Positions 1 through 64,000 of a DNA stretch of 64,000 nucleotides are shown piece after piece. Source of the DNA: Chitinophaga vietnamensis (GTDB lineage: Bacteria > Bacteroidota > Bacteroidia > Chitinophagales > Chitinophagaceae); NCBI RefSeq assembly GCF_902167635.1, contig NZ_CABHMS010000002.1:868001-932000 (forward strand). The letters run 5' to 3'. Both the position numbers and the translations under genes were made by a program. Every line of letters begins with the position of its first letter. Within the stretch, counting starts at the first letter, position 1. A model generated the notes under the pieces. It worked only from the letters and a program-made list of their open reading frames with translations, did not search any database and was not told where the DNA came from.

Positions 1-44
1 ACGCCGTTTTGTACAGAGCATTCCGGGTTTCAGCTAGTTGGATG

Positions 45-719
45 TTATCGGCGTTTGTCGGTGCTATCCGGTTCGAATGCCACCAGGTTGAACATGGCCC
101 GCATCCGGCTGCGCAGTCGATTGCCGTAGATAGCTTCCAGTTCCTGACTGTTGAGATTGGTGGTAACATGTGTGAGCATTTTTTGTGCAACGAACAGATC
201 GTAGCGGGAGAGGAGGATCTCCGCCATCACATTACAATTGTTTCCCCAGAAGGTAATATTGGTTTCCAGGCCGAGATCATCAAAGCAATGTACACGTGGC
301 ACATCAGAATAGGGAAAGAAAGCCCGGCTGCTGTATTTGCTGATGGCGTCAAAGCCATTGCGGCTGAATTCAAATGTTACTTCACGACAAGAAACCATAT
401 GCGGCCGGTAGATATCATTACAGAGTGCCCGCAACAGTGTGATCAGAGAGGTTTTTCCGCAACCAATGGGGCCCATCAGCAAGATGCCTTTATTGAGATT
501 TAATGCTTCGTTGGCAGCGATGGCCTCATCACGGAGAAAGTAGGCCATTAGTTTGAGAATGAGCGGACGGTCTTTTTCCTGCACCTGGAAGTGTTTGCCA
601 TAATAAGCCTGGCCAGCTTCTTCAAAATGGCAGATCAGTTGATGATAATCATAAGGGGTCTGTATAACTTTTGTTTTGGTTGCAGTGGAGCTTTGTTGCA
701 GCGGGAGTGTATTGTTCAT
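45..719 (-). CDS. P-loop ATPase, DnaC/IstB-like
   Basis: A 224-residue ATP-binding protein. The Walker A motif GPIGCGKTS and the Walker B-like HCFDDLGLE are clear, and the spacing fits AAA+ ATPases of the DnaC/IstB type that load helicases or assist transposition. I start it at the ATG followed by NNTLPLQ; a longer frame exists but has a low-complexity N-terminus that lies inside the upstream gene. It still overlaps the upstream gene by 71 bp, which suggests translational coupling. With the two genes upstream it forms a three-gene module of the kind carried by integrative elements. The partner helicase is not in the window, so the exact role is inferred. Confidence 0.8.
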   Translation of the reverse strand: MNNTLPLQQSSTATKTKVIQTPYDYHQLICHFEEAGQAYYGKHFQVQEKDRPLILKLMAYFLRDEAIAANEALNLNKGILLMGPIGCGKTSLITLLRALCNDIYRPHMVSCREVTFEFSRNGFDAISKYSSRAFFPYSDVPRVHCFDDLGLETNITFWGNNCNVMAEILLSRYDLFVAQKMLTHVTTNLNSQELEAIYGNRLRSRMRAMFNLVAFEPDSTDKRR

Positions 720-1323
720 GACCTTTGGGTTTAGTTGGATGAATGTTGAGTACCCATTTGTGTGCGGCGGCCTGCCAGTTGGTGATTGGCGCGCGGCCGC
801 CCTGGCGCCAGCCGTTAGCTTCATAGTGATGAAAGAATTTACTGGCCTCTGTTTCCGGGTAGGCGTTGGCGTTAAAAAATGCTTGCACCTGGGCCAGCGG
901 GGGAGAGAGCGCTTTTTTTTCCTCCTGTTTTATCTTGTTTATTTGTTTATAATAAATGTGTCCCTGATCCGGGACCGACAGGGTCTCTGTTCCGGGACCC
1001 TTCAGGGTCTCAAATATAGGACACATGGAAATGGTGGCTGGCGCAAAAAGTTGAGCTGCCTGCTGATAGCAGATATACCCACAGGCATGCAAATGTTTCA
1101 TGCACATTGTGTAAGTGTTGCGGGAACCAATACGGCTAAGCCTCATGATTTCTTCGCGCAGGACGGGAAAGGAAGTATGAAAATGATGCCGGTTCCAGGT
1201 ATAGAACAAGGCCATGTACAGGCTGATGTGCTGCGCATGTAGACGGTGATCCTTCCTCACCTGTGCGAAGAAAGCATTGAGGTGCCTGATATAATTAATG
1301 CGTACAGGAGCGGAAGCCATCAT
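649..1323 (-). CDS. Replication/HTH-type protein of a mobile-element module
   Basis: A 224-residue basic protein without signal peptide or membrane segment. The first 100 residues read as a winged-helix-like region (LREEIMRLSRIGSRNTYTMC resembles the recognition part of DnaD- or replication-initiator-like proteins). The C-terminal part contains FFNANAYPETEASKFFHHYEANGW and a Trp-rich stretch, like the DnaD/DnaB2 C-terminal domain that contacts DNA and the loader. Its ATG overlaps the stop of the excisionase-like gene by 4 bp, and its 3' end overlaps the ATPase gene, so the three genes form one operon. A role in initiating replication of an integrated element fits this context but is not proven. 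Confidence 0.65.
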   Translation of the reverse strand: MMASAPVRINYIRHLNAFFAQVRKDHRLHAQHISLYMALFYTWNRHHFHTSFPVLREEIMRLSRIGSRNTYTMCMKHLHACGYICYQQAAQLFAPATISMCPIFETLKGPGTETLSVPDQGHIYYKQINKIKQEEKKALSPPLAQVQAFFNANAYPETEASKFFHHYEANGWRQGGRAPITNWQAAAHKWVLNIHPTKPKGHEQYTPAATKLHCNQNKSYTDPL

Positions 1324-1598
1324 CTTATATTTTTTAAATGTTGCTTCCTGCTTTCCATCAGCTGGACAATATCGGAATAGTCATAGAGAACGAGGCCTCC
1401 CATCTTCGTAAACGGAAGCGTGCCGTTAATGCGCAGCTGCTGTAGTGTGCCGGCGGAAATGCCCAGCATATCACGCACCTGGTATGATTTAATCCACCGG
1501 CGATCTGGTGTGGGCATGTTTTTAATGAGGTGTTGCAGCTCATGCAGCAATTCCTTTTTGAATGCGATCAGGTCTTCTTGTGTAAGCATTGTTGCCAT
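1320..1598 (-). CDS. Excisionase-family HTH DNA-binding protein
   Basis: A 92-residue protein. After a predicted helical N-terminus, residues about 30-85 form the HTH_17 (excisionase/MerR-like) fold: the WIKSYQVRDMLGISAGTLQQ stretch is the helix-turn-helix, followed by the wing-like LPFTKMGGLVLYDYSDIVQLM. Small proteins of this type are common in Bacteroidota integrative elements, where they act as recombination directionality factors or regulators. I chose the ATG giving MATMLTQ because the in-frame codons upstream encode an unlikely hydrophobic extension. It heads the three-gene minus-strand operon. No integrase is visible, so whether the block is an active element or a remnant cannot be decided here. 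Confidence 0.75.
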   Translation of the reverse strand: MATMLTQEDLIAFKKELLHELQHLIKNMPTPDRRWIKSYQVRDMLGISAGTLQQLRINGTLPFTKMGGLVLYDYSDIVQLMESRKQHLKNIR

Positions 1599-1700
1599 AA
1601 AGTTTGCATTGATGAATAGCAACAAAGAAAAAAATCTATATGACGCGAGAACAGTCACAGGGGTAACAGTACCCTTTGTATTATATTGATAGTCAGTTTT

Positions 1701-2909
1701 TTATTTTGATAAAATTTCGGGCTTGTACAGCTGGTTGGCGAGCCTGATCAGGATATCGCGTACGGATCTGGAAACAGATGCATCTTCTTTATAGAAGTTA
1801 GCCCGGAGACTGGTGGCAGAAACGTTGTCCTGTTTTACCGTAGTGAAGAAATAGGAGAAGAAATCGAGTAATTCTGATTTGTTTTTATTCTGGTACAGTT
1901 CTGTTTCCAACAATAACTTCAGGATGTTACCGAGCTGCGGGACGGAGAAGGTGGTCAATACTTTGAAGTCTTTCCAGCGAAGGAGCTCGTCCGGCGCTGT
2001 GGTATTGCCTAACAATGTCTCTTTCTTCTTCAAATACTTCATTTCAATGCTCAGCCAGTCCAGCAATGCTGTTTGCAGTGAGGGGTGCGTTTTGCTGTAA
2101 GCGGTATCAGGCTTTACGACTATTTGACGAATGTTTTTTTGTAACCATATTATTCTGTTCATTTTTTCCCGGATAGTGGGGTATCCGTCCAGTTCAGCGG
2201 AGATGCCATTGATAGCATATTGTACATAATGTACATTGTTGAAATTGATATAATGTAATAGCTGTTCCAATTCTGCTGTCAGGTCACTATGTTGCATTGT
2301 CAATAATACCGACAACTGCCTGCGGTAGGTTTGAAGATACAAGAACTGGTGGTAGCTTACCTGATCTGCATGGATAACATCCAGGAATGGCTGTAATGTT
2401 ACCTGCAGGAGGTCTTCATCAATACCATTATTCCTGAAGTTATCAAACAGGTACTGGTAGTTTGCGGAAAGATCGGGGATGGCATTGCGCAGCCGGGCGG
2501 CCGGTATTCTACAATCGGGGTTCAGGTAGGCGGGGAATTCTGATTCCAGAAAAGTGAGGAATCTTTCGAGTGAGTCATAGACGACCTTTGCCAGGTTGGG
2601 CCAGCACAGGGCATCAGGTATGATTTGTAGTTCGTTAATATCAACACCAGGCAGGAAGGAGGCTATTTGATCCATGAGCGATACCAGTTGTTGTTGATGC
2701 AACTGGATGTACCAGGTCATCTGTTCCCATCCACCCTGATCGTAAAGGTGATTACCAAAACTTCGCCATATTCCCTCGTTATGGTGGTTAATATCGGAGA
2801 GCGCAGTTGTGTAAAAATTCTTGCTGGGCTGGTTTTGTTTCCCTATTCCTTCTTTTAGTTCAGTACAGATAAGTTTGTCGAAGAAAGATAATTGATAGTG
2901 CAGGGGCAT
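1701..2909 (-). CDS. Uncharacterised cytosolic protein, possibly RteC-like
   Basis: A 402-residue, Leu- and Tyr-rich, mostly helical protein with no signal peptide or membrane span. I do not recognise a catalytic motif. The C-terminal 90 residues (pattern FSVPQLGNILKLLLETELYQ, then an alternating hydrophobic helix and SLRANFYKEDASVSRSVRDI) are reminiscent of RteC-type proteins, which sit beside excisionase-like HTH genes in Bacteroides conjugative transposons and control excision. The gene lies 102 bp upstream of the excisionase-like gene on the same strand, which supports that link. The similarity is remembered, not computed, so the assignment is tentative. The start is the only ATG that keeps the whole frame. 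Confidence 0.6.
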   Translation of the reverse strand: MPLHYQLSFFDKLICTELKEGIGKQNQPSKNFYTTALSDINHHNEGIWRSFGNHLYDQGGWEQMTWYIQLHQQQLVSLMDQIASFLPGVDINELQIIPDALCWPNLAKVVYDSLERFLTFLESEFPAYLNPDCRIPAARLRNAIPDLSANYQYLFDNFRNNGIDEDLLQVTLQPFLDVIHADQVSYHQFLYLQTYRRQLSVLLTMQHSDLTAELEQLLHYINFNNVHYVQYAINGISAELDGYPTIREKMNRIIWLQKNIRQIVVKPDTAYSKTHPSLQTALLDWLSIEMKYLKKKETLLGNTTAPDELLRWKDFKVLTTFSVPQLGNILKLLLETELYQNKNKSELLDFFSYFFTTVKQDNVSATSLRANFYKEDASVSRSVRDILIRLANQLYKPEILSK

Positions 2910-3291
2910 ACAGTATGGTTTTTCGAGTGCTTATAATACAGTACCGAGGCATGGTGTTACAAACATGCGGGTTGGTTTTTGGGTATGGTTTACCTGTCAT
3001 CAACCCATAAGGGGCGGTTTTAGTTGTATGGAAAATGTTAATCGCTGGTTAAGTTATTGCAGCGCGCACCAGTCGCCGCTTCTCTTATGATGGTTTTCAC
3101 AATGAATAAATTGGTTTATTCACTTTTGGTAATACGGAGATTTCTGAAAAAGCCTTCCGTGCCAGAGTTTTTACCCGGCCTTTTTGTTATTATTTCAGAA
3201 AAGTAATTAAATTGTAGCAGTTCGTTATAGCCTACTGTAGCTGGATCGGACGTAACCCAAACAATATCATCCTACTAAAACTTTTATTCAC
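2910..3291. other. Intergenic region containing direct-repeat copy 1
   Basis: No convincing gene was seen here. The notable content is the first copy of the 68-bp direct repeat at 3093-3160. The rest is AT-rich DNA containing, presumably, the promoters of the divergent genes on either side; no clean TAnnTTTG box was identified. Confidence 0.5.
3093..3160 (+). repeat. 68-bp direct repeat, copy 1
   Basis: Base-for-base identical to 5463-5530 and in the same orientation. In copy 2 the sequence is the last 14 codons and stop of the secreted-protein gene at 5486-6154 plus 23 bp downstream. Here there is no attached gene, so this copy is a displaced gene end. The pair brackets about 2.3 kb, as the att-like repeats of an integrated element would. 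Confidence 0.9.
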
Positions 3292-4422
3292 ATGAGCAAG
3301 AAGTTGGTTTTGTTAACCGCATTGTTATGCGTAACCGTTTTTGTATTTTATGCCTGTAAAAAAGATGACAGGCAAGCAAACAAGTTTCAAAACCTCATAG
3401 AAGCTGCAAAAGAATACTTCATGTCCGAGGTACAGCAAAAGAAACAAAAGGGTATTGAGGCAAATCAATTTTCTTTTCAGCTGGAAACGGATTGGAAAAA
3501 TGCAGATGTGGAGAAATTGCAGTCTTTTGAAGTTGTGATCGTTCCACTAAAATTTAAACAGACAATAGCTATTTCAAAAGATGGAGGGAAAACGATACGG
3601 CCGCTCCATGTTCGCCCTTTTTTGTCAATTTTCAAAGATAAGAAAGGAGAAATGCGTGCCGAAGTTGTTTATAAATTCCTTGATGAAAACACAGCTGGAA
3701 AGGCATTTTCCGGCAACATCCTAGTAACAGATTGGGCGGGAAATGTTAATAGAGGATATAGATATAAGGATGGCAAAGCCTGGAAATTAGACGTCTCTAT
3801 TGGTTACAAATCTAACAAACCGAGAACTGAGGGCGTCTGTATTACAACAGAGTACTGGCAGGAAGTTTATCGTGAAGGCCAGTTAATTGGCACGGAGTAT
3901 CTTGGCTCAACGACCGTTTGCACGAGAGACACAGAATTTCAGGGCGACAGCGGTGGAAACAGTGGAGGTGGCGAACCTGACTACAGTGGCGGTGGTGGAG
4001 GCGTTAGTAGCGGAGATACGCCAGGAGTTGCTGTAAGTGATGTCATCGATTTATTAGAAACGCCATGTTTCAAAGCAACGTTAAGTGATATGCAAGGGGC
4101 ATCGTCGAACGATTTTGTTACGAATATTTTAAATAAAATGTTCAGCACCTCGGAAAAAATGGACCTTATTTTCCAAGAGGGAGTTCTCGATCCAAGTGAG
4201 GATGGAAAGACTACTAGTAGTAATTCAGGTAGCTTTCTCAAAGAATACATTACTTTGAACTCGGGCGTATTGAAGGAGTATATAGCAGCCACTCTTGCTC
4301 ACGAAATTATTCATGGATATTTCAATGTAAGGGGTATAGACCCTACAGTTGATCAAAACTTTGTTCAACATCAGGAAATGGCTGGGTACTATGTAGATGA
4401 AATGGCTACAATGCTTGTCTAA
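3292..4422 (+). CDS. Lipoprotein with metalloprotease-like HExxH, probably truncated
   Basis: A 376-residue lipoprotein. A hydrophobic signal ends in a lipobox (FYAC, Cys about 21) followed by KKDD, typical of Bacteroidota lipoproteins. The middle is a beta-rich domain; a Gly/Ser-rich linker lies around residues 220-245. The C-terminus carries HEIIH (His337, Glu338, His341) and a downstream EMAGYYVDEMA helix that could supply a third zinc ligand, as in gluzincins. The stop codon TAA appears premature: the same frame continues for 55 more codons with protein-like sequence. The substrate is unknown. The gene lies inside the block bounded by 68-bp direct repeats and is more AT-rich than its surroundings. 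Confidence 0.8.
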   Translation: MSKKLVLLTALLCVTVFVFYACKKDDRQANKFQNLIEAAKEYFMSEVQQKKQKGIEANQFSFQLETDWKNADVEKLQSFEVVIVPLKFKQTIAISKDGGKTIRPLHVRPFLSIFKDKKGEMRAEVVYKFLDENTAGKAFSGNILVTDWAGNVNRGYRYKDGKAWKLDVSIGYKSNKPRTEGVCITTEYWQEVYREGQLIGTEYLGSTTVCTRDTEFQGDSGGNSGGGEPDYSGGGGGVSSGDTPGVAVSDVIDLLETPCFKATLSDMQGASSNDFVTNILNKMFSTSEKMDLIFQEGVLDPSEDGKTTSSNSGSFLKEYITLNSGVLKEYIAATLAHEIIHGYFNVRGIDPTVDQNFVQHQEMAGYYVDEMATMLV

Positions 4423-4590
4423 GTATATCCAAGTATGCCTAAAGATGACGCGGTGGCACTGGCTTGGGGTGGACTACAGAAAAGTATTGCGTGGCAGACC
4501 CTTTTGGCAACTGATCCAGCGAAAGCACAGGCTATTGCGATAGTGAACCGTGACTACAGGGCAGGGAATAAAGGTATAAAATGCAATTAA
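4423..4590 (+). pseudogene. Orphaned C-terminal tail of the upstream lipoprotein
   Basis: Directly after the TAA at 4420-4422 the same frame stays open for 55 codons to a TAA at 4588-4590. It reads with a protein-like composition, including MPKDDAVALAWGGLQKSIAW. From memory, AxALAWGGL-type tails follow the HExxH region in related Bacteroidota proteins, so this looks like the original end of the lipoprotein cut off by a nonsense mutation. It has no likely start of its own except an internal ATG at about 4447. A sequencing error at the stop codon would have the same appearance. Confidence 0.6.
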
Positions 4591-4623
4591 TCATCAATAA
4601 CTAACATTATAAAACCGCTGCAT

Positions 4624-5121
4624 ATGGCAAGATTAATGATTCTAGTGTTTGCAACAATGATATGGATGAATAACAACGTTTATGCCCAGACAAAAATTGA
4701 GCATAATAGTGAAGTCGAAAGAATATATGGTAAAGTGTTTAAGGTGATAAATCCCTCCCCCAATTTTATGAAAAGTTGCAAATCTTTGTACTCAACTATT
4801 AAAATAACGGTAACTAATAATAAGATCGACTCATTGGTTTTTATCGATGAAATTCCAAAGGGACTGCTGAAATCAACGGATACTTTAAAGAAGGTTTTCT
4901 CAAAAATGGATTGGCAGAAGGTACTTCCTGCAAGGCACCTTAGTGATAGATTTGAGGTATTTATACCATTTCTCTTTTCATTTGAGATGAGAGGCTGTGA
5001 TGATAGAATTGACGAGAAAAAGATAAAGTATTGGTTTAATAAAGATGTTGATGAAAGCAAAGCCACTCGGTATGTTGAACTTGAATTATTAAAGGTGACT
5101 ATGGCAACGGTAGTAAATTAA
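4624..5121 (+). CDS. Small secreted protein of unknown function
   Basis: A 165-residue protein with an N-terminal signal peptide (hydrophobic stretch ending NVYAQ, cleavage after about residue 21). The mature part is Lys/Asp/Ser-rich, with two Cys (SCKSL and GCDDR) that could form a disulfide, and alternating strands such as IKITVTNNKIDSLVF. I do not recognise the family. It follows the interrupted lipoprotein by about 200 bp on the same strand inside the repeat-bounded block, shares its AT-rich composition, and is followed by a strong terminator at 5182-5210, so the two genes may form one transcription unit. A partner or inhibitor role for the metalloprotease-like lipoprotein is only a guess. 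Confidence 0.65.
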   Translation: MARLMILVFATMIWMNNNVYAQTKIEHNSEVERIYGKVFKVINPSPNFMKSCKSLYSTIKITVTNNKIDSLVFIDEIPKGLLKSTDTLKKVFSKMDWQKVLPARHLSDRFEVFIPFLFSFEMRGCDDRIDEKKIKYWFNKDVDESKATRYVELELLKVTMATVVN

Positions 5122-5181
5122 TGGTTTGTAGCGATTGTTGATTTGCAGAAATCGGCGAGGAGCTAACATAGCAGATTTATG

Positions 5182-5210
5182 GCCCGGCAAGCGCCGGGCT
5201 TATTATTTTT
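5182..5210 (+). terminator. Rho-independent terminator
   Basis: A perfect 7-bp GC stem (GCCCGGC / GCCGGGC) with a 4-base loop, followed by a T-rich run (TTATTATTTTT). It closes the two-gene unit of the repeat-bounded block. The rest of 5122-5485 is AT-rich with no gene seen. Confidence 0.85.
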
Positions 5211-5462
5211 AAAAATTCGGGGGGATTTAGCGAAAATGTCATCCGAAAAGTGGACATTTCGCTTTTATTTTTGGGACGTTTCGTTTGCCCGATTATAGTT
5301 TGTTGAACTATTTTTCATCTGTAATATATATTTTCCGGGGCATCGGCCTGGTGGAAAGGCCGGGGTTAATCAGGCCCGGAGCGCGGCAAAAATAAATGGA
5401 ATATTTGATAAAAAAGATGGTATTAATAAAACGGGGGAGAGAAGGCGCTGGCAGCAATTATA

Positions 5463-5530
5463 GTTTTCACAATGAATAAATTGGTTTATTCACTTTTGGT
5501 AATACGGAGATTTCTGAAAAAGCCTTCCGT
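5463..5530 (+). repeat. 68-bp direct repeat, copy 2
   Basis: Identical to 3093-3160. This copy comprises the 3' end of the minus-strand gene 5486-6154 (residues TEGFFRNLRITKSE and the stop) and 23 bp beyond it. The gene here is intact, so this is either the preserved original end or one regenerated by the insertion. Confidence 0.9.
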
Positions 5531-6154
5531 TCCAAACTCCACCCATAGCCCGATACCGCCAATAACATCAGCGCCTAGCTTCAGGTCATTCACAATAAGG
5601 GAAGGTTGGTCTTGCCCGTTTATGAAAAGTTTGGCATGAGTATCATGTACTATAATTTTTAACCGGATCCATTTGTCAAGCTCCATATCAGCGTAGGATT
5701 CATATTCTTCAGGAAATTCTTTTCGCAGCCGGTCGAATTTATAATCAGGAAAAGAGAAATATTGTATGGAATGATTGCGCCTTACCTGGTTCATCACACG
5801 AGCGTTGGCTGGTCTGAGGTAAATGCTTTCAAAATGCGAGTTGTCCGGAGTTATCCGGAACGCCACGCCTATAAACCCCCGGGCTGATTCCGGAGCGTTC
5901 GGCAATATGCTGCTGCGCACATCAATTTCGATCGTGCCATTTTTAAATTCGAGATTTTTGATCTTCACAAATGTTGGCAGGTCGAAAGTTGTGATAGCGC
6001 TATCTTTCACTACTCTGATTACTCCATCTCCCATAGATTTCTCAAAAGAAAAATTGACCAGGTTGCCTTCAATATTTTCTTTAGTGAACGCAATGCGCTG
6101 TGCGAAGAGCGTTGAAGCAATGAGCAGGCATAATGCCAGGGATAATAATTTCAT
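5486..6154 (-). CDS. Secreted LamG/DUF1080-like (concanavalin-fold) protein
   Basis: A 222-residue exported protein. The signal peptide is MKLLSLALCLLIASTLFAQ; the mature part reads as a single jelly-roll domain of the 3-keto-disaccharide hydrolase (DUF1080)/LamG type. Supporting features are the strand pattern FKNGTIEIDVR, the RGFIGVAFRI strand, the W-containing LDKWIRLKIIVHDTHAKLFINGQ hairpin and a final GIGLWVEFGTEGFFRNLRI strand. Such domains bind or cleave carbohydrates. I use the ATG rather than the TTG four codons upstream, because the signal peptide is complete from it. Its last codons are duplicated at 3093-3160, marking this gene end as a likely insertion target. Confidence 0.8.
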   Translation of the reverse strand: MKLLSLALCLLIASTLFAQRIAFTKENIEGNLVNFSFEKSMGDGVIRVVKDSAITTFDLPTFVKIKNLEFKNGTIEIDVRSSILPNAPESARGFIGVAFRITPDNSHFESIYLRPANARVMNQVRRNHSIQYFSFPDYKFDRLRKEFPEEYESYADMELDKWIRLKIIVHDTHAKLFINGQDQPSLIVNDLKLGADVIGGIGLWVEFGTEGFFRNLRITKSE

Positions 6155-6265
6155 GATGGTATTCAATTAAGGCAATAACACAAAGTGGATTATTAAAGGA
6201 ACGTTTCATCCTGGCAAAAATTGCCGGTTACGCTGGTAAGGAATGCATCCGGCACGGCAGGCGAG

Positions 6266-6286
6266 GCAGCTTCAAGCTGCTTTTTT
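6266..6286 (+). terminator. Possible small terminator or attenuator
   Basis: A 5-bp stem (GCAGC / GCTGC, loop TTCAA) followed by six T. It lies between divergent genes, about 85 bp before the sigma factor start, so it may act in the sigma factor leader; no gene upstream on this strand needs it. Confidence 0.35.
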
Positions 6287-6371
6287 GTTGGAATCTCTCG
6301 CAGATCTATGATTCTTAATTCTTAATTCGTAATTTGGCATCAGAGATGCGCGCACCCAATTTAAGTGAACA

Positions 6372-6965
6372 TTGCCAACCAATAACCCAACATATGATGA
6401 AGAGGCACTGCTGGTGAGGATTGCAGCGGATGATGAGCATGCCTATAAATTGCTGTTCGATCACCACTGGAACCGGATCTATCAGGTGGCACTCTCTTTC
6501 CTGAAAAATCATGAAGAGGCGAAAGACGCAGTACAGCTAGTCTTTATCCGGCTATGGGAGAAAAGGAGCCATCTTCCAAAGGTGCATGATTTTAATCCAT
6601 GGCTGTTCATCATGGCGCGCAACACCATCATGAATCAGCTGAACAGGCAGGTAGCTACCGCAGGTCAGGTGGAAGATGTACTTCCGGAAGATTATCTTAC
6701 TCCCGAGGCGATGATGGAATATAAACAGACTGCCCAACTGATAGCGGAAGCCGTTGCCCTGCTGCCACCTCAGCAATCACTCATCTTCCGGCTCAGTCGT
6801 GAACAGGGGCTTACCCATCCCCAGATTGCGCAGCAGCTGAACATTGCGCCGGCTACAGTAAAGAGCCATATCATACGCGCGCTTAACACATTGCGGGAGT
6901 ATGTACGTAAACAGGGGGGATCAGCTTTGTTGGTCATCTGGTTACTTGCTGATACCATGAGATAA
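6372..6965 (+). CDS. ECF RNA polymerase sigma factor, FecI-like
   Basis: A 197-residue sigma-70 family factor. Region 2 spans about residues 25-90 (ALSFLKNHEEAKDAVQLVFI, then a WLFIMARN core-binding part); region 4 spans about 120-180 with the HTH LTHPQIAQQLNIAPATVKSH. It would direct transcription of the uptake operon once released by the anti-sigma factor next door. No ATG is available in frame near the N-terminus: a stop lies just upstream and the first plausible start is TTG, which keeps the usual family length. The FecI-FecR-SusC-SusD order is a standard trans-envelope signalling arrangement in Bacteroidota. Confidence 0.92.
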   Translation: MPTNNPTYDEEALLVRIAADDEHAYKLLFDHHWNRIYQVALSFLKNHEEAKDAVQLVFIRLWEKRSHLPKVHDFNPWLFIMARNTIMNQLNRQVATAGQVEDVLPEDYLTPEAMMEYKQTAQLIAEAVALLPPQQSLIFRLSREQGLTHPQIAQQLNIAPATVKSHIIRALNTLREYVRKQGGSALLVIWLLADTMR

Positions 6966-7039
6966 AAAAATTTCTCTGCGCACTGCACCTGTTGCCTTTT
7001 TTTCGTGTCTTTAGTAATAGTGACCAATACATCATCTTC

Positions 7040-8191
7040 ATGCAAGTGCCGGATCAATTTCAGCAATTGATGGATAAATACCTGACCAATGCTGTAACAG
7101 CAGCGGAAAGAGAGCAGCTGTTCGCATTGATCAGGCAGGGCGATCAGGAGCCCCGGCTGGCACAGATGATAGACGATGTACTGCAATTGCCCATCGAAGG
7201 CGGCGAAGACCTGGACCTGAGAGAAGAGATCTTTGCAGCCTTGCAGGCCCGCAGGAAACCGGTGAGAAGGTTGTTGCCGTGGTGGCGCATCGGCGCTGCC
7301 GCAGCGGTGTTGTTGTTGCTGGGCACTGTATATTATTATCAGACGCATAAAGCAGCTGACACCACTTCTGTTAGAACAGTGAACTTTTCCCTGATCCGGC
7401 CTGGTACGAACAAAGCTGTGCTGACCTTGGCCGACGGCTCCAGCATCGCGCTGGACAGCAACGGGCATCAGGTGATTCAGCAAGGGCAGGCCACCATATC
7501 GCAGCAGCAGGGGCAACTGGTATATAACAGCCAGGCAGCGGCAGCAGCAGGCACCAATCTGTTGCAAACACCTCGTGGTGGCCAGTTTCGCCTGGTGCTG
7601 CCGGATGGCACGAAGGTGTGGCTCAATGCCGCATCGTCCGTTACTTATCCTACCGCTTTTACCGGCACAGAAAGAAAGATCAGCGTCACCGGAGAAGTAT
7701 ATCTCGAAGTAGCGCCACATGATCAGCCGTTCATCGTTGTGACGGCGGATCAACAGGTACAGGTGTTAGGCACGCAATTCAATATAAATGCATACGAAGA
7801 GGAAGCAGCTACTCGTACTACGCTGCTCTCTGGAAAGATAAAAGTGATGAACAGCGTATCAGGCGTAGTCCTGAAGCCCGATCAACAGGCGTTGGTCATG
7901 CACCAGGCATCTCCCACCATTCCCGTCAGGGAAGTAGATGCCGGACAGGTCATCGCCTGGAAGAACGGCTATTTTGATTTTGAGAACGAACGGCTGGACG
8001 CCGTACTGCGTCTGCTATCGAGGTGGTATGACATCGACTTTGACACAGACCCGGCTGCTGCCGGCCTTAAATTCAGCGCAGTGATGGCACGTACCTCCAC
8101 ATTGGAACAGGTATTGTCCATGCTGTCGGCTACCGGTGCTGTCACATTTTCAGAAGAGGGCCGCAAAATAAAAGTTCATGTGAATAAATAG
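7040..8191 (+). CDS. FecR-family anti-sigma factor
   Basis: A 383-residue inner-membrane protein. An N-terminal cytosolic helical domain (residues 1-75) would hold the sigma factor. A single membrane segment follows (WWRIGAAAAVLLLLGTVYYY, about 80-100). The periplasmic part contains the FecR core (GGQFRLVLPDGTKVWLNAAS, then GEVYLEVAPHDQPFIV and VQVLGTQFNINAY) and a C-terminal DUF4974/STN-like domain (ERLDAVLRLLSRWYDIDFD). It would sense the STN domain of the SusC transporter downstream and pass the signal to the sigma factor. The start MQVPDQF was chosen because the upstream frame opens only with rare codons and lacks family-like sequence. Confidence 0.93.
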   Translation: MQVPDQFQQLMDKYLTNAVTAAEREQLFALIRQGDQEPRLAQMIDDVLQLPIEGGEDLDLREEIFAALQARRKPVRRLLPWWRIGAAAAVLLLLGTVYYYQTHKAADTTSVRTVNFSLIRPGTNKAVLTLADGSSIALDSNGHQVIQQGQATISQQQGQLVYNSQAAAAAGTNLLQTPRGGQFRLVLPDGTKVWLNAASSVTYPTAFTGTERKISVTGEVYLEVAPHDQPFIVVTADQQVQVLGTQFNINAYEEEAATRTTLLSGKIKVMNSVSGVVLKPDQQALVMHQASPTIPVREVDAGQVIAWKNGYFDFENERLDAVLRLLSRWYDIDFDTDPAAAGLKFSAVMARTSTLEQVLSMLSATGAVTFSEEGRKIKVHVNK

Positions 8192-8362
8192 CGGACTGTC
8201 GAGAGCATTTTTATCACCTGCAAAGAACAGGCAGGAAAGAGGCTAGCCTTGCGCCACCAGCGGGCGATACGATACATTTATTAACCAAAATCTCACAGAT
8301 GTGCGCATTTGTGAACAACCTGCATGCCCATAGAGCCGGGCCGGTCAGGAACCAAACCATTA

Positions 8363-11300
8363 ATGAGTAGTATGCGATCCAGGATTTTCTTTTTGCTGAT
8401 CGGCTGCCTGCAGCTGACTATGATCACCTATGCCCAGGTCACGCTATCCGGAAAAGGATTCACCTTTGTCCGGCTTTTTAAAGAGATCAGAAAACAGACC
8501 GGGTACAGGTTTATCTATAACAACAATATGCTGCCGGAAGATGCACGAATGGATATTGATGTAAAAGATGCACCTGTTACCGTGATCCTCGACAGATACC
8601 TGAAACCAGCCATGCTGGCCTATGAGATCAGAGAAGACAAACTGATCGTGATCAGCCGCTTGAAACAGCGGGAGCAACAGGAAGGACCAGCTGCGCAAGT
8701 GATGCGCGGCAAGATCACAGACAGTAATGGACAGCCATTGCCTGGCGCCACTATCGTGATAAAAGGCACGCGACAGGGCGCCACCGCCGATCAGAACGGC
8801 AATTTTGAACTGCGACTGCCCGATGAAGATGTGATCCTTGTGATCTCCTTCGTTGGCTTCAAGCCCGTAGAAATGACAGCATGTTCCTGCATCAGGACCA
8901 TACCGCTGCAATCCGCAGCGGTAAACATCAGGGATGTGACCATCAGCACCGGGATGTTCAATCGTAACAAGATCACCTTTTCAGGCGCCGTGGCTTCTTT
9001 CACAGGAAAGGAGTTGCGCCGCATAGGTAATCTGAACGTGTTACAGAGCCTGAAGACACTCGACCCTTCTTTTATCATCGCCCCTGACAACATGAAAGGA
9101 TCCAATCCTAACCAGTTGCCGAAGATAGAAGTAAGAGGAAAGACCAGCCTTTCATCCAACACCGTAAGAGACCAGTTTTCTACAGATCCTAACCAGCCAT
9201 TATTTATTTTGAACGGGATGGAAACCACCCTGCAGCAGATCATCGACCTCGATATCAACAGGGTGGCGTCCATCACATTGCTGAAAGACGCTGCTTCCAC
9301 AGCATTGTACGGCTCCCGGGCCGCCAACGGTGTAGTGATCGTAGAAACCGTACAACCCAAACCCGGAGAACTGAATGTATCCTATACCGCTGATCTGCGC
9401 TTTGAGATCCCCGACCTGCGCGACTACAATATGATGAATGCAGCCGAAGACCTTGAATTTCAGCGGCTGGCGGGCCTATACAAGCCTTCCTCTTCCATGA
9501 CCTCCACCCTCGTAAATGATAACTTGTATAACAACCGGCTGGCCGCTGTACGCAGTGGCGTAAACAGCTATTGGCTGAATGTGCCGCTACAGAACAGTTT
9601 TACCAACGGACATTCCTTGCAGGTAAATGGAGGCAGCGCCGAATTTCAGTACGGCATCGGGCTCAATTACCGCGGCCTCAATGGCGTAATGATCGGCTCC
9701 GACAGGAAAACATGGGGCGGTATCATTGATCTTACCTATCGGAAAAACAAACTGAACATCTCCAACGAACTTTATGTAAATGGCGCCAATGCGAATGAAT
9801 CGCCTTATGGTTCCTTCAGTGATTTTGTGAAGATCAATCCTTACTACCGCAAGAAAAAAGAAGATGGCAGTCTTAATACAGACCGGTATCTGGAAACCTA
9901 TCTGCTGAATACCAATTCTTTTATTCCGGATACCGTGAAGATCGGCAATCCTATCTATAATGCCCAGCTGGGATCGAAGAACAATAACAATGCTTTCACG
10001 TTGCAGAATACGATCAACCTGATCTATGATGTCAGCAAGGAATGGCGGGTATCGGGCGGTTTGCAGGTAAGCAAGAGCAGCGCTACCGGCATCACCTTTA
10101 TTCCCTCGGCTAACACCATGTTTGATACGGTGGGCGTATACAGGAAAGGCACTTATACTGAGTCCCGTCAGGACGGGTTGAACTACCAGGCCAACCTGAT
10201 GCTTACCTACCGCAAGGTGATCAACAAGGTACATAGTCTTACCGGTAATGTCCGTTCAGAGATCCAGGAGCAGGGGCAAACCATTACGGGCTTTACTGCT
10301 ACCGGATTTCCGGATGGCGTGAAACCCAATCCGGCCTTCGCTTACGGCTTTCAGCAGGATGCCAGGCCACTTTACCAAAAGTCGAAAGTACGCAGGGTAA
10401 ATGCGTTGGGCAGCTTCAACTATGCCTATAACAACCGTTATTTCGTGGATGTGAATTTCAGGATCGATGGTTCTACTTCGTTTGGCAGCAATAATAAATA
10501 TTCTCCGTTCTGGTCAGTAGGCGGGGGCTGGAACATCAGCAGTGAAAAGATGATGGAAGATATTGCCTGGCTGAATATGCTGCGGGTCAGGGCCAACGTA
10601 GGCACCACCGGCAACCAGGCGCTGGGTAGCTTTGCTTCCACTTCTGTATACGGATATGAAAACAACCTGAACATCTTCGGACAGGGATTGTATATCACAC
10701 AGCTGGGCAATCCACTGTTGCAATGGCAACGTACGCGCAGCACCAGTGGGGGTATAGATGCAGTGCTTTGGGGCGGCAGGCTCGTGGCGACCATCAATGT
10801 GTATGAAAAATTATCGAACCCGCTGATCGCTACAGGCTCGCTGCCGGCATCATCAGGCGTATCTACTTATGCACTCAATGTAGGCAGCTTGCGTACACGT
10901 GGCGCAGAGGCGATCATCCGTTTCTCGCCTGTTTATCATCCTGATAGAAATGTACTATGGACACTCGGTTATACCGGCAGTTTGTATAAAAGCCGCTATG
11001 AAGGTTTTTCCAATATCCTGAAGAACCTGAACGACGAAGCACAGCGATCCAGCTCTTTGCAGCGTTACCTCGATGGCTACAGTCCGGACGAGCTGTGGGC
11101 GGTTACCTCATTGGGCATCAGTCCTGCCACCGGGCAGGAGGTGTTCCGCAAAAAGAACGGAGAAGAAACATTAGTATATGATCCGGCGGACATCATGCCC
11201 ATCGGCGACGGGAAACCCTTAATAGAAGGCGTGATAAGCTCTAACCTGAATATAAAAGGATTCCTGCTGGGGATCAATCTCCGATACAGCATAGGCAAGT

Positions 11301-11683
11301 ACCTCTTTAACACAGCGCTTTATAACAAAGTAGAGAATATCAGTTATAATGACCTGCAGAACAACCAGGACAAACGCGCGCTGGAGCAGCGCTGGAAGCA
11401 AGCCGGCGATCATGCGGAGTTCAGGGCGATCGATATCAGCGACAAGACGCCGATGTCGTCCCGCTTCATTCAGAAAGAAAATTTTCTCACCGGTGAATCT
11501 ATCAACGCGGGATATGAATTTCATGCCGCGCAACACCACTGGCTACAGCGCCTCGGATGGAAGACCATCCGGCTGAATGCATACATGAATGATATTTTCC
11601 GCCTGTCCAATATCAAGTCGGAGCGGGGAATCGATTATCCTTTCAGCAATGCCGTATCCTTCAGTGTTAATGTCTTCTTCTAA
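8363..11683 (+). CDS. SusC/RagA-type TonB-dependent outer membrane transporter with STN domain
   Basis: About 1106 residues. The signal peptide runs from MRSRIFFLL to TYAQ. An STN (secretin/TonB N-terminal) domain follows, covering about the next 75 residues, which normally contacts FecR. Then come a carboxypeptidase-regulatory-like beta-sandwich (GKITDSNGQPLPGATIVIKG), the plug (TLLKDAASTALYGSRAANG) and a long beta-barrel ending in SFSVNVFF, whose final aromatic is typical of outer membrane proteins. It would import an oligomeric nutrient with the SusD lipoprotein. An ATG 39 bp upstream adds 13 residues before the signal peptide and is possible but less likely. The substrate cannot be read from the sequence. 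Confidence 0.95.
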   Translation: MSSMRSRIFFLLIGCLQLTMITYAQVTLSGKGFTFVRLFKEIRKQTGYRFIYNNNMLPEDARMDIDVKDAPVTVILDRYLKPAMLAYEIREDKLIVISRLKQREQQEGPAAQVMRGKITDSNGQPLPGATIVIKGTRQGATADQNGNFELRLPDEDVILVISFVGFKPVEMTACSCIRTIPLQSAAVNIRDVTISTGMFNRNKITFSGAVASFTGKELRRIGNLNVLQSLKTLDPSFIIAPDNMKGSNPNQLPKIEVRGKTSLSSNTVRDQFSTDPNQPLFILNGMETTLQQIIDLDINRVASITLLKDAASTALYGSRAANGVVIVETVQPKPGELNVSYTADLRFEIPDLRDYNMMNAAEDLEFQRLAGLYKPSSSMTSTLVNDNLYNNRLAAVRSGVNSYWLNVPLQNSFTNGHSLQVNGGSAEFQYGIGLNYRGLNGVMIGSDRKTWGGIIDLTYRKNKLNISNELYVNGANANESPYGSFSDFVKINPYYRKKKEDGSLNTDRYLETYLLNTNSFIPDTVKIGNPIYNAQLGSKNNNNAFTLQNTINLIYDVSKEWRVSGGLQVSKSSATGITFIPSANTMFDTVGVYRKGTYTESRQDGLNYQANLMLTYRKVINKVHSLTGNVRSEIQEQGQTITGFTATGFPDGVKPNPAFAYGFQQDARPLYQKSKVRRVNALGSFNYAYNNRYFVDVNFRIDGSTSFGSNNKYSPFWSVGGGWNISSEKMMEDIAWLNMLRVRANVGTTGNQALGSFASTSVYGYENNLNIFGQGLYITQLGNPLLQWQRTRSTSGGIDAVLWGGRLVATINVYEKLSNPLIATGSLPASSGVSTYALNVGSLRTRGAEAIIRFSPVYHPDRNVLWTLGYTGSLYKSRYEGFSNILKNLNDEAQRSSSLQRYLDGYSPDELWAVTSLGISPATGQEVFRKKNGEETLVYDPADIMPIGDGKPLIEGVISSNLNIKGFLLGINLRYSIGKYLFNTALYNKVENISYNDLQNNQDKRALEQRWKQAGDHAEFRAIDISDKTPMSSRFIQKENFLTGESINAGYEFHAAQHHWLQRLGWKTIRLNAYMNDIFRLSNIKSERGIDYPFSNAVSFSVNVFF

Positions 11684-11687
11684 AAAA

Positions 11688-13124
11688 ATGATTATGCGAT
11701 ATATTTCAGCTGTCTCCCTGCTTGTCATCACGCTATCGTTCTTCTCCTGCAATAAATACCTGGATGTGCAGCCTGAAGACAAGTTCCTGGAGAATGATGT
11801 GTACGACAGCCGCACGTCTATCCGCAATGTGCTCAATGGTATTTACCTGAACCTCGCCAAGCCGGCTGCCTACGGAGAGAACTTTACCTGTACCACGCTG
11901 GATGTGATGGCGCAGTATTACGACTGCAGCAGCAGCGGACATGTTTTTAATACGCAGGCCAACTATAAATATGCAGATGCCGCTGTAATGGACCGCACAA
12001 CGGCGATGTGGAACAGCAGTTACACGGCGATACTTAATCTCAATCTATTTATCAAACACCTCGGGCCGGATAACAAGGTGTTGACAGATGATGAAAAACA
12101 GCTGATGCTGGGAGAAGCTTACGGCTTGCGGGCATTTGTGGCATTTGACCTGTTGCGGCTTTTCGGCCCGGTGTATGCCACCGATTCATTGAAAGCAGCG
12201 ATCCCTTATCCACATGATCCCGAGTCGAAGATCCAGGCACTCCTGCCGGCCAATACCGCGATGCAAAATGTGCTGGACGATATCGCCACCGCAACGAAGT
12301 TACTGGATAAAGATCCGGTACGCAGTAAGGGGGTGCAGGCTGTTAGTCCGGGTGGCGACAGCTACTTCAGTTTTCGTAACCGCCGCATGAACTACTATGC
12401 TGTGCAGGCATTGCAGGCGAGGGCGCTGTTGTACCGCGGAGATGTTGCCGGCGCTAAAGCTGCGGCAGACAAGGTGATCAGAGAAGCATCCGCCTGGTTC
12501 CCCTGGAGCCCTTCCGCACTTTCTGCTCCCGGCATCGTTAATCCTGACCGCATCTTTTCTTCAGAGGTGATCTTCGGGCTTGAAAATGCCGACATGTATA
12601 ATACACAAACGAGACGGTTTGCCGCCAGTCTGACCGCTGATAATATCCTGATGCCGCTGGCACAACGGCTCAATGATATCTATGAGCGAAACAGCAACGA
12701 TTACCGCTTCCGCATCAACTTTGATGTAGACCGTACTTCTACAAGAACCGATAAAACATTTTTCAAGTATGCCGATATCCAGAATAAGAACCTGATGTAC
12801 CGCAAACTGCAACCGCTTATCCGCATTGCCGAGCTGTATTACATTTCAGCAGAGGGGGAGCCGGATGACAACAACGCTGCCCGGCTGCTGAACACGGTGC
12901 GCGTTAACAGGGGATTGCCACCACTTATCCTTAACGGCGACAAGCAAACGCAGCTCGGCAAGGAGTACCAGAAAGAGTGCTGGGGTGAAGGTCAGCTCTT
13001 CTTCTATTTTAAACGAACGCAGCAAATGGCCATCAGCAGCGGTGCTTCAGCCAATGCTGTCATTACGATGCCGCCCGGTAATTATGTGGTGCCGCTGCCA
13101 CTGTCCGAAACATCTTTCAGATAA
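11688..13124 (+). CDS. SusD/RagB-family nutrient-binding lipoprotein
   Basis: A 478-residue lipoprotein. The signal ends in lipobox FFSC followed by NKYLDVQPEDKF, the classic SusD opening. TPR-like helices carry the family signatures (LMLGEAYGLRAFVAFDLLRLFGPV; LQARALLYRGDVAGAKAAADKVI), and RIAELYYISAEGE is the conserved C-terminal helix. It caps the SusC barrel on the cell surface and captures the substrate. The ATG lies 4 bp after the SusC stop, so the pair is translationally linked. A longer frame overlapping SusC is open but would bury the signal peptide, so it was rejected. The C-terminal tail is somewhat short for the family. Confidence 0.94.
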   Translation: MIMRYISAVSLLVITLSFFSCNKYLDVQPEDKFLENDVYDSRTSIRNVLNGIYLNLAKPAAYGENFTCTTLDVMAQYYDCSSSGHVFNTQANYKYADAAVMDRTTAMWNSSYTAILNLNLFIKHLGPDNKVLTDDEKQLMLGEAYGLRAFVAFDLLRLFGPVYATDSLKAAIPYPHDPESKIQALLPANTAMQNVLDDIATATKLLDKDPVRSKGVQAVSPGGDSYFSFRNRRMNYYAVQALQARALLYRGDVAGAKAAADKVIREASAWFPWSPSALSAPGIVNPDRIFSSEVIFGLENADMYNTQTRRFAASLTADNILMPLAQRLNDIYERNSNDYRFRINFDVDRTSTRTDKTFFKYADIQNKNLMYRKLQPLIRIAELYYISAEGEPDDNNAARLLNTVRVNRGLPPLILNGDKQTQLGKEYQKECWGEGQLFFYFKRTQQMAISSGASANAVITMPPGNYVVPLPLSETSFR

Positions 13125-13135
13125 AACATGCATTC

Positions 13136-13894
13136 ATGAATAGGAACAAGCCTCTTTTTTTTAGCCTGCTGCTCCTGCTTTTGGGTAGCGCCTGCACCAA
13201 GAGCAACCTGTTGTCATACCAGGGGAGTACTGATATCTATTTTTCCTATAGGGATAATTACCAGAATACAGATACTATTCATTACAGTTTTGCCAGAGAT
13301 ACCCTTACGACAGATACGTTAAAGATCTATGCGAAGGTGATAGGAGAGGTAGCCGCTGTGGACCGCAGTTTCAGCATGGTGACGGTCGATAGCGCCACCA
13401 CTGCTGTTGCCGGCCAACATTACCGCCTGCCAGTGGCCGACAGCCTGATGATCCCCGCCGGAGCAGTCAGTCGCCTGATCCCTGTTGTGGTACTGCGTCC
13501 TGCAGCGCTTTACGAAAAATCGGTGACATTGACCCTGAAGCTCGTGCCCAATAATTATTTCAAAACCAATATGCAGGCATATGATTACAAGGCGCCTTAT
13601 GTGGCGTCGGCAGTAGTGATGAAGATCGTGATAGATGATATCCTGCCGCAGCCAGGGTTGTGGGATGCCAATAAAGACGCGCTGGGAGCCTATTCCAGAT
13701 TGAAGCTGGAGCTGATGGTGAAAGTGATGTTGCTGAAGTTGCAGCGTTTTTACAATGCGCCTGTCTATTCACCTACGCAGCTTACCAGCTTCTCCAGGCA
13801 GGTACAGCAATATCTTAACCAACAGCAACAGGCGGGCTACCCGGTGAAAGAAGCTGATGGCAGTAATATGAAAATGGGGCCTGCAGTACAATAA
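13136..13894 (+). CDS. DUF4843-like lipoprotein
   Basis: A 252-residue lipoprotein with lipobox GSAC followed by TKSN. The body has alternating beta-strands typical of a surface beta-sandwich (IYFSYRDNYQNTDTIHYSF, then a VAAVDRSFSMVTVDSATTAVAGQHY strand resembling Calx-beta-like DUF4843). The second half is helical. Proteins of this kind regularly sit directly after SusD in Bacteroidota uptake operons and are thought to be surface accessory binders. It starts 11 bp after SusD and 12 bp before the next lipoprotein gene, so it is within the same operon. The specific ligand is unknown. Confidence 0.85.
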   Translation: MNRNKPLFFSLLLLLLGSACTKSNLLSYQGSTDIYFSYRDNYQNTDTIHYSFARDTLTTDTLKIYAKVIGEVAAVDRSFSMVTVDSATTAVAGQHYRLPVADSLMIPAGAVSRLIPVVVLRPAALYEKSVTLTLKLVPNNYFKTNMQAYDYKAPYVASAVVMKIVIDDILPQPGLWDANKDALGAYSRLKLELMVKVMLLKLQRFYNAPVYSPTQLTSFSRQVQQYLNQQQQAGYPVKEADGSNMKMGPAVQ

Positions 13895-13906
13895 ATTTAT
13901 TTCATT

Positions 13907-15394
13907 ATGAAAAGATATATCAGCTTTATAGCGATGCTGGGAGTGTTGATAACAGCCTGTATGAAAGATAAGGGGAATTATAGCTATACTACCGTGAAAC
14001 GGGTGCAGATAAAAGGGATTGACTCTTCCTATATCATCAATTACGGCGACAGGCTCACCATCAGGCCTGCGCTGGAGCTGACGGATGGCCAACAGGAAGA
14101 TACCGTTAACTATTCCTATCAATGGACCGTGGATCACTTGCTCGGCTATACGATGGAGCCTATTCAGCTGTCCACGAAGCGCGACCTCGATACCGTGCCA
14201 GGCCTTGGCTTCGGCAGTTATTACGTGTATTATCGCGTTACGGACAAGAAGACGGGCATATTCACAGACAGCTATTTTTATCTTACCGTAAGTGCTGCCA
14301 GTTATGAAGGCTGGCTGCTGCTCTGCGATACAGAAGATGGTAACAGCCGCCTCGATATGATCTCGCGCATAGGCAGCCATGATACCTTGTATACAGATAT
14401 CCTGAAGAAAATGCATTCGGCCTATGTGGCCGATGGCCGGCCGGCCTATGTAGCCACCGGCTTTTCCTATATCGGTGGCCCGGCGAATGGCACGGTGGCT
14501 ATCTTCGTTGCCACCAGCAAGAAGGCCGTGTTGCTGGGGCTGGATACATTGGAATATCTGCCATCGTATGATATGCAGACCGTGATGAGCGTATCGGAAC
14601 CATTTACCGACTGGAGCAGCGCTAACCTATATCTGGAGCAATACAGCGGCATGCTGTACGCCAACAGGAACCTTTATCAGGTGGGAGGGCAAAGCATCAC
14701 TGGTCCGGTGAATACGAGGGATGGCGGCACTGTGTTGTTTCAGCCTTCGCGCTGGATAGGAATAAACACCGGCGGTTACCAGGATAATTCGATCGTATAC
14801 GACAGCGCCAGCAGCACCTTCCTGCGCTATCCGGGATTTGGCAACACCTGTCTTACGCTGCCGGCCGGCGATCTTTTCAATTTCACCACCGGCATGGAAC
14901 TGTTGTATATGAACTATGTGCCTTTCAACGGCGGACAGGTATTTGCCGTGTTGCAAGACAGCAAAACCAGCAAACGTTACCTGGCCGGGTTTACCCTGAC
15001 GGGTAAACAGCAATATTATGCGGAGATCATCGGAGAAGGCATTGCCGCTGCCACGCAATTTGCTGTGAGCCCCGATCTGGGCTATCTCTTCTACAACGTT
15101 GGCGGCAAGGTGTATGAATATGATCCTACGCTGAAACAAAGTTTCCTGATGCAGGATTACGGCGCCGCCACCATCTCCCTGATGAAATTCCAGCCCTTTG
15201 CCAGCACGTATGATGCTGCGCCCAATGCTGTTTACTATAAGAGCCTCGCCAGGAAACTGTTGGTGTGTACTTATACCAAAGGCGCCGGTACACTGGATCT
15301 CTATACGGTGCCAGAGATCAACGGGCAGCTGCAATTATATCGTTCTTTTCCCGGTACAGGAAAAGTAGAGAGCATTGCCTACAGAGAACGATGA
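13907..15394 (+). CDS. PKD-like surface lipoprotein
   Basis: A 495-residue lipoprotein with signal MKRYISFIAMLGVLITAC. The N-terminal 100 residues read as a PKD-like Ig fold (INYGDRLTIRPALE, then YSYQWTVDH, then YYVYYRVTDKKTGIFTDSYFYLTV). The remainder is a repeat-like beta-propeller region with regular YLAGFTLTG- and LLYMNYVPF-type strands. The family commonly accompanies SusC/SusD and a DUF4843 protein and is thought to present or bind the substrate at the cell surface. It lies 12 bp after the DUF4843-like gene and 21 bp before the thioredoxin gene. No catalytic residues can be assigned. Confidence 0.85.
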   Translation: MKRYISFIAMLGVLITACMKDKGNYSYTTVKRVQIKGIDSSYIINYGDRLTIRPALELTDGQQEDTVNYSYQWTVDHLLGYTMEPIQLSTKRDLDTVPGLGFGSYYVYYRVTDKKTGIFTDSYFYLTVSAASYEGWLLLCDTEDGNSRLDMISRIGSHDTLYTDILKKMHSAYVADGRPAYVATGFSYIGGPANGTVAIFVATSKKAVLLGLDTLEYLPSYDMQTVMSVSEPFTDWSSANLYLEQYSGMLYANRNLYQVGGQSITGPVNTRDGGTVLFQPSRWIGINTGGYQDNSIVYDSASSTFLRYPGFGNTCLTLPAGDLFNFTTGMELLYMNYVPFNGGQVFAVLQDSKTSKRYLAGFTLTGKQQYYAEIIGEGIAAATQFAVSPDLGYLFYNVGGKVYEYDPTLKQSFLMQDYGAATISLMKFQPFASTYDAAPNAVYYKSLARKLLVCTYTKGAGTLDLYTVPEINGQLQLYRSFPGTGKVESIAYRER

Positions 15395-15415
15395 TCATTC
15401 ATTAAATCAAAAACT

Positions 15416-16459
15416 ATGATACGAAACCATTTTTATTTCCTGCTATTGCTGCTGCTGCCTGTTGCAGCGGATGCGTCAAAACCTTTCCGGATTACCGGCA
15501 ACCTGCACCTGCCCGACCATCCTGCATGGGCACATCTTTATTATGCGCTGGATGGCCAACAGGTGCATGACTCCACACGGATTGTCAACGACAGATTTAC
15601 ATTTGCTGGTGAGCTGGATGAACCGGTGATGGCGTATCTCGTCTGGACTTATCCGCCTGCGGAAGAAAAGCAGGCCAGGCCTGCCGGCGGCCGGTTCTAT
15701 CTCGAGCCAGGTAACATCACCATCACCAATGATGCGGATAAGCATCTTGTTGTACAGGGCTCTCTGCTCAATGAAGAGAGCGCAGCGCTGCAGCAGGAGA
15801 TGAGGGCGATCGGGCAGCCATCCAGCGAGCAAGATCAGCAAGCGATGAAGGAAAAATATTTACAGGTGCAGAAAGATTTTATATCGAAACATCCTGCTTC
15901 ATTCATCAGTCTTGAACTGCTGAAAGGATTTTATGACTATACCCTGGAACAGAAGAAAACGGCCTTCGCAGCCCTGGCGCCTACAGTGAGGCAGAGCCGC
16001 CCGGGTAAAGCGTTTGCAGAGAGTCTGGAAAATCAGCGGCGGGTGCAAATAGGCGCGCCTGCACCCGACTTCACAGAGAAGGATACCGCCGGCATTGCCG
16101 TTTCATTGAAAGACTTCCGCGGTAAATATGTGCTGGTAGATTTCTGGGCCAGCTGGTGCCATCCTTGCAGAGAAGAGAATCCCAACGTGCTGAAGGCATA
16201 TAATAAATACAAAGACAGGAACTTCACCGTGCTGAGCGTATCACTGGACAGATCAAGGGCCGAATGGATCAAGGCTATCACGGCGGATCAGCTTCCATGG
16301 AAACATATTTCCAACCTCGACCCGCAGCAGGCCACTGCTGCGAAACTGTATGCCGTTGAATTCATCCCGCAAAATTTCCTCATCGACCCCGAAGGAAAAA
16401 TTATTGCGCATAATCTGAAAGGAGCAGCATTAGATAAGCTGGATACGCTGCTGCGATAA
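15416..16459 (+). CDS. TlpA-like thiol:disulfide oxidoreductase with DUF4369-like domain
   Basis: A 347-residue exported protein. A signal peptide occupies about residues 1-20. Residues 25-115 match the DUF4369 beta-sandwich (FRITGNLHL through VMAYLVW and FYLEPGNITI). Residues about 205-345 are an AhpC/TSA-thioredoxin fold with the redox motif WCHPC (Cys248, Cys251), the cis-Pro region EFIPQNFLI and the VLVDFWASW strand. It probably keeps periplasmic or surface Cys residues reduced. It is the last gene of the uptake operon, a place where such redoxins are often found. The 42-bp palindrome 44 bp downstream may mark the transcript end. Confidence 0.92.
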   Translation: MIRNHFYFLLLLLLPVAADASKPFRITGNLHLPDHPAWAHLYYALDGQQVHDSTRIVNDRFTFAGELDEPVMAYLVWTYPPAEEKQARPAGGRFYLEPGNITITNDADKHLVVQGSLLNEESAALQQEMRAIGQPSSEQDQQAMKEKYLQVQKDFISKHPASFISLELLKGFYDYTLEQKKTAFAALAPTVRQSRPGKAFAESLENQRRVQIGAPAPDFTEKDTAGIAVSLKDFRGKYVLVDFWASWCHPCREENPNVLKAYNKYKDRNFTVLSVSLDRSRAEWIKAITADQLPWKHISNLDPQQATAAKLYAVEFIPQNFLIDPEGKIIAHNLKGAALDKLDTLLR

Positions 16460-16503
16460 CGCTAATGCGCATGCTAATAAATACCTCATTCGTGCAGCGC
16501 GGT

Positions 16504-16545
16504 GAGCATGTCTTCCAGCGAGGCGCCTCGCTGGAAGACATGCTC
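16504..16545. repeat. 42-bp perfect palindrome
   Basis: Two 21-base arms with no spacer: GAGCATGTCTTCCAGCGAGG plus one base, then its exact reverse complement. It lies between the TlpA-like gene and the histidine kinase gene. It has no T-run, so it is not a canonical intrinsic terminator; as RNA it would form a very stable hairpin that could protect or end the uptake-operon transcript, and as DNA it could extrude or bind a dimeric protein. Confidence 0.9.
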
Positions 16546-16657
16546 CATACAGGAACGCATCTACGCTGTTCTGGAAACAGCGAATATGATCTTATCTGGC
16601 AGATATCACTATTTTGCAATATCTTGCACCGCCGCCGCATATGCGATTGTCAAAAAC

Positions 16658-19600
16658 GTGAAAAAATATCTTTGTTGCTGCCTATTGGCGCTGCTCATGT
16701 TGCAAGGCAATCTCAACATTGCCCATGCACAAGCAGCGGGAAACCTGCTTTTAGAAAAGCATTATACTGATGATAACGGCCTCCCGCAGAACAGCGTGAA
16801 ATGTATCATCCCGGACCAATACGGATTCCTGTGGCTGGGAACAGAAAACGGTATCGTTCGTTTCGACGGGAAAAATTTCCGCCTGTATAACAGCGTGTCC
16901 CTGGGAACTACGTCCGACCGGACCAACTACATGTTTGCAGATGATCATCACCATATCCACGCTTTCATTGAAGACGAGGTGATCGATATCGACCAGGGCG
17001 CCGTTGGCTCCCGCTACTGGAAATGGCTGCCGCCCTATAGTTTCCACGAATACGCTCTGCGGTATAACAAAAGCCTTTCTTTCCCCGCTTCCAGCCTGCC
17101 TAATCTCTACCAGGGATATCTTCATCTCAGCGAATACATCATCCCCGGTGAAGATGATCAGGCATATATCATCGGAAGGGATAGCATCACCCTGCGTAAA
17201 AATCAGCAAACGCTGAAAGCAATTGCTTTTGGTTATGGTGATTTTCTGTCTTTCTTCTTCCTGGAAAAAGAATTGTATCATCTGGATCACCAGGGCCGGC
17301 TCACCGGGTTTCACAACATGCAGGCGCAGCAACAGGCGATCTGCGGCGATATTACCGCACATCCCTCCTGGCAAACAAAACTCAACAGGTCAGCATTATA
17401 CTGGAACCTGGCCGCGGATCAACTGTTCATCTATCTCGACAGTACCCTGTACCTGGTAACCCGCCTGCCCGGCGGCGATCTCAATACCCGGAAACTATTA
17501 TCCCACCTGGATTTGCCAGGCATCAGCGCTGTAACGCTTTACTATAATACTGCGGACAAGCGCCTGTTTATCGGCAGTCAAACAAATGGATTGTATGTAT
17601 TCGGGGAAAAGAAATTTACCACCTTCGGCGATGAGCCCGGCGTAGATGCAGTATATTATGCGCAAGCGCCATTTGGCGCGCATGGCGTAATAACTCCCAC
17701 CGGCAACGCATATGACAGCGCCTACAAAGCCACTGCCATCAAAGGATTGCGGCAGGCCTATACCAGCGACAAACGCCGCGATAAATACAGCATGCTGCGC
17801 GACTACCGCCAGCATATCTGGTACAAAACGCAGGGCTACCTTAGCGAGCTGGATGCCACGGGTAATAATATATTGCATCAGTATCATCTGTCGGATGCCA
17901 TCACACAGATTTATGAAGATGATCACCACCGCCTGTGGATCGGCACCTACAACCACGGTACCTGGTACCTGGATGAAGGCGAACAACAAAGCCTGAAGGT
18001 ATTTCATCCCAATCTTCACCACGTGATGTATTTTCAGGAAGATAAGGATGGATACTTATGGGTAGCGCCGGAGAAGGGATTATTGCGCGTCAACATCTCC
18101 AATCGCCATACAGATACCATTCCCGGGCTCGAACACATTTGTGTGCGCAGCCTGTATGTGAAAGGGCCGCATGAAATATGGATCAGCACTGCCAACCACG
18201 GCTTTTTTCTGTACGATGGTAACAAGCTCACAGCCTTCCCGCTGGATGCCCGTCAGTATTTGTCGGTCGTGCATTGTATCATTCCCGATGAAGCGGGCTA
18301 TCTATGGCTTAGCACCAACAAAGGATTGTTCCAGGCGGCCAGGAAAGACCTCCTCGAATACGCCCGCCAACCGCAGGGGAATATCTTTTACCTATATTAC
18401 GCCAGGGACGCGGGTTTCAACACCAATGAATTTAATGGCGGCTGTGAGCCCTGTGCTATAAAACTGGATGATGGCCGGATATCGCTGCCTTCGATGAACG
18501 GACTGGTAGCGTTTTCTACCAGAGAGAAAATAGCAGAGCTGCCTGATAAAGCATTGTTTATTGACAAGATTACCGCAGGCGAACAGGAATACAAAGACCG
18601 CGATACGATCTGGCTGCCACATCATTTCAAGCCATTGAAACTGGAAATCAGCACGCCCTATTTTGGCAATGATTATAATCTGCAGATAGATTACGCCTGG
18701 CTGTCTGGCGGCAAAGACACGTCCTGGCTGGATATTTCCGACAATCAAACGCTCACCTTTTCTTCCCTGCCTTCCGGCGCGCATCAGCTGGTGATCAGGA
18801 AAGCGAACGGCTTTGGCAATAACAACTATACCTGTCGCAGCCTGGTGCTGATGGTGGCGCCAGCTTATTTTGAAACCACCTGGTTCCGGTTGTTGATAGT
18901 GATGATCGTGATCATTTGTGTTTACGTATACATCCGCCTGAGAGTATATTATCTGAAGAAGAGCAATGCCCAGCTGGAGGCTCACGTGCACGACCGTACG
19001 AAAGAGCTGGCCACCTCCGAAAGCCGCCTGCGCGCGCAGATGCAGATGCAGGAGAAACTGGTAGCCGCTATCTCGCATGATATCAAAACGCCTATGAAAT
19101 ACCTGGTGCATGGCGCCGAGCGCGTGATAGACAGGAACCTCAGCTACAACGAGATGAAAGAGGAGGTAGGCATGATCTACGATACCGCTTACCGCATGTA
19201 TTTCCTGCTGGATAACCTCGTCGGCTATGTGAAAACGCACCTGCTGGCCGGAGAAATAAGAATGGAAGAGATGGACCTGTATGAACTGCTGGAAGAGAAG
19301 AAAGCCATTTTCGACCTCGTGGCGGCTGCACGGGATACTGCCATTGTGCTGCAAGAGCAGCGGCCAATGAAGATACATAGCAACCCGCTTATCCTGGGCA
19401 TCATCATCCATAACCTGCTGGACAATGCCGTGAAGTACACCGAGAACGGCCAGGTGCTGCTCTCCGCGCACATGCGCGGCCAGTGGGCAGATATCACGAT
19501 TACAGATAAGGGTACAGGATTTCAGCCGGAGATATTGGCGTGGGTGCAAAAAGCAGCGAAAGCGGCTACAGAGGCGGAACGGCCTGCCAGTGTGTTACAC

Positions 19601-19714
19601 TATGGCATTGGCTTGTCGATCGTATTGGAATTACTGCCGCTGGTAAACGGGCAGCTGGATGTGCAAAGTGCCGTTGATAAAGGAACAACGATCACGATAT
19701 CAATTGCTGTATAA
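16658..19714 (+). CDS. Two-component sensor histidine kinase with beta-propeller sensor
   Basis: About 1018 residues. Signal peptide VKKYLCCCLLALLML to AHAQ, then a periplasmic double propeller of Reg_prop repeats (YGFLWLGTENGIVRFDG, HHRLWIGTYNHG, GYLWVAPEKGLLRV, GYLWLSTNKGLF) and a Y_Y_Y domain. One membrane span lies near residues 745-765, followed by a coiled coil. The HisKA box is ISHDIKTPMKYL (His807); HATPase N box HNLLDNAVKY and G boxes DKGTGF and YGIGLSIV follow. No receiver domain is fused, unlike the hybrid sensors often tied to polysaccharide loci. The GTG start was chosen from the signal peptide; ATG at 16586 is an alternative. Its likely partner is the response regulator downstream on the opposite strand. 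Confidence 0.9.
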   Translation: MKKYLCCCLLALLMLQGNLNIAHAQAAGNLLLEKHYTDDNGLPQNSVKCIIPDQYGFLWLGTENGIVRFDGKNFRLYNSVSLGTTSDRTNYMFADDHHHIHAFIEDEVIDIDQGAVGSRYWKWLPPYSFHEYALRYNKSLSFPASSLPNLYQGYLHLSEYIIPGEDDQAYIIGRDSITLRKNQQTLKAIAFGYGDFLSFFFLEKELYHLDHQGRLTGFHNMQAQQQAICGDITAHPSWQTKLNRSALYWNLAADQLFIYLDSTLYLVTRLPGGDLNTRKLLSHLDLPGISAVTLYYNTADKRLFIGSQTNGLYVFGEKKFTTFGDEPGVDAVYYAQAPFGAHGVITPTGNAYDSAYKATAIKGLRQAYTSDKRRDKYSMLRDYRQHIWYKTQGYLSELDATGNNILHQYHLSDAITQIYEDDHHRLWIGTYNHGTWYLDEGEQQSLKVFHPNLHHVMYFQEDKDGYLWVAPEKGLLRVNISNRHTDTIPGLEHICVRSLYVKGPHEIWISTANHGFFLYDGNKLTAFPLDARQYLSVVHCIIPDEAGYLWLSTNKGLFQAARKDLLEYARQPQGNIFYLYYARDAGFNTNEFNGGCEPCAIKLDDGRISLPSMNGLVAFSTREKIAELPDKALFIDKITAGEQEYKDRDTIWLPHHFKPLKLEISTPYFGNDYNLQIDYAWLSGGKDTSWLDISDNQTLTFSSLPSGAHQLVIRKANGFGNNNYTCRSLVLMVAPAYFETTWFRLLIVMIVIICVYVYIRLRVYYLKKSNAQLEAHVHDRTKELATSESRLRAQMQMQEKLVAAISHDIKTPMKYLVHGAERVIDRNLSYNEMKEEVGMIYDTAYRMYFLLDNLVGYVKTHLLAGEIRMEEMDLYELLEEKKAIFDLVAAARDTAIVLQEQRPMKIHSNPLILGIIIHNLLDNAVKYTENGQVLLSAHMRGQWADITITDKGTGFQPEILAWVQKAAKAATEAERPASVLHYGIGLSIVLELLPLVNGQLDVQSAVDKGTTITISIAV

Positions 19715-20335
19715 CTTCACTTTTTCTGTTAGCTCAATAATATTGGAGATCTCCAGCTTCTCAAATATCCTGTTCTTATAAGTACTGATAGTAGTGACCT
19801 GTAAATTCAATGTTTTGGCGATACTCATATTGTTATTGCCTTTGATCAGCAGGGAGAGCACTTCTTTTTCACGGCTGGAGAGGCTGTGAAGCGGGTTGGT
19901 ATGGCCATTGCGCGATTTGCCGCCGATGCGCTGCACCAGCTGTTCTTTTACATTGGCGCTGAGATAAGTATCATTATTCAGTACGGTGATCAGCGCCTTC
20001 CTGATCTCTTCTTCCGGCGCATCTTTATGCAGGTAGCCATTGGCGCCGGCCTGCACGTAATTGATGCCGAACAGTTGTTCGTCGTAGCCGGAAAACACCA
20101 GTATCCGGATACCAGGCTGCCGCAAGCGGGCTGCATCAATCATCTTCAGGTTATTCCCCCCGGGTATATTGATATCCAGCACAAGCAGGTCAAATGAACG
20201 CTGGCCCAGCAACTGTATGGTTTCATTGAAATTGTCGGATTCGACGATATCCACCTGTCCCAGCAGGTGCCTGATAATGGCCATGACCCCCATTCTCACG
20301 ATCACATGGTCTTCTGCTACTAAAATTGATTTCAT
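19700..20335 (-). CDS. NarL/FixJ-type response regulator
   Basis: A 211-residue regulator. The receiver domain has acidic Glu8-Asp9, phospho-acceptor Asp54 (LVLDINIP), a conserved Thr/Ser-region LVFSGYD and Lys in YLHKDA. The C-terminal LuxR-type HTH covers about 145-205 (LSSREKEVLSLLIKG, MSIAKTLNLQVTTISTYKNR). It would bind promoter DNA when phosphorylated. Its 3' end overlaps the kinase gene by 15 bp in convergent orientation, and it is divergent from the giant adhesin gene, so the adhesin operon is a plausible target. The start MKSILVAEDH is favoured over an upstream codon because it begins at the receiver domain. Confidence 0.93.
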   Translation of the reverse strand: MKSILVAEDHVIVRMGVMAIIRHLLGQVDIVESDNFNETIQLLGQRSFDLLVLDINIPGGNNLKMIDAARLRQPGIRILVFSGYDEQLFGINYVQAGANGYLHKDAPEEEIRKALITVLNNDTYLSANVKEQLVQRIGGKSRNGHTNPLHSLSSREKEVLSLLIKGNNNMSIAKTLNLQVTTISTYKNRIFEKLEISNIIELTEKVKLYSN

Positions 20336-20707
20336 AGGTATCAGATAACGTATATACGGCAAAGTTAGGCCTTATCTTGACAAATTTATGTAGTAAAAAA
20401 ACTACAAAACAATTATAAATATTACTACAGTGCCAGCCGGAGGGTGTTGATAAATTTGTTGCGAGATGCAATGTTGTTGATTTGCAATGCATTTGACGAA
20501 TCTGTGATTTAACCATAAAATGTGTTCCTATGATTAATTTTACACACCGCCATGTTACCAGCCAATTTTTGCCATGTGAGGGCGTGGTATCGTCATTATT
20601 CTGATCAATAGCATCTTTCAAGCATTTTTTTCCAGCGATTCTCAGGCAATTGGTGTTTGCTTTACGGCAAGCCCGATGTGTCCGTGTTTTACCCAAATAG
20701 CACAGGT
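20336..20707. promoter_or_regulatory. Divergent intergenic region, response regulator / giant adhesin
   Basis: This 372-bp gap holds no gene. On the minus strand a TAAATTTG box (20388-20381) preceded by TTG at a 20-base spacing fits the Bacteroidota -33/-7 promoter and lies 46 bp from the response regulator ATG. On the plus strand a TAAATTTG box occurs at 20451-20458 but lacks a clear -33 element and would give the adhesin a leader of about 240 nt. An interrupted inverted repeat (GTAG / CTAC) near 20390-20404 could be a regulator site. Confidence 0.45.
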
Positions 20708-23700
20708 ATGTTTCAGCCGCACAAATTGTTTTGCAACCGTTATTTTCGTTTCACTACCAATATCCTGTTTCGACTAACCGGTGGCGGTCGTTGGTATTTG
20801 CGCCTAATGCTCCTGCTCTTGACAGGCCTGTTATGGCAGCAAACAACAATGGCCGCTTCATTTGTAGTAACCAATACAAATGATGCCGGTACTGGCTCAC
20901 TCCGCCAGGCCATCCTCGATGCAAATGCCGCAGGGGTAGGACCGCATACCATCACGTTTTCGGTATACGGACAGATAACGATCCTCACAACAATGCCCAC
21001 CATCACGGCAAAGAAACTTACTATCGACGGGGGGAACAAGATCACCATCAACTCCTCCGGGGTGAACACGGTCACCAATCCTTTTATCATTAACGCAGAT
21101 AGCGTGACGGTGAAGAATTTCACGCTGACGAACGCCGGAGATATTTATTTTACCATCCAGCCCAACACCACCGGTGTAACGGTAGATCATATCACCACTT
21201 ACAGCACTACTGGCAACTATCTGAATTTATTTATGTCGGTAAGCGGAAATTCTACCGGCCTTACTGTCAAAAATATTTACACCAGCGATATCGAACCTTG
21301 CAATAGCGCCAATCCTTTGCTGATCGGACGTGTATTCCATTTCATGGGCGGTACGCAAACCAACCTGGTGATGGACAATATCAACATCAGCTCGCAGGGC
21401 AATGCCAGGGGTTGTGAGGGGATCGTGTTCCGTGGCGCGTCTGTCAATGGTTTCACGCTTACCAACAGCCGCATCACCGGCGTACAGAATGCGATCTATT
21501 TTGATAATAATGGCGGCCCCGTACAAACCGGTAATAATATTTTACTGGACCATGTTACCGTGGATTCTGTTGCAAATGGTGTATCTACCGGTTTCTTTTC
21601 TGCTTTTAACAACACCAATGTTAGCATAAAAAACAGCTCCTTCACGTTCACGCGGTCTAGCACCGACAATGGCGATTATGCGATCCGTTTCCTGAACAAC
21701 AGTGATGGCATTACGATCGATAACTGTACCATTAAAGATGCAGACCTGCGTGGCATTATGTTCGATGCAACGGCCAGCAATGTTACGATCAGCAATTCCA
21801 AAGTGATGATCCCCGGGGTGTTGTACTCCAATACCGCCGCCGATAACCGCATGATATTCCTGCAAGGGAACGTTAATACGCTTAATATCAGCAATACGAT
21901 ACTGGATGCGGATGCAAAGGGAACGACACTAGATGGGGGATGGGGTATTTACTTCGGGACAAATGCCACTGTCAATAATGTGACGCTCAATAAAGTGGCG
22001 ATCAATAACGCCGTTGGGGATGGTATCGCGGTATGGGGGACCGTCAATGGTTTCCAGCTACAGCAATCGAAATTCAACAATTGTTATGATGGTATAGAGT
22101 TCTATAACAACGTGGCCAAAACAGGCGTCGTCGTTAACAATTCCAGTTTTATCAACAGTACCCGTTCAGGTATTGTTTTCTCCGTTAGTACCGGTGCGCT
22201 GGCTTCGGATGCGAGTTTCACCGGTGATACGATCGTGAATGCCGCATCGAATGGTATCTGGTGGTATAGCAGTACGGGAAGCGCCAATAACGCACAGGTA
22301 ACAGGTTGCGTGATCCACGATTGCGGCGGCGCTGGCGTGTACAGCGATAACCCGACCAATATTGTGATCAGCAACAATGCCATTTATAACAATGGTACGG
22401 CGGGCATCAAATTCGCCAATGCAGGTAATTGCAGTTATACCAATGCCGGCGCTAAAGTGCCAGTGTTGCTTTCTTCCACCACATTGGGCGGCGGGCAGTA
22501 CCAGCTGAAGATCAATATCCCGAATATCACCGCCGGCGCTACCTATTCGGTAGATATCTATGCTAATGATCCGGGTATCTCCAGCAGCAGCGGACAATAT
22601 TATGTAACTACGCTCAACGGGCTATCCGCCGGTGTGAACACGCAAACGATCACTTACAATACCGGCCCGGGGGCCACTGCCAGCGGCTTCTGGACGGCCA
22701 CGCTCCGCATACCGGCTAATACCTGCGGTACTTCAGAGTTCAGTAGTATGTTGCCCATCACGGTAAGAGGACCGGCCGGCGTCAATGCCGGCATTGCTGC
22801 GTGGTACCGTGGCGACCAGGGCTTGAGCAGCGCGCAATGGAGTGATTTCAGCGGCTACAATATCAACCTGCCGCAGGCCAGCGCCGCCGCGCAGCCAGCC
22901 GTGCAGCCCGGTGGCATGAACTTTAACCCCACCGCCGTTTTCAACGGCGCGCAATATTTTGGTAAGCTGAATGTAGTAGATCCTGCATCTTCCGTATTTG
23001 GTAACGGTAGCCTGCAGAACATTGCCGTCTTCGCCGCGTCATCTTCCGCTGCGCTCAACGCCGGCGCTATATTTGACCAGAACACAACTACCAACTACGG
23101 AGTGATCACATGTCCTTCTTATACAGATGGCAACGTGTATTTCGACGCGCCTTACAGCTTCCGCGCCAATGCGCCCTGGGGCGGCGCCATCGGCAAAACG
23201 AATGTGTGGAGCTTCACCAAAACGACTACCAACATGAGCGTGTTCCGCGACCGCGCAACGGTAGTGAGCAATAATGGCAGTTATGTTTTTGGCGGCAATG
23301 CGGGCAACTACGCGTCCAACCTCGGCATCTGGTATGGCGGAGCGCTCTTCAACGGAAATATCCCCGAAGTAATTATATATAGTGATATCACCGCGCTCAG
23401 TGCTACTGATCGTCAGAAGATAGAATCTTACCTGGCGTTTAAATACGGTGTAACGCTCGACCAGACCACGCCTACAGATTATCTCGCCAGCGATGGCGTA
23501 ACGAAGATGTGGTCCGCTGATCCGGTATACAAGAAACGTGTAACCGGTATCGGCCGTGATGATGTATCTTTCCTGCAACAGAAACAATCGCTCAGCGTAG
23601 ATGATGGCGTGGTAACAATCGCCGCCGGCAATGCTGTGATGGCCTCCAATGGCGCCAATAACAGCACGATCCCCAATGATAAGAGCTTCCTCTCTTTCAG

Positions 23701-26700
23701 CGATAACGATGGCGCTGTATTGTATAATATCCCGGTGAATGGAACGAAAGCAACGCAGCGCATGGCGCGCATCTGGAAAGTACAGCGTACCAACTGGGCA
23801 GATCAATCTATTACCCTGCGGTTCAATAGTGGCAGTAAGGCCAATTACCTGCTGATCAGCACGGATCCTGCTTTTGCTACGCTGAACCAGGAACTGGCGC
23901 TGGATTCCACCGGCGCGGTGACTATCAACTCCAGCCTGCTGAGCAATGGCATTTACTTTACTACCGGCGCATTGTTAAGAGGCCCGGCGAATGTGAACAA
24001 GGGAATAGGAGCATGGTGGAGAGCGGATGCAGGCGGCAGCAGCAGTTTGATCATTGATTATAGCGGTAATGGAAAACCTCAAAGACAGCCTGTTGCCGGT
24101 AGTCAGCCAACATTCCTGTCCAATGGCGCCAACTTCAACCCGGCCCTGTACTTCAATAGTAATACTTATTTGTCCAGCAACTCCGTATTTGGTACAGGCA
24201 GTATCCAGAACTCCAGCGTATTGGTAGTGGCAATGCCAACTACCAGCGTAGCGCATGCGGAATTTGCAGAAGCAGCCAGTAACGGGAATCTTTATCGTGG
24301 TTATACGCCATACTCCGACGGACAAGTATATTTTGATGCGCCTTATAGTTACCGCATCAATGCGCCGTGGGGCGGTACCTACAATACGCCTTCCTTGTTC
24401 ACCTTCAACAGAAGGGCTAGCGGCACCACGATGGATGCGTCTGTGAATAATCATCTACTGGCCATGTGGACAGGGCCGCTGGCTAACTATAACGGTGTTA
24501 ATGCGCCTTTCTATTTTGGTTCCGAGACAACGGGAGCCGGGTTTAACGGTAACGTAGCGGAGATGATTGTGTATACAGATAATTCCGCGATGACCAGCCT
24601 GGATCTTCAGAAGATACAATCTTATCTCGCGCTTAAATATGGTATCACCATTAACCCGGTAACACCGCTTGCGTCTCCGGATTATGTGGCCACTGATGGT
24701 ACCGTATATTGGAGCGCATCGGCCAACAGCGCTTATGCGGCGCATATCACCGGTATTGGCCGTGATACAATCACCGCGCTGGATCAGCGGCAGTCGCGCA
24801 GCGCAGATGCCGGTTACGTAACGCTGGCACTGGGCAATAGCATCTTCAGCAATAATAAAGATGTGAATGCGACGATCACCAATGATAAGTCTTTCTTCGT
24901 GATCAGTGACAATAACGGTACGATCAAATACACGCCCATTAACGGTTTGACGGGTGTGACGCATAGGCTCGGCAATACCTGGAAAGTACAGAAAACCAAT
25001 TGGGCAGATCAGAACATTACTTTGTTGGCAGACACCACTTATACTTTCTCTGCCCCCAAATACCTGCTCATCAGTAATGATCCCACCTTCGCAACAGGCA
25101 CCAGCATATTGCCGGTTGTCAATAACAGGATCACGCTGAACAGCAGCCAGCTGGCCAATGCCAGCTATTTCACTTTTGCGACGCGCTTCAACGGACCTGC
25201 CGGCGTGATTAAGGGCATTGCCGCCTGGTATCGTGCAGATCAGGGTTTGAGCCCGCAGCAATGGAATGATTTCAGTGGCACGAATATCAATATCCCGCAG
25301 CCCAGTGTGGCCAACCAGCCTGGCATAGCGGCGGGCAGCATGAACTTCAATCCAACCGCCACTTTCGCCGGCGTACAATATTTCGGGAAAGCGAATGTAG
25401 TAGATCCTGCTTCTTCTGTATTCGGCAACGGCCCGGTACAGAACTTCGCGGTATTCGCGGCCTCTTCTACCAGCGCGCTGGCGGCCGGCGCTAACGGCGG
25501 TATCTTCGATCAGATGACCACCAACAACTACCCGGTGGTAACTGCTCCTTCACAAACAGATGGTAATTTCTACTTCGATGCGCCTTATGGCTGGCGCCTC
25601 AGTGGGCCATGGGGCGGTACCCTGGGTAAAACCAATGTATGGAGCTTCACCAAAACGGTGAGCAATATTAATGTATTCCGCGACCGTACCACCATGGCTA
25701 CCGCTACGGGCACTTTTGATTACTCTGCCTATAATGGCGGTAACTACGCTACCAACCTCGGTGTATGGCATGGCAACGGTTACTTCAATGGTAGCATTCC
25801 GGAAGTGATCATCTATAATGATATCACCGCACTCACTGCTACCGACCGTCAGAAGATAGAATCTTATCTCGCCCTGAAATACGGTACCACGCTCGATCAA
25901 ACCACGCCAACGGATTATCTCGCCAGCGATGGCGTAACGAAGATGTGGGCCGCTGATGCCACTTACAATAAGCATATCACCGGCATCGGCCGTGATGACC
26001 TGTCTTTCCTGCAACAGAAACAATCGCAGAGTGTAGATACCGGTACCGTCGCTATCGCATTGGGCACAGGTATCGCTGCATCTAACCAAACAAATACGAA
26101 TACCATTACCAACGATAAATCTTTCTTCTCTTTCAGTGATAATGGTTTAACCACTGCATATGCAGCACCGGTAAGCGGTGTAAGCAGCGTGAATGTGCGC
26201 ATGGGCAGGATATTTAAAGTAACAAAAACAGGATGGGCCGATCAAACGATTACCCTAAAAGTGGCCGGCGGCAACAGCAAAACTTACCTGATGGTGAGCG
26301 CAGACCCCACATTTGCTACCGGCAACACCTTGTATAAAGTCAAGGCCGATAGCACGGTAACGCTGAACAGCAGCCTGCTGGCCAATGGCGCCTATTTCAC
26401 TTTTGCCAGACCGGCCGTAGGACCTAACGGCGTGAATAACGGCGTTACCTTCTGGTTACGTGCAGATGATGGCGTGTCCGGCGGCAGCGCATGGAACGAC
26501 TATAGCAATTTAGGCAATACTGCCTTGCAGCCTGTAGTGGCCAGTCAGCCAACTACTGATGCAAAGGCGCTCAACTTCAACTATGGCCTGCTGTTCGATG
26601 GTGCGGCTGATTTCATGGATATTAATACCACGCGCATAGACCCCACAACAGCAACCATTTTTGCGGTGGCCAGTGGTTCAGGCTTTGCTGCCGTTAGAGA

Positions 26701-29700
26701 GCTGGTAGGCAGCGGCGCCGTAGGCTCCGCTCACGGTATGGAGTACCGGGTGGTTAATAGCGGACAAACACAATACCTGGAGAATGCAGCGTCAGTATTG
26801 GCTGTAACCGGTAGCGCCACCGCTTTACCTGGTAAGCCTTATATCTTCAGCGCCACGCAGGCCAGCAATACGCCCAACGGCATACGTATGTTTGAAAACT
26901 ATACGTTGGACAACCAGGGTACGATCAATCTAACGCCACTCACCGCCAATCTCGTTTCCATTGGCTCCCGTACCATCGCCGCCAGAGGATTTTACTGGAT
27001 GGGTAATATGGGAGAAGTGGTCGCTTATAACCGTATACTGTCAGATGCCGAACGCCAGTCGGTAGAATCTTACCTCGGTCTTAAATACGGTATCACTATC
27101 AACAATGGCGCTACTGATTACCTAGCCACCGATGGCACGAAATACTGGAATGCCGATGCTGTTTACAAGAACAGGATCACCGGTATCGGCCGCGACGATA
27201 GCACCGCTTTAAATACCAAACAGTCTTTAAGTGTAGACACTGGCTTCATCACTGTTGCATTGGGCAATAACATTGCTATCACCAATAGTGATAATACCAA
27301 TACCATCACCAACGATAAATCTTTCCTTGTTTTTGCAGATAATGGCTTGTCTGCCGTTGGCTACCCGGTTGTAGCCAGCACGCCGCTGATGCCGAGCGTT
27401 ACCCGCCGTATGGCCCGTGTATGGAAGATGAGGAAAACGGCATGGGCAGATCAGAATATTACCATACAAGCCAATATTAACGGCACTTCCAAATACTTGC
27501 TGGTCAGCAATACAGATCCCAACTTTGCGCCGGCTAATATTACACAGGCGATACCATTTAATGGCAACCAGCTCACATTCAACAGCAGCAATATTCCTGA
27601 TGGCGCTTACTTCACCATTGGGGCTGTATTGAAAGCGCCGGGAGGCGTGACCAATAATGTTAGTATGTGGGTGAAGGCAGATGATGGCATTACGCAAAGC
27701 AGCGGCAATGTGAGCAACTGGCTGGATCAATCAGGTAACAATACCTTCACGGTGTCTGGAACCGCGCCCACTGCGCCTTTGGCGTATGTGAACTTCAACC
27801 CGCTGGTACGCTTTGGCGGCGCAGGTAAGTTGGTAGGCAACACCAGTATCGATATGGCCGAGGCATTTACTGCCAATGCATGGACCGGCGCGCCTGCTGC
27901 CAACCGCGGCGCTGTTGTATCGCCCACTACCAATGCCGGCGATGCTTCTTCCCGGTATTTCATGCATAGCTTCAGCTCACTGGTGTACACGGGCATCAGC
28001 ACGGCCGGTCCTACGTCTTATATGACAGCGCCGGCGCCGCCCTCCGGAGAATTTGATGTCTGGAATAGCGGCGGAACAAATATCTATCGCAGAAATGCTA
28101 CCTCTGTTATCACCGGTACCACAGGCGCCGTCATGACCGGCATACCGCAAATTGGCGACCGCTCCACTGCCGATGGTAAAATGACCGGGGATATTTCAGA
28201 GATCGTGTTATATAGCGCAGCTAATAATGCGGCAGACCGCAACAAGATTGAAACTTATCTCGCTATCAAATATGGTATTACTTTAAACAGTAGCTATACC
28301 AATACTGCCAACAATGTTATCTGGGATACTACTGCCAATACTGGCTTCAACAACAATATCGCCGGTATTGGCCGGGATGATATCGAAGATCTGCAACAGC
28401 GGCAATCGCGCAGTATCAACAGCGGCACACAGGTGGCCATTGGATTGGGCAGCCTGGCAGAAACGAATAAAGGCAATACCAATGCCTTTGCTGCCAGTGG
28501 TCATTACCTGGTGTGGGGAGATGATAACAATTCCCTCAGCTTCAGAACGGCCGTAACAGGCCACCCGGTGGTGAACTATCGCATGAGCAGGTTGTGGAAA
28601 GTAGCGCAAACAGCCGGCATGAACAGCCAGGTACAGGTAGCGATTCCGTATACCGCCTTGCCGAATCCAAAACAGTCTTACCTCATCGTGAGTGATGATA
28701 ACGTGATCAACGGCGCGGACCAATTCATTCCTTTGCAGGTCATCACCCTCAATGGCGTGAAACACTATGCGGCCAATGTTACCTTTAATTCAGGACAGTA
28801 CTTCAGCTTCGGCGGATATATCAAATCACCGGGTGGTATAGCCGGTACCGCGCTGTGGCTGCGTCCCGACTATGGTACTTCTTCATCCGCTGATAATACC
28901 CCTATCGATACCTGGACAGATTTCGCTTCTTATCTGAACAACGCCTTACAGCCTGTTGCAGCATCGCAGCCGAAGTATGTCAACAATACAACAGACAATA
29001 TCAACTACAACCCTGCGCTGAAATTCAGCGGTTCCAATTTCATGAACCTGGATGTAAGCAAGCTGCCTACTGGTACCAGTGCCAGAACGCTTTTCGGCGT
29101 AGGTAAAACAAATACGCTCAGCGGCAATGGTTATTTCATGAGCTGGGGCGCTAACGCCGCTTCACAAGGTAGCGGTATCGCCAGCATCAGCGGCGCCGCC
29201 TATTTTGTAGGTATTTCGGATGATGTGCCTTCCGCCGGTTTCTGGCAAACTGCGCGGCCTGATGAGATGGCCGCCGTATGGGCTGGCGCAGGCGGTACTG
29301 CCACTTTGTACAGCAAAACCAAACAGCTGAATGCACTGAACAAACCAGGCTGGAACACTGGCACTGCCCTGGCGAAAGTGGGCTCCTTCCTCTCCACAGC
29401 GGAAAACTGGAATGGCGCCATGGGCGATCTGATCGTATATCCGTTCGCGTTAAACCCGGGTCAGCTCCGCAAAGTGGAATCTTATCTCGGCATCAAATAT
29501 GGTTATACATTAGATCAGACCACGCCGGGTAATTATCTCGCTACCGACAGCACCGTGATCTGGGACGCTACTGCCAATGCCGGCTACAATAACAACATCG
29601 CCGGTATCGGTTATGATGAAGTGGAAGGGCTTAACCAGAAGCAGTCGCGCAGCATCAACGCCGGCGCTATCCTCAGTGTGGGCCTCAATTCCATTGAAAC

Positions 29701-32700
29701 AGACAACATCACTAACACTGCTACTTTCGGCGCTGATAAAAGCTATATGATCTGGGGCAGTAACAGTAACCTGTTGACGGCTATCAATACCAACCTGCCA
29801 TCGGGTAGCTGCGTTAGCCAGCGCCTGTCGCAACAGTGGAAAGTACAATACAGCAATTTCAACGCTGCGCAGCTGTTGGCCATGGCCTTCGATTTGAATG
29901 GCGTTACTTATGCCGGTAAAGACATCAGCGATTTCTCCCTGTTGATAGATAATGATGGCGATGGCAACTTCGCCACCGGCACTATCACAGAAATAAAAGC
30001 CAGCGCTTACGACAGTACCAATAAAAAAGTGCTCTTCAACGCCGTCAGCAATATACCTGCCGGCGCGGTGTTCACGATCACTACCAGTCACCCGGTACGC
30101 ACTGCCAGCCTGGTAGCGGATGGCGCGGCCAAAACGGCTGCCAGCATCTGTAAGGAAGGTAACTGGATATACTTCATTGATCCGGCAGATGCCACTAAAT
30201 ACATCGCGGCCATAGACCTGAATGGCAACACCGCTAATGCTACAGACTTCGGCGCCGCCATCGTGGATGTTAGCAAAGCGCAGAGCGCCCTGGGCGCCAG
30301 CAACGGTACCAACTATGGTATACAGCTGATGCGCCGCCTCTTGCAGATCTCTTACACCGGCGCACCGCTCACCACTAACGGCGGCGTGAAACTGCGCCTG
30401 CTCTGGGATCCTGCCGGCAAAGACAGCGCCAGCACCTATCTGTCCGGCACTCGCAATGTATCCGCGCCACAACAATGGACCTGGTTCAAACATACCGGCG
30501 ATATCGCCGCCACCATGGCCGATATCACGCCGGAAAACCTGAATAACATCACCGCGCTTACACCTGCGGCTTCCGGTACAGTTGACGGCGTCAACTATGT
30601 ACAGTTCAACAACCTGCAGAACTTCTCCGTCTTCGGCGGCCTTGTTAGCGCCAACCAGGTGCTGAGCATACAGAAAGCACAGGATGGGGCAGAAGGTGGC
30701 GCCAACGGCGCTTTCACGATCAGCTTGCCCACAGGTATCACTGCTACGGAAGATATCACGATCAACTACAGCGTAGGCGGTTCCGCTACCAACGGCGCTG
30801 ACTATAATACTTTAAATGGCACGGTAGTGCTCAAGTCAGGCGCACAAAGCGTTTCACTGCCGGTACTGGTGATTGACGACAAGATCATCGAGAATACAGA
30901 AACCGTAGCGGTGACGCTCACCGGCGCCAGCGGCCTTACTTCTGCCAATCCTTATGGTATCAGCAATACGCAAAATACCGCTACGCTTAATATTACGGAT
31001 AATGATCTCTCACAGGCGGTACTGAGTATCCGGAACCTGTCAGACGCGGCGGAGCCGGCCACCAATGGCGCTTTCGTGATCAGCCTGCCTGCAGGTTATA
31101 CCTCTTCAGAAGATGTACCGGTTAACTATACGGTAGCCGGTACAGCCACTAACGGCGTCGACTATACGGCATTGAAGGGTACCGTCGTACTGCCTGCCGG
31201 ACAAAACGGCGTACCACTGCCCGTGAATGTGATCGACGACAAGATCATCGAAGGCAACGAAACCGTGACCGCCACCCTGGTAACGGGTAAGTCTGCCAGT
31301 TTCACTTTCACCAGCGATCCTGTCTACAACAATGCTACCGTAAATATCGCCGATGATGATAATACGGCCGCCAATGAAGTATTGAGCATCACCAAAACGG
31401 CGGATGCTGCCGAACCGTCCACCAATGGCGCTTTCAGCATCTCTTTGCCCGCCGGTATCACCTGCGCGCAGGATATTACTGTGAACTATACCCTTAGCGG
31501 CACGGCCACTAACGGTACCGACTATACTACTTTAAGCGGCAGCGTGATCCTCCCTGCCGGAAAGAGCAGTGTATCCGTTCCCGTGAATGTGATCGATGAC
31601 AAGATCATCGAAGGTACCGAAACAGTGGTGCTCACACTTACGGGCGGTACCTCTGCCGTGGGCAGTTTCACGCCGGGCGCTACCAATGGCAGCGCCAGCC
31701 TGGATATTGCAGACGATGATAATATCGCTGCCAACGAAGTGCTCAGTATCACCAAAACCGGCGATGCAGCGGAGCCCAATACCAATGCAGCATTTACTGT
31801 CAGCTTACCCGCCGGCGTTACCGTATCCGAGCCGGTGACTGTTAATCTTGCGATCAGCGGCACAGCTACCAATGGCACCGACTATACGACAATTGCCAAC
31901 ACAGTAGTGATCCCTGCCGGAAAGAATAGTGTATCCGTTCCCGTGAATGTGATCGACGACAAGATCATAGAGGGAGATGAAACGGCGATCGCTACCATTA
32001 CCGGCGGCGCCTCCACCAGCTTCACTTTCACCGCTGGCGGCGCTACTGCCACTTCCACCATGGTGATCGCAGACGATGACGATACCGCAGCCAACAAAAG
32101 CGTGAGCCTCGTTAAAACCGCCGATGCGGCCGAGCCATCTACCAATGGCGCCTTCACCGTAAGCTTGCCCACCGGCATCACGGCTGCATGGCCTGTTACC
32201 GTGCATTATCTGGTGAGCGGTACCGCTACCAAAGATGTCGACTACCAGGCCCTGAGCGGCGTGGTGGTGATCCCCGCCGGTCAGAACGGCGTGCAGATAC
32301 CGGTGAATGTGATAGACGACAAGATCATCGAAAATAAAGAAAGCGTAGTGGCTGATATCTCGTCTGTAGGCGCGGCCGCCGTACCTTTCTATATCAGCAG
32401 CCAAAAAACGGACAGCGTCATAATTGCGGATGATGATAATATCGCCGCTAATGAAGCGCTGACCATCACTAAAATCGCCGATGCCGCCGAACCCGCCACC
32501 AATGGCAGTTTCAGCGTAAGTCTGCCTGCGGGCATCACCGTGAGCGAAGATGTAAGGGTGAACTATGGTATCGCCGGCACGGCTACTAACGGCGCCGACT
32601 ACACGACACTGAGCGGCAGCGTGATCATTCCCGCCGGCCAGAACAGTGTAAGCATCCCCGTGAATGTGATCGACGACAAAATTATCGAAGGCAACGAAAC

Positions 32701-35700
32701 CGTGGCGCTCACCCTGAAAGGCGGCGCCTCCACCAGCTTTACCTTCACAGGCAATAACAGCGCAACGCTCAATATTGCCGACGATGATAATATAGCAGCT
32801 AACCAGGTAGTGAGCGTAGCGAAAGCCGCCGATGCCGTGAAACCTTCCACCAATGGCGCTTTCACGATCAGTCTCCCGGCTGGTTATACCAGCAGCGTAG
32901 CGGTTACGGTAACCTATACCGTATCTGGTACGGCCACCGCAGGTACCGACTATGCTACCCTGAGTGGCACTGTGGTGATCCCTGCCGGCCAGAACAGCGT
33001 GAACGTACCGGTAACGCTGTTGCCTAATCCAACGATCAAACCGGATCAAACGGTGATCATGGCCCTTACCGGCGGTACTGCTCCAGGTTTCGGCGCGTTT
33101 ACGCCCAGCACTACGGAGAGCAGCGCTACCGTAGTGATCAGAGATCCCAATAATATACCAGCTAATAAAGTACTGAGCATCACTAAAACCGCCGATGCCG
33201 CAGAACCGGCCACCAATGGCAGCTTCAGCATCAGTCTGCCCACAGGTGTTACCTACTCGCAGGATATCACCGTGAACTATACCATAGGCGGCACGGCTAC
33301 TAACGGTACCGACTATACGGCATTGAGCGGCGTCATCACCATCCCTGCCGGCCAGAACAGCGTGGCATTGCCGGTGAATGTGATCGACGACAAGATCATC
33401 GAAGGCGATGAAACCGTGGTGGCAACACTCGTAGGCGGCAGCTCCGCCAACTTCGGCGCATTCAGCCCCGGCAGCAATGGAACCGCCACCCTCACCATTG
33501 CCGATGACGATAACACGCCTGCCAACCAGGTACTGAACATCACTAAAACCGCCGATGCGGCGGAACCGGCTACCAACGGCGCTTTCAGCATCAGTTTACC
33601 TGCCGGTATCACCGCTGCGCAGGATATCCAGGTGAGCTATACCCTTGCCGGTACTGCTACCCCGGGGAAAGATTATAGTACCCTGTCAGGATCAGTGATC
33701 ATCCCGGCCGGTCAAAATAGTGTATCCGTTCCCGTGATAGTGATCGACGACAAGATCATTGAACCGGTGGAAACCGTGATTGCTACCATCACGGGTGGTA
33801 CCGCTGGCAGCTTCAGCTTCAGCGCCGGTACGGCCACGGCTACCGTGAATATTGCCGATGACGATAATACCGCCGCCAATAAAGCGCTGAGCATTACCAA
33901 AACTGTCGATGCCGCAGAACCGGCTACCAATGGCGCTTTCAGCATCAGCCTGCCCGCTGGCATTACGGCCGCTGAAGATGTGACCGTGAGTTACACTGTA
34001 GCGGGCACCGCTACACCGGGTGCAGACTATACCACCCTCTCCGGTACTGCCGTGATCCCTGCCGGACAAAACAGTATATCCGTTCCCGTTAACGTGATCG
34101 ATGACAAGATCATCGAAAATACCGAAACAGTGGTCGTTACGCTGACAGGCGGTACCACTGCCAGTCTGGGCAATTTTACTGCCGGTGCAGCGAACACCGC
34201 TACCGTAAATATTGCAGATGATGACAACACCGCCGCCAATGAAATGATCAGTATCACCAAAGTGAAAGATGCGGCAGAACCGTCCACCAATGGCGCCTTC
34301 CTGGTAAGTTTGCCCGCAGGTATCACCGTGGCGGAAGCCGTAACGGTGAACTATACCATCAGCGGCACTGCCACTAACGGTGTCGACTATACTACGCTCA
34401 GCGGTAGCGTAGTGATCCCGGCAGGACAGAACAGTGTCAATATCCCGGTGAATGTGATCGCTGATAATATTGTAGAGGGAGATGAAACCGTGGTGCTTAC
34501 CGTAACCGGTGGCACTTCTGCCAGCTTTACCTTCACACCGGACGCCGTGAATAAATCCGCGACGGTGATCATTGCAGATAATTCCAATACCGCTGCCAAT
34601 AAAGTGCTGAGTATCACCAAAACGGCCGATGCCGCGGAACCCGCTACCAATGGCGCCTTCCTGGTAAGCTTGCCCGCCGGCGTTACCTTCAGCGAGGCCA
34701 TAACCGCTACCTATACTGTGAACGGCACGGCTACTAACGGTGTGGACTACACGACCCTCAGCGGCAGCGTGGTGATCCCCGCTGGCCAGAACAGCGCGAG
34801 CATCCCGCTGAATGTGATCGACGACAAGATCATCGAAGGCAACGAAACAGTGGTGTTAACGCTCACAGGCGGCAGCTCCGCCAGCTTCGGTGCGCTCAGC
34901 GCCAGCACTACACAAGGTAGCGCTACTGCCAATATTGCGGACGACGATAACACCGCTGCTAATAAAACTTTGTCTATTTACGAAACGGCCAATGCCGCCG
35001 AACCAGCTACCAATGGCGCATTCACCCTGCAATTGCCTGCTGGCGTCACGGCCGCCGAAAATATCACCGCTACCTATACCATCGCCGGTACCGCTACTAA
35101 CGGGGTAGACTATACGACCCTGAGCGGCGCCGTGGTGATCCCTGCCGGCCAGAACAGCGTGATCATCCCGGTAAATGTGATCGACGACAAGATCATCGAA
35201 AACACAGAAACCGTGATCGCTACACTGACTGCCGGTACTTCAACTTCCTTCAGCTTCACCGCTGATGCGGCGCATCAAAATGCTACCGTTACGATAGCGG
35301 ACGATGATAACGTAGCGGCCAATAAAATACTGAGCGCCACCGCGATAGCCGATGCCGCAGAACCAGCCACCAATGGTGCTTTCCGCATCGCATTGCCTGC
35401 TGGTATCACCAGCTCGGAAGATGTGAGCGTTACCTACGCGGTCAGCGGTACCGCCACTAACGGGGTGGACTATACGACCCTCAGCGGCACGGTAACCATC
35501 CCGGCCGGACAAAACAGTGTATCCGTTCCCGTAATTGTGATCGACGACAAGATCATTGAAGGCGCCGAAACCGTGATCATGACCCTAACAGGCGGCGCTT
35601 CCGCCAGCTTTGGTTTCGCCGTTAACAGCACGCCTGCCACGGTGAACATCGCTGATGACGATAACAATACCACCAACAGAACACTGCGCATCGCTAAAAC

Positions 35701-38700
35701 GGCCGATGCCGCAGAACCGGCCACAGATGGTAATTTCCGCATTACGCTGCCAGCCGGTATCACTGCCGCCAACGATATCACCATTAATTATACCATAGAC
35801 CCGGCCAGCACAGCCACCAGTGGAGCGGACTACCAGCCGATCACCAGCAATATTATCATCCCTGCCGGTCAGAATGGTGTGAACGTACCGGTGCACGTGA
35901 TCGACGACAATATCATCGAACCCACCGAAACCGTGATCATGCATATCAGCGGCGGCAACGATGCCTTGTTCGCTTATACTGCCGATGCCACCAGTGCGGC
36001 CGCCACGGTAAATATCTACGACAATGACTTTGGCCCCAACAGCAATGTAGTGCTGGTTACCAAAGTATCCGATGCCGTAGAAGGCGGCGTGCATGGCCAA
36101 TACAAAATATCCTTGCAGCCGGGCGTAACCGCTTCGGAAGATGTTACCATTCATTATACGATGGGAGGTAGCGCTACTAACGGTGTCGACTATCCGCTGT
36201 TGAATGGTGTGGCTACCATTCCTGCCGGCTCCAACTTTGTGCTGATCGATCTCGCCGCAATAGATGATCAGCTGGTGGAAGGCCCTGAAACAGCCATCCT
36301 CACAATGACCAGCGCCGCGTCGCCCAGCTTTGCCTTCACCATAGCGCCGGGCTTTGCATCGGCTACCGTGAACATCATTGACGTAAATGCCGCTGCCAGC
36401 ACACCTATCAGCATTGTGCCTGCCGGCGATGCCGCCGAACCGGCCACCAATGGCAAGTTCACCATCAAACTCAATGGCGCTGCCTCCAGCTATGATATCA
36501 CGGTAGGGTATAGCCTCGCCGGTACTGCCACCGCAGGCCTGGATTATTCCGTGCCCGCACAGGTGGTGATCCCGGCCGGACAAACCAGCGTAGATGTAAC
36601 GGCTACTGTGATCGACGACAAGATCATCGAAGGCACAGAAACCATACAGATGACAATCGTTTCAGGCAGTGCCATAGATGCGTCAGGCAATACCTATATC
36701 TTCCCGGCTGATCCGGCCGCCAACCAGGCTTCGATCAATATCCTGGATGATGACAACGTGGCGGCTAACCGTACCCTGAGCGTACAGAAAGTGAAAGATG
36801 CCGCCGAACCCAATACCAACGGCGCTTATATGATCAGTCTGCCCACCGGCTACACAGCGGCTACCGATATCACGGTCAATTACGCTATGAGCGGTACCGC
36901 CACCCGGAATGCGGATTACACGATTGCCAATGCCGTTACCATCCCCGCAGGTCAGAACAGTGTACAATTGCCATTGAACGTGCTCGACGACAAGATCATC
37001 GAACTCACGGAAACGGCTATACTCACCATCACCAATGGTACTGACGTAGCCGCCAACCCTTATACGCCTGGCGCGCCTGGCAGCGCTACGGTGAATATCG
37101 CTGATGATGACGCCACAGCGGCCAATCTGCAGGTATCTGTTACTAAAACAACAGATGCGGCGGAACCAGCCGCCAATGGCCTCTTTACCTTCAGTTTGCC
37201 TGCCGGCGTAACCGTAGTGGAACCTGTTACCGTGAACTACACCGTTAGCGGCACCGCTACGCCAGGTGCAGATTACACGGCCCTCAGCGGCACAGTGGTA
37301 ATCCCCGCCGGACAAAATAGTGTAGGCGTGCCCGTGAGTGTGATCGACGACAAGATCATCGAAAGCACGGAAACCATTATTGCAACCGTGACAGGCGGCA
37401 CTTCTGCCAACTTCACCTTTGCACCCGGCGCGAACAAAACAGCGGTGATGACCCTGGCCGATGATGACAACACTGCCGCCAATCGCGTACTGAGCGTACA
37501 GAGAACCGCCGATGCCGCGGAACCGGCCACTAATGGCAGTTTCGAAGTGAGCCTACCCGCAGGTATTACCGCCGATGCGCCCATTACTTTCAGCTATACC
37601 CTCACCGGTACCGCTACGAGAGAGGTGGATTATACCGTGAACACCATCGTGCTGCCCGCCGGCCAAAACAGTGTGCCCGTTCCCGTGAATGTGATCGACG
37701 ACAAGATCATCGAAGGCACTGAAACGGTGATCATGACGCTTGGCGGCGGTACAGATACTTACAGTAATGCCTATACGTCCAATAGTGCGGCCACCGTCAA
37801 TATTGCCGACGACGACAGCACCGCTGCCAATAAGCAATTGACAATAACGAAAGTAAAAGATGCCGCAGAACCGGCTACCAATGGCGCTTTCAATATCAGT
37901 TTGCCCGCAGGTATCACCGCCGCCGATGACATTACGGTCAACTACAGCGTAAGCGGTACCGCTACTAACGGGGTAGACTACACGACCCTCAGCGGCACCG
38001 TTGTTCTACCCAGGAACCAGCAAAGCGTAAATGTTCCGGTGAATGTGATAGATGACAAGATCATTGAGGGAGATGAAACCGTGATCCTCACCTTGAACAG
38101 TGGCACATCTGCTGCCCTGGGCGCTTTCACGCCGGCAACAGGCGGTAACACGGCCACCCTCGTCATCGCCGATGATGATACCATCGCCGTGAACAGGTTA
38201 CTGGGCGTAACCCGCATAGCCAATGCAGCGGAACCCGCTACCAATGGATCTTTCAGTATCAGTCTGCCAGGTGGCGTTACCAGCGCAACAGATATCACCG
38301 TGAACTACACCATGAGCGGCGTGGCGATTAACGGTACCGACTATACGATGCTGAGCGGCGCCGTAGTGCTGCCTAAAGGCCAATCGTCCGTACCGGTAGT
38401 GGTCGCAGTAATAGATGATAAATTAATAGAAGGAGATGAGAGCGTGGTGCTCACCCTGAGCGGCGGCGCCTCCGGCGCGCTGACCTATGGCGTAGACCCC
38501 GCGCTCGGCAACAGCACATTGATCATTGCCGACGACGACAATATACCTGCCAACAAGGTGCTGAGCGTAGCCAAAGCTGCCGATGCCACAGAACCTAATA
38601 CCAATGGCGCTTTCACCATTTCATTGCCAACAGGCGTTGCCGCAGTGGAAAACGTGACGGTACAGTATACCATCAGTGGCACGGCCACTAACGGTGTTGA

Positions 38701-41700
38701 CTACACGACACTCAACGGTACCGCTGTGATCCCGGCCGGACAAAACAGCGTATCGGTTCCGGTGAATGTGATCGACGACAAGATCATTGAAGGCAATGAA
38801 ACCGTGATCATGACGCTCAATGGCGGAGCATCCGCCAGCTTCGGCAGCTTCACAGCCAGCGCCACTAATGGTATGGCAACGGTGAACATCGCGGACGATG
38901 ATAACGTAGCGGCCAACGAGCTGCTGTCCGTTACCCGCATTGCCAATGCGGCGGAACCGGCTGCCAATGGCGCTTACCGCATCAGCCTGCCGGCGGGCGT
39001 GACCGTTACCGAAGCCGTGACCCTACACTACAATATGAGTGGTACCGCTACCAACGGTGTTGACTATACGTTGTTAAATGGCACCGCTATTATTCCGGCC
39101 GGCCAGCAGAGCGTAATAGTAAACCTGAATGTAATCGACGACAAGATCATAGAAGGAGATGAAACGGCGATCCTGACCCTCAGCGGCGGCAATTCCGCTT
39201 CCTTCACCTTTGCGCCGGACGCTACCGCGGCCAGCGCCACCATCACCATCGCCGATGACGATAATACGATGCTGAATAAGACCCTGAGCATCACCAAAGT
39301 GACCGATGCCGCCGAACCGGCTACCAACGGCGCTTTCATGGTAAGCCTGCCAGCAGGGGTGACGGCCGTGGAACCAGTAACGGTTACTTACACGGTAACA
39401 GGCAGCGCTACCAGCGGCGTGGACTACCAGGCCCTGAGCGGTACGGTTACCATCCCGGCCAATCAACAAAGTGCGCTTATCCCGGTGATCGTGATCGATG
39501 ACAAGATCATTGAGCCTACCGAAACCGTGATCGCCACTATCACCAAGGCAACAGCGCCTACTCTCGGCGCCTTCAATGTAAGCAGCAACGTAAGTGCAGC
39601 TGTAGTGGATATCCTGGATGATGATAATGTAGCCGCTAATACCGTGATCAGCATCACCAAAACTGCCGATGCGGCGGAACCGGCCACCAATGGCGCCTTT
39701 ACCGTTAGTTTGCCAGCTGGCGTAACAGTAGGGCAAGATGTTACCGTGAGCTACACCATCAGCGGCACGGCTACTAACGGGGTCGACTATACTAAACTTA
39801 GCGGCACCCTTACCATCCCGGCTAACCAGAACAGCATACAGCTGCCGGTGCAGGTGATCGACGACAAGATCATCGAAGGACCGGAAACCGTGGTTGTGAC
39901 CCTTACCCAGGGCGTAGCAGATGGCCTGGCCACCTTCACGGTTAACAATACAGCGAATACCGCCACCGTGATCATTGCAGATGACGACGATGTAGCCGCC
40001 AACAAAGTGATCAGTATCGCGAAAGTATCCGATGCCGCGGAACCCAATACCAATGGCGCCTTCAGCGTAAGCCTGCCTGCCGGCTTCACGGCAACAGAAG
40101 ACGTTACCGTGAACTATACCATCGCCGGCACTGCTACTAACGGGGTGGACTATACGACCCTCAGCGGCAGCGTAGTTATCCCGGCGGGCCAGCACAGCGC
40201 CAGCATACCGGTAACCGTGATCGACGACAAGATCATCGAAGGCACGGAGACAGTTAGTTTGACCCTAAGGGGCGGCACTACCGCTACCTTGGGCAGCTTC
40301 ACCGCCAGCAGCACCCAGGCTACCGCTACGCTCAACATCGCCGACGATGATGATGTAGCTGTGAACAAAGTGATCAGCATCACCAAAACCGCCGATGCTG
40401 CGGAACCAGCCACCAATGGCGCCTTTACGGTAAGCTTGCCCGCAGGCGTTACCGCAACAGACGCCATTACCGTAAACTACACCGTCAGCGGTACGGCCAC
40501 TAACGGTGTCGACTACACGACCCTCAACGGCGCCGTAGTGATCCCGGCCGGCCAGCACAGCGTGCAGGTACCGGTAACCGTGATCGACGACAAGATCATC
40601 GAAGGCACAGAAACCGTGATCCTTACCGTCACCGGCGGTACGTCCGCCAACTTCGGCAACTTCACGGCCAGCGCGGCCAATAACACGGCCACGGTGAATA
40701 TCGCCGATGATGACGATGTAGCCGCTAACAAGCTGATATCCGTTACAAAAGTGAGCGATGCGGCAGAACCAGCCACCAACGGCGCTTACCGCGTCAGCTT
40801 ACCGGCAGGGGTAACCGTTACTGAAGACGTGACCGTTCATTATAATATGAGTGGCACCGCTTCTAACGGCGCCGACTACACGACACTGAATGGAACCGTG
40901 CTGATCCCCGCCGGCCAGAACAGCGTCACAGTAGACCTGAAGGTAATAGATGACAAGATCATAGAAGGAGATGAAACGGCGATCCTGACCATCAGCGCCG
41001 GTAGTTCTACTTCCTTTGCCTTCACCGCGGATGCCAGCGCCGCCAGCGCTACCATCACCATCGCAGATGATGATAATATCTCCCTGAATAAAACAATCAG
41101 CGTTACAAAAACTTCCGATGCGGCAGAACCGGCCACGAATGGCGCCTTCAGTGTAAGTCTGCCTGCTGGCATCACCGCAACAGAAGCCATTACCGTGAAC
41201 TATACCATCGCCGGCACTGCCACTAACGGTGTAGACTATACGACGCTCAATGGCACAGTCGTGATCCCTGCCGGACAAAACAGTGTAAGCGTGCCCGTGA
41301 ACGTGATCGACGACAAGATCATCGAAGGCACCGAAACAGTGATCCTCACGGTTACCGGCGGCACAAGCGCCAGCTTCGGCAGCTTCACGGCCAGCGCTGC
41401 CAGTGCCAGCGCTACTGTCAACATCGCCGATGATGACGACCTAGCTGCGAATATGATGATCAGCATCGCCAAAACCGCCGATGCCGCGGAACCCGCCACC
41501 AATGGCAGCTTCAGGGTAAGTCTGCCGGCAGGCATCATCGTAGCGAAGGATATTACAGTGAACTACGCCATCAGCGGCAGCGCCCTTGGCGGGAAAGACT
41601 ACCAGGCATTAACAGGCTCCGTGCTGATCCCCGCCGGCGCCAGCTATGCCGATATACCGGTAGTGGTGATCGATAACCTGATCGTGGATGGCACGCGCAC

Positions 41701-42838
41701 CGTACAACTCACCATCACCGGTGGTACGGCCGGCAGCCTGGTATTCGCGCCAGCGGCGGCGAACACCGCTACGGTAAGCATCACCGACAACGATATGAAA
41801 GGTTTCGATACCTGGAAAACCGTTGCCCTGCCAGCTGCCAACACCGATGGAAAAGTGCATCAGAACGATCTGCTCACTTACACCATCTATGTACGCAACA
41901 CCGGCAATGTGCCTACTTCCTTTACCATCACCGATCCGGTGCCTGCCAATACCAGCTATGTAAGCGGTGGTACGCTCAGCGGCGGCAATGTTACTTTCAA
42001 TATCAGCAACCTTGCAGCAGGCGCTGTTGCCAATGTCACCTTCGTCGTGAAAACAGCGCCAGACCTCACTGGCGTAACAGAGATCATCAACACCGCGCAG
42101 GTGAATGACGGCACTAATACCAAAGCCACCGGCAGCTGCGATCCCCAAGCCGCAGGATGTAGCCTGGTACCTGGCACCAAGATAGGCGTAAGCCTTATCA
42201 ACGGCGACCTGGCCATCACGAAAGCAGTGGTAGAACCTCTGACGGGCCCTTACCGCATGGGACAGGATATCACTTACAGCATCCAGGTGAAAAATACAGG
42301 CAGCACGCCTTACACCAATGTGCTTGTGAAGGACAGCCTGCCAGCCGGACTGGATATACCTAAATCGATCCTCGCGCAGCGTGGCACTACGCAGGCAGAT
42401 GCCGGCAAGCTGACCTGGAACATCGGACAGCTGGGCGCAGGCGAAGCAGTAACGCTCACTTACATCTGCCGCATCATCGAAGGACATGATGTAACCAACA
42501 CCGCCAGCGTGAGCGCCACAGAACCGGAGAAAGACTATACCAATAATACCGCCACCGTTACATTACAGGTAGAAGGGCAGGACCTGATGTTCCCGAACGT
42601 GATCACCCCGAACGGTGACGGCAAGAACGAAAGGTTCGTGATCGGCGGGCTGGAAAAATATCCCGGCTCCGCGCTCTACATCTATAACCGTTGGGGCAAT
42701 ATGGTGTATCAATCCAAAGATTATCATAACGACTGGAATGGCAGCGCTCTGAACGACGGTACCTATTACTACATACTGGAAGTGAGAACAGCGCAGGGTA
42801 CCAGGAAATATAAAGGCTGGATAGAAATATTAAGATAA
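20708..42838 (+). CDS. Giant secreted adhesin with Calx-beta repeats and type B T9SS C-terminal domain
   Basis: A 7376-residue secreted protein. A long-n-region signal peptide ends near TTMAAS (residue 50). Residues about 52-690 form a right-handed beta-helix (repeated NVTISNSKV-like rungs). Six LamG/DUF8202-like modules follow, each with a GIAAWYRADQG-type start and an IESYLALKYGxTL, then GIGRDD end. About 31 Calx-beta units of roughly 120 residues follow, most with VIDDKIIEG and IADDDN calcium-type motifs. Two DUF11-like domains come next, then the final 85 residues FPNVITPNGDGKNERFVIGG to YKGWIEILR, the gliding-motility-type (SprB-like) secretion signal. It is probably a cell-surface adhesin. 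The ATG was chosen over an in-frame TTG upstream. Confidence 0.93.
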   Translation: MFQPHKLFCNRYFRFTTNILFRLTGGGRWYLRLMLLLLTGLLWQQTTMAASFVVTNTNDAGTGSLRQAILDANAAGVGPHTITFSVYGQITILTTMPTITAKKLTIDGGNKITINSSGVNTVTNPFIINADSVTVKNFTLTNAGDIYFTIQPNTTGVTVDHITTYSTTGNYLNLFMSVSGNSTGLTVKNIYTSDIEPCNSANPLLIGRVFHFMGGTQTNLVMDNINISSQGNARGCEGIVFRGASVNGFTLTNSRITGVQNAIYFDNNGGPVQTGNNILLDHVTVDSVANGVSTGFFSAFNNTNVSIKNSSFTFTRSSTDNGDYAIRFLNNSDGITIDNCTIKDADLRGIMFDATASNVTISNSKVMIPGVLYSNTAADNRMIFLQGNVNTLNISNTILDADAKGTTLDGGWGIYFGTNATVNNVTLNKVAINNAVGDGIAVWGTVNGFQLQQSKFNNCYDGIEFYNNVAKTGVVVNNSSFINSTRSGIVFSVSTGALASDASFTGDTIVNAASNGIWWYSSTGSANNAQVTGCVIHDCGGAGVYSDNPTNIVISNNAIYNNGTAGIKFANAGNCSYTNAGAKVPVLLSSTTLGGGQYQLKINIPNITAGATYSVDIYANDPGISSSSGQYYVTTLNGLSAGVNTQTITYNTGPGATASGFWTATLRIPANTCGTSEFSSMLPITVRGPAGVNAGIAAWYRGDQGLSSAQWSDFSGYNINLPQASAAAQPAVQPGGMNFNPTAVFNGAQYFGKLNVVDPASSVFGNGSLQNIAVFAASSSAALNAGAIFDQNTTTNYGVITCPSYTDGNVYFDAPYSFRANAPWGGAIGKTNVWSFTKTTTNMSVFRDRATVVSNNGSYVFGGNAGNYASNLGIWYGGALFNGNIPEVIIYSDITALSATDRQKIESYLAFKYGVTLDQTTPTDYLASDGVTKMWSADPVYKKRVTGIGRDDVSFLQQKQSLSVDDGVVTIAAGNAVMASNGANNSTIPNDKSFLSFSDNDGAVLYNIPVNGTKATQRMARIWKVQRTNWADQSITLRFNSGSKANYLLISTDPAFATLNQELALDSTGAVTINSSLLSNGIYFTTGALLRGPANVNKGIGAWWRADAGGSSSLIIDYSGNGKPQRQPVAGSQPTFLSNGANFNPALYFNSNTYLSSNSVFGTGSIQNSSVLVVAMPTTSVAHAEFAEAASNGNLYRGYTPYSDGQVYFDAPYSYRINAPWGGTYNTPSLFTFNRRASGTTMDASVNNHLLAMWTGPLANYNGVNAPFYFGSETTGAGFNGNVAEMIVYTDNSAMTSLDLQKIQSYLALKYGITINPVTPLASPDYVATDGTVYWSASANSAYAAHITGIGRDTITALDQRQSRSADAGYVTLALGNSIFSNNKDVNATITNDKSFFVISDNNGTIKYTPINGLTGVTHRLGNTWKVQKTNWADQNITLLADTTYTFSAPKYLLISNDPTFATGTSILPVVNNRITLNSSQLANASYFTFATRFNGPAGVIKGIAAWYRADQGLSPQQWNDFSGTNINIPQPSVANQPGIAAGSMNFNPTATFAGVQYFGKANVVDPASSVFGNGPVQNFAVFAASSTSALAAGANGGIFDQMTTNNYPVVTAPSQTDGNFYFDAPYGWRLSGPWGGTLGKTNVWSFTKTVSNINVFRDRTTMATATGTFDYSAYNGGNYATNLGVWHGNGYFNGSIPEVIIYNDITALTATDRQKIESYLALKYGTTLDQTTPTDYLASDGVTKMWAADATYNKHITGIGRDDLSFLQQKQSQSVDTGTVAIALGTGIAASNQTNTNTITNDKSFFSFSDNGLTTAYAAPVSGVSSVNVRMGRIFKVTKTGWADQTITLKVAGGNSKTYLMVSADPTFATGNTLYKVKADSTVTLNSSLLANGAYFTFARPAVGPNGVNNGVTFWLRADDGVSGGSAWNDYSNLGNTALQPVVASQPTTDAKALNFNYGLLFDGAADFMDINTTRIDPTTATIFAVASGSGFAAVRELVGSGAVGSAHGMEYRVVNSGQTQYLENAASVLAVTGSATALPGKPYIFSATQASNTPNGIRMFENYTLDNQGTINLTPLTANLVSIGSRTIAARGFYWMGNMGEVVAYNRILSDAERQSVESYLGLKYGITINNGATDYLATDGTKYWNADAVYKNRITGIGRDDSTALNTKQSLSVDTGFITVALGNNIAITNSDNTNTITNDKSFLVFADNGLSAVGYPVVASTPLMPSVTRRMARVWKMRKTAWADQNITIQANINGTSKYLLVSNTDPNFAPANITQAIPFNGNQLTFNSSNIPDGAYFTIGAVLKAPGGVTNNVSMWVKADDGITQSSGNVSNWLDQSGNNTFTVSGTAPTAPLAYVNFNPLVRFGGAGKLVGNTSIDMAEAFTANAWTGAPAANRGAVVSPTTNAGDASSRYFMHSFSSLVYTGISTAGPTSYMTAPAPPSGEFDVWNSGGTNIYRRNATSVITGTTGAVMTGIPQIGDRSTADGKMTGDISEIVLYSAANNAADRNKIETYLAIKYGITLNSSYTNTANNVIWDTTANTGFNNNIAGIGRDDIEDLQQRQSRSINSGTQVAIGLGSLAETNKGNTNAFAASGHYLVWGDDNNSLSFRTAVTGHPVVNYRMSRLWKVAQTAGMNSQVQVAIPYTALPNPKQSYLIVSDDNVINGADQFIPLQVITLNGVKHYAANVTFNSGQYFSFGGYIKSPGGIAGTALWLRPDYGTSSSADNTPIDTWTDFASYLNNALQPVAASQPKYVNNTTDNINYNPALKFSGSNFMNLDVSKLPTGTSARTLFGVGKTNTLSGNGYFMSWGANAASQGSGIASISGAAYFVGISDDVPSAGFWQTARPDEMAAVWAGAGGTATLYSKTKQLNALNKPGWNTGTALAKVGSFLSTAENWNGAMGDLIVYPFALNPGQLRKVESYLGIKYGYTLDQTTPGNYLATDSTVIWDATANAGYNNNIAGIGYDEVEGLNQKQSRSINAGAILSVGLNSIETDNITNTATFGADKSYMIWGSNSNLLTAINTNLPSGSCVSQRLSQQWKVQYSNFNAAQLLAMAFDLNGVTYAGKDISDFSLLIDNDGDGNFATGTITEIKASAYDSTNKKVLFNAVSNIPAGAVFTITTSHPVRTASLVADGAAKTAASICKEGNWIYFIDPADATKYIAAIDLNGNTANATDFGAAIVDVSKAQSALGASNGTNYGIQLMRRLLQISYTGAPLTTNGGVKLRLLWDPAGKDSASTYLSGTRNVSAPQQWTWFKHTGDIAATMADITPENLNNITALTPAASGTVDGVNYVQFNNLQNFSVFGGLVSANQVLSIQKAQDGAEGGANGAFTISLPTGITATEDITINYSVGGSATNGADYNTLNGTVVLKSGAQSVSLPVLVIDDKIIENTETVAVTLTGASGLTSANPYGISNTQNTATLNITDNDLSQAVLSIRNLSDAAEPATNGAFVISLPAGYTSSEDVPVNYTVAGTATNGVDYTALKGTVVLPAGQNGVPLPVNVIDDKIIEGNETVTATLVTGKSASFTFTSDPVYNNATVNIADDDNTAANEVLSITKTADAAEPSTNGAFSISLPAGITCAQDITVNYTLSGTATNGTDYTTLSGSVILPAGKSSVSVPVNVIDDKIIEGTETVVLTLTGGTSAVGSFTPGATNGSASLDIADDDNIAANEVLSITKTGDAAEPNTNAAFTVSLPAGVTVSEPVTVNLAISGTATNGTDYTTIANTVVIPAGKNSVSVPVNVIDDKIIEGDETAIATITGGASTSFTFTAGGATATSTMVIADDDDTAANKSVSLVKTADAAEPSTNGAFTVSLPTGITAAWPVTVHYLVSGTATKDVDYQALSGVVVIPAGQNGVQIPVNVIDDKIIENKESVVADISSVGAAAVPFYISSQKTDSVIIADDDNIAANEALTITKIADAAEPATNGSFSVSLPAGITVSEDVRVNYGIAGTATNGADYTTLSGSVIIPAGQNSVSIPVNVIDDKIIEGNETVALTLKGGASTSFTFTGNNSATLNIADDDNIAANQVVSVAKAADAVKPSTNGAFTISLPAGYTSSVAVTVTYTVSGTATAGTDYATLSGTVVIPAGQNSVNVPVTLLPNPTIKPDQTVIMALTGGTAPGFGAFTPSTTESSATVVIRDPNNIPANKVLSITKTADAAEPATNGSFSISLPTGVTYSQDITVNYTIGGTATNGTDYTALSGVITIPAGQNSVALPVNVIDDKIIEGDETVVATLVGGSSANFGAFSPGSNGTATLTIADDDNTPANQVLNITKTADAAEPATNGAFSISLPAGITAAQDIQVSYTLAGTATPGKDYSTLSGSVIIPAGQNSVSVPVIVIDDKIIEPVETVIATITGGTAGSFSFSAGTATATVNIADDDNTAANKALSITKTVDAAEPATNGAFSISLPAGITAAEDVTVSYTVAGTATPGADYTTLSGTAVIPAGQNSISVPVNVIDDKIIENTETVVVTLTGGTTASLGNFTAGAANTATVNIADDDNTAANEMISITKVKDAAEPSTNGAFLVSLPAGITVAEAVTVNYTISGTATNGVDYTTLSGSVVIPAGQNSVNIPVNVIADNIVEGDETVVLTVTGGTSASFTFTPDAVNKSATVIIADNSNTAANKVLSITKTADAAEPATNGAFLVSLPAGVTFSEAITATYTVNGTATNGVDYTTLSGSVVIPAGQNSASIPLNVIDDKIIEGNETVVLTLTGGSSASFGALSASTTQGSATANIADDDNTAANKTLSIYETANAAEPATNGAFTLQLPAGVTAAENITATYTIAGTATNGVDYTTLSGAVVIPAGQNSVIIPVNVIDDKIIENTETVIATLTAGTSTSFSFTADAAHQNATVTIADDDNVAANKILSATAIADAAEPATNGAFRIALPAGITSSEDVSVTYAVSGTATNGVDYTTLSGTVTIPAGQNSVSVPVIVIDDKIIEGAETVIMTLTGGASASFGFAVNSTPATVNIADDDNNTTNRTLRIAKTADAAEPATDGNFRITLPAGITAANDITINYTIDPASTATSGADYQPITSNIIIPAGQNGVNVPVHVIDDNIIEPTETVIMHISGGNDALFAYTADATSAAATVNIYDNDFGPNSNVVLVTKVSDAVEGGVHGQYKISLQPGVTASEDVTIHYTMGGSATNGVDYPLLNGVATIPAGSNFVLIDLAAIDDQLVEGPETAILTMTSAASPSFAFTIAPGFASATVNIIDVNAAASTPISIVPAGDAAEPATNGKFTIKLNGAASSYDITVGYSLAGTATAGLDYSVPAQVVIPAGQTSVDVTATVIDDKIIEGTETIQMTIVSGSAIDASGNTYIFPADPAANQASINILDDDNVAANRTLSVQKVKDAAEPNTNGAYMISLPTGYTAATDITVNYAMSGTATRNADYTIANAVTIPAGQNSVQLPLNVLDDKIIELTETAILTITNGTDVAANPYTPGAPGSATVNIADDDATAANLQVSVTKTTDAAEPAANGLFTFSLPAGVTVVEPVTVNYTVSGTATPGADYTALSGTVVIPAGQNSVGVPVSVIDDKIIESTETIIATVTGGTSANFTFAPGANKTAVMTLADDDNTAANRVLSVQRTADAAEPATNGSFEVSLPAGITADAPITFSYTLTGTATREVDYTVNTIVLPAGQNSVPVPVNVIDDKIIEGTETVIMTLGGGTDTYSNAYTSNSAATVNIADDDSTAANKQLTITKVKDAAEPATNGAFNISLPAGITAADDITVNYSVSGTATNGVDYTTLSGTVVLPRNQQSVNVPVNVIDDKIIEGDETVILTLNSGTSAALGAFTPATGGNTATLVIADDDTIAVNRLLGVTRIANAAEPATNGSFSISLPGGVTSATDITVNYTMSGVAINGTDYTMLSGAVVLPKGQSSVPVVVAVIDDKLIEGDESVVLTLSGGASGALTYGVDPALGNSTLIIADDDNIPANKVLSVAKAADATEPNTNGAFTISLPTGVAAVENVTVQYTISGTATNGVDYTTLNGTAVIPAGQNSVSVPVNVIDDKIIEGNETVIMTLNGGASASFGSFTASATNGMATVNIADDDNVAANELLSVTRIANAAEPAANGAYRISLPAGVTVTEAVTLHYNMSGTATNGVDYTLLNGTAIIPAGQQSVIVNLNVIDDKIIEGDETAILTLSGGNSASFTFAPDATAASATITIADDDNTMLNKTLSITKVTDAAEPATNGAFMVSLPAGVTAVEPVTVTYTVTGSATSGVDYQALSGTVTIPANQQSALIPVIVIDDKIIEPTETVIATITKATAPTLGAFNVSSNVSAAVVDILDDDNVAANTVISITKTADAAEPATNGAFTVSLPAGVTVGQDVTVSYTISGTATNGVDYTKLSGTLTIPANQNSIQLPVQVIDDKIIEGPETVVVTLTQGVADGLATFTVNNTANTATVIIADDDDVAANKVISIAKVSDAAEPNTNGAFSVSLPAGFTATEDVTVNYTIAGTATNGVDYTTLSGSVVIPAGQHSASIPVTVIDDKIIEGTETVSLTLRGGTTATLGSFTASSTQATATLNIADDDDVAVNKVISITKTADAAEPATNGAFTVSLPAGVTATDAITVNYTVSGTATNGVDYTTLNGAVVIPAGQHSVQVPVTVIDDKIIEGTETVILTVTGGTSANFGNFTASAANNTATVNIADDDDVAANKLISVTKVSDAAEPATNGAYRVSLPAGVTVTEDVTVHYNMSGTASNGADYTTLNGTVLIPAGQNSVTVDLKVIDDKIIEGDETAILTISAGSSTSFAFTADASAASATITIADDDNISLNKTISVTKTSDAAEPATNGAFSVSLPAGITATEAITVNYTIAGTATNGVDYTTLNGTVVIPAGQNSVSVPVNVIDDKIIEGTETVILTVTGGTSASFGSFTASAASASATVNIADDDDLAANMMISIAKTADAAEPATNGSFRVSLPAGIIVAKDITVNYAISGSALGGKDYQALTGSVLIPAGASYADIPVVVIDNLIVDGTRTVQLTITGGTAGSLVFAPAAANTATVSITDNDMKGFDTWKTVALPAANTDGKVHQNDLLTYTIYVRNTGNVPTSFTITDPVPANTSYVSGGTLSGGNVTFNISNLAAGAVANVTFVVKTAPDLTGVTEIINTAQVNDGTNTKATGSCDPQAAGCSLVPGTKIGVSLINGDLAITKAVVEPLTGPYRMGQDITYSIQVKNTGSTPYTNVLVKDSLPAGLDIPKSILAQRGTTQADAGKLTWNIGQLGAGEAVTLTYICRIIEGHDVTNTASVSATEPEKDYTNNTATVTLQVEGQDLMFPNVITPNGDGKNERFVIGGLEKYPGSALYIYNRWGNMVYQSKDYHNDWNGSALNDGTYYYILEVRTAQGTRKYKGWIEILR
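22765..30100 (+). repeat. Six LamG/DUF8202-like modules inside the adhesin
   Basis: Modules begin near 22765, 23980, 25190, 26415, 27635 and 28825, about 1.2 kb each. Each starts with G-P-x-G/N-V-x-x-G-I-x-x-W-x-R and ends with a KVQxTxWADQ-type strand and a GxYFTF close. Modules 1 and 3 are the most alike, with long shared stretches; modules 5 and 6 are divergent and shorter in the middle. This suggests growth by duplication followed by drift. Confidence 0.85.
30654..41790 (+). repeat. Array of about 31 Calx-beta units inside the adhesin
   Basis: I counted 31 units by their openings (xxLSITKTADAAEPATNGAF and variants), spaced about 360 bp. DDKIIE is exact in about 25; units 7, 11, 15, 16, 22 and 31 deviate there. 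The acidic IADDDN linker supplies likely calcium ligands at the domain joints. Near-identity also extends to the DNA in many units, pointing to recent amplification or gene conversion. Confidence 0.9.
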
Positions 42839-42856
42839 GGGCCGCATAAAATAACA

Positions 42857-43867
42857 ATGAATGTTATGCACAAGAAACTAGTTACATACCTGATGATCCC
42901 GCTGCTACTGGCGGGATCTCTGGTAAAGGCACAGCAAAATGTACAGTTTAGCCAGTACGCGTTCAATGGTTTAACGGTGAACCCCGCTTATGCGGGCTAT
43001 AAGGAGGAGTGGTATGCGAATGCCGTGTACAGGCACCAGTGGGCCGGGTTTCCGGGCGCGCCCCGTACCGGCGCTATTTCTATCGATGGGCTCACGCCTG
43101 CCAGCGATAAAAAAGTAGGCGTAGGCGCGCAGTTCCTCTTCGATAAACTGGGACCACAGGATGCGCTCTCGCTCTATGGATCTTATGCTTACCGTATTCC
43201 GCTGGATGATGAGGATACCAAACGACTTTGTTTGGGCATCGGACTGGGCGTAACGCAATATTCCATTGATGGTACCGCGTTTCGCTATGTGGATAATAAT
43301 GATCAGTCCATCCCGGTGGGCAAAGTGAGCAAATGGACGCCGGACGCGCGTTTCGGCGTATACTACTATAGCCCCTCTTTTTATATAGGCGTTTCCGTTA
43401 TGGACCTGTTTTCTTCCTATACAGATATCAGCCGTTATTCCTGGAAAGGCTATAGCTATGAGGCGATCCGTAAAACGCAGCACCTTTATCTCACGGCGGG
43501 CACGCTGGTGAACCTCTCGGACGACCTGAAACTGAAGCCTTCCCTGATGATCAAGGAAGACTTCAAAGGGCCTACCAGCGTGGACCTGAACGCCTTCCTG
43601 CTGATCAGTGAAAAGCTGTGGGTAGGCGCCTCTTACAGAACCGGTATGAAGTTATGGGGGAAGAACAACCTGCCTTCCGACTTGCAGCAATTGAATGCAG
43701 CGAGCGCGCTGGTGGAGTTCTATGCCACGGAACGCATGCGCATCGGCTATTCTTATGATCTGAACATTAATAAGATGGCGGGCTACCAGGGCGGATCACA
43801 CGAGATCTCCATCGGCCTCCTGTTCCCTTCCAAAAAGTACAATGTAGTAAACCCCCGTTATTTCTAG
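42857..43867 (+). CDS. PorP/SprF-family outer membrane protein of type IX secretion
   Basis: A 336-residue outer membrane protein. The signal peptide ends LVKAQQ; the family hallmark NVQFSQYAFNGLTVNPAYAG follows, and the rest alternates beta-strands (VGVGAQFLFDKLGP, YGSYAYRIPLDD, FYIGVSVMDLFSS) to a C-terminal barrel end. SprF and its paralogues are needed for secretion or surface anchoring of proteins with the type B T9SS C-terminal domain, which is the domain at the end of the adhesin 18 bp upstream. This tight pairing makes it the dedicated partner of that protein. The core T9SS machinery is not in the window. Confidence 0.93.
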   Translation: MNVMHKKLVTYLMIPLLLAGSLVKAQQNVQFSQYAFNGLTVNPAYAGYKEEWYANAVYRHQWAGFPGAPRTGAISIDGLTPASDKKVGVGAQFLFDKLGPQDALSLYGSYAYRIPLDDEDTKRLCLGIGLGVTQYSIDGTAFRYVDNNDQSIPVGKVSKWTPDARFGVYYYSPSFYIGVSVMDLFSSYTDISRYSWKGYSYEAIRKTQHLYLTAGTLVNLSDDLKLKPSLMIKEDFKGPTSVDLNAFLLISEKLWVGASYRTGMKLWGKNNLPSDLQQLNAASALVEFYATERMRIGYSYDLNINKMAGYQGGSHEISIGLLFPSKKYNVVNPRYF

Positions 43868-43874
43868 ACCATAA

Positions 43875-45740
43875 ATGAAGAAGATGTTGAAATACGCTTT
43901 TATCAACCGACTGGTTTTGCTGATGGCCGGCATCGCTATGGCCAGTGTGTTGCAGGCACAGGAACAGCCAGGCTTGCTGGAAATGGCGGAAAAGGCATAC
44001 GCCCGCCAGGAGTATGCAGTAGCGGCAAAGTTGTATGAAAAGATCGTGAATAAAAAAGGGCGCCGCATGCCGGTAGCGCAGCTGCTCAGACTGGCCACCT
44101 GTTACCGCGAAACCGGCGCCTTCGATAATGCCGCCGAATGTTATAAAGTAGTGGTAGCGATGCCCGGGAGCCCGGCTTCTGCCACCTACGCTTACGCTGA
44201 AGTATTGCGCAATCTCGAACGTTACGATGAAGCCAAAGCGCAATTTCATTTGTTCAACGCCACCAGTGCCGATAGCCTGCAACGCCGTGAAACCGGCCTG
44301 CAAGGCTGCGATAGCGCGCAAGCCTGGCAAGCCGCCAGCGACCTGGAACTGAAAGCACTGGCAGGACTGAACACCGGCAACTCCGAATTTATCAGTGGCG
44401 TAGCTGCCAAAGCCTTGCTGCTGGTAGGCAATGGCTATGATCATATGCAGCTGGCCGGCGCTGTCAGCCGGCGGGCGGACGAAGATAAACGCATGGAACA
44501 ACCTTATTACAAGGCCTACATTTATCGTCAATATACCACCGGAGATTCCAAAAATTACCTGGAAGAACTGTATCCCGAGCTGCTCGGGAAATATGCATAT
44601 CATGTAGGCCCGGTATGTTTGAGCAAGCATGAAGATACCCTGTATTTCACGGTGAATGAACAAGGGCATAATGGCAGCCGGAAACCTGGCGTTGTCAACA
44701 AAAGAAAGCTGGTGATTTATCAGTCGGTGAAGCAGGGCAACAGCTGGGGACCGCCCGTATTGCTGCCCGGCATTAATATCGACAGCTTTTCTGCCAGCCA
44801 TCCTTTGCTGGCAGAAGGCGGCAGCGTGCTTTATTTTGTTTCCGACCGCCCCGGCGGATATGGCGAAACAGATATCTGGTACTGCGAAAAGCAATCAGAC
44901 AATTCCTGGGGGCCGCCCCTCAACTGTGGCGCCAACCTCAATACGATCGGAGCGGAAGCCTTTCCCACGCTCAATGAAGAGGGCGTACTTTATTTTTCCA
45001 GCACCGGCTATCCCGGATTGGGCGGCTATGATATCTTCCGGGCAAGGGGTAACAGATCTACCTGGGAAAAGCCCGTGAACATGCGCCGCCCCTTCAATTC
45101 CGGCGGCGATGATATGGGACTTATACTGAAAGATAATGGCTATGAAGGTTATCTTTCCTCCAACCGCAAAGGCGGTATGGGCGCAGACGATATTTATACT
45201 TTTATGGACGCTCATTATTTCAGCCGCGTTAATCCGCCCGCAACGAATACCGGGAAAGATAGCGTTGCAGGGAATGATAATGATGGGAAGACGGGAACAG
45301 ATCAACATCCGCAGGGTGGCAATTCCGTGGCTACCAGGGTGGTGCCTGATCGCGCCAAACTCACGCCTGAAGAGGAAAAGGACAAACAGGTGCTGGATAA
45401 CCTGAAGATCTACTACGATTATAACAGCGCAGAAATTCATACAGAATACCGTGTGATGCTGGAAGAACTGATCGCAGTGATGAAGCGCCATGCCGACTGG
45501 AAGCTGCTGGTGATCTCTTATTCCGATTCAAGGGGAAGTGTAGCTTATAACAGTGATCTGTCGTCTCTCCGTTGTTATGCTGTGATCAACTATCTGGCCA
45601 GCAAAGGCATCGATCCGAAGAGATTATATTATCGCAACAAGGGCAAGCAGGATATTGTGAACGGTTGTGTGGATGGAGTGCCTTGCACAGATGCACAACA
45701 TAAACTGAACCGCCGTTCTACATTCAAATTGATTTTCTAA
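43875..45740 (+). CDS. OmpA-family protein with TPR and PD40-like propeller (PorE-like)
   Basis: A 621-residue cell-envelope protein. The signal peptide ends SVLQAQ. TPR-like helices fill about residues 30-160 (AYARQEYAVAAKLYEKIV). WD40-like PD40 beta-propeller strands follow (HPLLAEGGSVLYFVSDRPGGYGETDIW, PTLNEEGVLYFSSTGYPGLGGYDIF). An OmpA peptidoglycan-binding domain occupies about 500-621 (IYYDYNSAEI, VISYSDSRGSVAYNSDLSSLRCYAVINYL). The carboxypeptidase-regulatory domain of PorE-type proteins seems absent. It starts 7 bp after the PorP/SprF gene and probably links the PorP/SprF-adhesin assembly to peptidoglycan. A strong terminator follows. Confidence 0.9.
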   Translation: MKKMLKYAFINRLVLLMAGIAMASVLQAQEQPGLLEMAEKAYARQEYAVAAKLYEKIVNKKGRRMPVAQLLRLATCYRETGAFDNAAECYKVVVAMPGSPASATYAYAEVLRNLERYDEAKAQFHLFNATSADSLQRRETGLQGCDSAQAWQAASDLELKALAGLNTGNSEFISGVAAKALLLVGNGYDHMQLAGAVSRRADEDKRMEQPYYKAYIYRQYTTGDSKNYLEELYPELLGKYAYHVGPVCLSKHEDTLYFTVNEQGHNGSRKPGVVNKRKLVIYQSVKQGNSWGPPVLLPGINIDSFSASHPLLAEGGSVLYFVSDRPGGYGETDIWYCEKQSDNSWGPPLNCGANLNTIGAEAFPTLNEEGVLYFSSTGYPGLGGYDIFRARGNRSTWEKPVNMRRPFNSGGDDMGLILKDNGYEGYLSSNRKGGMGADDIYTFMDAHYFSRVNPPATNTGKDSVAGNDNDGKTGTDQHPQGGNSVATRVVPDRAKLTPEEEKDKQVLDNLKIYYDYNSAEIHTEYRVMLEELIAVMKRHADWKLLVISYSDSRGSVAYNSDLSSLRCYAVINYLASKGIDPKRLYYRNKGKQDIVNGCVDGVPCTDAQHKLNRRSTFKLIF

Positions 45741-45765
45741 AGTAAGGCATACGGCAAATGAGGCG

Positions 45766-45796
45766 GCGCCGGTCTTTTGGCCGGCGCTTTTTTTTT
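45766..45796 (+). terminator. Terminator of the adhesin operon
   Basis: GC stem GCGCCGG / CCGGCGC with an 8-base loop, followed by nine T. It ends the adhesin-PorP/SprF-OmpA operon. Confidence 0.93.
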
Positions 45797-45881
45797 GTAG
45801 AATTTATACTACAACCAAAATGATGTGCCCAGCCTATATTTGCGGTTGATAAAAGTTTTTTGGTTTTTCATAGGATATGGT

Positions 45882-45920
45882 AAAAACAAGGGTTGCTAAT
45901 CATAGCAACCCGTTTAATTT
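45882..45920 (-). terminator. Bidirectional-looking terminator of the MBL gene
   Basis: Perfect 9-bp stem GGGTTGCTA / TAGCAACCC with a 4-base loop. On the minus strand it is followed by TTGTTTTTA, so it ends the MBL-fold gene transcript. Confidence 0.75.
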
Positions 45921-45926
45921 TGTGAA

Positions 45927-46910
45927 TCAGGAAGGGAAGGCATATACTTCCGATATCCAGTTGAAACCGTCTCCGTTCCTGCTTACATGCCCTATTCCCG
46001 GCCAGGGGAGATGGTAAGCAAATATTTTCTTCTTTCCGTCGGCAAGTACGCCCAGCACGCGTTTGCGGGTAGCGGCGGCCTGGTCGAAATCGGTATCGCC
46101 GTAGAAGCCCCAGTCGGGATGCGGCGCCAGCAGCACATCGGAGTGCAGGAGGTCGGCGATATGCACTATTTCTTCTTCTCCCGAAAATACATGTACCAGC
46201 GTATGCCCCGGCGTATGGCCTGCCGCCAGTTCCAGCCGGATACAGCCAAACAGTTCCGACGGATGATCAAACAGGTGCAAGCGCTTGCCCAGCGTAGTGA
46301 TGGCCTTTTGCGTAGCCAGCGTGAAGCGGTGCAGCAGCTCTTTCTCTTTAAAACGGCTTTTGGAAAAGTCTTGTTGGTTGGCCATCCAGAAATCGTGTTC
46401 TATGCGCGACATATATACGTTGGCGTTAGGAAAGGTAAGCCCGCCCTGCGTATTCAGCAGGCCGCCGATATGATCGGGGTGGCCATGCGTGATCACGATG
46501 TCGGTGATAGCTGATAGCTGAATGCCGGCATCCGCAAGGGTAGTGGTGAGCCATCCGGCCTGTGGCCCGAAAGCCGCGCCACATCCGGTATCTACAAGGA
46601 TGTACTGTTTATCTTTTTTGATCACCAGCATATTCATGCCCAGGTCGATCTCTTTGCTGGAGCGGAAGCTGTGCTGCAAAAGACTATCAACGGTGGCGGC
46701 AGGGATATCCGGCGCAAAAGAAGGTTGCACCGGGGCCATTACAATGTGGCCGTCTGTCACCACGGTTAAATCGAGCGTACCCAGTTTGAACTGATGAAAA
46801 GGACGTTTGTTGGGGAGGGAATGGAGGCTCCCGGCGAGCAGGCGTTTCAAGGGCAGCGCCGCTGTAACGCCCAGCACCACCAGGTTTTTGACTAATGTTC
46901 TTCTTTCCAT
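45927..46910 (-). CDS. MBL-fold metallo-hydrolase, exported
   Basis: A 327-residue protein of the metallo-beta-lactamase superfamily. Residues 1-30 are an export signal with a basic MERRTLVKN start, possibly Tat-type though it lacks a clean RRxFLK. The zinc motif HGHPDH lies at residues 142-147, with a following His in AAGHTPGHT, an Asp in HIADLLHSD and a late His in FAYHLPWPG. Such enzymes are lactonases or esterases, and the natural substrate cannot be told. The start MERRTL was chosen over a longer frame because the upstream residues are not protein-like. It is transcribed separately from its convergent neighbour. Confidence 0.88.
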   Translation of the reverse strand: MERRTLVKNLVVLGVTAALPLKRLLAGSLHSLPNKRPFHQFKLGTLDLTVVTDGHIVMAPVQPSFAPDIPAATVDSLLQHSFRSSKEIDLGMNMLVIKKDKQYILVDTGCGAAFGPQAGWLTTTLADAGIQLSAITDIVITHGHPDHIGGLLNTQGGLTFPNANVYMSRIEHDFWMANQQDFSKSRFKEKELLHRFTLATQKAITTLGKRLHLFDHPSELFGCIRLELAAGHTPGHTLVHVFSGEEEIVHIADLLHSDVLLAPHPDWGFYGDTDFDQAAATRKRVLGVLADGKKKIFAYHLPWPGIGHVSRNGDGFNWISEVYAFPS

Positions 46911-46996
46911 GGCTAAATATTTGCACAAATATATTGCATACCATGGGTAGGGCCGTACACACATTTTTGTGCGTAACCCCAATTTAACAGACCAGC

Positions 46997-47539
46997 CTAT
47001 GCCTTTTCATAGATCAGCTGTACCACGCCTGATTTGAAAGTATTAGCTTTCACGAGTCGAAGGTTCAAACGATTTTGCAGGTTTTCGAATAATGGTTTTC
47101 CTTTTCCCAGCGCAACAGGATGTACCGACATTCTGTATACATCGATCAGGTCATGCTGGATGAACGTTTCAATGAGTTTGGCGCCGCCATACAGCCAGAT
47201 GTCTTTCCCTGTTGCCTGTTTGATAGCCGCAACATGGCCGGCAATATCCGTGGAGATGAAGGTAGCGTGGCCGTCTTCACGTTGCTGGCTGGAGAAAACG
47301 ATTTTTTTCTTCGAGTGCACCGCTTGCCAGATGGCCTTTTCCGTGGCGCTTACTTCTGCCGGCGGCTGAAAATTGCCCCACATATCATAACTCACTCTCC
47401 CGTAAAAGATGGTATCGATGCTGGCGATAAATCCTTCCATGTCCATGTCATCATCCATGATGCACCAGTCTATTTCGCCGTTAGGGCCTTCAATGAATCC
47501 GTCGAGTGTAGTTGCTAAGTCCAGAATTATTTTTCTCAT
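46997..47539 (-). CDS. Dihydrofolate reductase-like (RibD C-terminal family) reductase
   Basis: A 180-residue cytosolic enzyme of the RibD C-terminal/DHFR-like family. The opening RKIILDLATTLDGFIEGPNG, the GRVSYDMWGNF segment, KKKIVFSSQ and the NADPH-binding IWLYGGAKLIETF strand-helix are diagnostic; the ending HPVALGKGKPLFE also fits. These proteins are NADPH-dependent reductases; most family members of this size in Bacteroidota have no proven substrate. It lies 87 bp upstream of the MBL gene on the same strand, but no shared function is evident. Confidence 0.9.
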   Translation of the reverse strand: MRKIILDLATTLDGFIEGPNGEIDWCIMDDDMDMEGFIASIDTIFYGRVSYDMWGNFQPPAEVSATEKAIWQAVHSKKKIVFSSQQREDGHATFISTDIAGHVAAIKQATGKDIWLYGGAKLIETFIQHDLIDVYRMSVHPVALGKGKPLFENLQNRLNLRLVKANTFKSGVVQLIYEKA

Positions 47540-47591
47540 ATAGTAATATGTTGGTAAGAATTTGCAAACATACTAAACGTTTTTTTCTTTG

Positions 47592-47599
47592 TATATTTG
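47592..47599 (+). promoter_or_regulatory. -7 promoter box (TAnnTTTG)
   Basis: TATATTTG matches the Bacteroidota -7 consensus exactly. It is 26 bp before the ATG of the DUF4157 gene, which supports that start over the upstream alternatives. No good -33 element at standard spacing was seen. Confidence 0.55.
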
Positions 47600-47624
47600 T
47601 TATGCACCCCAAAATATTCCTCCT

Positions 47625-49118
47625 ATGCGTTCTTCGGAAAAAACAACCAGATCGCTTACCAGGCCAGCTGCTGCGCGTGAGTCTTCCGGCACAGCTGCCA
47701 CCTCTTCACCTGTTATGTCAATGCCTGCTGTTACGAACGGTACGGCCGCATTGCTGGATAGCACCAAAGGCGGTGGCGAGCCGCTGCCAGACCGCACCCG
47801 CAGCTGGATGGAACAGCGCTTTCAAAATAATTTCGGACAGGTCAGGATTCATACCGATGCCCCGGCGGTGCAGCTCAGCCGCGATCTGCAAGCTAATGCA
47901 TTTACATACGGCCAGGATATTTATTTCAATGCAGGAAAATTTGCGCCCGATACCCGCGAAGGCCAGCACCTGCTGGCGCATGAGCTGACGCATGTAGTGC
48001 AACAAGGACAAGGTGCACAGATACAAAGACAGCCGCAACAAAAGACGCCTGTACAAAAAGAAGAACAACTTAAAACGAGGAAGGCGCTGGATGCAGAAGC
48101 TAAATTCTGGCAAGACCTTCACCAGTGGTTTCCCGACGATGGCCGGAAACTCGCCGGTACCGGCTATGACGACGCGATCGATTATCTCTCCGCAAGCTTT
48201 GATACCAATACCGGCGATCCGCAGGTGACGCGCAGCGTGCCGATAATGAATGTAGGAAAGAAATACCTGGACGAAAAAGATGACAACATACGCCAAACCG
48301 CGATCAAAGCGGAACTGGACAAAGTAGATGCCTACCGGTTCGACAATGCGCTGATCGATGATGAAGATATGAAGAACAGCACGATTACAGGCAAGATTGA
48401 TGCATTGAGCGTATTCCAGAAGCGCGACTATGTGGCGAAATTAGGCATGCAGACGAATGTGGCTAATAAGAAGATGTGGGAGTTCATCCGCCGGAAGCTG
48501 CCATCCACGCCGGTTGCAGACGACGGGAAAGCCAATGCCAGCGGTGGCGTCGACTACCAGTTCCAGAATATCAAGATCGTATTGCTGCCGGATGATTATG
48601 ATTCAAGCAAGGCAGATGATGATGGCGGGCTAACTTCCATTGACCGTACAGATACCAGCACTTTTATGTCGGCCCCCGGATTCCGTTCAAAGGGCGGAAA
48701 AATCACTTCTTTCGATCCTACGCCCGTACCGATGCTGGTTTACACCATACAAACACATTACGGCGTAAAGAGCGGCCCTGACGCAACTTCAGGCTATGGC
48801 GTAGGTACGCGCCCCGAAGACGCCGCCGATCGTACCTTGCGCAAACATGAAGGCACACATGGTCTTACCTTCATCAACTTTATCCGCAACAACATTGCAG
48901 CAAATGCTTTCCCGGTTTTCTCCGGTCAGGTCGGTGATGATGTGGCCGCCTTCCAGGCTAAAATAAACGCCTATACGCCAAAAGAAAAAGCATTTGAAAA
49001 ATTGCTCAGCGACGCGCTGGACGCCAGTATACAGGAAGTAGACTGTGTAGGCAAGACGATTGAGCAATTCAAAGCGGAGAGGAAAGAGACCACTAAAGTA
49101 AAATGCAGGAAGAAGTAA
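47625..49118 (+). CDS. DUF4157 (eCIS-core) protein with second metalloprotease-like domain
   Basis: A 497-residue protein without signal peptide. Residues about 45-125 are a DUF4157/eCIS-core domain: WMEQRFQNNFGQVRIHTD, ANAFTYGQDIYFNAGKF and the zinc motif HELTHVVQQ (His119, His123). After a charged linker, the C-terminal 200 residues contain a second HExxH-like motif (KHEGTHGLTF, His408, Glu409, His412), resembling DUF922-type secreted Zn protease folds, with a Cys-containing EVDCVGKTIEQF helix. DUF4157 domains occur in cargo of extracellular contractile injection systems and in polymorphic toxins. No such system or immunity gene is next door, so delivery is unclear. The start follows the promoter box. 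Confidence 0.85.
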   Translation: MRSSEKTTRSLTRPAAARESSGTAATSSPVMSMPAVTNGTAALLDSTKGGGEPLPDRTRSWMEQRFQNNFGQVRIHTDAPAVQLSRDLQANAFTYGQDIYFNAGKFAPDTREGQHLLAHELTHVVQQGQGAQIQRQPQQKTPVQKEEQLKTRKALDAEAKFWQDLHQWFPDDGRKLAGTGYDDAIDYLSASFDTNTGDPQVTRSVPIMNVGKKYLDEKDDNIRQTAIKAELDKVDAYRFDNALIDDEDMKNSTITGKIDALSVFQKRDYVAKLGMQTNVANKKMWEFIRRKLPSTPVADDGKANASGGVDYQFQNIKIVLLPDDYDSSKADDDGGLTSIDRTDTSTFMSAPGFRSKGGKITSFDPTPVPMLVYTIQTHYGVKSGPDATSGYGVGTRPEDAADRTLRKHEGTHGLTFINFIRNNIAANAFPVFSGQVGDDVAAFQAKINAYTPKEKAFEKLLSDALDASIQEVDCVGKTIEQFKAERKETTKVKCRKK

Positions 49119-49121
49119 GTC

Positions 49122-50606
49122 TTATTCTGCCGCCTGTATCGACAGGGCATGGTAGAAGACATTCAAAGGGTCCCATTGCGCTTTCACGCGTTGCAGGCGT
49201 GGATAGTTCTCCTTGTAATAAAGTGTATACCACGGAATGTCCGACTGGTTCCATTCTGCCGTGGCGAGGTCTGTATCCGGATGGTTGATCATGCTGCCAT
49301 CGGTTTGTTCGTTAGGCAGGGGTACGCCGCCAGTGTGGGCGAACAGGTCTTTGTAAAAGTTGCGCACCCATGATAAGCTGGGCGCTTCGCCTTCCGGTGT
49401 GATCCAGCCCGTATTGCAGGCTACATCCATGATACAATCTCTTTGTGCAGATGCCGTGGCATCCGGCGCGATGGTATTCACTTTGCCGCCATAGGTAGCC
49501 ATGCCCAGCATGCCGCCGATGGGGGCATTGGCGGTAAGGTAGCGGTAAGCGGTGGCAATCTGTTCGTTGCTGAGCGGGCGGCGGAAGAAGGCGTCTTTTA
49601 TTTTGGCTTGTACATTATCGAAGCCCGGTTGGAATAATTCAGGAAATGGGTTGAGCGCAAAGCGCAGCCAGGGGCTTTCTTCCAGCTGTGCGCTGTAAGG
49701 CGCGCCCACAGGCGCCGCAACGGCGGCGAGGTGTGCATTGATCAGCGCTGTGGCATTGGCGGCGGTGGAGAGGCCTCTTATTTCCAGTTTGCCGATGTTG
49801 CGGTGATTCAAAAATAATATGCTGAATAAAGAATTGTAAGGAGAGTCTTCATTCTTGTGTTGCAGGCACCATTCGCCGAAACCCTGTGCCAGCCGGGAAA
49901 ATGCGGCCTCGTCGATAGCAGGCCAATCCCAGGATACACGAAAAGTAGTGATGGTGGCTGGCGCCTTCGGAAGGGCGGTATAAGGATCTTTACCATCTGT
50001 TCCGGGAGAGCGCAGCCAATAGCGGGTAACGATACCGAAGTTACCGCCACCTGCGCCGGTATGCGCCCACCACAGCTCGCGGCGAGGGTCATCGGCTTCG
50101 CGGGTGGCCACCACACTGTGTGCTTTGCCGGATGCATCTACGGCCACCAGTTCTACCGCATAGAGGTAATCGGCCGCCAGTCCATATTCCTTGCAGAGGA
50201 AGCCGAAAGCGCCGCCCAGCACATGCCCGCCCATACCGATGCCCGGATGTTCGCCGGCAGGGAGCACTACGCCCCATTGCAGGAACAGTCTGCGGTACAT
50301 CTCGCCCACCGTAACACCGGCTTCTACGGCGAAGGCAGCTTTGGCTGCATCATAGTAAAGACCTGTCATCAGAGAAGTATCGATCAATACCTGTGCGGCA
50401 GGATCGCTGACAAATCCTTCAAGACAATGGCCACCGCTGCGCACCACTGGCCGCAAATGATTGCTCACAGCGGATTGTACGGCTGCTATCACCTCTTGTG
50501 TAGAGGTAGGGAGATAGATGTATTCAGGCTTTCCGGCAAAGCGTTTGTTGAATCTTTTGCCGGAAAGGTCGGCATAACGTATATCCTTGGGCGTTATCTT
50601 TTCCAT
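49122..50606 (-). CDS. Berberine-bridge-like FAD-dependent oxidoreductase
   Basis: A 494-residue protein of the FAD-binding PCMH/VAO superfamily. The FAD domain includes RPVVRSGGHCLEG (His60, the usual 8-alpha-histidyl FAD site) and the GAGGGNFGIVTRYWL region. GGAFGFLCKEYGLAADYL is the second FAD-contact segment. The substrate domain ends in the berberine bridge C-terminal motif YYKENYPRLQRVKAQWDPLN. These enzymes oxidise alcohols, sugars or secondary metabolites using O2. No signal peptide is evident. The gene converges with the DUF4157 gene (3 bp between stops) and lies 47 bp downstream of the cupin gene. The substrate is unknown. Confidence 0.92.
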   Translation of the reverse strand: MEKITPKDIRYADLSGKRFNKRFAGKPEYIYLPTSTQEVIAAVQSAVSNHLRPVVRSGGHCLEGFVSDPAAQVLIDTSLMTGLYYDAAKAAFAVEAGVTVGEMYRRLFLQWGVVLPAGEHPGIGMGGHVLGGAFGFLCKEYGLAADYLYAVELVAVDASGKAHSVVATREADDPRRELWWAHTGAGGGNFGIVTRYWLRSPGTDGKDPYTALPKAPATITTFRVSWDWPAIDEAAFSRLAQGFGEWCLQHKNEDSPYNSLFSILFLNHRNIGKLEIRGLSTAANATALINAHLAAVAAPVGAPYSAQLEESPWLRFALNPFPELFQPGFDNVQAKIKDAFFRRPLSNEQIATAYRYLTANAPIGGMLGMATYGGKVNTIAPDATASAQRDCIMDVACNTGWITPEGEAPSLSWVRNFYKDLFAHTGGVPLPNEQTDGSMINHPDTDLATAEWNQSDIPWYTLYYKENYPRLQRVKAQWDPLNVFYHALSIQAAE

Positions 50607-50653
50607 GTATTAAATGTAAAGAATTGTTGCCGCTTGTGATGAAAAAGTGTTAT

Positions 50654-51229
50654 TCACTGCTTCAGATAGCCAAGCGCGGGGCCTACCACTTCGAAGCCGT
50701 GGGCTTTGCGGAATGCGGCCCTTTCTTGTTCTGTCATATTTTTGGTAAGGCCTTCGCTGATTGCCCTGAAATTTTCTTCCATCTTTCCCGCCGGCTGGAA
50801 AGTGATCATGATCCTGGCGTTCCCGTCGTTGATCTTGGCGAAGGCATGTGGCACCATTCTCGGGCCGAATACGCTATCGCCCGGTTTCGCATGAAAAACA
50901 TCTTCGCCTACTTTTATCAGAAATTCACCTTCCATCACATACCACCATTCATCCTGCTCATAGTGGAAATGCAGGGGAGGGCCGCCTTTTTTGTCGCGCG
51001 TGGATTCAAATATATACAGGCTTCCGTTGGTGTCTTGCGTGGATACTTTGGTATAGAAGGTATCTCCTTCGAACAGTGAAAAAGCTTTATCGTGGCGGTC
51101 TTTCCCGGCGGCAACAAAAAATCCTTTGCCGGTGATATGCCTGGTGATCCATTTAGCAGAAGATACGAGTGGAAGCAGGCACGCGGACGAAGCGGCAATA
51201 GCGCTTTTGATAAAATGACTGCGTTTCAT
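50654..51229 (-). CDS. Exported cupin-domain protein
   Basis: A 191-residue protein. The first 25 residues (MKRSHFIKSAIAASSACLLP) form an export signal. The single cupin barrel shows motif 1 as PPLHFHYEQDEWWYVMEGEF (His87, His89, Glu94 as metal ligands) and motif 2 in FGPRMVPHAF (His128). Cupins of this type are small-molecule dioxygenases, isomerases or sensors. It is the upstream neighbour of the FAD oxidase on the same strand, 47 bp apart, so the two may be co-transcribed; the shared pathway is unknown. Confidence 0.9.
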   Translation of the reverse strand: MKRSHFIKSAIAASSACLLPLVSSAKWITRHITGKGFFVAAGKDRHDKAFSLFEGDTFYTKVSTQDTNGSLYIFESTRDKKGGPPLHFHYEQDEWWYVMEGEFLIKVGEDVFHAKPGDSVFGPRMVPHAFAKINDGNARIMITFQPAGKMEENFRAISEGLTKNMTEQERAAFRKAHGFEVVGPALGYLKQ

Positions 51230-51339
51230 AGCTGGGGTTTTATAGTTAAAAATTACAGTTTTTTATTGAAAAGGACGGAAGTGAATGATTGAAGCGTAGA
51301 TCATATTTGGTAGCGGGGTTTGATGAATGCGGTTGCTAC

Positions 51340-51560
51340 CGCCCCTACGGGGCGGCATATTGGTAGATGCGATGCGGGCTACCAACATATCGCCCCTATG
51401 GGGCGGCATATTGGTAGATGCGATGCGGGCTACCAACATATCGCCCCTATGGGGCGGCATATTGGTAGATGCGATGCGGGCTACCAACATATCGCCCCTA
51501 TGGGGCGGCATATTGGTAGATGCGATGCGGGCTAACAACATATCGCCCCGTAGGGGCGAA
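51340..51560. repeat. Tandem array of a 51-bp unit, four full copies plus a partial
   Basis: Full units start at 51340, 51391, 51442 and 51493; a partial fifth starts at 51544. Each holds two nested palindromes: CGCCCCTATGGGGCG and GGTAG-(N12)-CTACC. Copies 2-4 are nearly identical; copy 1 has TACG instead of TATG. Because 51 is a multiple of 3, all frames stay open and produce spurious ORFs. There are no variable spacers, so it is not CRISPR. Confidence 0.92.
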
Positions 51561-51584
51561 ACCCAATGTAATCGTGTTGCATCG

Positions 51585-51690
51585 CCACAATCAGCCCCGT
51601 AGGGGCGATAGCCCGGTAGGCCCGGGCGTCAGCCCGGGTATCCCGCGTATCGGGGATATCCGGAGCATCCCGGGATACCCGGGTATCAAA
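51585..51690. repeat. REP-like palindromic element
   Basis: Starts AATCAGCCCCGTAGGGGCGA, then GC-rich inverted units (GGCCCGGGCG / CAGCCCGGGT, ATCCCGGGAT). It adjoins the 51-bp array and resembles the element at 55938-55990, which begins AATCAGCTCCGTAGGAGC. Confidence 0.7.
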
Positions 51691-51717
51691 AAAAATATGA
51701 GCGCTAGCAAAACATAC

Positions 51718-51746
51718 AAAAAAGCCTCCCGCTATAACCGGGAGGC
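51718..51746 (-). terminator. Terminator of peptide gene 1
   Basis: On the minus strand, GCCTCCC / GGGAGGC forms a perfect 7-bp stem with a 9-base loop, followed by six T and a further T-rich stretch. It lies 31 bp past the stop of the 47-residue peptide gene and supports that the gene is transcribed. Confidence 0.85.
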
Positions 51747-51777
51747 CAAAACTAATAACTACTACGGATATACGTTG

Positions 51778-51921
51778 TTAGCATACCCATTGGGTTTCCC
51801 CACAGCTGATGAACCGGGTGGTCACCAGGGAACGTTCTTTTTCGTTTTCGGGTACCGGTTTGCTGAGTGCGCAAACCTTGATCTTGACGAGCTTCAGCCT
51901 GGAAGTGTTTTTCTTTTTCAT
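51778..51921 (-). CDS. Putative RiPP (class I lanthipeptide-like) precursor peptide 1
   Basis: A 47-residue peptide: a Lys-rich start (MKKKNTSR), then leader motif LKLVKIKVCAL at residues 9-19. The rest has two Cys near the end (Cys40, Cys47) among Ser/Thr residues (TTRFISC). The leader matches peptide 2 (63457-63624) in register: L9, L11, K13, I14, K15, V16, L19. From memory this resembles the leader of Bacteroidota class I lanthipeptide precursors. The gene has a plausible promoter and a strong terminator. No modifying enzyme gene is adjacent, so it would rely on enzymes encoded elsewhere. It is too short for routine gene calling. Confidence 0.65.
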   Translation of the reverse strand: MKKKNTSRLKLVKIKVCALSKPVPENEKERSLVTTRFISCGETQWVC

Positions 51922-51942
51922 GATGTACAGATTAGGTTACCT

Positions 51943-51973
51943 GAAATTTACAGCAATCATCCAGGTCTATCAA
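51943..51973 (-). promoter_or_regulatory. Probable promoter of peptide gene 1
   Basis: On the minus strand, TTG (51973-51971), a 20-base spacer and TAAATTTC (51950-51943), one mismatch from TAnnTTTG. It lies 21 bp before the ATG. Spacing matches the predicted promoter of the response regulator gene. Confidence 0.5.
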
Positions 51974-52075
51974 TCACGGAAAAAGGGGATTTATAGCGGG
52001 CTCAAAAAAAATATTTTTCTTCACTGTAACATTTTGAAAAGGTTGGTATCTAAAAGGCAAAATAAATTCATTGAT

Positions 52076-52918
52076 ATGAAAAACATATTCCTTGCCTTTG
52101 TACTGGCGCTGCTGTCTACCACTGCTTTTGCTGCTAAAAGCGCTACTGTTTATCCTTTCGAAGCAAAGATTTCCGGTCATGGCCGTCAAACCATCCTGTT
52201 TATTCCAGGTTTCACCTGCTCCGGTGATGAGTGGAATGAAACACGTGCCCGTTACGAAAAGGATTTCCGTTGTATCACCCTTACCATGGCGGGTTTCGCG
52301 GGAGTGCCTGCACAGCCGGGCGCCTCTTTCGCCAACTGGGAAAAAGCGATTGCTGCATATATCAAAGAACAAAAGATAGATCAACCCATCATCGTAGGAC
52401 ATAGTATGGGCGGCGGTTTGGCCTTGGCCCTGGCTGCAGACTACCCCGAGCTGTGCGGCAAAATAGTGGTAGTGGACGCCCTGCCTTGCCTGATGGCCAT
52501 AACCAATCCCGCTTTTAAAGTGAAAGAGAACAATGATTGCAGCCCTGTCGTAAAACAATTTACCGTCATCAGCGATGAGCAGTTCTACAAAATGCAGAAA
52601 GGCGGTGTTGGCCGTCTGTGCGCGGATACCAGCAGGCAGGCCCAGATCGTGAGCTGGAGCATGAAAAGCGACCGTGCTACCTTCGCGCAAATGTTCTGCG
52701 ATTTCAGCAATACGGATCTAAGAGAAAAAATTGCTAATATTAAGTGTCCGAACCTGATACTATTGGAAGCTTATTTTGTAAACCTGATGCCACAGATCGC
52801 AGCGCAATACAAAAAGCTGGATGGCGCCAACCTGAAATACGCCACCAAAGGCTTGCACTTTATCATGTACGACGATACAGACTGGTACAATCAACAACTC
52901 GACAGTTTTATTCACTGA
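52076..52918 (+). CDS. Exported alpha/beta hydrolase
   Basis: A 280-residue protein with a signal peptide (MKNIFLAFVLALLSTTAFAA). The alpha/beta hydrolase fold shows the oxyanion strand ILFIPGFTCSGDEW, the nucleophile elbow GHSMGGG (Ser110) and the catalytic His in GLHFIMYDD (His261); the acid is likely in the LILLEAYF region. Substrate unknown; esterase or acylhydrolase activity is the family norm. Its stop overlaps the start of the ECF sigma gene (TGATG), so the two are translationally coupled, an unusual pairing that suggests a sigma-controlled envelope function. The start was chosen by the signal peptide over a much longer open frame. Confidence 0.9.
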   Translation: MKNIFLAFVLALLSTTAFAAKSATVYPFEAKISGHGRQTILFIPGFTCSGDEWNETRARYEKDFRCITLTMAGFAGVPAQPGASFANWEKAIAAYIKEQKIDQPIIVGHSMGGGLALALAADYPELCGKIVVVDALPCLMAITNPAFKVKENNDCSPVVKQFTVISDEQFYKMQKGGVGRLCADTSRQAQIVSWSMKSDRATFAQMFCDFSNTDLREKIANIKCPNLILLEAYFVNLMPQIAAQYKKLDGANLKYATKGLHFIMYDDTDWYNQQLDSFIH

Positions 52919-53394
52919 TGGATTTTAAAAAGATTTACGCCGAATACTGGCCCAAAGTATTTCGTTTATGCATGGGGTTTGTGAATGACAGCGAATGGGC
53001 GAAGGATATTGCGCAAGACAGCTTCCTGCTTATCTGGCAGGCCTTGCCGAAGTTCAGGAATGAATCTGCTATCGGCACCTGGATATTCCGGATCGCCACT
53101 AACCAATGCCTGCGGCAGATCGAAAGGGCGAAGCGCCTCCCGGGCTCGGAACTGCCGGCAGAGGTGCCCGAGCAGCCTGTTTCCAACATCGAAGAACAAA
53201 CAGCATTGCTGTACAAGTATATCGCTGCGCTGCCAGAGACAGACCGTATCATTATCTCATTGGAGCTGGAAGATGTGAGGCAGGCTGAGATAGCCAATAT
53301 CGTAGGTATCTCTGAGGCGAATGTGAGGGTGAAGGTCCACCGCATCAAAGAAAAGTTAACCGAGAAATTTGCAAAGCATGAAGAACGAGTTTGA
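52918..53394 (+). CDS. ECF RNA polymerase sigma factor
   Basis: A 158-residue sigma-70 family factor. Region 2 (about 5-70) includes YWPKVFRLCMGFVNDSEWAKDIAQDSF and TWIFRIATN; region 4 (about 95-155) contains the HTH EIANIVGISEANVRVKVHR. It starts in the TGATG overlap with the alpha/beta hydrolase stop and overlaps the membrane protein gene downstream by 17 bp. The membrane protein may act as its regulator in place of a FecR-type anti-sigma factor. The region before the ATG is inside the hydrolase gene, so that start is secure. Confidence 0.92.
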   Translation: MDFKKIYAEYWPKVFRLCMGFVNDSEWAKDIAQDSFLLIWQALPKFRNESAIGTWIFRIATNQCLRQIERAKRLPGSELPAEVPEQPVSNIEEQTALLYKYIAALPETDRIIISLELEDVRQAEIANIVGISEANVRVKVHRIKEKLTEKFAKHEERV

Positions 53395-53977
53395 CCTGAA
53401 AGCGTTATGGAGCCGGCAACCCGCCACCACGCCAGATTTTGAGGCGGTGCTGCAAAAGGCCCGCTCGGTGCGGCAGCAGCTGCGGAAGAAGGCCATCCTG
53501 CTGATTCTTTTGCTGGCAGCCACCTTGGCCGCTGTAATCTGTATCTGGTGCCTGTCTACCCTGCACTTCGCCAGCACCAAAGCTGGCGTGAGCCTGCTGA
53601 TCGTGGCTATTGTGATCATGGTGGTGAACCAGCTGCGCTTTGTGCAGGCCATCGGCGCGGATCAGTCACAAGCCAGCACCGATTATCTCCGCGCGCTCCT
53701 TATCATCCGGAAGAAACAGGAATACACTTCCCGCACGATCATGTCCGTCTATTTCCTCCTGCTGACGGCCGGCGCCGCCTTATACCTGTTCGAGCCATTA
53801 TCGCACAAGCCCGCCGCATGGCTGTTTGGCGGCTATGCCCTCACTTTTGGTTTCTTTGCCTACATGTGGTTTGTTGTAAGGCCAAAAAAAATAAAGGAAC
53901 AGCAATCGGAGCTCAACAGCATCATCTCACGGATAGAGGAATGCCAGGCGCAATTGAGGGATGTGAGCATTTCTTGA
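53378..53977 (+). CDS. Four-TM membrane protein coupled to the ECF sigma factor
   Basis: A 199-residue protein with a basic, partly coiled N-terminus (FDLKALWSRQPATTPDFEAVLQKARSVRQQL), four predicted membrane segments (ILLILLLAATLAAVICIW, GVSLLIVAIVIMVV, YFLLLTAGAALYLFE, WLFGGYALTFGFFAYMWF) and a C-terminal coiled coil (EQQSELNSIISRIEECQAQL). It has no FecR or zinc-finger domain. Overlap with the sigma gene suggests that it controls or senses for that factor; this is inferred from position only. Its stop codon sits at the edge of a long inverted repeat. Confidence 0.7.
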   Translation: MKNEFDLKALWSRQPATTPDFEAVLQKARSVRQQLRKKAILLILLLAATLAAVICIWCLSTLHFASTKAGVSLLIVAIVIMVVNQLRFVQAIGADQSQASTDYLRALLIIRKKQEYTSRTIMSVYFLLLTAGAALYLFEPLSHKPAAWLFGGYALTFGFFAYMWFVVRPKKIKEQQSELNSIISRIEECQAQLRDVSIS

Positions 53978-54079
53978 TTTACGGATTTTTTGATTTACGG
54001 ATTTTTTGATTTGAGGGATACCTCAGTTCTCCCTAAATCAAGAAATTCGTAAATCAAAAAATCCGTAAATCAAGAAATC
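53969..54079. repeat. Long imperfect inverted repeat
   Basis: Arms of about 49 bp built from tandem ATTTACGGATTTTTTG units, separated by about 11 bp. The arms differ at a few positions. It covers the stop codon of the membrane protein gene and fills the gap before the next gene. As RNA it would form a long hairpin. Confidence 0.75.
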
Positions 54080-54104
54080 CGTAAATTTTCTTAGCTTGGA
54101 ATGA

Positions 54105-54836
54105 ATGTTTAGAATGGTTTATCTGCGAAAGTTAGTCACACTGCTGTTGTTATGCCTGTTATGCCAGGCCCTTGGCGCCCAGGTGCGCATCAGCGGTACG
54201 GTGTATGAGCGCACGGCCCGTATGGGCTTGTCGGGCGTGAGCGTGCGATCCGCTTCCGGAGCAGGCGCCGTCACCGACTCTATGGGACGCTATTCCATCA
54301 ATCTGTCGAAAGAAGATACCATCTGGTTTTCTTACCAGGGGAAGCCCACCAACAAATTTGCCGTATCCGAGATCAATATACACCGCCCGCTGGATATCAA
54401 GATGCAGGTAGATGTACAAGTGCTGCGCACAGTGGAAGTGTCGTCCAGGAAGCTGAAAGACTACTACCGCGACTCCATCGAGAACCGGGAAGAATACCGC
54501 CGGGTATTCGATTATCAGCGTGAATATTTTTCCAATAGCGGGGGAGTGGCAGGCCTCAACCTCGATCTGCTCTTCGGCATCAAGAAAGCCAAGCGCATGG
54601 AGGCTTTCCGCCGCCTGCTGGAACAGGATGAACGCGACAAATATGTTGATAAGCGCTTCAACCGCGCTCTGGTGGCCCGTATCACCGGCCTCGTGCCTCC
54701 GGACCTCGACGTATTCATGGTACGCTATCGCCCTAGTTACGAGATGTTGTTATACTTCGCAAACGATTACCAGTTCTATGAGTACATCCGCGATAGCGGC
54801 GAATATTTTAAGGCGAACCGCCGCAGGGGCAAATAA
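54105..54836 (+). CDS. Exported protein with carboxypeptidase-regulatory-like domain
   Basis: A 243-residue protein. The signal peptide ends LGAQ. Residues about 27-105 are a CarboxypepD_reg-like beta-sandwich (ISGTVYERTARMGLSGVSVR, then DSMGRYSINLSKED and WFSYQGKPTNKF). The C-terminal half is helical and charged (YYRDSIENREEYRRVFDYQREYF, KKAKRMEAFRRLLEQDERDKYVDKRFN). Such proteins are common in Bacteroidota envelopes and lack a known reaction. It lies after the inverted repeat and is transcribed in the same direction as the sigma-membrane protein unit; whether it belongs to that operon is unclear. Confidence 0.8.
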   Translation: MFRMVYLRKLVTLLLLCLLCQALGAQVRISGTVYERTARMGLSGVSVRSASGAGAVTDSMGRYSINLSKEDTIWFSYQGKPTNKFAVSEINIHRPLDIKMQVDVQVLRTVEVSSRKLKDYYRDSIENREEYRRVFDYQREYFSNSGGVAGLNLDLLFGIKKAKRMEAFRRLLEQDERDKYVDKRFNRALVARITGLVPPDLDVFMVRYRPSYEMLLYFANDYQFYEYIRDSGEYFKANRRRGK

Positions 54837-54970
54837 GATTTTTTAGGTGGAAGCCATTTATTAGTCCTAACTTTAACATAGATAATCCCGATAGCACATA
54901 CCCCCAAAAACAATGCATCGTAGTAGCCGACCCCGAATGGCTTGATATTCCCTCATTAAATACCTGATGT

Positions 54971-55906
54971 ATGAAAGTCGTCATTATCCTCCTCATCCTC
55001 GGTCTGATCGTCATTTTTATTATCTGGCTTTTTTCTGCCGGACCTGTGGTAGCTGGCGCCTGTGGCCTGGTACGGCGTACCATCAGAAAAGACTATTGCA
55101 GCGGCAGCTGCGTACCTGGCGCTTTTTGTATTGTTACTGCCACGCGTTCCTGGGCTATCTTCGGTACGCAGGCAGCAGCCTGTAAATGTGCGTTTATCAT
55201 CATGCCTGATGGCAGCCTGTATGAAGGCGGCGGCCTGCCGCCAGGATCGGGTATTGAAGAAGGCGCCATCCCTCATGGCGCCGATGTTATCTATATTGAT
55301 TCGGGCCATTGCCTCGAGCTATGCCTCAGCATTAAAGTGGCTACCGACGCGCAAGGCAATCCTGTGATCGACGACAATCGCGTGAAGCGCGTGATAGATG
55401 GTATCAACAAGATCTGGGGCTGTGGCGGCACGGGCCAGTGTTGCCTGCGCTTTACCATCTCGGAGATCAAACATATCCAGATGAAAAATTTCATTGACCC
55501 ATACGCTAACAATAAAGCCGATCTGGAAGATACGCTCAAGCTGTCGCGAAGCCAGACCTGCTACAATCTTTACTTCGTGGACAATATGCTCGCCGGTACG
55601 CCCGGCATCACGCAGTTCGGTTCCAACAACGATGGCTCACTAGTACGCACCAACGGTTATCCGAATGATGATACACTGATCACCATCGGAGCACATGAAC
55701 TGGGCCATGCACTGGGCCTCGCAAGAGATACCAATGGCACTGACGATGTGGGCGTAGTGCACCACAGCAACCATCCTAAAAATCTGATGGGGCCTGTTGC
55801 CAACCTGCAAGTGGAACTGAACAGGATGCAGTGCCAGAAAGCGCGCACAAGCCAGCTGCTGAATGATACCAATACACCTTGTACCGAACAGGCACAGGAA
55901 AAATGA
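54971..55906 (+). CDS. Membrane-anchored Cys-rich zinc metalloprotease-like protein
   Basis: A 311-residue protein with an N-terminal membrane anchor (VVIILLILGLIVIFIIWLF). The ectodomain has about 14 Cys (YCSGSC, ACKC, HCLELC, GQCC and others) and a metzincin-like active-site helix HELGHALGLARD (His242, Glu243, His246) with NLMGP as a possible Met-turn. In metzincins the third zinc ligand is normally in the HExxHxxGxxH/D position; here that position holds Arg followed by Asp, and HHSNHP downstream may supply it. Function unknown. It starts 134 bp after the upstream gene. Confident as a gene; the activity is uncertain. Confidence 0.8.
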   Translation: MKVVIILLILGLIVIFIIWLFSAGPVVAGACGLVRRTIRKDYCSGSCVPGAFCIVTATRSWAIFGTQAAACKCAFIIMPDGSLYEGGGLPPGSGIEEGAIPHGADVIYIDSGHCLELCLSIKVATDAQGNPVIDDNRVKRVIDGINKIWGCGGTGQCCLRFTISEIKHIQMKNFIDPYANNKADLEDTLKLSRSQTCYNLYFVDNMLAGTPGITQFGSNNDGSLVRTNGYPNDDTLITIGAHELGHALGLARDTNGTDDVGVVHHSNHPKNLMGPVANLQVELNRMQCQKARTSQLLNDTNTPCTEQAQEK

Positions 55907-55937
55907 ACCGGCTTAGATGTTGGTAGATCACTTTGGG

Positions 55938-55990
55938 CGGAGCTGATCGCATTAAGCCGCTGCAATCAGCTCCGTAGGAGCTAAAGCCCG
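55938..55990. repeat. REP-like palindromic element
   Basis: Stem CGGAGCTGAT / ATCAGCTCCG (55938-55947 and 55965-55974) with a competing hairpin GCTCCGTAGGAGC at 55969-55981, followed by AAAGCCCGGGTA. Shares AATCAGC-CCGTAGG-GC and GCCCGG-TA with 51585-51615, so both belong to one dispersed family. Confidence 0.65.
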
Positions 55991-56031
55991 GGTATTGTCA
56001 CCCGTTTTTCCTGTTTTGTTGTAGTTCAGGT

Positions 56032-57576
56032 ATGACCACGCAAATATTAAAACTCATCACCCTCGCGATACTGGCCGCTGCCTGCAGCAAGGGAGGACAG
56101 CCAACGCCAGATAACAATAGCAAGAAAGCGCATACCTACTATGTATCGCCACAAGGAAATGATAATAACAGCGGCGCGCCGGAGCTGCCGCTAAAAACCA
56201 TGAAAGCCGCATTGAACAAGGCGATGGCAGGAGATACCGTGGTAGCCCGCGGTGGTATTTATTATGAGCAGCTGGTGTTTCCGCACTCCGGTACCTCCGA
56301 TGCGTGGATCACGGTAAAGGCCTATCCGGGCGAAAAGCCCGTGATAGATGGCAGTTATATCACGGTGGATGGCTGGAAATCCCTCGTCGCCATCAGCAAT
56401 ACCCGCTATCTTTCTCTCGAAGGTTTTGATATCTGCAATCTCATCTCCAATGCTTTCAATACCGATCCGGAAGGCATCGCCATCAACGGGGATTCTCATC
56501 ATATCAACATCAAAAATTGCAATATTTACAATATCAAGAACGGAGCTACCTTGCAGAACTGGCGCAGTGCGCACGCCATACTGGTGATCGGCAATGGCAG
56601 CAGCGCTATCACTAACCTGCTCATCACCGGCTGTACGGTACACGACACCTGGACCGGTACGAGTGAAAACATCACTATCGGCGGCAATGTAGACGGATTC
56701 ACGATCAGCCATAACAAAATATATCACACAGAAAATATCGGTATCATCATCGCGGATGGCGGCGGCCTTAACAAAGGCGGCGCGCCTGCTACCAACTTCG
56801 CGCGTAATGGCGTAGTGAGCGATAATGAGCTGTATAATGTGTCCATGAGCAATAGCGTGGATGTATGGGGCGCCAACAACTACGGGGCCATCGCTATCTA
56901 TGTTTGCGGCGGTACTAATACGGTGGTGGAACGTAATATTGTACATGATTGCGACCGGGGCATCGGCATGGTCAGTGAAAATGATCTCTTCCCCACGAAA
57001 ACAACGATCGTACGTAACAATTTTGTATACAACTGCTGGCGCACTGGCATCTATATGGGCGGTTACCTGAACTTCACGTCTGGCGGCACTTACGACTGCC
57101 AGGTGGTGAACAATACCCTTTTTCAGAATGATAAGGCAAGCGGCGCTTTCGGGGAGATAGAAGGAGAGATACGGCTTACTGAAAATTGCTTTAATAACGT
57201 TATCCGGAATAATATCGTATATGCGCGACCGGTAGATATCTTCATCCATAAATATACCAATACCGGTTCTGGTAATGTGATCGATAACAACCTGTATTTC
57301 ACTACCGGCACACCGCAATGGTTGTGGAACAGCACTAATGGCGCTCCCATCGCAAGTTTTGATAGCTGGAAAACTACCAGCGGCGCGGATGCGGCATCTA
57401 CCTACGGTGCAGATCCGCTGCTGGTAAGCACTTCACAGCCCGATCTGCACATTCAGCCATCCTCGCCTGCAAAGAACAGTGGCCTGGTGATCAGCGATGC
57501 CGTGAATGGCACAACGGATATCGACGGGAATCCGAGGGTGCAATCCGGAAAGATCAGCGAGGGCGCGCAACAATAA
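56032..57576 (+). CDS. Lipoprotein with right-handed beta-helix (polysaccharide lyase-like)
   Basis: A 514-residue lipoprotein; lipobox LAAAC followed by SKGGQPTPDNN. The body opens with a family-typical YYVSPQGNDNNSGAPELPLKTMKAAL, then a parallel beta-helix with rungs such as YLSLEGFDICNLI, HHINIKNCNIYNI, GFTISHNKIYHTENIGIII and TIVRNNFVYNCWRTGIYMGG. It ends AKNSGLVISDAVNGTTDIDGNPRV, a common end of pectate-lyase-like and chondroitinase B-like folds. It probably degrades or binds an acidic polysaccharide at the cell surface; the active-site Lys/Arg cannot be assigned. It is transcribed alone, downstream of a REP-like element. Confidence 0.88.
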   Translation: MTTQILKLITLAILAAACSKGGQPTPDNNSKKAHTYYVSPQGNDNNSGAPELPLKTMKAALNKAMAGDTVVARGGIYYEQLVFPHSGTSDAWITVKAYPGEKPVIDGSYITVDGWKSLVAISNTRYLSLEGFDICNLISNAFNTDPEGIAINGDSHHINIKNCNIYNIKNGATLQNWRSAHAILVIGNGSSAITNLLITGCTVHDTWTGTSENITIGGNVDGFTISHNKIYHTENIGIIIADGGGLNKGGAPATNFARNGVVSDNELYNVSMSNSVDVWGANNYGAIAIYVCGGTNTVVERNIVHDCDRGIGMVSENDLFPTKTTIVRNNFVYNCWRTGIYMGGYLNFTSGGTYDCQVVNNTLFQNDKASGAFGEIEGEIRLTENCFNNVIRNNIVYARPVDIFIHKYTNTGSGNVIDNNLYFTTGTPQWLWNSTNGAPIASFDSWKTTSGADAASTYGADPLLVSTSQPDLHIQPSSPAKNSGLVISDAVNGTTDIDGNPRVQSGKISEGAQQ

Positions 57577-57597
57577 GCCAGGTAGATGATGTACTAA

Positions 57598-58224
57598 CTA
57601 GCTGCGCATCACGCTGTCGTATATCTCTTCAAACCCTTGTCCTTTGTGGCTTTGCCAGCTGCCGGTAAATTTTGTTTCCACGCCTTTGAGCAGCTGGAGG
57701 GCGAGTTGTTTATCGTCCTCGCTGAGGTCGTGCATCATCATTTCTGCGAGCTGGCTGATGCGCTTGCGGCATTGTGTCATCACTTTTTCTCCCTTCCCGG
57801 TTACTTTCAGGCGCTTGGATCGCTTGTCATCCGGATCATCGTATTCCTTGAGGTAGCCCTGCTTCCTGAGGCGGTTGAGTTTATCGGCGCCGGTAGACAG
57901 CTCTTGCAGGGCGGCATAGATCGCTTCTGTTTTGCGGGGCTCATGTAGCAACATGATCGCATTGAGCAGGGCGTATTCGTCAATATTGGCGATGCCAGTG
58001 CCTTCCAGGGCGGCGGCAGCGTAGATGGTGTGTAGTTTAAAAATGCGGCCGATGGTCCGCATGAGCATGCCCGCACTGGTATTGGGCTGGTATTTGCCGG
58101 GCTTTGCGGCCGGCGGCTGTTGTTGCTGTGCGAGGTAGTGACGGCAGAAATCTTCAAGACTGGCTTCCGGGTGCTGCGTATCAAATGCGCCCCAGGCGGT
58201 GATCAGTGTAACAGCTTTGTTCAT
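57598..58224 (-). CDS. MarR-family transcriptional regulator
   Basis: A 208-residue winged-helix regulator. The first 55 residues (HPEASLEDFCRHYLAQQQQPP) are a family-variable extension. The MarR core follows, with dimerisation helices and the wing (ADKLNRLRKQGYLKEYDDPDDKRSKRLKVTGKGEKV) at about residues 115-150. It probably represses the divergent membrane protein gene and itself through the inverted TCCGAAGTA sites between them. The ligand is unknown. The start is the ATG at the edge of the operator region. Confidence 0.92.
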   Translation of the reverse strand: MNKAVTLITAWGAFDTQHPEASLEDFCRHYLAQQQQPPAAKPGKYQPNTSAGMLMRTIGRIFKLHTIYAAAALEGTGIANIDEYALLNAIMLLHEPRKTEAIYAALQELSTGADKLNRLRKQGYLKEYDDPDDKRSKRLKVTGKGEKVMTQCRKRISQLAEMMMHDLSEDDKQLALQLLKGVETKFTGSWQSHKGQGFEEIYDSVMRS

Positions 58225-58237
58225 ATAGTTATTGCGT

Positions 58238-58320
58238 TTCCGAAGTAAATTTACAAAAAGTACTTCGGAAATTTGGATATTACTACTGAATCGTTATATC
58301 TTTGTGTAGATTACTTCGGA
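58238..58320. promoter_or_regulatory. MarR operator and divergent promoter
   Basis: Inverted repeat TTCCGAAGTA / TACTTCGGAA at 58238-58247 and 58261-58270, with a third half-site TTACTTCGGA at 58311-58320. On the plus strand, TTTG (58272-58275), 21 bases, then TATCTTTG (58297-58304) match the Bacteroidota promoter. The sites flank it, so a bound dimer would block RNA polymerase. Confidence 0.7.
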
Positions 58321-58368
58321 TCTGTTATACCTTCCTGTTACATCTGTTCACTTAAAAACTGAAATCAG

Positions 58369-58842
58369 ATGTCTACACAAACCCTTTTTCAAAGCCTGTT
58401 GCTGTTGCATATTATCGGGCTATTACTGTTTGCCGGCACCACTGTGGTGGATGCGGTTATCTTCCGTCAATTCTGGAAACAATATGACCGGGGCAGAGCC
58501 GGCGCCGGTATTGTATTACAGGCGATGTCGCCATTTATGTTGCTGATGCGTGCAGGCATTGGCCTGATCATTCTCACGGGCGTAGGCATGATGGCGATGA
58601 CCCATGGCGTATTTGGCGAGCAGCTATGGTTCCGTATCAAGTTCGGGCTGGTGTTGTTATTGATCATCAACGCACTGGCTTTCGGCGGCAGACAGCGCAA
58701 CCGCTTGCAGAAAGCCATGGCAGCAGGGGATAGCAATACCAACGATATGGTACTATTGAAAGGCAGGCTCAATACATTTCATATCGTGCAGCTGGCATTG
58801 CTTTTTGTCGTGATATTACTAAGTGTTTTCAAATTTTCCTGA
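58369..58842 (+). CDS. Small four-TM membrane protein, DUF2269/CopD-like
   Basis: A 157-residue protein with four predicted membrane helices (LLLLHIIGLLLFAGTTVV; LLMRAGIGLIILTGVGMMAM; IKFGLVLLLIINALAF; HIVQLALLFVVILLSVF). Conserved His in LLLHIIG and HIVQ recall heme- or copper-related DUF2269/CopD-like proteins. It lies opposite the MarR gene and downstream of a promoter flanked by the MarR-type half-sites, so it is the likely target of that regulator, perhaps in stress or efflux. No precise function can be given. Confidence 0.75.
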   Translation: MSTQTLFQSLLLLHIIGLLLFAGTTVVDAVIFRQFWKQYDRGRAGAGIVLQAMSPFMLLMRAGIGLIILTGVGMMAMTHGVFGEQLWFRIKFGLVLLLIINALAFGGRQRNRLQKAMAAGDSNTNDMVLLKGRLNTFHIVQLALLFVVILLSVFKFS

Positions 58843-58846
58843 TGCC

Positions 58847-59467
58847 TTACTTCATCAACTCCTGAAACGCATCTGCAAACTGTCCTACCTGGTAGCCATC
58901 TACCAGTGCATGATGCACATGTATGGATACCGGCATTACGCGCCGTCCATCTTTCTGGCTCATCTTGCCAAATGCGATCTTCGGGCAGCTGTCCGGGAAG
59001 GAGAAGCAACGCGCATGGGATACCGACGTGAAATTGAGCCAGGGCATGGCGCTGTAGTGGATCACATTTTCGCCGCTGGTGGCGGGCACAAGGCCGGTGC
59101 TTTGCTGCACCTGCTCAATCTCTTTACTGCTGTGTTCCACAAAGGTTGGCAGGTGGGCATGATAATTCATGTAGGCAAATCCGAAAGTGCCATCGGGCCG
59201 GTTGATGGTAGGCGAAGCATGTACTTCATCGTATAGCCACACCTGCCCCTCGTTGATGCGATAGCGGAACGCGGGGATGCTGTTAGCCGCCACCAGCGAG
59301 GCATGCAGGTAGTACAGGAAAAACGAAACGTCTTGCGCCTTCGCCCGTTCATAAGCGCCGGTACAATCTATCTCTATACAAACGCCAAAAAATGGTTCTT
59401 CAAACTGGCGGAAGAAATGGAAATGATCTTTTCTTGCCCAGGTATCTATATTCAGCAATTGTTTCAT
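58847..59467 (-). CDS. CatA-like (chloramphenicol acetyltransferase-family) protein
   Basis: A 206-residue acyltransferase of the CAT family. The catalytic motif HHALVDG lies at residues 185-191 (catalytic His186 in HHxxxDG). FFLYYLHASLVAANSIPAFRYRI and TFGFAYMNYHA fit the CAT trimer fold, and the start TWARKDHFHFFRQFEEP is typical. True chloramphenicol resistance would need testing, because many CatA-like proteins of Bacteroidota do not confer it. The ATG overlaps the stop of the HAD gene by 4 bp, so the two are one operon. Confidence 0.9.
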   Translation of the reverse strand: MKQLLNIDTWARKDHFHFFRQFEEPFFGVCIEIDCTGAYERAKAQDVSFFLYYLHASLVAANSIPAFRYRINEGQVWLYDEVHASPTINRPDGTFGFAYMNYHAHLPTFVEHSSKEIEQVQQSTGLVPATSGENVIHYSAMPWLNFTSVSHARCFSFPDSCPKIAFGKMSQKDGRRVMPVSIHVHHALVDGYQVGQFADAFQELMK

Positions 59468-60162
59468 GATATCAGGTGTGGAAGGATGTCGGCAATGGCG
59501 TCCACTTTGAAGAATTTCGGATCTTCTACATTGTGGGTCACCTCTTCGTGTATCCAGGTGATATGATAGGGGATATGTATCGCATAAGCGCCGAGGGCCA
59601 GCACGGGCAGCACGTCAGATTTAAGGGAATTACCCAGCATCAGGAATTCTTCCGGCTTGCAATCGAGGTGGCGCAGCAGTTTCCGGTAGTCTTTTTCTTT
59701 TTTGTCGCTCATGATTTCGATGTGATGGAAATAATGAGAGAGGCCGGATTTGGTCAGTTTCCGTTCCTGATCCAGCAGATCGCCCTTGGTAGCTACTACC
59801 AGCTTGTATTTGCCATGCAGCGCCTGTAACACGGTTTCTACATGGTCCAGCAGCTCGATGGGTTTGTTGAGCATCTCCTGGCCGTATTCGATCACCTTTT
59901 GTATCAGCAGGGGATTGGCCGTATTTTCCGATACCCGCAGGATGGTTTCTATCATGCACAGCATCAAGCCCTTAATGCCGTAGCCATACAGCGGAAGGTT
60001 TTGCATCTCTGTTTTGAAAAGCTCCTGTGATACGCTGTGGTGCGGGAGATAGTCTTCCAGCAATTGTGCGAATTTGTCTTCTGTTTCGCGGAAATAAGGT
60101 TCATTCACCCACATGGTATCGTCAGCATCAAAAGCGATTACTTTAATATGGTTGATCATCAT
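59464..60162 (-). CDS. HAD-family phosphatase
   Basis: A 232-residue HAD hydrolase. Motif I DADDT (nucleophile Asp12, Asp14) is near the N-terminus; motif II is in YKLVVATKG (Thr), with a Lys in SDKKEKDYRK and motif IV LMLGNSLKSDV. Members dephosphorylate small metabolites. Two adjacent ATG codons (60162, 60159) give nearly the same protein; an upstream longer frame is not protein-like and would extend into the divergent Crp gene. It is transcribed divergently from the Crp/Fnr regulator and coupled to the CatA-like gene. The substrate is unknown. Confidence 0.9.
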   Translation of the reverse strand: MMINHIKVIAFDADDTMWVNEPYFRETEDKFAQLLEDYLPHHSVSQELFKTEMQNLPLYGYGIKGLMLCMIETILRVSENTANPLLIQKVIEYGQEMLNKPIELLDHVETVLQALHGKYKLVVATKGDLLDQERKLTKSGLSHYFHHIEIMSDKKEKDYRKLLRHLDCKPEEFLMLGNSLKSDVLPVLALGAYAIHIPYHITWIHEEVTHNVEDPKFFKVDAIADILPHLIS

Positions 60163-60218
60163 TATTTTTACATTTAAGGAGCTACAAATTACATCCCGTA
60201 TGATTGAAAAGCGGGAAA

Positions 60219-60235
60219 TTTGTCCCGGAGACAAA
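60219..60235. promoter_or_regulatory. Palindrome before the Crp/Fnr gene
   Basis: TTTGTC-CCGGA-GACAAA, a 6-bp perfect inverted repeat with a 5-base spacer, directly before the Crp/Fnr ATG and 57 bp from the divergent HAD gene start. It may be an operator for autoregulation; it differs from classical TGTGA-type sites. Confidence 0.4.
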
Positions 60236-60236
60236 T

Positions 60237-60881
60237 ATGCTTAGAACAAATCTACCTTTATTATCTTTTATGGAGCAGTTCTCCGTTACGGCGGGGGGCA
60301 ATACCATTTACCAGAAAACCTTTACGGCGGGATCGCTGTTTATCCGCCAGGGCAGCCATATACAGCATGCTTATGTCATAATGGATGGCATCAGTAAGTG
60401 TTATATTTCGGAAGATAACGGTAAAGACTATATTTTCGAATTTCTTGGCAAAGGAGAGATCGTTGGCGACCTGGAAGGCCTGCGTGGAACGCCCTGTCTC
60501 TGCAATGTGGAGGCAGTAACAGACCTCAGCGTGTATGTGATCCGTCAGGATGTATTTACCGCTATGGTCAATACCGAACCCGCTTTTAACCGTTTGCTGA
60601 TGGAGAGCCTTGCCATCCGCTTGGGACAGACCTGCGAACGCGCTTCCTATCAACAACTCTATCCCATTGAATACGGTCTGCTCCGCCTTCTGATGCTGGC
60701 CGCCGATCAGCAAATTTCTTTCTCCAAAAAGGACCTTGCAGATTACCTCGGCATCACCGTCCGCAGCTTTAACCGCACCATCCGCCAGCTCCGCGAAAAA
60801 AACGTCATCAGCCTCGCCGGCTTGCGTATTGATATCGGAAAACGCGAGCTGGAAGCGCTGTTGAAGGCGTACGCGGAATAG
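60237..60881 (+). CDS. Crp/Fnr-family transcriptional regulator
   Basis: A 214-residue regulator. Residues about 12-115 form a cNBD-like beta-roll (FTAGSLFIRQGSHIQHAYVIMDGISKCYI; EFLGKGEIVGDLEG). The C-terminal Crp-type winged HTH occupies about 155-205 (FSKKDLADYLGITVRSFNRTIRQLREKNVI). No Fe-S Cys pattern is visible and the cAMP Arg is not evident, so its ligand may be different or absent. The start MLRTNLPLL gives the usual family length; the upstream extension lies in the divergent HAD gene region. The hairpin element starts two bases after its stop. Confidence 0.9.
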   Translation: MLRTNLPLLSFMEQFSVTAGGNTIYQKTFTAGSLFIRQGSHIQHAYVIMDGISKCYISEDNGKDYIFEFLGKGEIVGDLEGLRGTPCLCNVEAVTDLSVYVIRQDVFTAMVNTEPAFNRLLMESLAIRLGQTCERASYQQLYPIEYGLLRLLMLAADQQISFSKKDLADYLGITVRSFNRTIRQLREKNVISLAGLRIDIGKRELEALLKAYAE

Positions 60882-60882
60882 C

Positions 60883-61072
60883 GCGAAGGTTGTCTGGCTC
60901 AGGATTATTTTGATTGAAAGGATTACCATGATTTTTTTTGCAGGATTAATAAGGATTAAAAAAGATTTTCGGGTAGATCTTCGCGAATCCTTTCTTAATC
61001 CTTATTAATCCTGCAAAAAAAAATCATGGTAATCCTTTCAATCAAAATAATCCTGAGCCAGACAACCTTCGC
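60883..61072. repeat. 190-bp hairpin element, copy A
   Basis: Near-perfect inverted arms of 77 and 78 bp (60883-60959, 60995-61072; one base differs in a T8/A9 run) around a 35-bp core. The core is the exact reverse complement of that in copy B at 63627-63818. Begins two bases after the Crp stop codon. No ORF; no transposase. Ends read GCGAAGGTTG... and ...CAACCTTCGC. Confidence 0.92.
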
Positions 61073-61085
61073 TTGTATCTTCTTT

Positions 61086-61093
61086 TATTTTTG
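61086..61093 (+). promoter_or_regulatory. -7 promoter box (TAnnTTTG)
   Basis: TATTTTTG matches the consensus, 14 bp beyond the hairpin element and 44 bp before the DUF2961 gene start. No standard -33 element was seen at the right spacing. Confidence 0.4.
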
Positions 61094-61137
61094 CGTATCA
61101 TTAAGTATTCCTATTTCACGTTATAAAGCAATACTTC

Positions 61138-62295
61138 ATGAGAAAACTAAGTTTGTTCCTATTGCTGTTTGCCTTCACGCAGGTGCGTGCGCAGCAGGCG
61201 GGGAGCTTCAATGGCCTGGATATGAATCTGGGCAATATATTCCGTCTTTCTGATGCGCAAACGCGGTCCATTAGTCCGGAGAATTTTACGGGGGAGAAGG
61301 GCAAGGGCGGGATGGCCCGTCCGGAAGATCAGTCGAAGCCGAACCAGGCCAATGCGGCAGGCGCCGCACGCGAGCTGGGGCAAGGCTGGAAGGTGAATCC
61401 TTTTATCGTGATCAATCCAGGGCAAACGGTGACGCTCGCGGAGATCGACGGCCAGGGCGCTATTCAGCATATGTGGATGACGCCTACCGGCAACTGGCGT
61501 TATTCTATTTTGCGCATCTATTGGGATGATGAAAAAGAACCTTCCGTGGAAAGCCCTGTGGGCGACTTCTTCGGCATGGGATGGGGCGAATATGCCTTGC
61601 TTACATCCTTGCCGGTAGCCGTGAATCCTGGCAGCGCCTTCAACTGCTACTGGCCGATGCCCTTCCGGCGGAAATGCCGCATCACCATGGAGAACCTCGA
61701 TAAAGACGCGATGCGCCTTTACTACCAGGTGGATTATACCCTCACCACTGTGCCGGACGATGCCGCTTATTTTCATGCGCAATTCCGCCGCAGCAATCCC
61801 AACACTACTTCTAACTATGTGATCGTTGATAACATCAAAGGTAAAGGCCAGTACGTAGGCGTATACCTGGCCTGGGGCGTTACAAACAATGGCTGGTGGG
61901 GAGAAGGAGAGATCAAATTTTTCATAGATGGCGATAACCGCTTTCCCACGATCTGTGGCACCGGCACCGAAGATTATTTCTGTGGCTCCTATAATTTCGA
62001 CAGAGAAGGAAAGTATACGCCTTTCTGCACGCCTTATTCCGGGCTGCCGCAAGTGTTGAAGCCCGATGGTACGTACCGGTCGCAACAGCGCTTTGGCTTG
62101 TACCGCTGGCATATCATGGACCCGGTGCGTTTCGGCAAAGATCTGAAAGTAAGCATCCAGGACCTCGGCTGGCGGCACGACGGGCGCTATCTGCCGCAGC
62201 ATTCTGATATCGCCTCGGTGGTATACTGGTATCAATCGGAGCCGCATCAACCTTTTCCGAAGCTGCCTTCAAAAGATATGTTGGAAGTGAACTGA
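61138..62295 (+). CDS. DUF2961 (GH172-like) secreted glycoside hydrolase
   Basis: A 385-residue exported protein. The signal peptide ends QVRAQQ. The double jelly-roll DUF2961 fold is indicated by GQGAIQHMWMTPTGNWRYSILRIYWDDEKEPSVESPVGDFFG, FNCYWPMPFRRKCRITMEN and the GTGTEDYFCGSYNF segment, whose Glu is the likely catalytic acid. GH172 members act on alpha-arabinofuranosides or difructose anhydrides. The natural substrate cannot be deduced. The gene follows the hairpin element and converges with the epimerase gene through a shared terminator. Confidence 0.92.
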   Translation: MRKLSLFLLLFAFTQVRAQQAGSFNGLDMNLGNIFRLSDAQTRSISPENFTGEKGKGGMARPEDQSKPNQANAAGAARELGQGWKVNPFIVINPGQTVTLAEIDGQGAIQHMWMTPTGNWRYSILRIYWDDEKEPSVESPVGDFFGMGWGEYALLTSLPVAVNPGSAFNCYWPMPFRRKCRITMENLDKDAMRLYYQVDYTLTTVPDDAAYFHAQFRRSNPNTTSNYVIVDNIKGKGQYVGVYLAWGVTNNGWWGEGEIKFFIDGDNRFPTICGTGTEDYFCGSYNFDREGKYTPFCTPYSGLPQVLKPDGTYRSQQRFGLYRWHIMDPVRFGKDLKVSIQDLGWRHDGRYLPQHSDIASVVYWYQSEPHQPFPKLPSKDMLEVN

Positions 62296-62297
62296 TA

Positions 62298-62330
62298 AAA
62301 AAATCCCCTCGCAGCAGCGGGGGATTTTTT
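62298..62330. terminator. Bidirectional terminator
   Basis: AAATCCCC / GGGGATTT stem around TCGCAGCAGCG, with A- and T-runs on both sides. It serves both the DUF2961 gene and the convergent epimerase gene. Confidence 0.85.
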
Positions 62331-62355
62331 ATAATGGGATAGTGAAGTAGTTATA

Positions 62356-63273
62356 TTAAAACCCCCAGCTGCGCATGGCCTTGAGGTCTTCTTTTGCGCT
62401 GGCCAATGGTGTTTTATCCTGATACGATTCCTGTTCAATGATGAAGTATTTGGTGCCGCCGGCTTGCAGGCCGAGCTTGATGATATCTTTCACGGGGATG
62501 ATGCCTTTGCCCAGTACGGTGCTTTCATAGCCGCCGCCCATCTCTCCTTTGCCGGAGGATTTAATTTCATCTTTCACATGCATCAGTTCAAAGCGGTTGG
62601 GATATTTTTTGAGGATATCCATCGCGATGCCGCCGGCGTGGTACATGTTACCGATATCCAGCTGTTGTGCTACCAGCGATGGATCGGTATTTTGAAGGAT
62701 CAGGTCGAAGAGCTTCCGGCCATTGAGTTCCGTGCTGAATTCAAAGTCGTGATTATGGTAGCCGAATTTCATGCCGGACTTTTTACAAAGTTCACCACAT
62801 TTATTGAAAACGTCCATGTATGTTTTGAAGTCGTCGTAAGTTTTGCGCAAACTTTCATCGAGCCATGGGCTGATCACATAGTGCTGGCCCATGGCGGCGG
62901 CATCTTCTACGGTATATTTCCATTCGTCGGTGAAATCTTTTTTAGCGGCATCCCAATGTTGCGGGCGCAGTACGGTATGACCACTCGGCATTTTGAGGCC
63001 GAGACCCTTGAGCAGTTTTTTAAATTCCGTGGTGGTATAGCCATAGAATTTGCGGTTCACATAGTTGGCATGTTCTACGGTGGTATAGCCCATGGCGGCG
63101 AGTTGTTTGAGGGTGCCGGCAGGGTCTTTCTTCATATCGTCGCGAACAGAATACAGTTGGATGCCAGTGATGCCTTTGCCTTTGAAGGCCGCCTGCAAGG
63201 TAGCCGGGAGCAATGCCGCGCCGCCGATGGCGAGGCTGCTGTACTTCAGAAAATTTCTTCTTGATTCATTCAT
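62356..63273 (-). CDS. Tat-exported sugar phosphate isomerase/epimerase (AP endonuclease 2-like TIM barrel)
   Basis: A 305-residue protein. The N-terminus MNESRRNFLKYSS is a Tat signal (RRxFLK) followed by a hydrophobic run and LQAAF. The mature TIM barrel includes GIQLYSVRDDMKK, YTTVEHANY, GYHNHDFEF and LDIGNMYHAG (metal ligands Glu, His, Asp), then LMHVKDE and IIEQES. Such xylose isomerase-like proteins epimerise sugars or act on inositols. The upstream ATG two codons earlier is possible. Its 3' end faces the DUF2961 gene, so both could serve carbohydrate use, but they are transcribed separately. Confidence 0.92.
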   Translation of the reverse strand: MNESRRNFLKYSSLAIGGAALLPATLQAAFKGKGITGIQLYSVRDDMKKDPAGTLKQLAAMGYTTVEHANYVNRKFYGYTTTEFKKLLKGLGLKMPSGHTVLRPQHWDAAKKDFTDEWKYTVEDAAAMGQHYVISPWLDESLRKTYDDFKTYMDVFNKCGELCKKSGMKFGYHNHDFEFSTELNGRKLFDLILQNTDPSLVAQQLDIGNMYHAGGIAMDILKKYPNRFELMHVKDEIKSSGKGEMGGGYESTVLGKGIIPVKDIIKLGLQAGGTKYFIIEQESYQDKTPLASAKEDLKAMRSWGF

Positions 63274-63368
63274 GAGCATGATAATTAAGATCGTGGAATT
63301 TATGATGGGTCGTTTACATCAGATTTAAATTTACGCATTAAGCGCCGGAATTGCAACCGGCAGGCAAT

Positions 63369-63392
63369 AAAAAAATCCCGTCTTTACGGGAT
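63369..63392 (-). terminator. Intrinsic terminator on the minus strand, no obvious gene
   Basis: ATCCCGT / ACGGGAT stem with a 4-base loop, followed on the minus strand by six T. It lies between the epimerase start and peptide gene 2, and no minus-strand gene ends just before it; it may insulate the epimerase promoter. Confidence 0.65.
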
Positions 63393-63456
63393 ATAAGGCA
63401 CGGGAAGAATGCAGTAAATTCAGTTATATTTTTAAACCCTGTAATACCCACTCACA

Positions 63457-63624
63457 ATGAAGCACACAAACAGCAAAAAACTGCAATTAGGAAAGATCAA
63501 AGTTGCCACCCTGAACCCTGCTGCCACTGCCAAGCAGCCTAATCAGTTCATTAGCAACTCCAGCTGCATGCACGTTTGCCCTACCATCTGCTCGCAGCGC
63601 TGCCCGACATTTGACTGCTTCTGA
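63457..63624 (+). CDS. Putative RiPP (class I lanthipeptide-like) precursor peptide 2
   Basis: A 55-residue peptide. Residues 9-19 (LQLGKIKVATL) match peptide 1 in register: L9, L11, K13, I14, K15, V16, L19, and also M1, K2, N5. After an Ala/Thr/Pro linker, the C-terminal core is Cys-rich: Cys37, 41, 45, 49 and 54, with nearby Ser33, 35, 36, 46 and Thr43, 51 that could be dehydrated and ring-closed. This is what one expects of a lanthipeptide precursor. The stop is 3 bp before the hairpin element. No LanB/LanC-type gene is within the window. Too short for routine gene calling. Confidence 0.7.
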   Translation: MKHTNSKKLQLGKIKVATLNPAATAKQPNQFISNSSCMHVCPTICSQRCPTFDCF

Positions 63625-63626
63625 GA

Positions 63627-63818
63627 CGCGAAGCTTGTCTTGCTCAGGATTATTTTGATTGAAAGGATTACCATGATTTTTTTTGCAGGATTAATAAGGA
63701 TTAAGAAAGGATTCGCGAAGATCTACCCGAAAATCTTTTTTAATCCTTATTAATCCTGCAAAAAAAAATCATGGTAATCCTTTCAATCAAAATAATCCTG
63801 AGCAAGACAAGCTTCGCG
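63627..63818. repeat. 192-bp hairpin element, copy B
   Basis: Same element as 60883-61072 but inverted: its 35-bp core (63705-63739) is the exact reverse complement of copy A's. Arm ends read CGCGAAGCTTGTCTTGCTC, and the matching changes occur in both arms, so pairing is preserved. Starts three bases after the peptide stop. No ORF inside. Confidence 0.92.
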
Positions 63819-63874
63819 TTTTGTAATTTAAACGCACTGTATTATTTTCACTATGCGTTTAACTGATACTGCCT

Positions 63875-64000
63875 TTGCTCCACGATAATGAAAAGGATCT
63901 GTTGCTCTCCATTGCCAACGGAGATGAGCGATGCTTCCAGGTGCTTGTAACAAGGCACTGGCCGCAGGTGTATGGCACCGCCCTCCGGCTTACGCGCTCG
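63875..64000 (+). CDS. ECF RNA polymerase sigma factor, 5' partial
   Basis: The first 42 codons run to the window end. The frame reads LLHDNEKDLLLSIANGDERC, then FQVLVTRHWPQVYGTALRLT, matching sigma-70 region 2 of FecI-like factors (compare the 6372-6965 gene). A stop lies shortly upstream in frame and no ATG is present, so a TTG start is proposed, as for the other FecI-like gene. An operon with FecR and SusC may follow beyond the window. Confidence 0.8.
   Translation, partial: MLHDNEKDLLLSIANGDERCFQVLVTRHWPQVYGTALRLTRS

Follow-up and report, generated by a model that had tools for sequence, protein, structure and literature searches.

A short gene near the end of the window (the whole 64,000-nucleotide stretch analysed here, G000:C2:868001-932000 of a 6.31-Mb genome that is assembled in 15 contigs and 99.98% complete) encodes a 55-residue peptide, the 55-mer, which very probably is the precursor of a peptide natural product with rings. 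Judged from sequence comparison, the 55-mer is likely a class I lanthipeptide precursor that is modified in trans by a LanB dehydratase and a LanC cyclase encoded at a conserved locus on another contig, here called the hub. About a dozen scattered precursor genes appear to share this one enzyme pair.

The 55-residue peptide and its leader

The translation of the gene is MKHTNSKKLQLGKIKVATLNPAATAKQPNQFISNSSCMHVCPTICSQRCPTFDCF, and its parts are listed in Table 1. The leader motif of Bacteroidetes class I LanA precursors is described by Walker et al. 2020 (PMC7268733) as LxLxKx5L, and residues 9–19 of the 55-mer, LQLGKIKVATL, satisfy it. The ten leader positions that the original prediction gave as common to the 55-mer and a 47-residue peptide of the same window, the 47-mer, all match (M1, K2, N5, L9, L11, K13, I14, K15, V16 and L19). 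The profile NF038153 (lant_leader_L1a) scores 15.8 bits (E 0.011) against residues 1–22, which is under its curated cut-off of 22, and thus the 55-mer is not assigned to this family. A Pfam scan of the 55-mer gave no match at cut-off, and its sequence holds no Gly-Gly (GG) cleavage site at the end of the leader.

A more specific profile, A4, was built from 34 leaders of enzyme-linked hub precursors, all from other species and with zero sequences of the own genome; its rows were chosen with the profile A2, of which the 55-mer is a member, and 55-mer orthologues make up three of them, so that the test is partly circular. Against 521 window frames (ATG-started, 35–130 aa, nested starts counted), A4 gave 36.0 bits (E 1.8e-10) for the 55-mer, 9.5 bits (E 0.038) for the 47-mer and 1.4 bits for the next frame; without the three orthologue rows, the first two scores were 34.5 and 8.1 bits. 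When A4 was cut to ten rows of one core type (APTYTGC-like), the 55-mer kept the first place at 26.8 bits (E 1.5e-7), with the 47-mer down in fourth at 2.4 bits. In the whole genome, A4 gave 14 matches up to an E-value of 10, and eight places reached E<1e-3; the 55-mer had an E-value of 8e-8, and the 47-mer was absent from the 14. By these scores, the 55-mer is a firm candidate and the 47-mer a tentative one.

Residues 33–55 contain six Ser/Thr and five Cys. The five Cys, at positions 37, 41, 45, 49 and 54, have the spacing of 4, 4, 4 and 5 from which a regular ring pattern had been suggested, and four of them (Cys37, Cys41, Cys45 and Cys49) are kept in the orthologue alignment A3 along with S33, S35, S36, T43 and S46. 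In this alignment S36 and Cys37 are nearly invariant, and the remaining listed residues are invariant. However, Cys54 is missing in five of ten A3 orthologues, which rules it out as part of the conserved ring pattern. All 11 A3 sequences have His39, which is replaced by Arg in two of a wider set of 16.

A search of 99 genomes with the 55-mer gave matches in 14, the own genome among them; five of the matches are weak (E 1e-4 to 9e-4), and one of these five, in G013 (L068), lacks the core. The core SNSSCxHxCPTxCSxxC, or a close variant of it, is present in eight other genomes plus G112. Orthologues adjoin the hub LanB/LanC genes in G016, G022 and G112, lie 16–17 kb from the hub in G027, and are located on another contig or about 1 Mb from the hub in G018, G019, G031, G050 and G051. 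By eye, the flanking genes in the own genome are unlike those of the five far orthologues examined, and within these five the flanks agree only between G018 and G019. All 21 named-genome loci found with the orthologue alignment belong to Chitinophaga, and a search with A3 found 21 database proteins, the ten named ones all being called hypothetical protein.

For the leader, the linker (residues 22–31) and the core (residues 32–49), the pN/pS ratios over 16 sequences with pairs pooled are 0.42, 0.85 and 0.18, as obtained by simple counting without a tree, with paralogues included and synonymous sites near saturation in distant pairs. At the codon level, purifying selection is thus present, and it is strongest in the Cys/Ser/Thr core. 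The expectation of a conserved leader joined to a variable core was borne out for the leader, which is common to the family; however, the core is the best-conserved part within the orthologue group, and thus the tail is not simply variable.

For the 47-mer, the C-terminal ends of two G106 precursors, CIETWRVC (L270) and CSATEWVC (L273), resemble its own CGETQWVC. The 47-mer may be of another core type that is also present in G106, a genome with no hub-type LanB among those fetched, and because of this resemblance it may fall in a group served by another enzyme. An in-frame tandem repeat, ARIASTNMPPHRGDMLV, adjoins the 47-mer at window positions 51263-51541, and an NMAPLRGA stretch near the lanthipeptide locus on contig C10 looks similar to it.

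One base after the 55-mer stop codon begins a near-perfect palindrome (Table 1), which is a MITE-like interspersed repeat with a second copy in the window at 60882-61072. Scoring 40 of 133 genome candidates gave 80 strand matches, and further copies in the genome are probable. The RNA fold of 63620-63830 has a predicted energy of −142.4 kcal/mol (z −22.9), and the palindrome could also serve as a transcript 3′ end. Rfam gave no match at gathering score over 60000-64000. Elsewhere in the window, a 311-aa protein (54971-55906) with a HELGHALGLARD motif looks zinc metalloprotease-like by eye; this HExxH protein was considered as the leader protease and dropped, as it has no Pfam match and no link to the 55-mer.

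Table 1. Features of the window (plain positions) and of the genome (contig:position)
Feature	Position	Strand	Remarks
55-aa lanthipeptide-type precursor gene	63457..63624	+	ATG to TGA; top of 521 window frames; congeneric orthologues
Leader, residues 1–21	63457..63519	+	LxLxKx5L at L9–L19; published motif; alignments A1, A2, A4
Variable linker, residues 22–32	63520..63552	+	no GG site; pN/pS 0.85 over residues 22–31
Predicted core, residues 33–55, SNSSCMHVCPTICSQRCPTFDCF	63553..63621	+	alignment A3; pN/pS 0.18 over residues 32–49
Near-perfect palindromic repeat, ~194 bp	63626..63819	.	starts one base after 55-mer stop; genome copies
47-aa second candidate precursor	51778..51921	-	core ends FISCGETQWVC; 9.5 bits with A4
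Hub LanB	C4:249191-252316	-	PF04738 + PF14028, complete Pfam domains
Hub precursor	C4:252533	+	NF038153 23.7 bits, cut-off 22; passes as 'class I lanthipeptide'
Hub LanC	C4:252816-254030	+	PF05147 complete; WCYG and CHG align to NisC
Hub response regulator, NarL/LuxR-type	C4:254159-254788	+	hub locus
Solitary full-length LanB (L034)	G000:C1:786920-790063		18-kb stretch free of recognised precursors, LanC and C39 transporter
A1 places on contig C2	C2:931457 (55-mer), C2:919859 (47-mer), C2:380601, C2:202280		
A1 places on contigs C1 and C3	C1:410873, C1:165861, C1:764112, C3:212807		
A1 places on contigs C7 and C4	C7:245390-246054 (three in a row), C4:252533 (hub)		

The hub locus and the scattered precursors

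The own genome encodes four full-length LanBs (PF04738 and PF14028) and three stand-alone LanCs. A further LanC-like domain (G000:C4:154738-155745) is part of an 890-aa frame, which perhaps is a fused lanthionine synthetase of another class. One LanB/LanC pair, on contig C4, belongs to the hub, where a precursor and a response regulator are also found. The zinc-ligand motifs WCYG and CHG of the nisin cyclase NisC line up with the same motifs of the hub LanC, whose best NCBIfam match is the LanM model TIGR03897 (92.7 bits, under the cut-off of 304). Of nine listed homologues of the hub precursor, NCBI calls two (P0029 and P0030) class I lanthipeptide, and the rest are hypothetical or unnamed. 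The family PF28317 is precomputed for some relatives; a Pfam rescan of P0007, P0028 and P0029 gave no match, and thus nothing is built on it.

The hub is a conserved unit. In stretches of 18–20 kb, LanC and the regulator are present in 19 of 19 hub loci and LanB in 17, and no further gene family (protease, exporter) recurs in more than six of the 19. The reading of the 55-mer as a RiPP precursor thus gains support, since LanB and LanC are encoded elsewhere in the genome and a conserved locus carries the same leader type.

With the leader alignment A1, 12 precursor-like places of the non-GG type were found in the own genome (Table 1), nine of which belong to A1 itself and are therefore found by construction. 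Eight of the 12 reach E<1e-3 with A4, which is free of own-genome sequences, and three are weak with it, i.e., C2:380601 (E 0.26), C1:764112 (E 5.2) and C1:165861 (E 5.5). Further peptides with the motif do therefore occur in the genome, and their positions agree with the predicted scattering: 11 of the 12 are at least 22 kb from any LanB/LanC match or on another contig. Only C4:252533 adjoins enzymes; C1:764112 is about 23 kb from the solitary LanB, and the other ten are hundreds of kb from LanB/LanC matches or on other contigs. Contig C2, which carries the 55-mer, has neither a LanB nor a LanC match in the genome-wide search.

GG-type precursors (NF038153) adjoin two other LanB/LanC loci, on contig C10 and at C1:837-838 kb. 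At G000:C2:202280-202708 (L036), on a contig with no LanB/LanC match, non-GG and GG precursors stand back-to-back, a few hundred bases apart. A k-mer scan, judged by eye, of the 300 bp upstream of the 12 own precursors and the 150 bp upstream of 149 hub precursors showed no common motif; what was seen is an A-rich ribosome-site-like sequence, and other k-mers occur in at most 19 of the 149.

Leader and hub LanB across the genus

The leader was surveyed in 79 genomes, including the own one, with alignment A2 at E up to 0.001. It was detected in 51 genomes, each of which also carries LanB; LanB is present in 56 genomes, five of which are without the leader, and none of the 23 LanB-less genomes has the leader. 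Such counts are not independent trials, because the species share ancestry. The LanB set was taken from 188 PF04738 matches, of which those listed above 300 bits gave 133 stretches, and four own loci were added; partial and lower-scoring PF04738 matches were left out, and a hub-type LanB split into pieces would be missed. The resulting table holds 136 LanB loci with one LanB each (the second LanB of L137 is uncounted, and L201 is without LanB).

Among the LanBs listed, 48 are of the hub type (at least 45.6% identity to the LanB on contig C4), one per genome, and all 48 loci have LanC and at least one leader-type precursor within a few kb. A C39 transporter was found near none of these 48. The other 88 LanB loci listed are at most 42.4% identical to the LanB on contig C4, and none has a leader-type precursor nearby; GG-type precursors are present at 37 of them, a C39 transporter at 42, and neither LanC, transporter nor precursor at 30. 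'Precursor nearby' was scored with A2, a profile that includes own-genome sequences. In a FastTree phylogeny of the listed LanBs of at least 900 aa (n=135, with L191 left out), the 48 hub LanBs are exactly monophyletic with support 1.0.

Among the LanBs listed, a hub LanB is present in 48 of 51 leader genomes and in none of 28 leader-less genomes, and three of 31 genomes without a hub LanB carry the leader. The presence of the leader in all 48 hub genomes partly follows from the hub itself carrying a leader precursor. The informative parts are the exact match between the LanB clade and its neighbouring precursor type, and the lack of a hub LanB, in the fetched set, from all 28 genomes that do not have the leader.

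Precursors were labelled 'noGG' when they score at least 20 bits with A2 and are not classed as GG type. In the 149 such precursors, which come from 47 hubs in other genomes, the first 22 residues are free of Cys, and every precursor carries Cys further on. Since 17 of the 149 do hold a GG, in residues 20–36, its absence is usual, not universal. Some core types recur among them: 38 are APTYTGC-like, 56 are SQGAPICS.DSCRF-like and seven are of the SNSSC type, and several of the remaining 48 end like TTTTHRTFDC. Among the best 150 of 335 leader matches, 90 are within 10 kb of a hub LanB, 54, from 29 genomes, lie at other places, as far as 4.7 Mb away by coordinates on one contig, and six are in genomes without a hub LanB.

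Three leader genomes, G054, G059 and G106, have no hub LanB in the fetched set. G054 and G059 have kept the hub LanC, the regulator and precursors, with no LanB match in the 18-kb stretch; a 211-aa ORF upstream of these precursors (L209/L210) is phosphopantetheinyl transferase-like by eye. G106 has 15 leader matches, 11 with GG, one with GA and three with neither (L253, L270 and L273), and its precursors are scattered or grouped (L250, L253, L256, L259, L262, L264, L266 and L268-L275). As G106 has leaders but its fetched LanBs include none of the hub type, the leader is not strictly dependent on the hub LanB.

Proposed pathway, rival readings and known systems

We infer a pathway in which leader residues 1–21 would dock on the hub LanB dehydratase on contig C4, which would glutamylate core Ser/Thr and, by elimination, convert them to dehydroamino acids; Glu-tRNA-dependent Ser/Thr dehydration is described as the general class I mechanism (PMC9993889). 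The hub LanC would then add Cys thiols to form thioether rings, most likely four (Cys37, Cys41, Cys45 and Cys49), with a fifth on Cys54 in the own species. Most of the other scattered precursors would probably be served by the same pair. Leader removal and export would proceed via a protease and a transporter outside the hub (unclustered lanthipeptide proteases are the topic of PMC8960859), and the product would be secreted, possibly with a role in antagonism or signalling. The claim of one modification system acting in trans is supported for the 55-mer by the co-occurrence with the hub and the orthologues beside it, and is tentative for the 47-mer; an enzyme common to both peptides is less certain than the use of the hub by the 55-mer.

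The main rival concerns the identity of the enzyme. The solitary LanB on contig C1 is a second candidate, and the 55-mer might be a class I precursor that is dehydrated by this LanB, the likeliest of the others, or by several, with the hub LanC or another LanC cyclising it. Because there is no recognised precursor in the 18-kb stretch around the solitary LanB (nor a LanC or C39 transporter), its substrate is probably encoded elsewhere. Among the LanBs listed, its nearest tree relatives come from G054 and G059 and then G106, i.e., the three leader genomes without a hub LanB, and G106 has scattered leader-type precursors with no hub LanB among those fetched. However, the hub LanB follows the leader better than the solitary LanB does (48 of 51 leader genomes vs. 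none of 28 others, among the LanBs listed), LanB loci without LanC, C39 transporter and precursor also occur in the leader-less G042, G057 and G117, and 55-mer orthologues adjoin the hub in three species. We thus regard dehydration by another LanB as unlikely.

Two further readings would remove the 55-mer from the lanthipeptides. The invariance of His39 in 11 of 11 A3 sequences and the regular spacing of the Cys would agree with a small secreted or cytosolic Cys-rich peptide that is held by disulfides or binds a metal through His39 and four Cys, the leader resemblance being a signal shared for another reason. This is very unlikely in view of the leader match to hub lanthipeptide precursors (E 8e-8), its absence from all 23 LanB-less genomes, the conserved Ser/Thr near the Cys and the orthologues beside LanB/LanC; in addition, His39 is replaced by Arg in two of 16 sequences. 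A degenerating or accidental ORF that yields no product is less credible still: its 3′ end abuts a repetitive palindrome and its neighbouring genes differ, by eye, from those of the five far orthologues, whereas the pN/pS values over 16 sequences (core 0.18, leader 0.42), the orthologues in several species and a score far above that of other window ORFs argue against this reading. Modification in trans by the hub LanB/LanC is the most likely reading.

If the hub pair modifies about ten of the scattered precursors, the genome would have a lanthipeptide repertoire spread over its length and missed by cluster-based mining. Precursor mining of the kind described in PMC7268733 looks within few genes of the enzyme, and if one LanB/LanC pair serves precursors that are megabases away, many Bacteroidetes class I lanthipeptides would be uncounted. 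The scattered cores would also offer a library made by nature for a single class I enzyme pair of broad specificity; the precedents for such promiscuity, ProcM and SyncM, are class II (PMC10783134). Questions raised are which protease cuts the GG-less leader, and whether the hub response regulator controls the distant genes. Searches of mainly open literature gave no paper on scattered class I precursors. A 2020 study of Pedobacter lusitanus by Caetano may already describe unclustered class I precursors.

Among known systems, the Bacteroidetes LxLxKx5L class I precursors (PMC7268733; NF038153 and NF038158) are alike, as there described, in leader motif, length and Ser/Thr/Cys-rich C-terminus, and also in that a full-length LanB and a separate LanC are present in the genome. 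In contrast, the 55-mer has no GG, scores under the NF038153 cut-off and lies far from any LanB/LanC match, and the matching hub LanB locus is without a C39 transporter. The search by Walker et al. covered only seven genes around a LanC-like gene (PMC7268733), and therefore precursors as distant as these fall outside it. GG-leader class I lanthipeptides with a C39 protease-transporter also differ from the 55-mer, which has no GG. The pinensins, antifungal class I lanthipeptides, come from the same genus, Chitinophaga; the likeness is one of genus and LanC type. LanM-related LanCs are reported in a family that includes pinensin (Walker et al., PMC7268733), and the hub LanC likewise best matches the LanM model TIGR03897, under its cut-off.

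The ChmABC (Chryseobacterium) and RuiABC (Runella) systems are similar Bacteroidota LanA/LanB/LanC systems, whose precursors are reported to be dehydrated in E. coli with the GluRS/tRNA-Glu of the producer or a relative (PMC9993889); there the precursor and enzymes were expressed as one set, whereas the 55-mer is encoded away from every LanB and LanC match. A parallel in layout is found in the prochlorosins and synechococsins, which are described as scattered precursors with a shared leader and diverse cores that are processed by, or assigned to, one promiscuous enzyme, ProcM or SyncM (PMC10783134). The precursors studied here are alike in being scattered away from the enzyme, with a common leader and diverse cores. 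We lean cautiously towards a class I counterpart of the prochlorosins, i.e., one conserved LanB/LanC/response-regulator hub that lacks a transporter and a protease of its own and would serve about ten precursors with unlike cores, mostly scattered single genes. According to the same description, the prochlorosins are class II products of a single LanM with GG leaders of the Nif11 family, whereas here LanB and LanC are separate and the leaders are of the LxLxKx5L type, mostly without GG; the prochlorosin and synechococsin precursors number 29 to 79, as compared with about a dozen in this genome.
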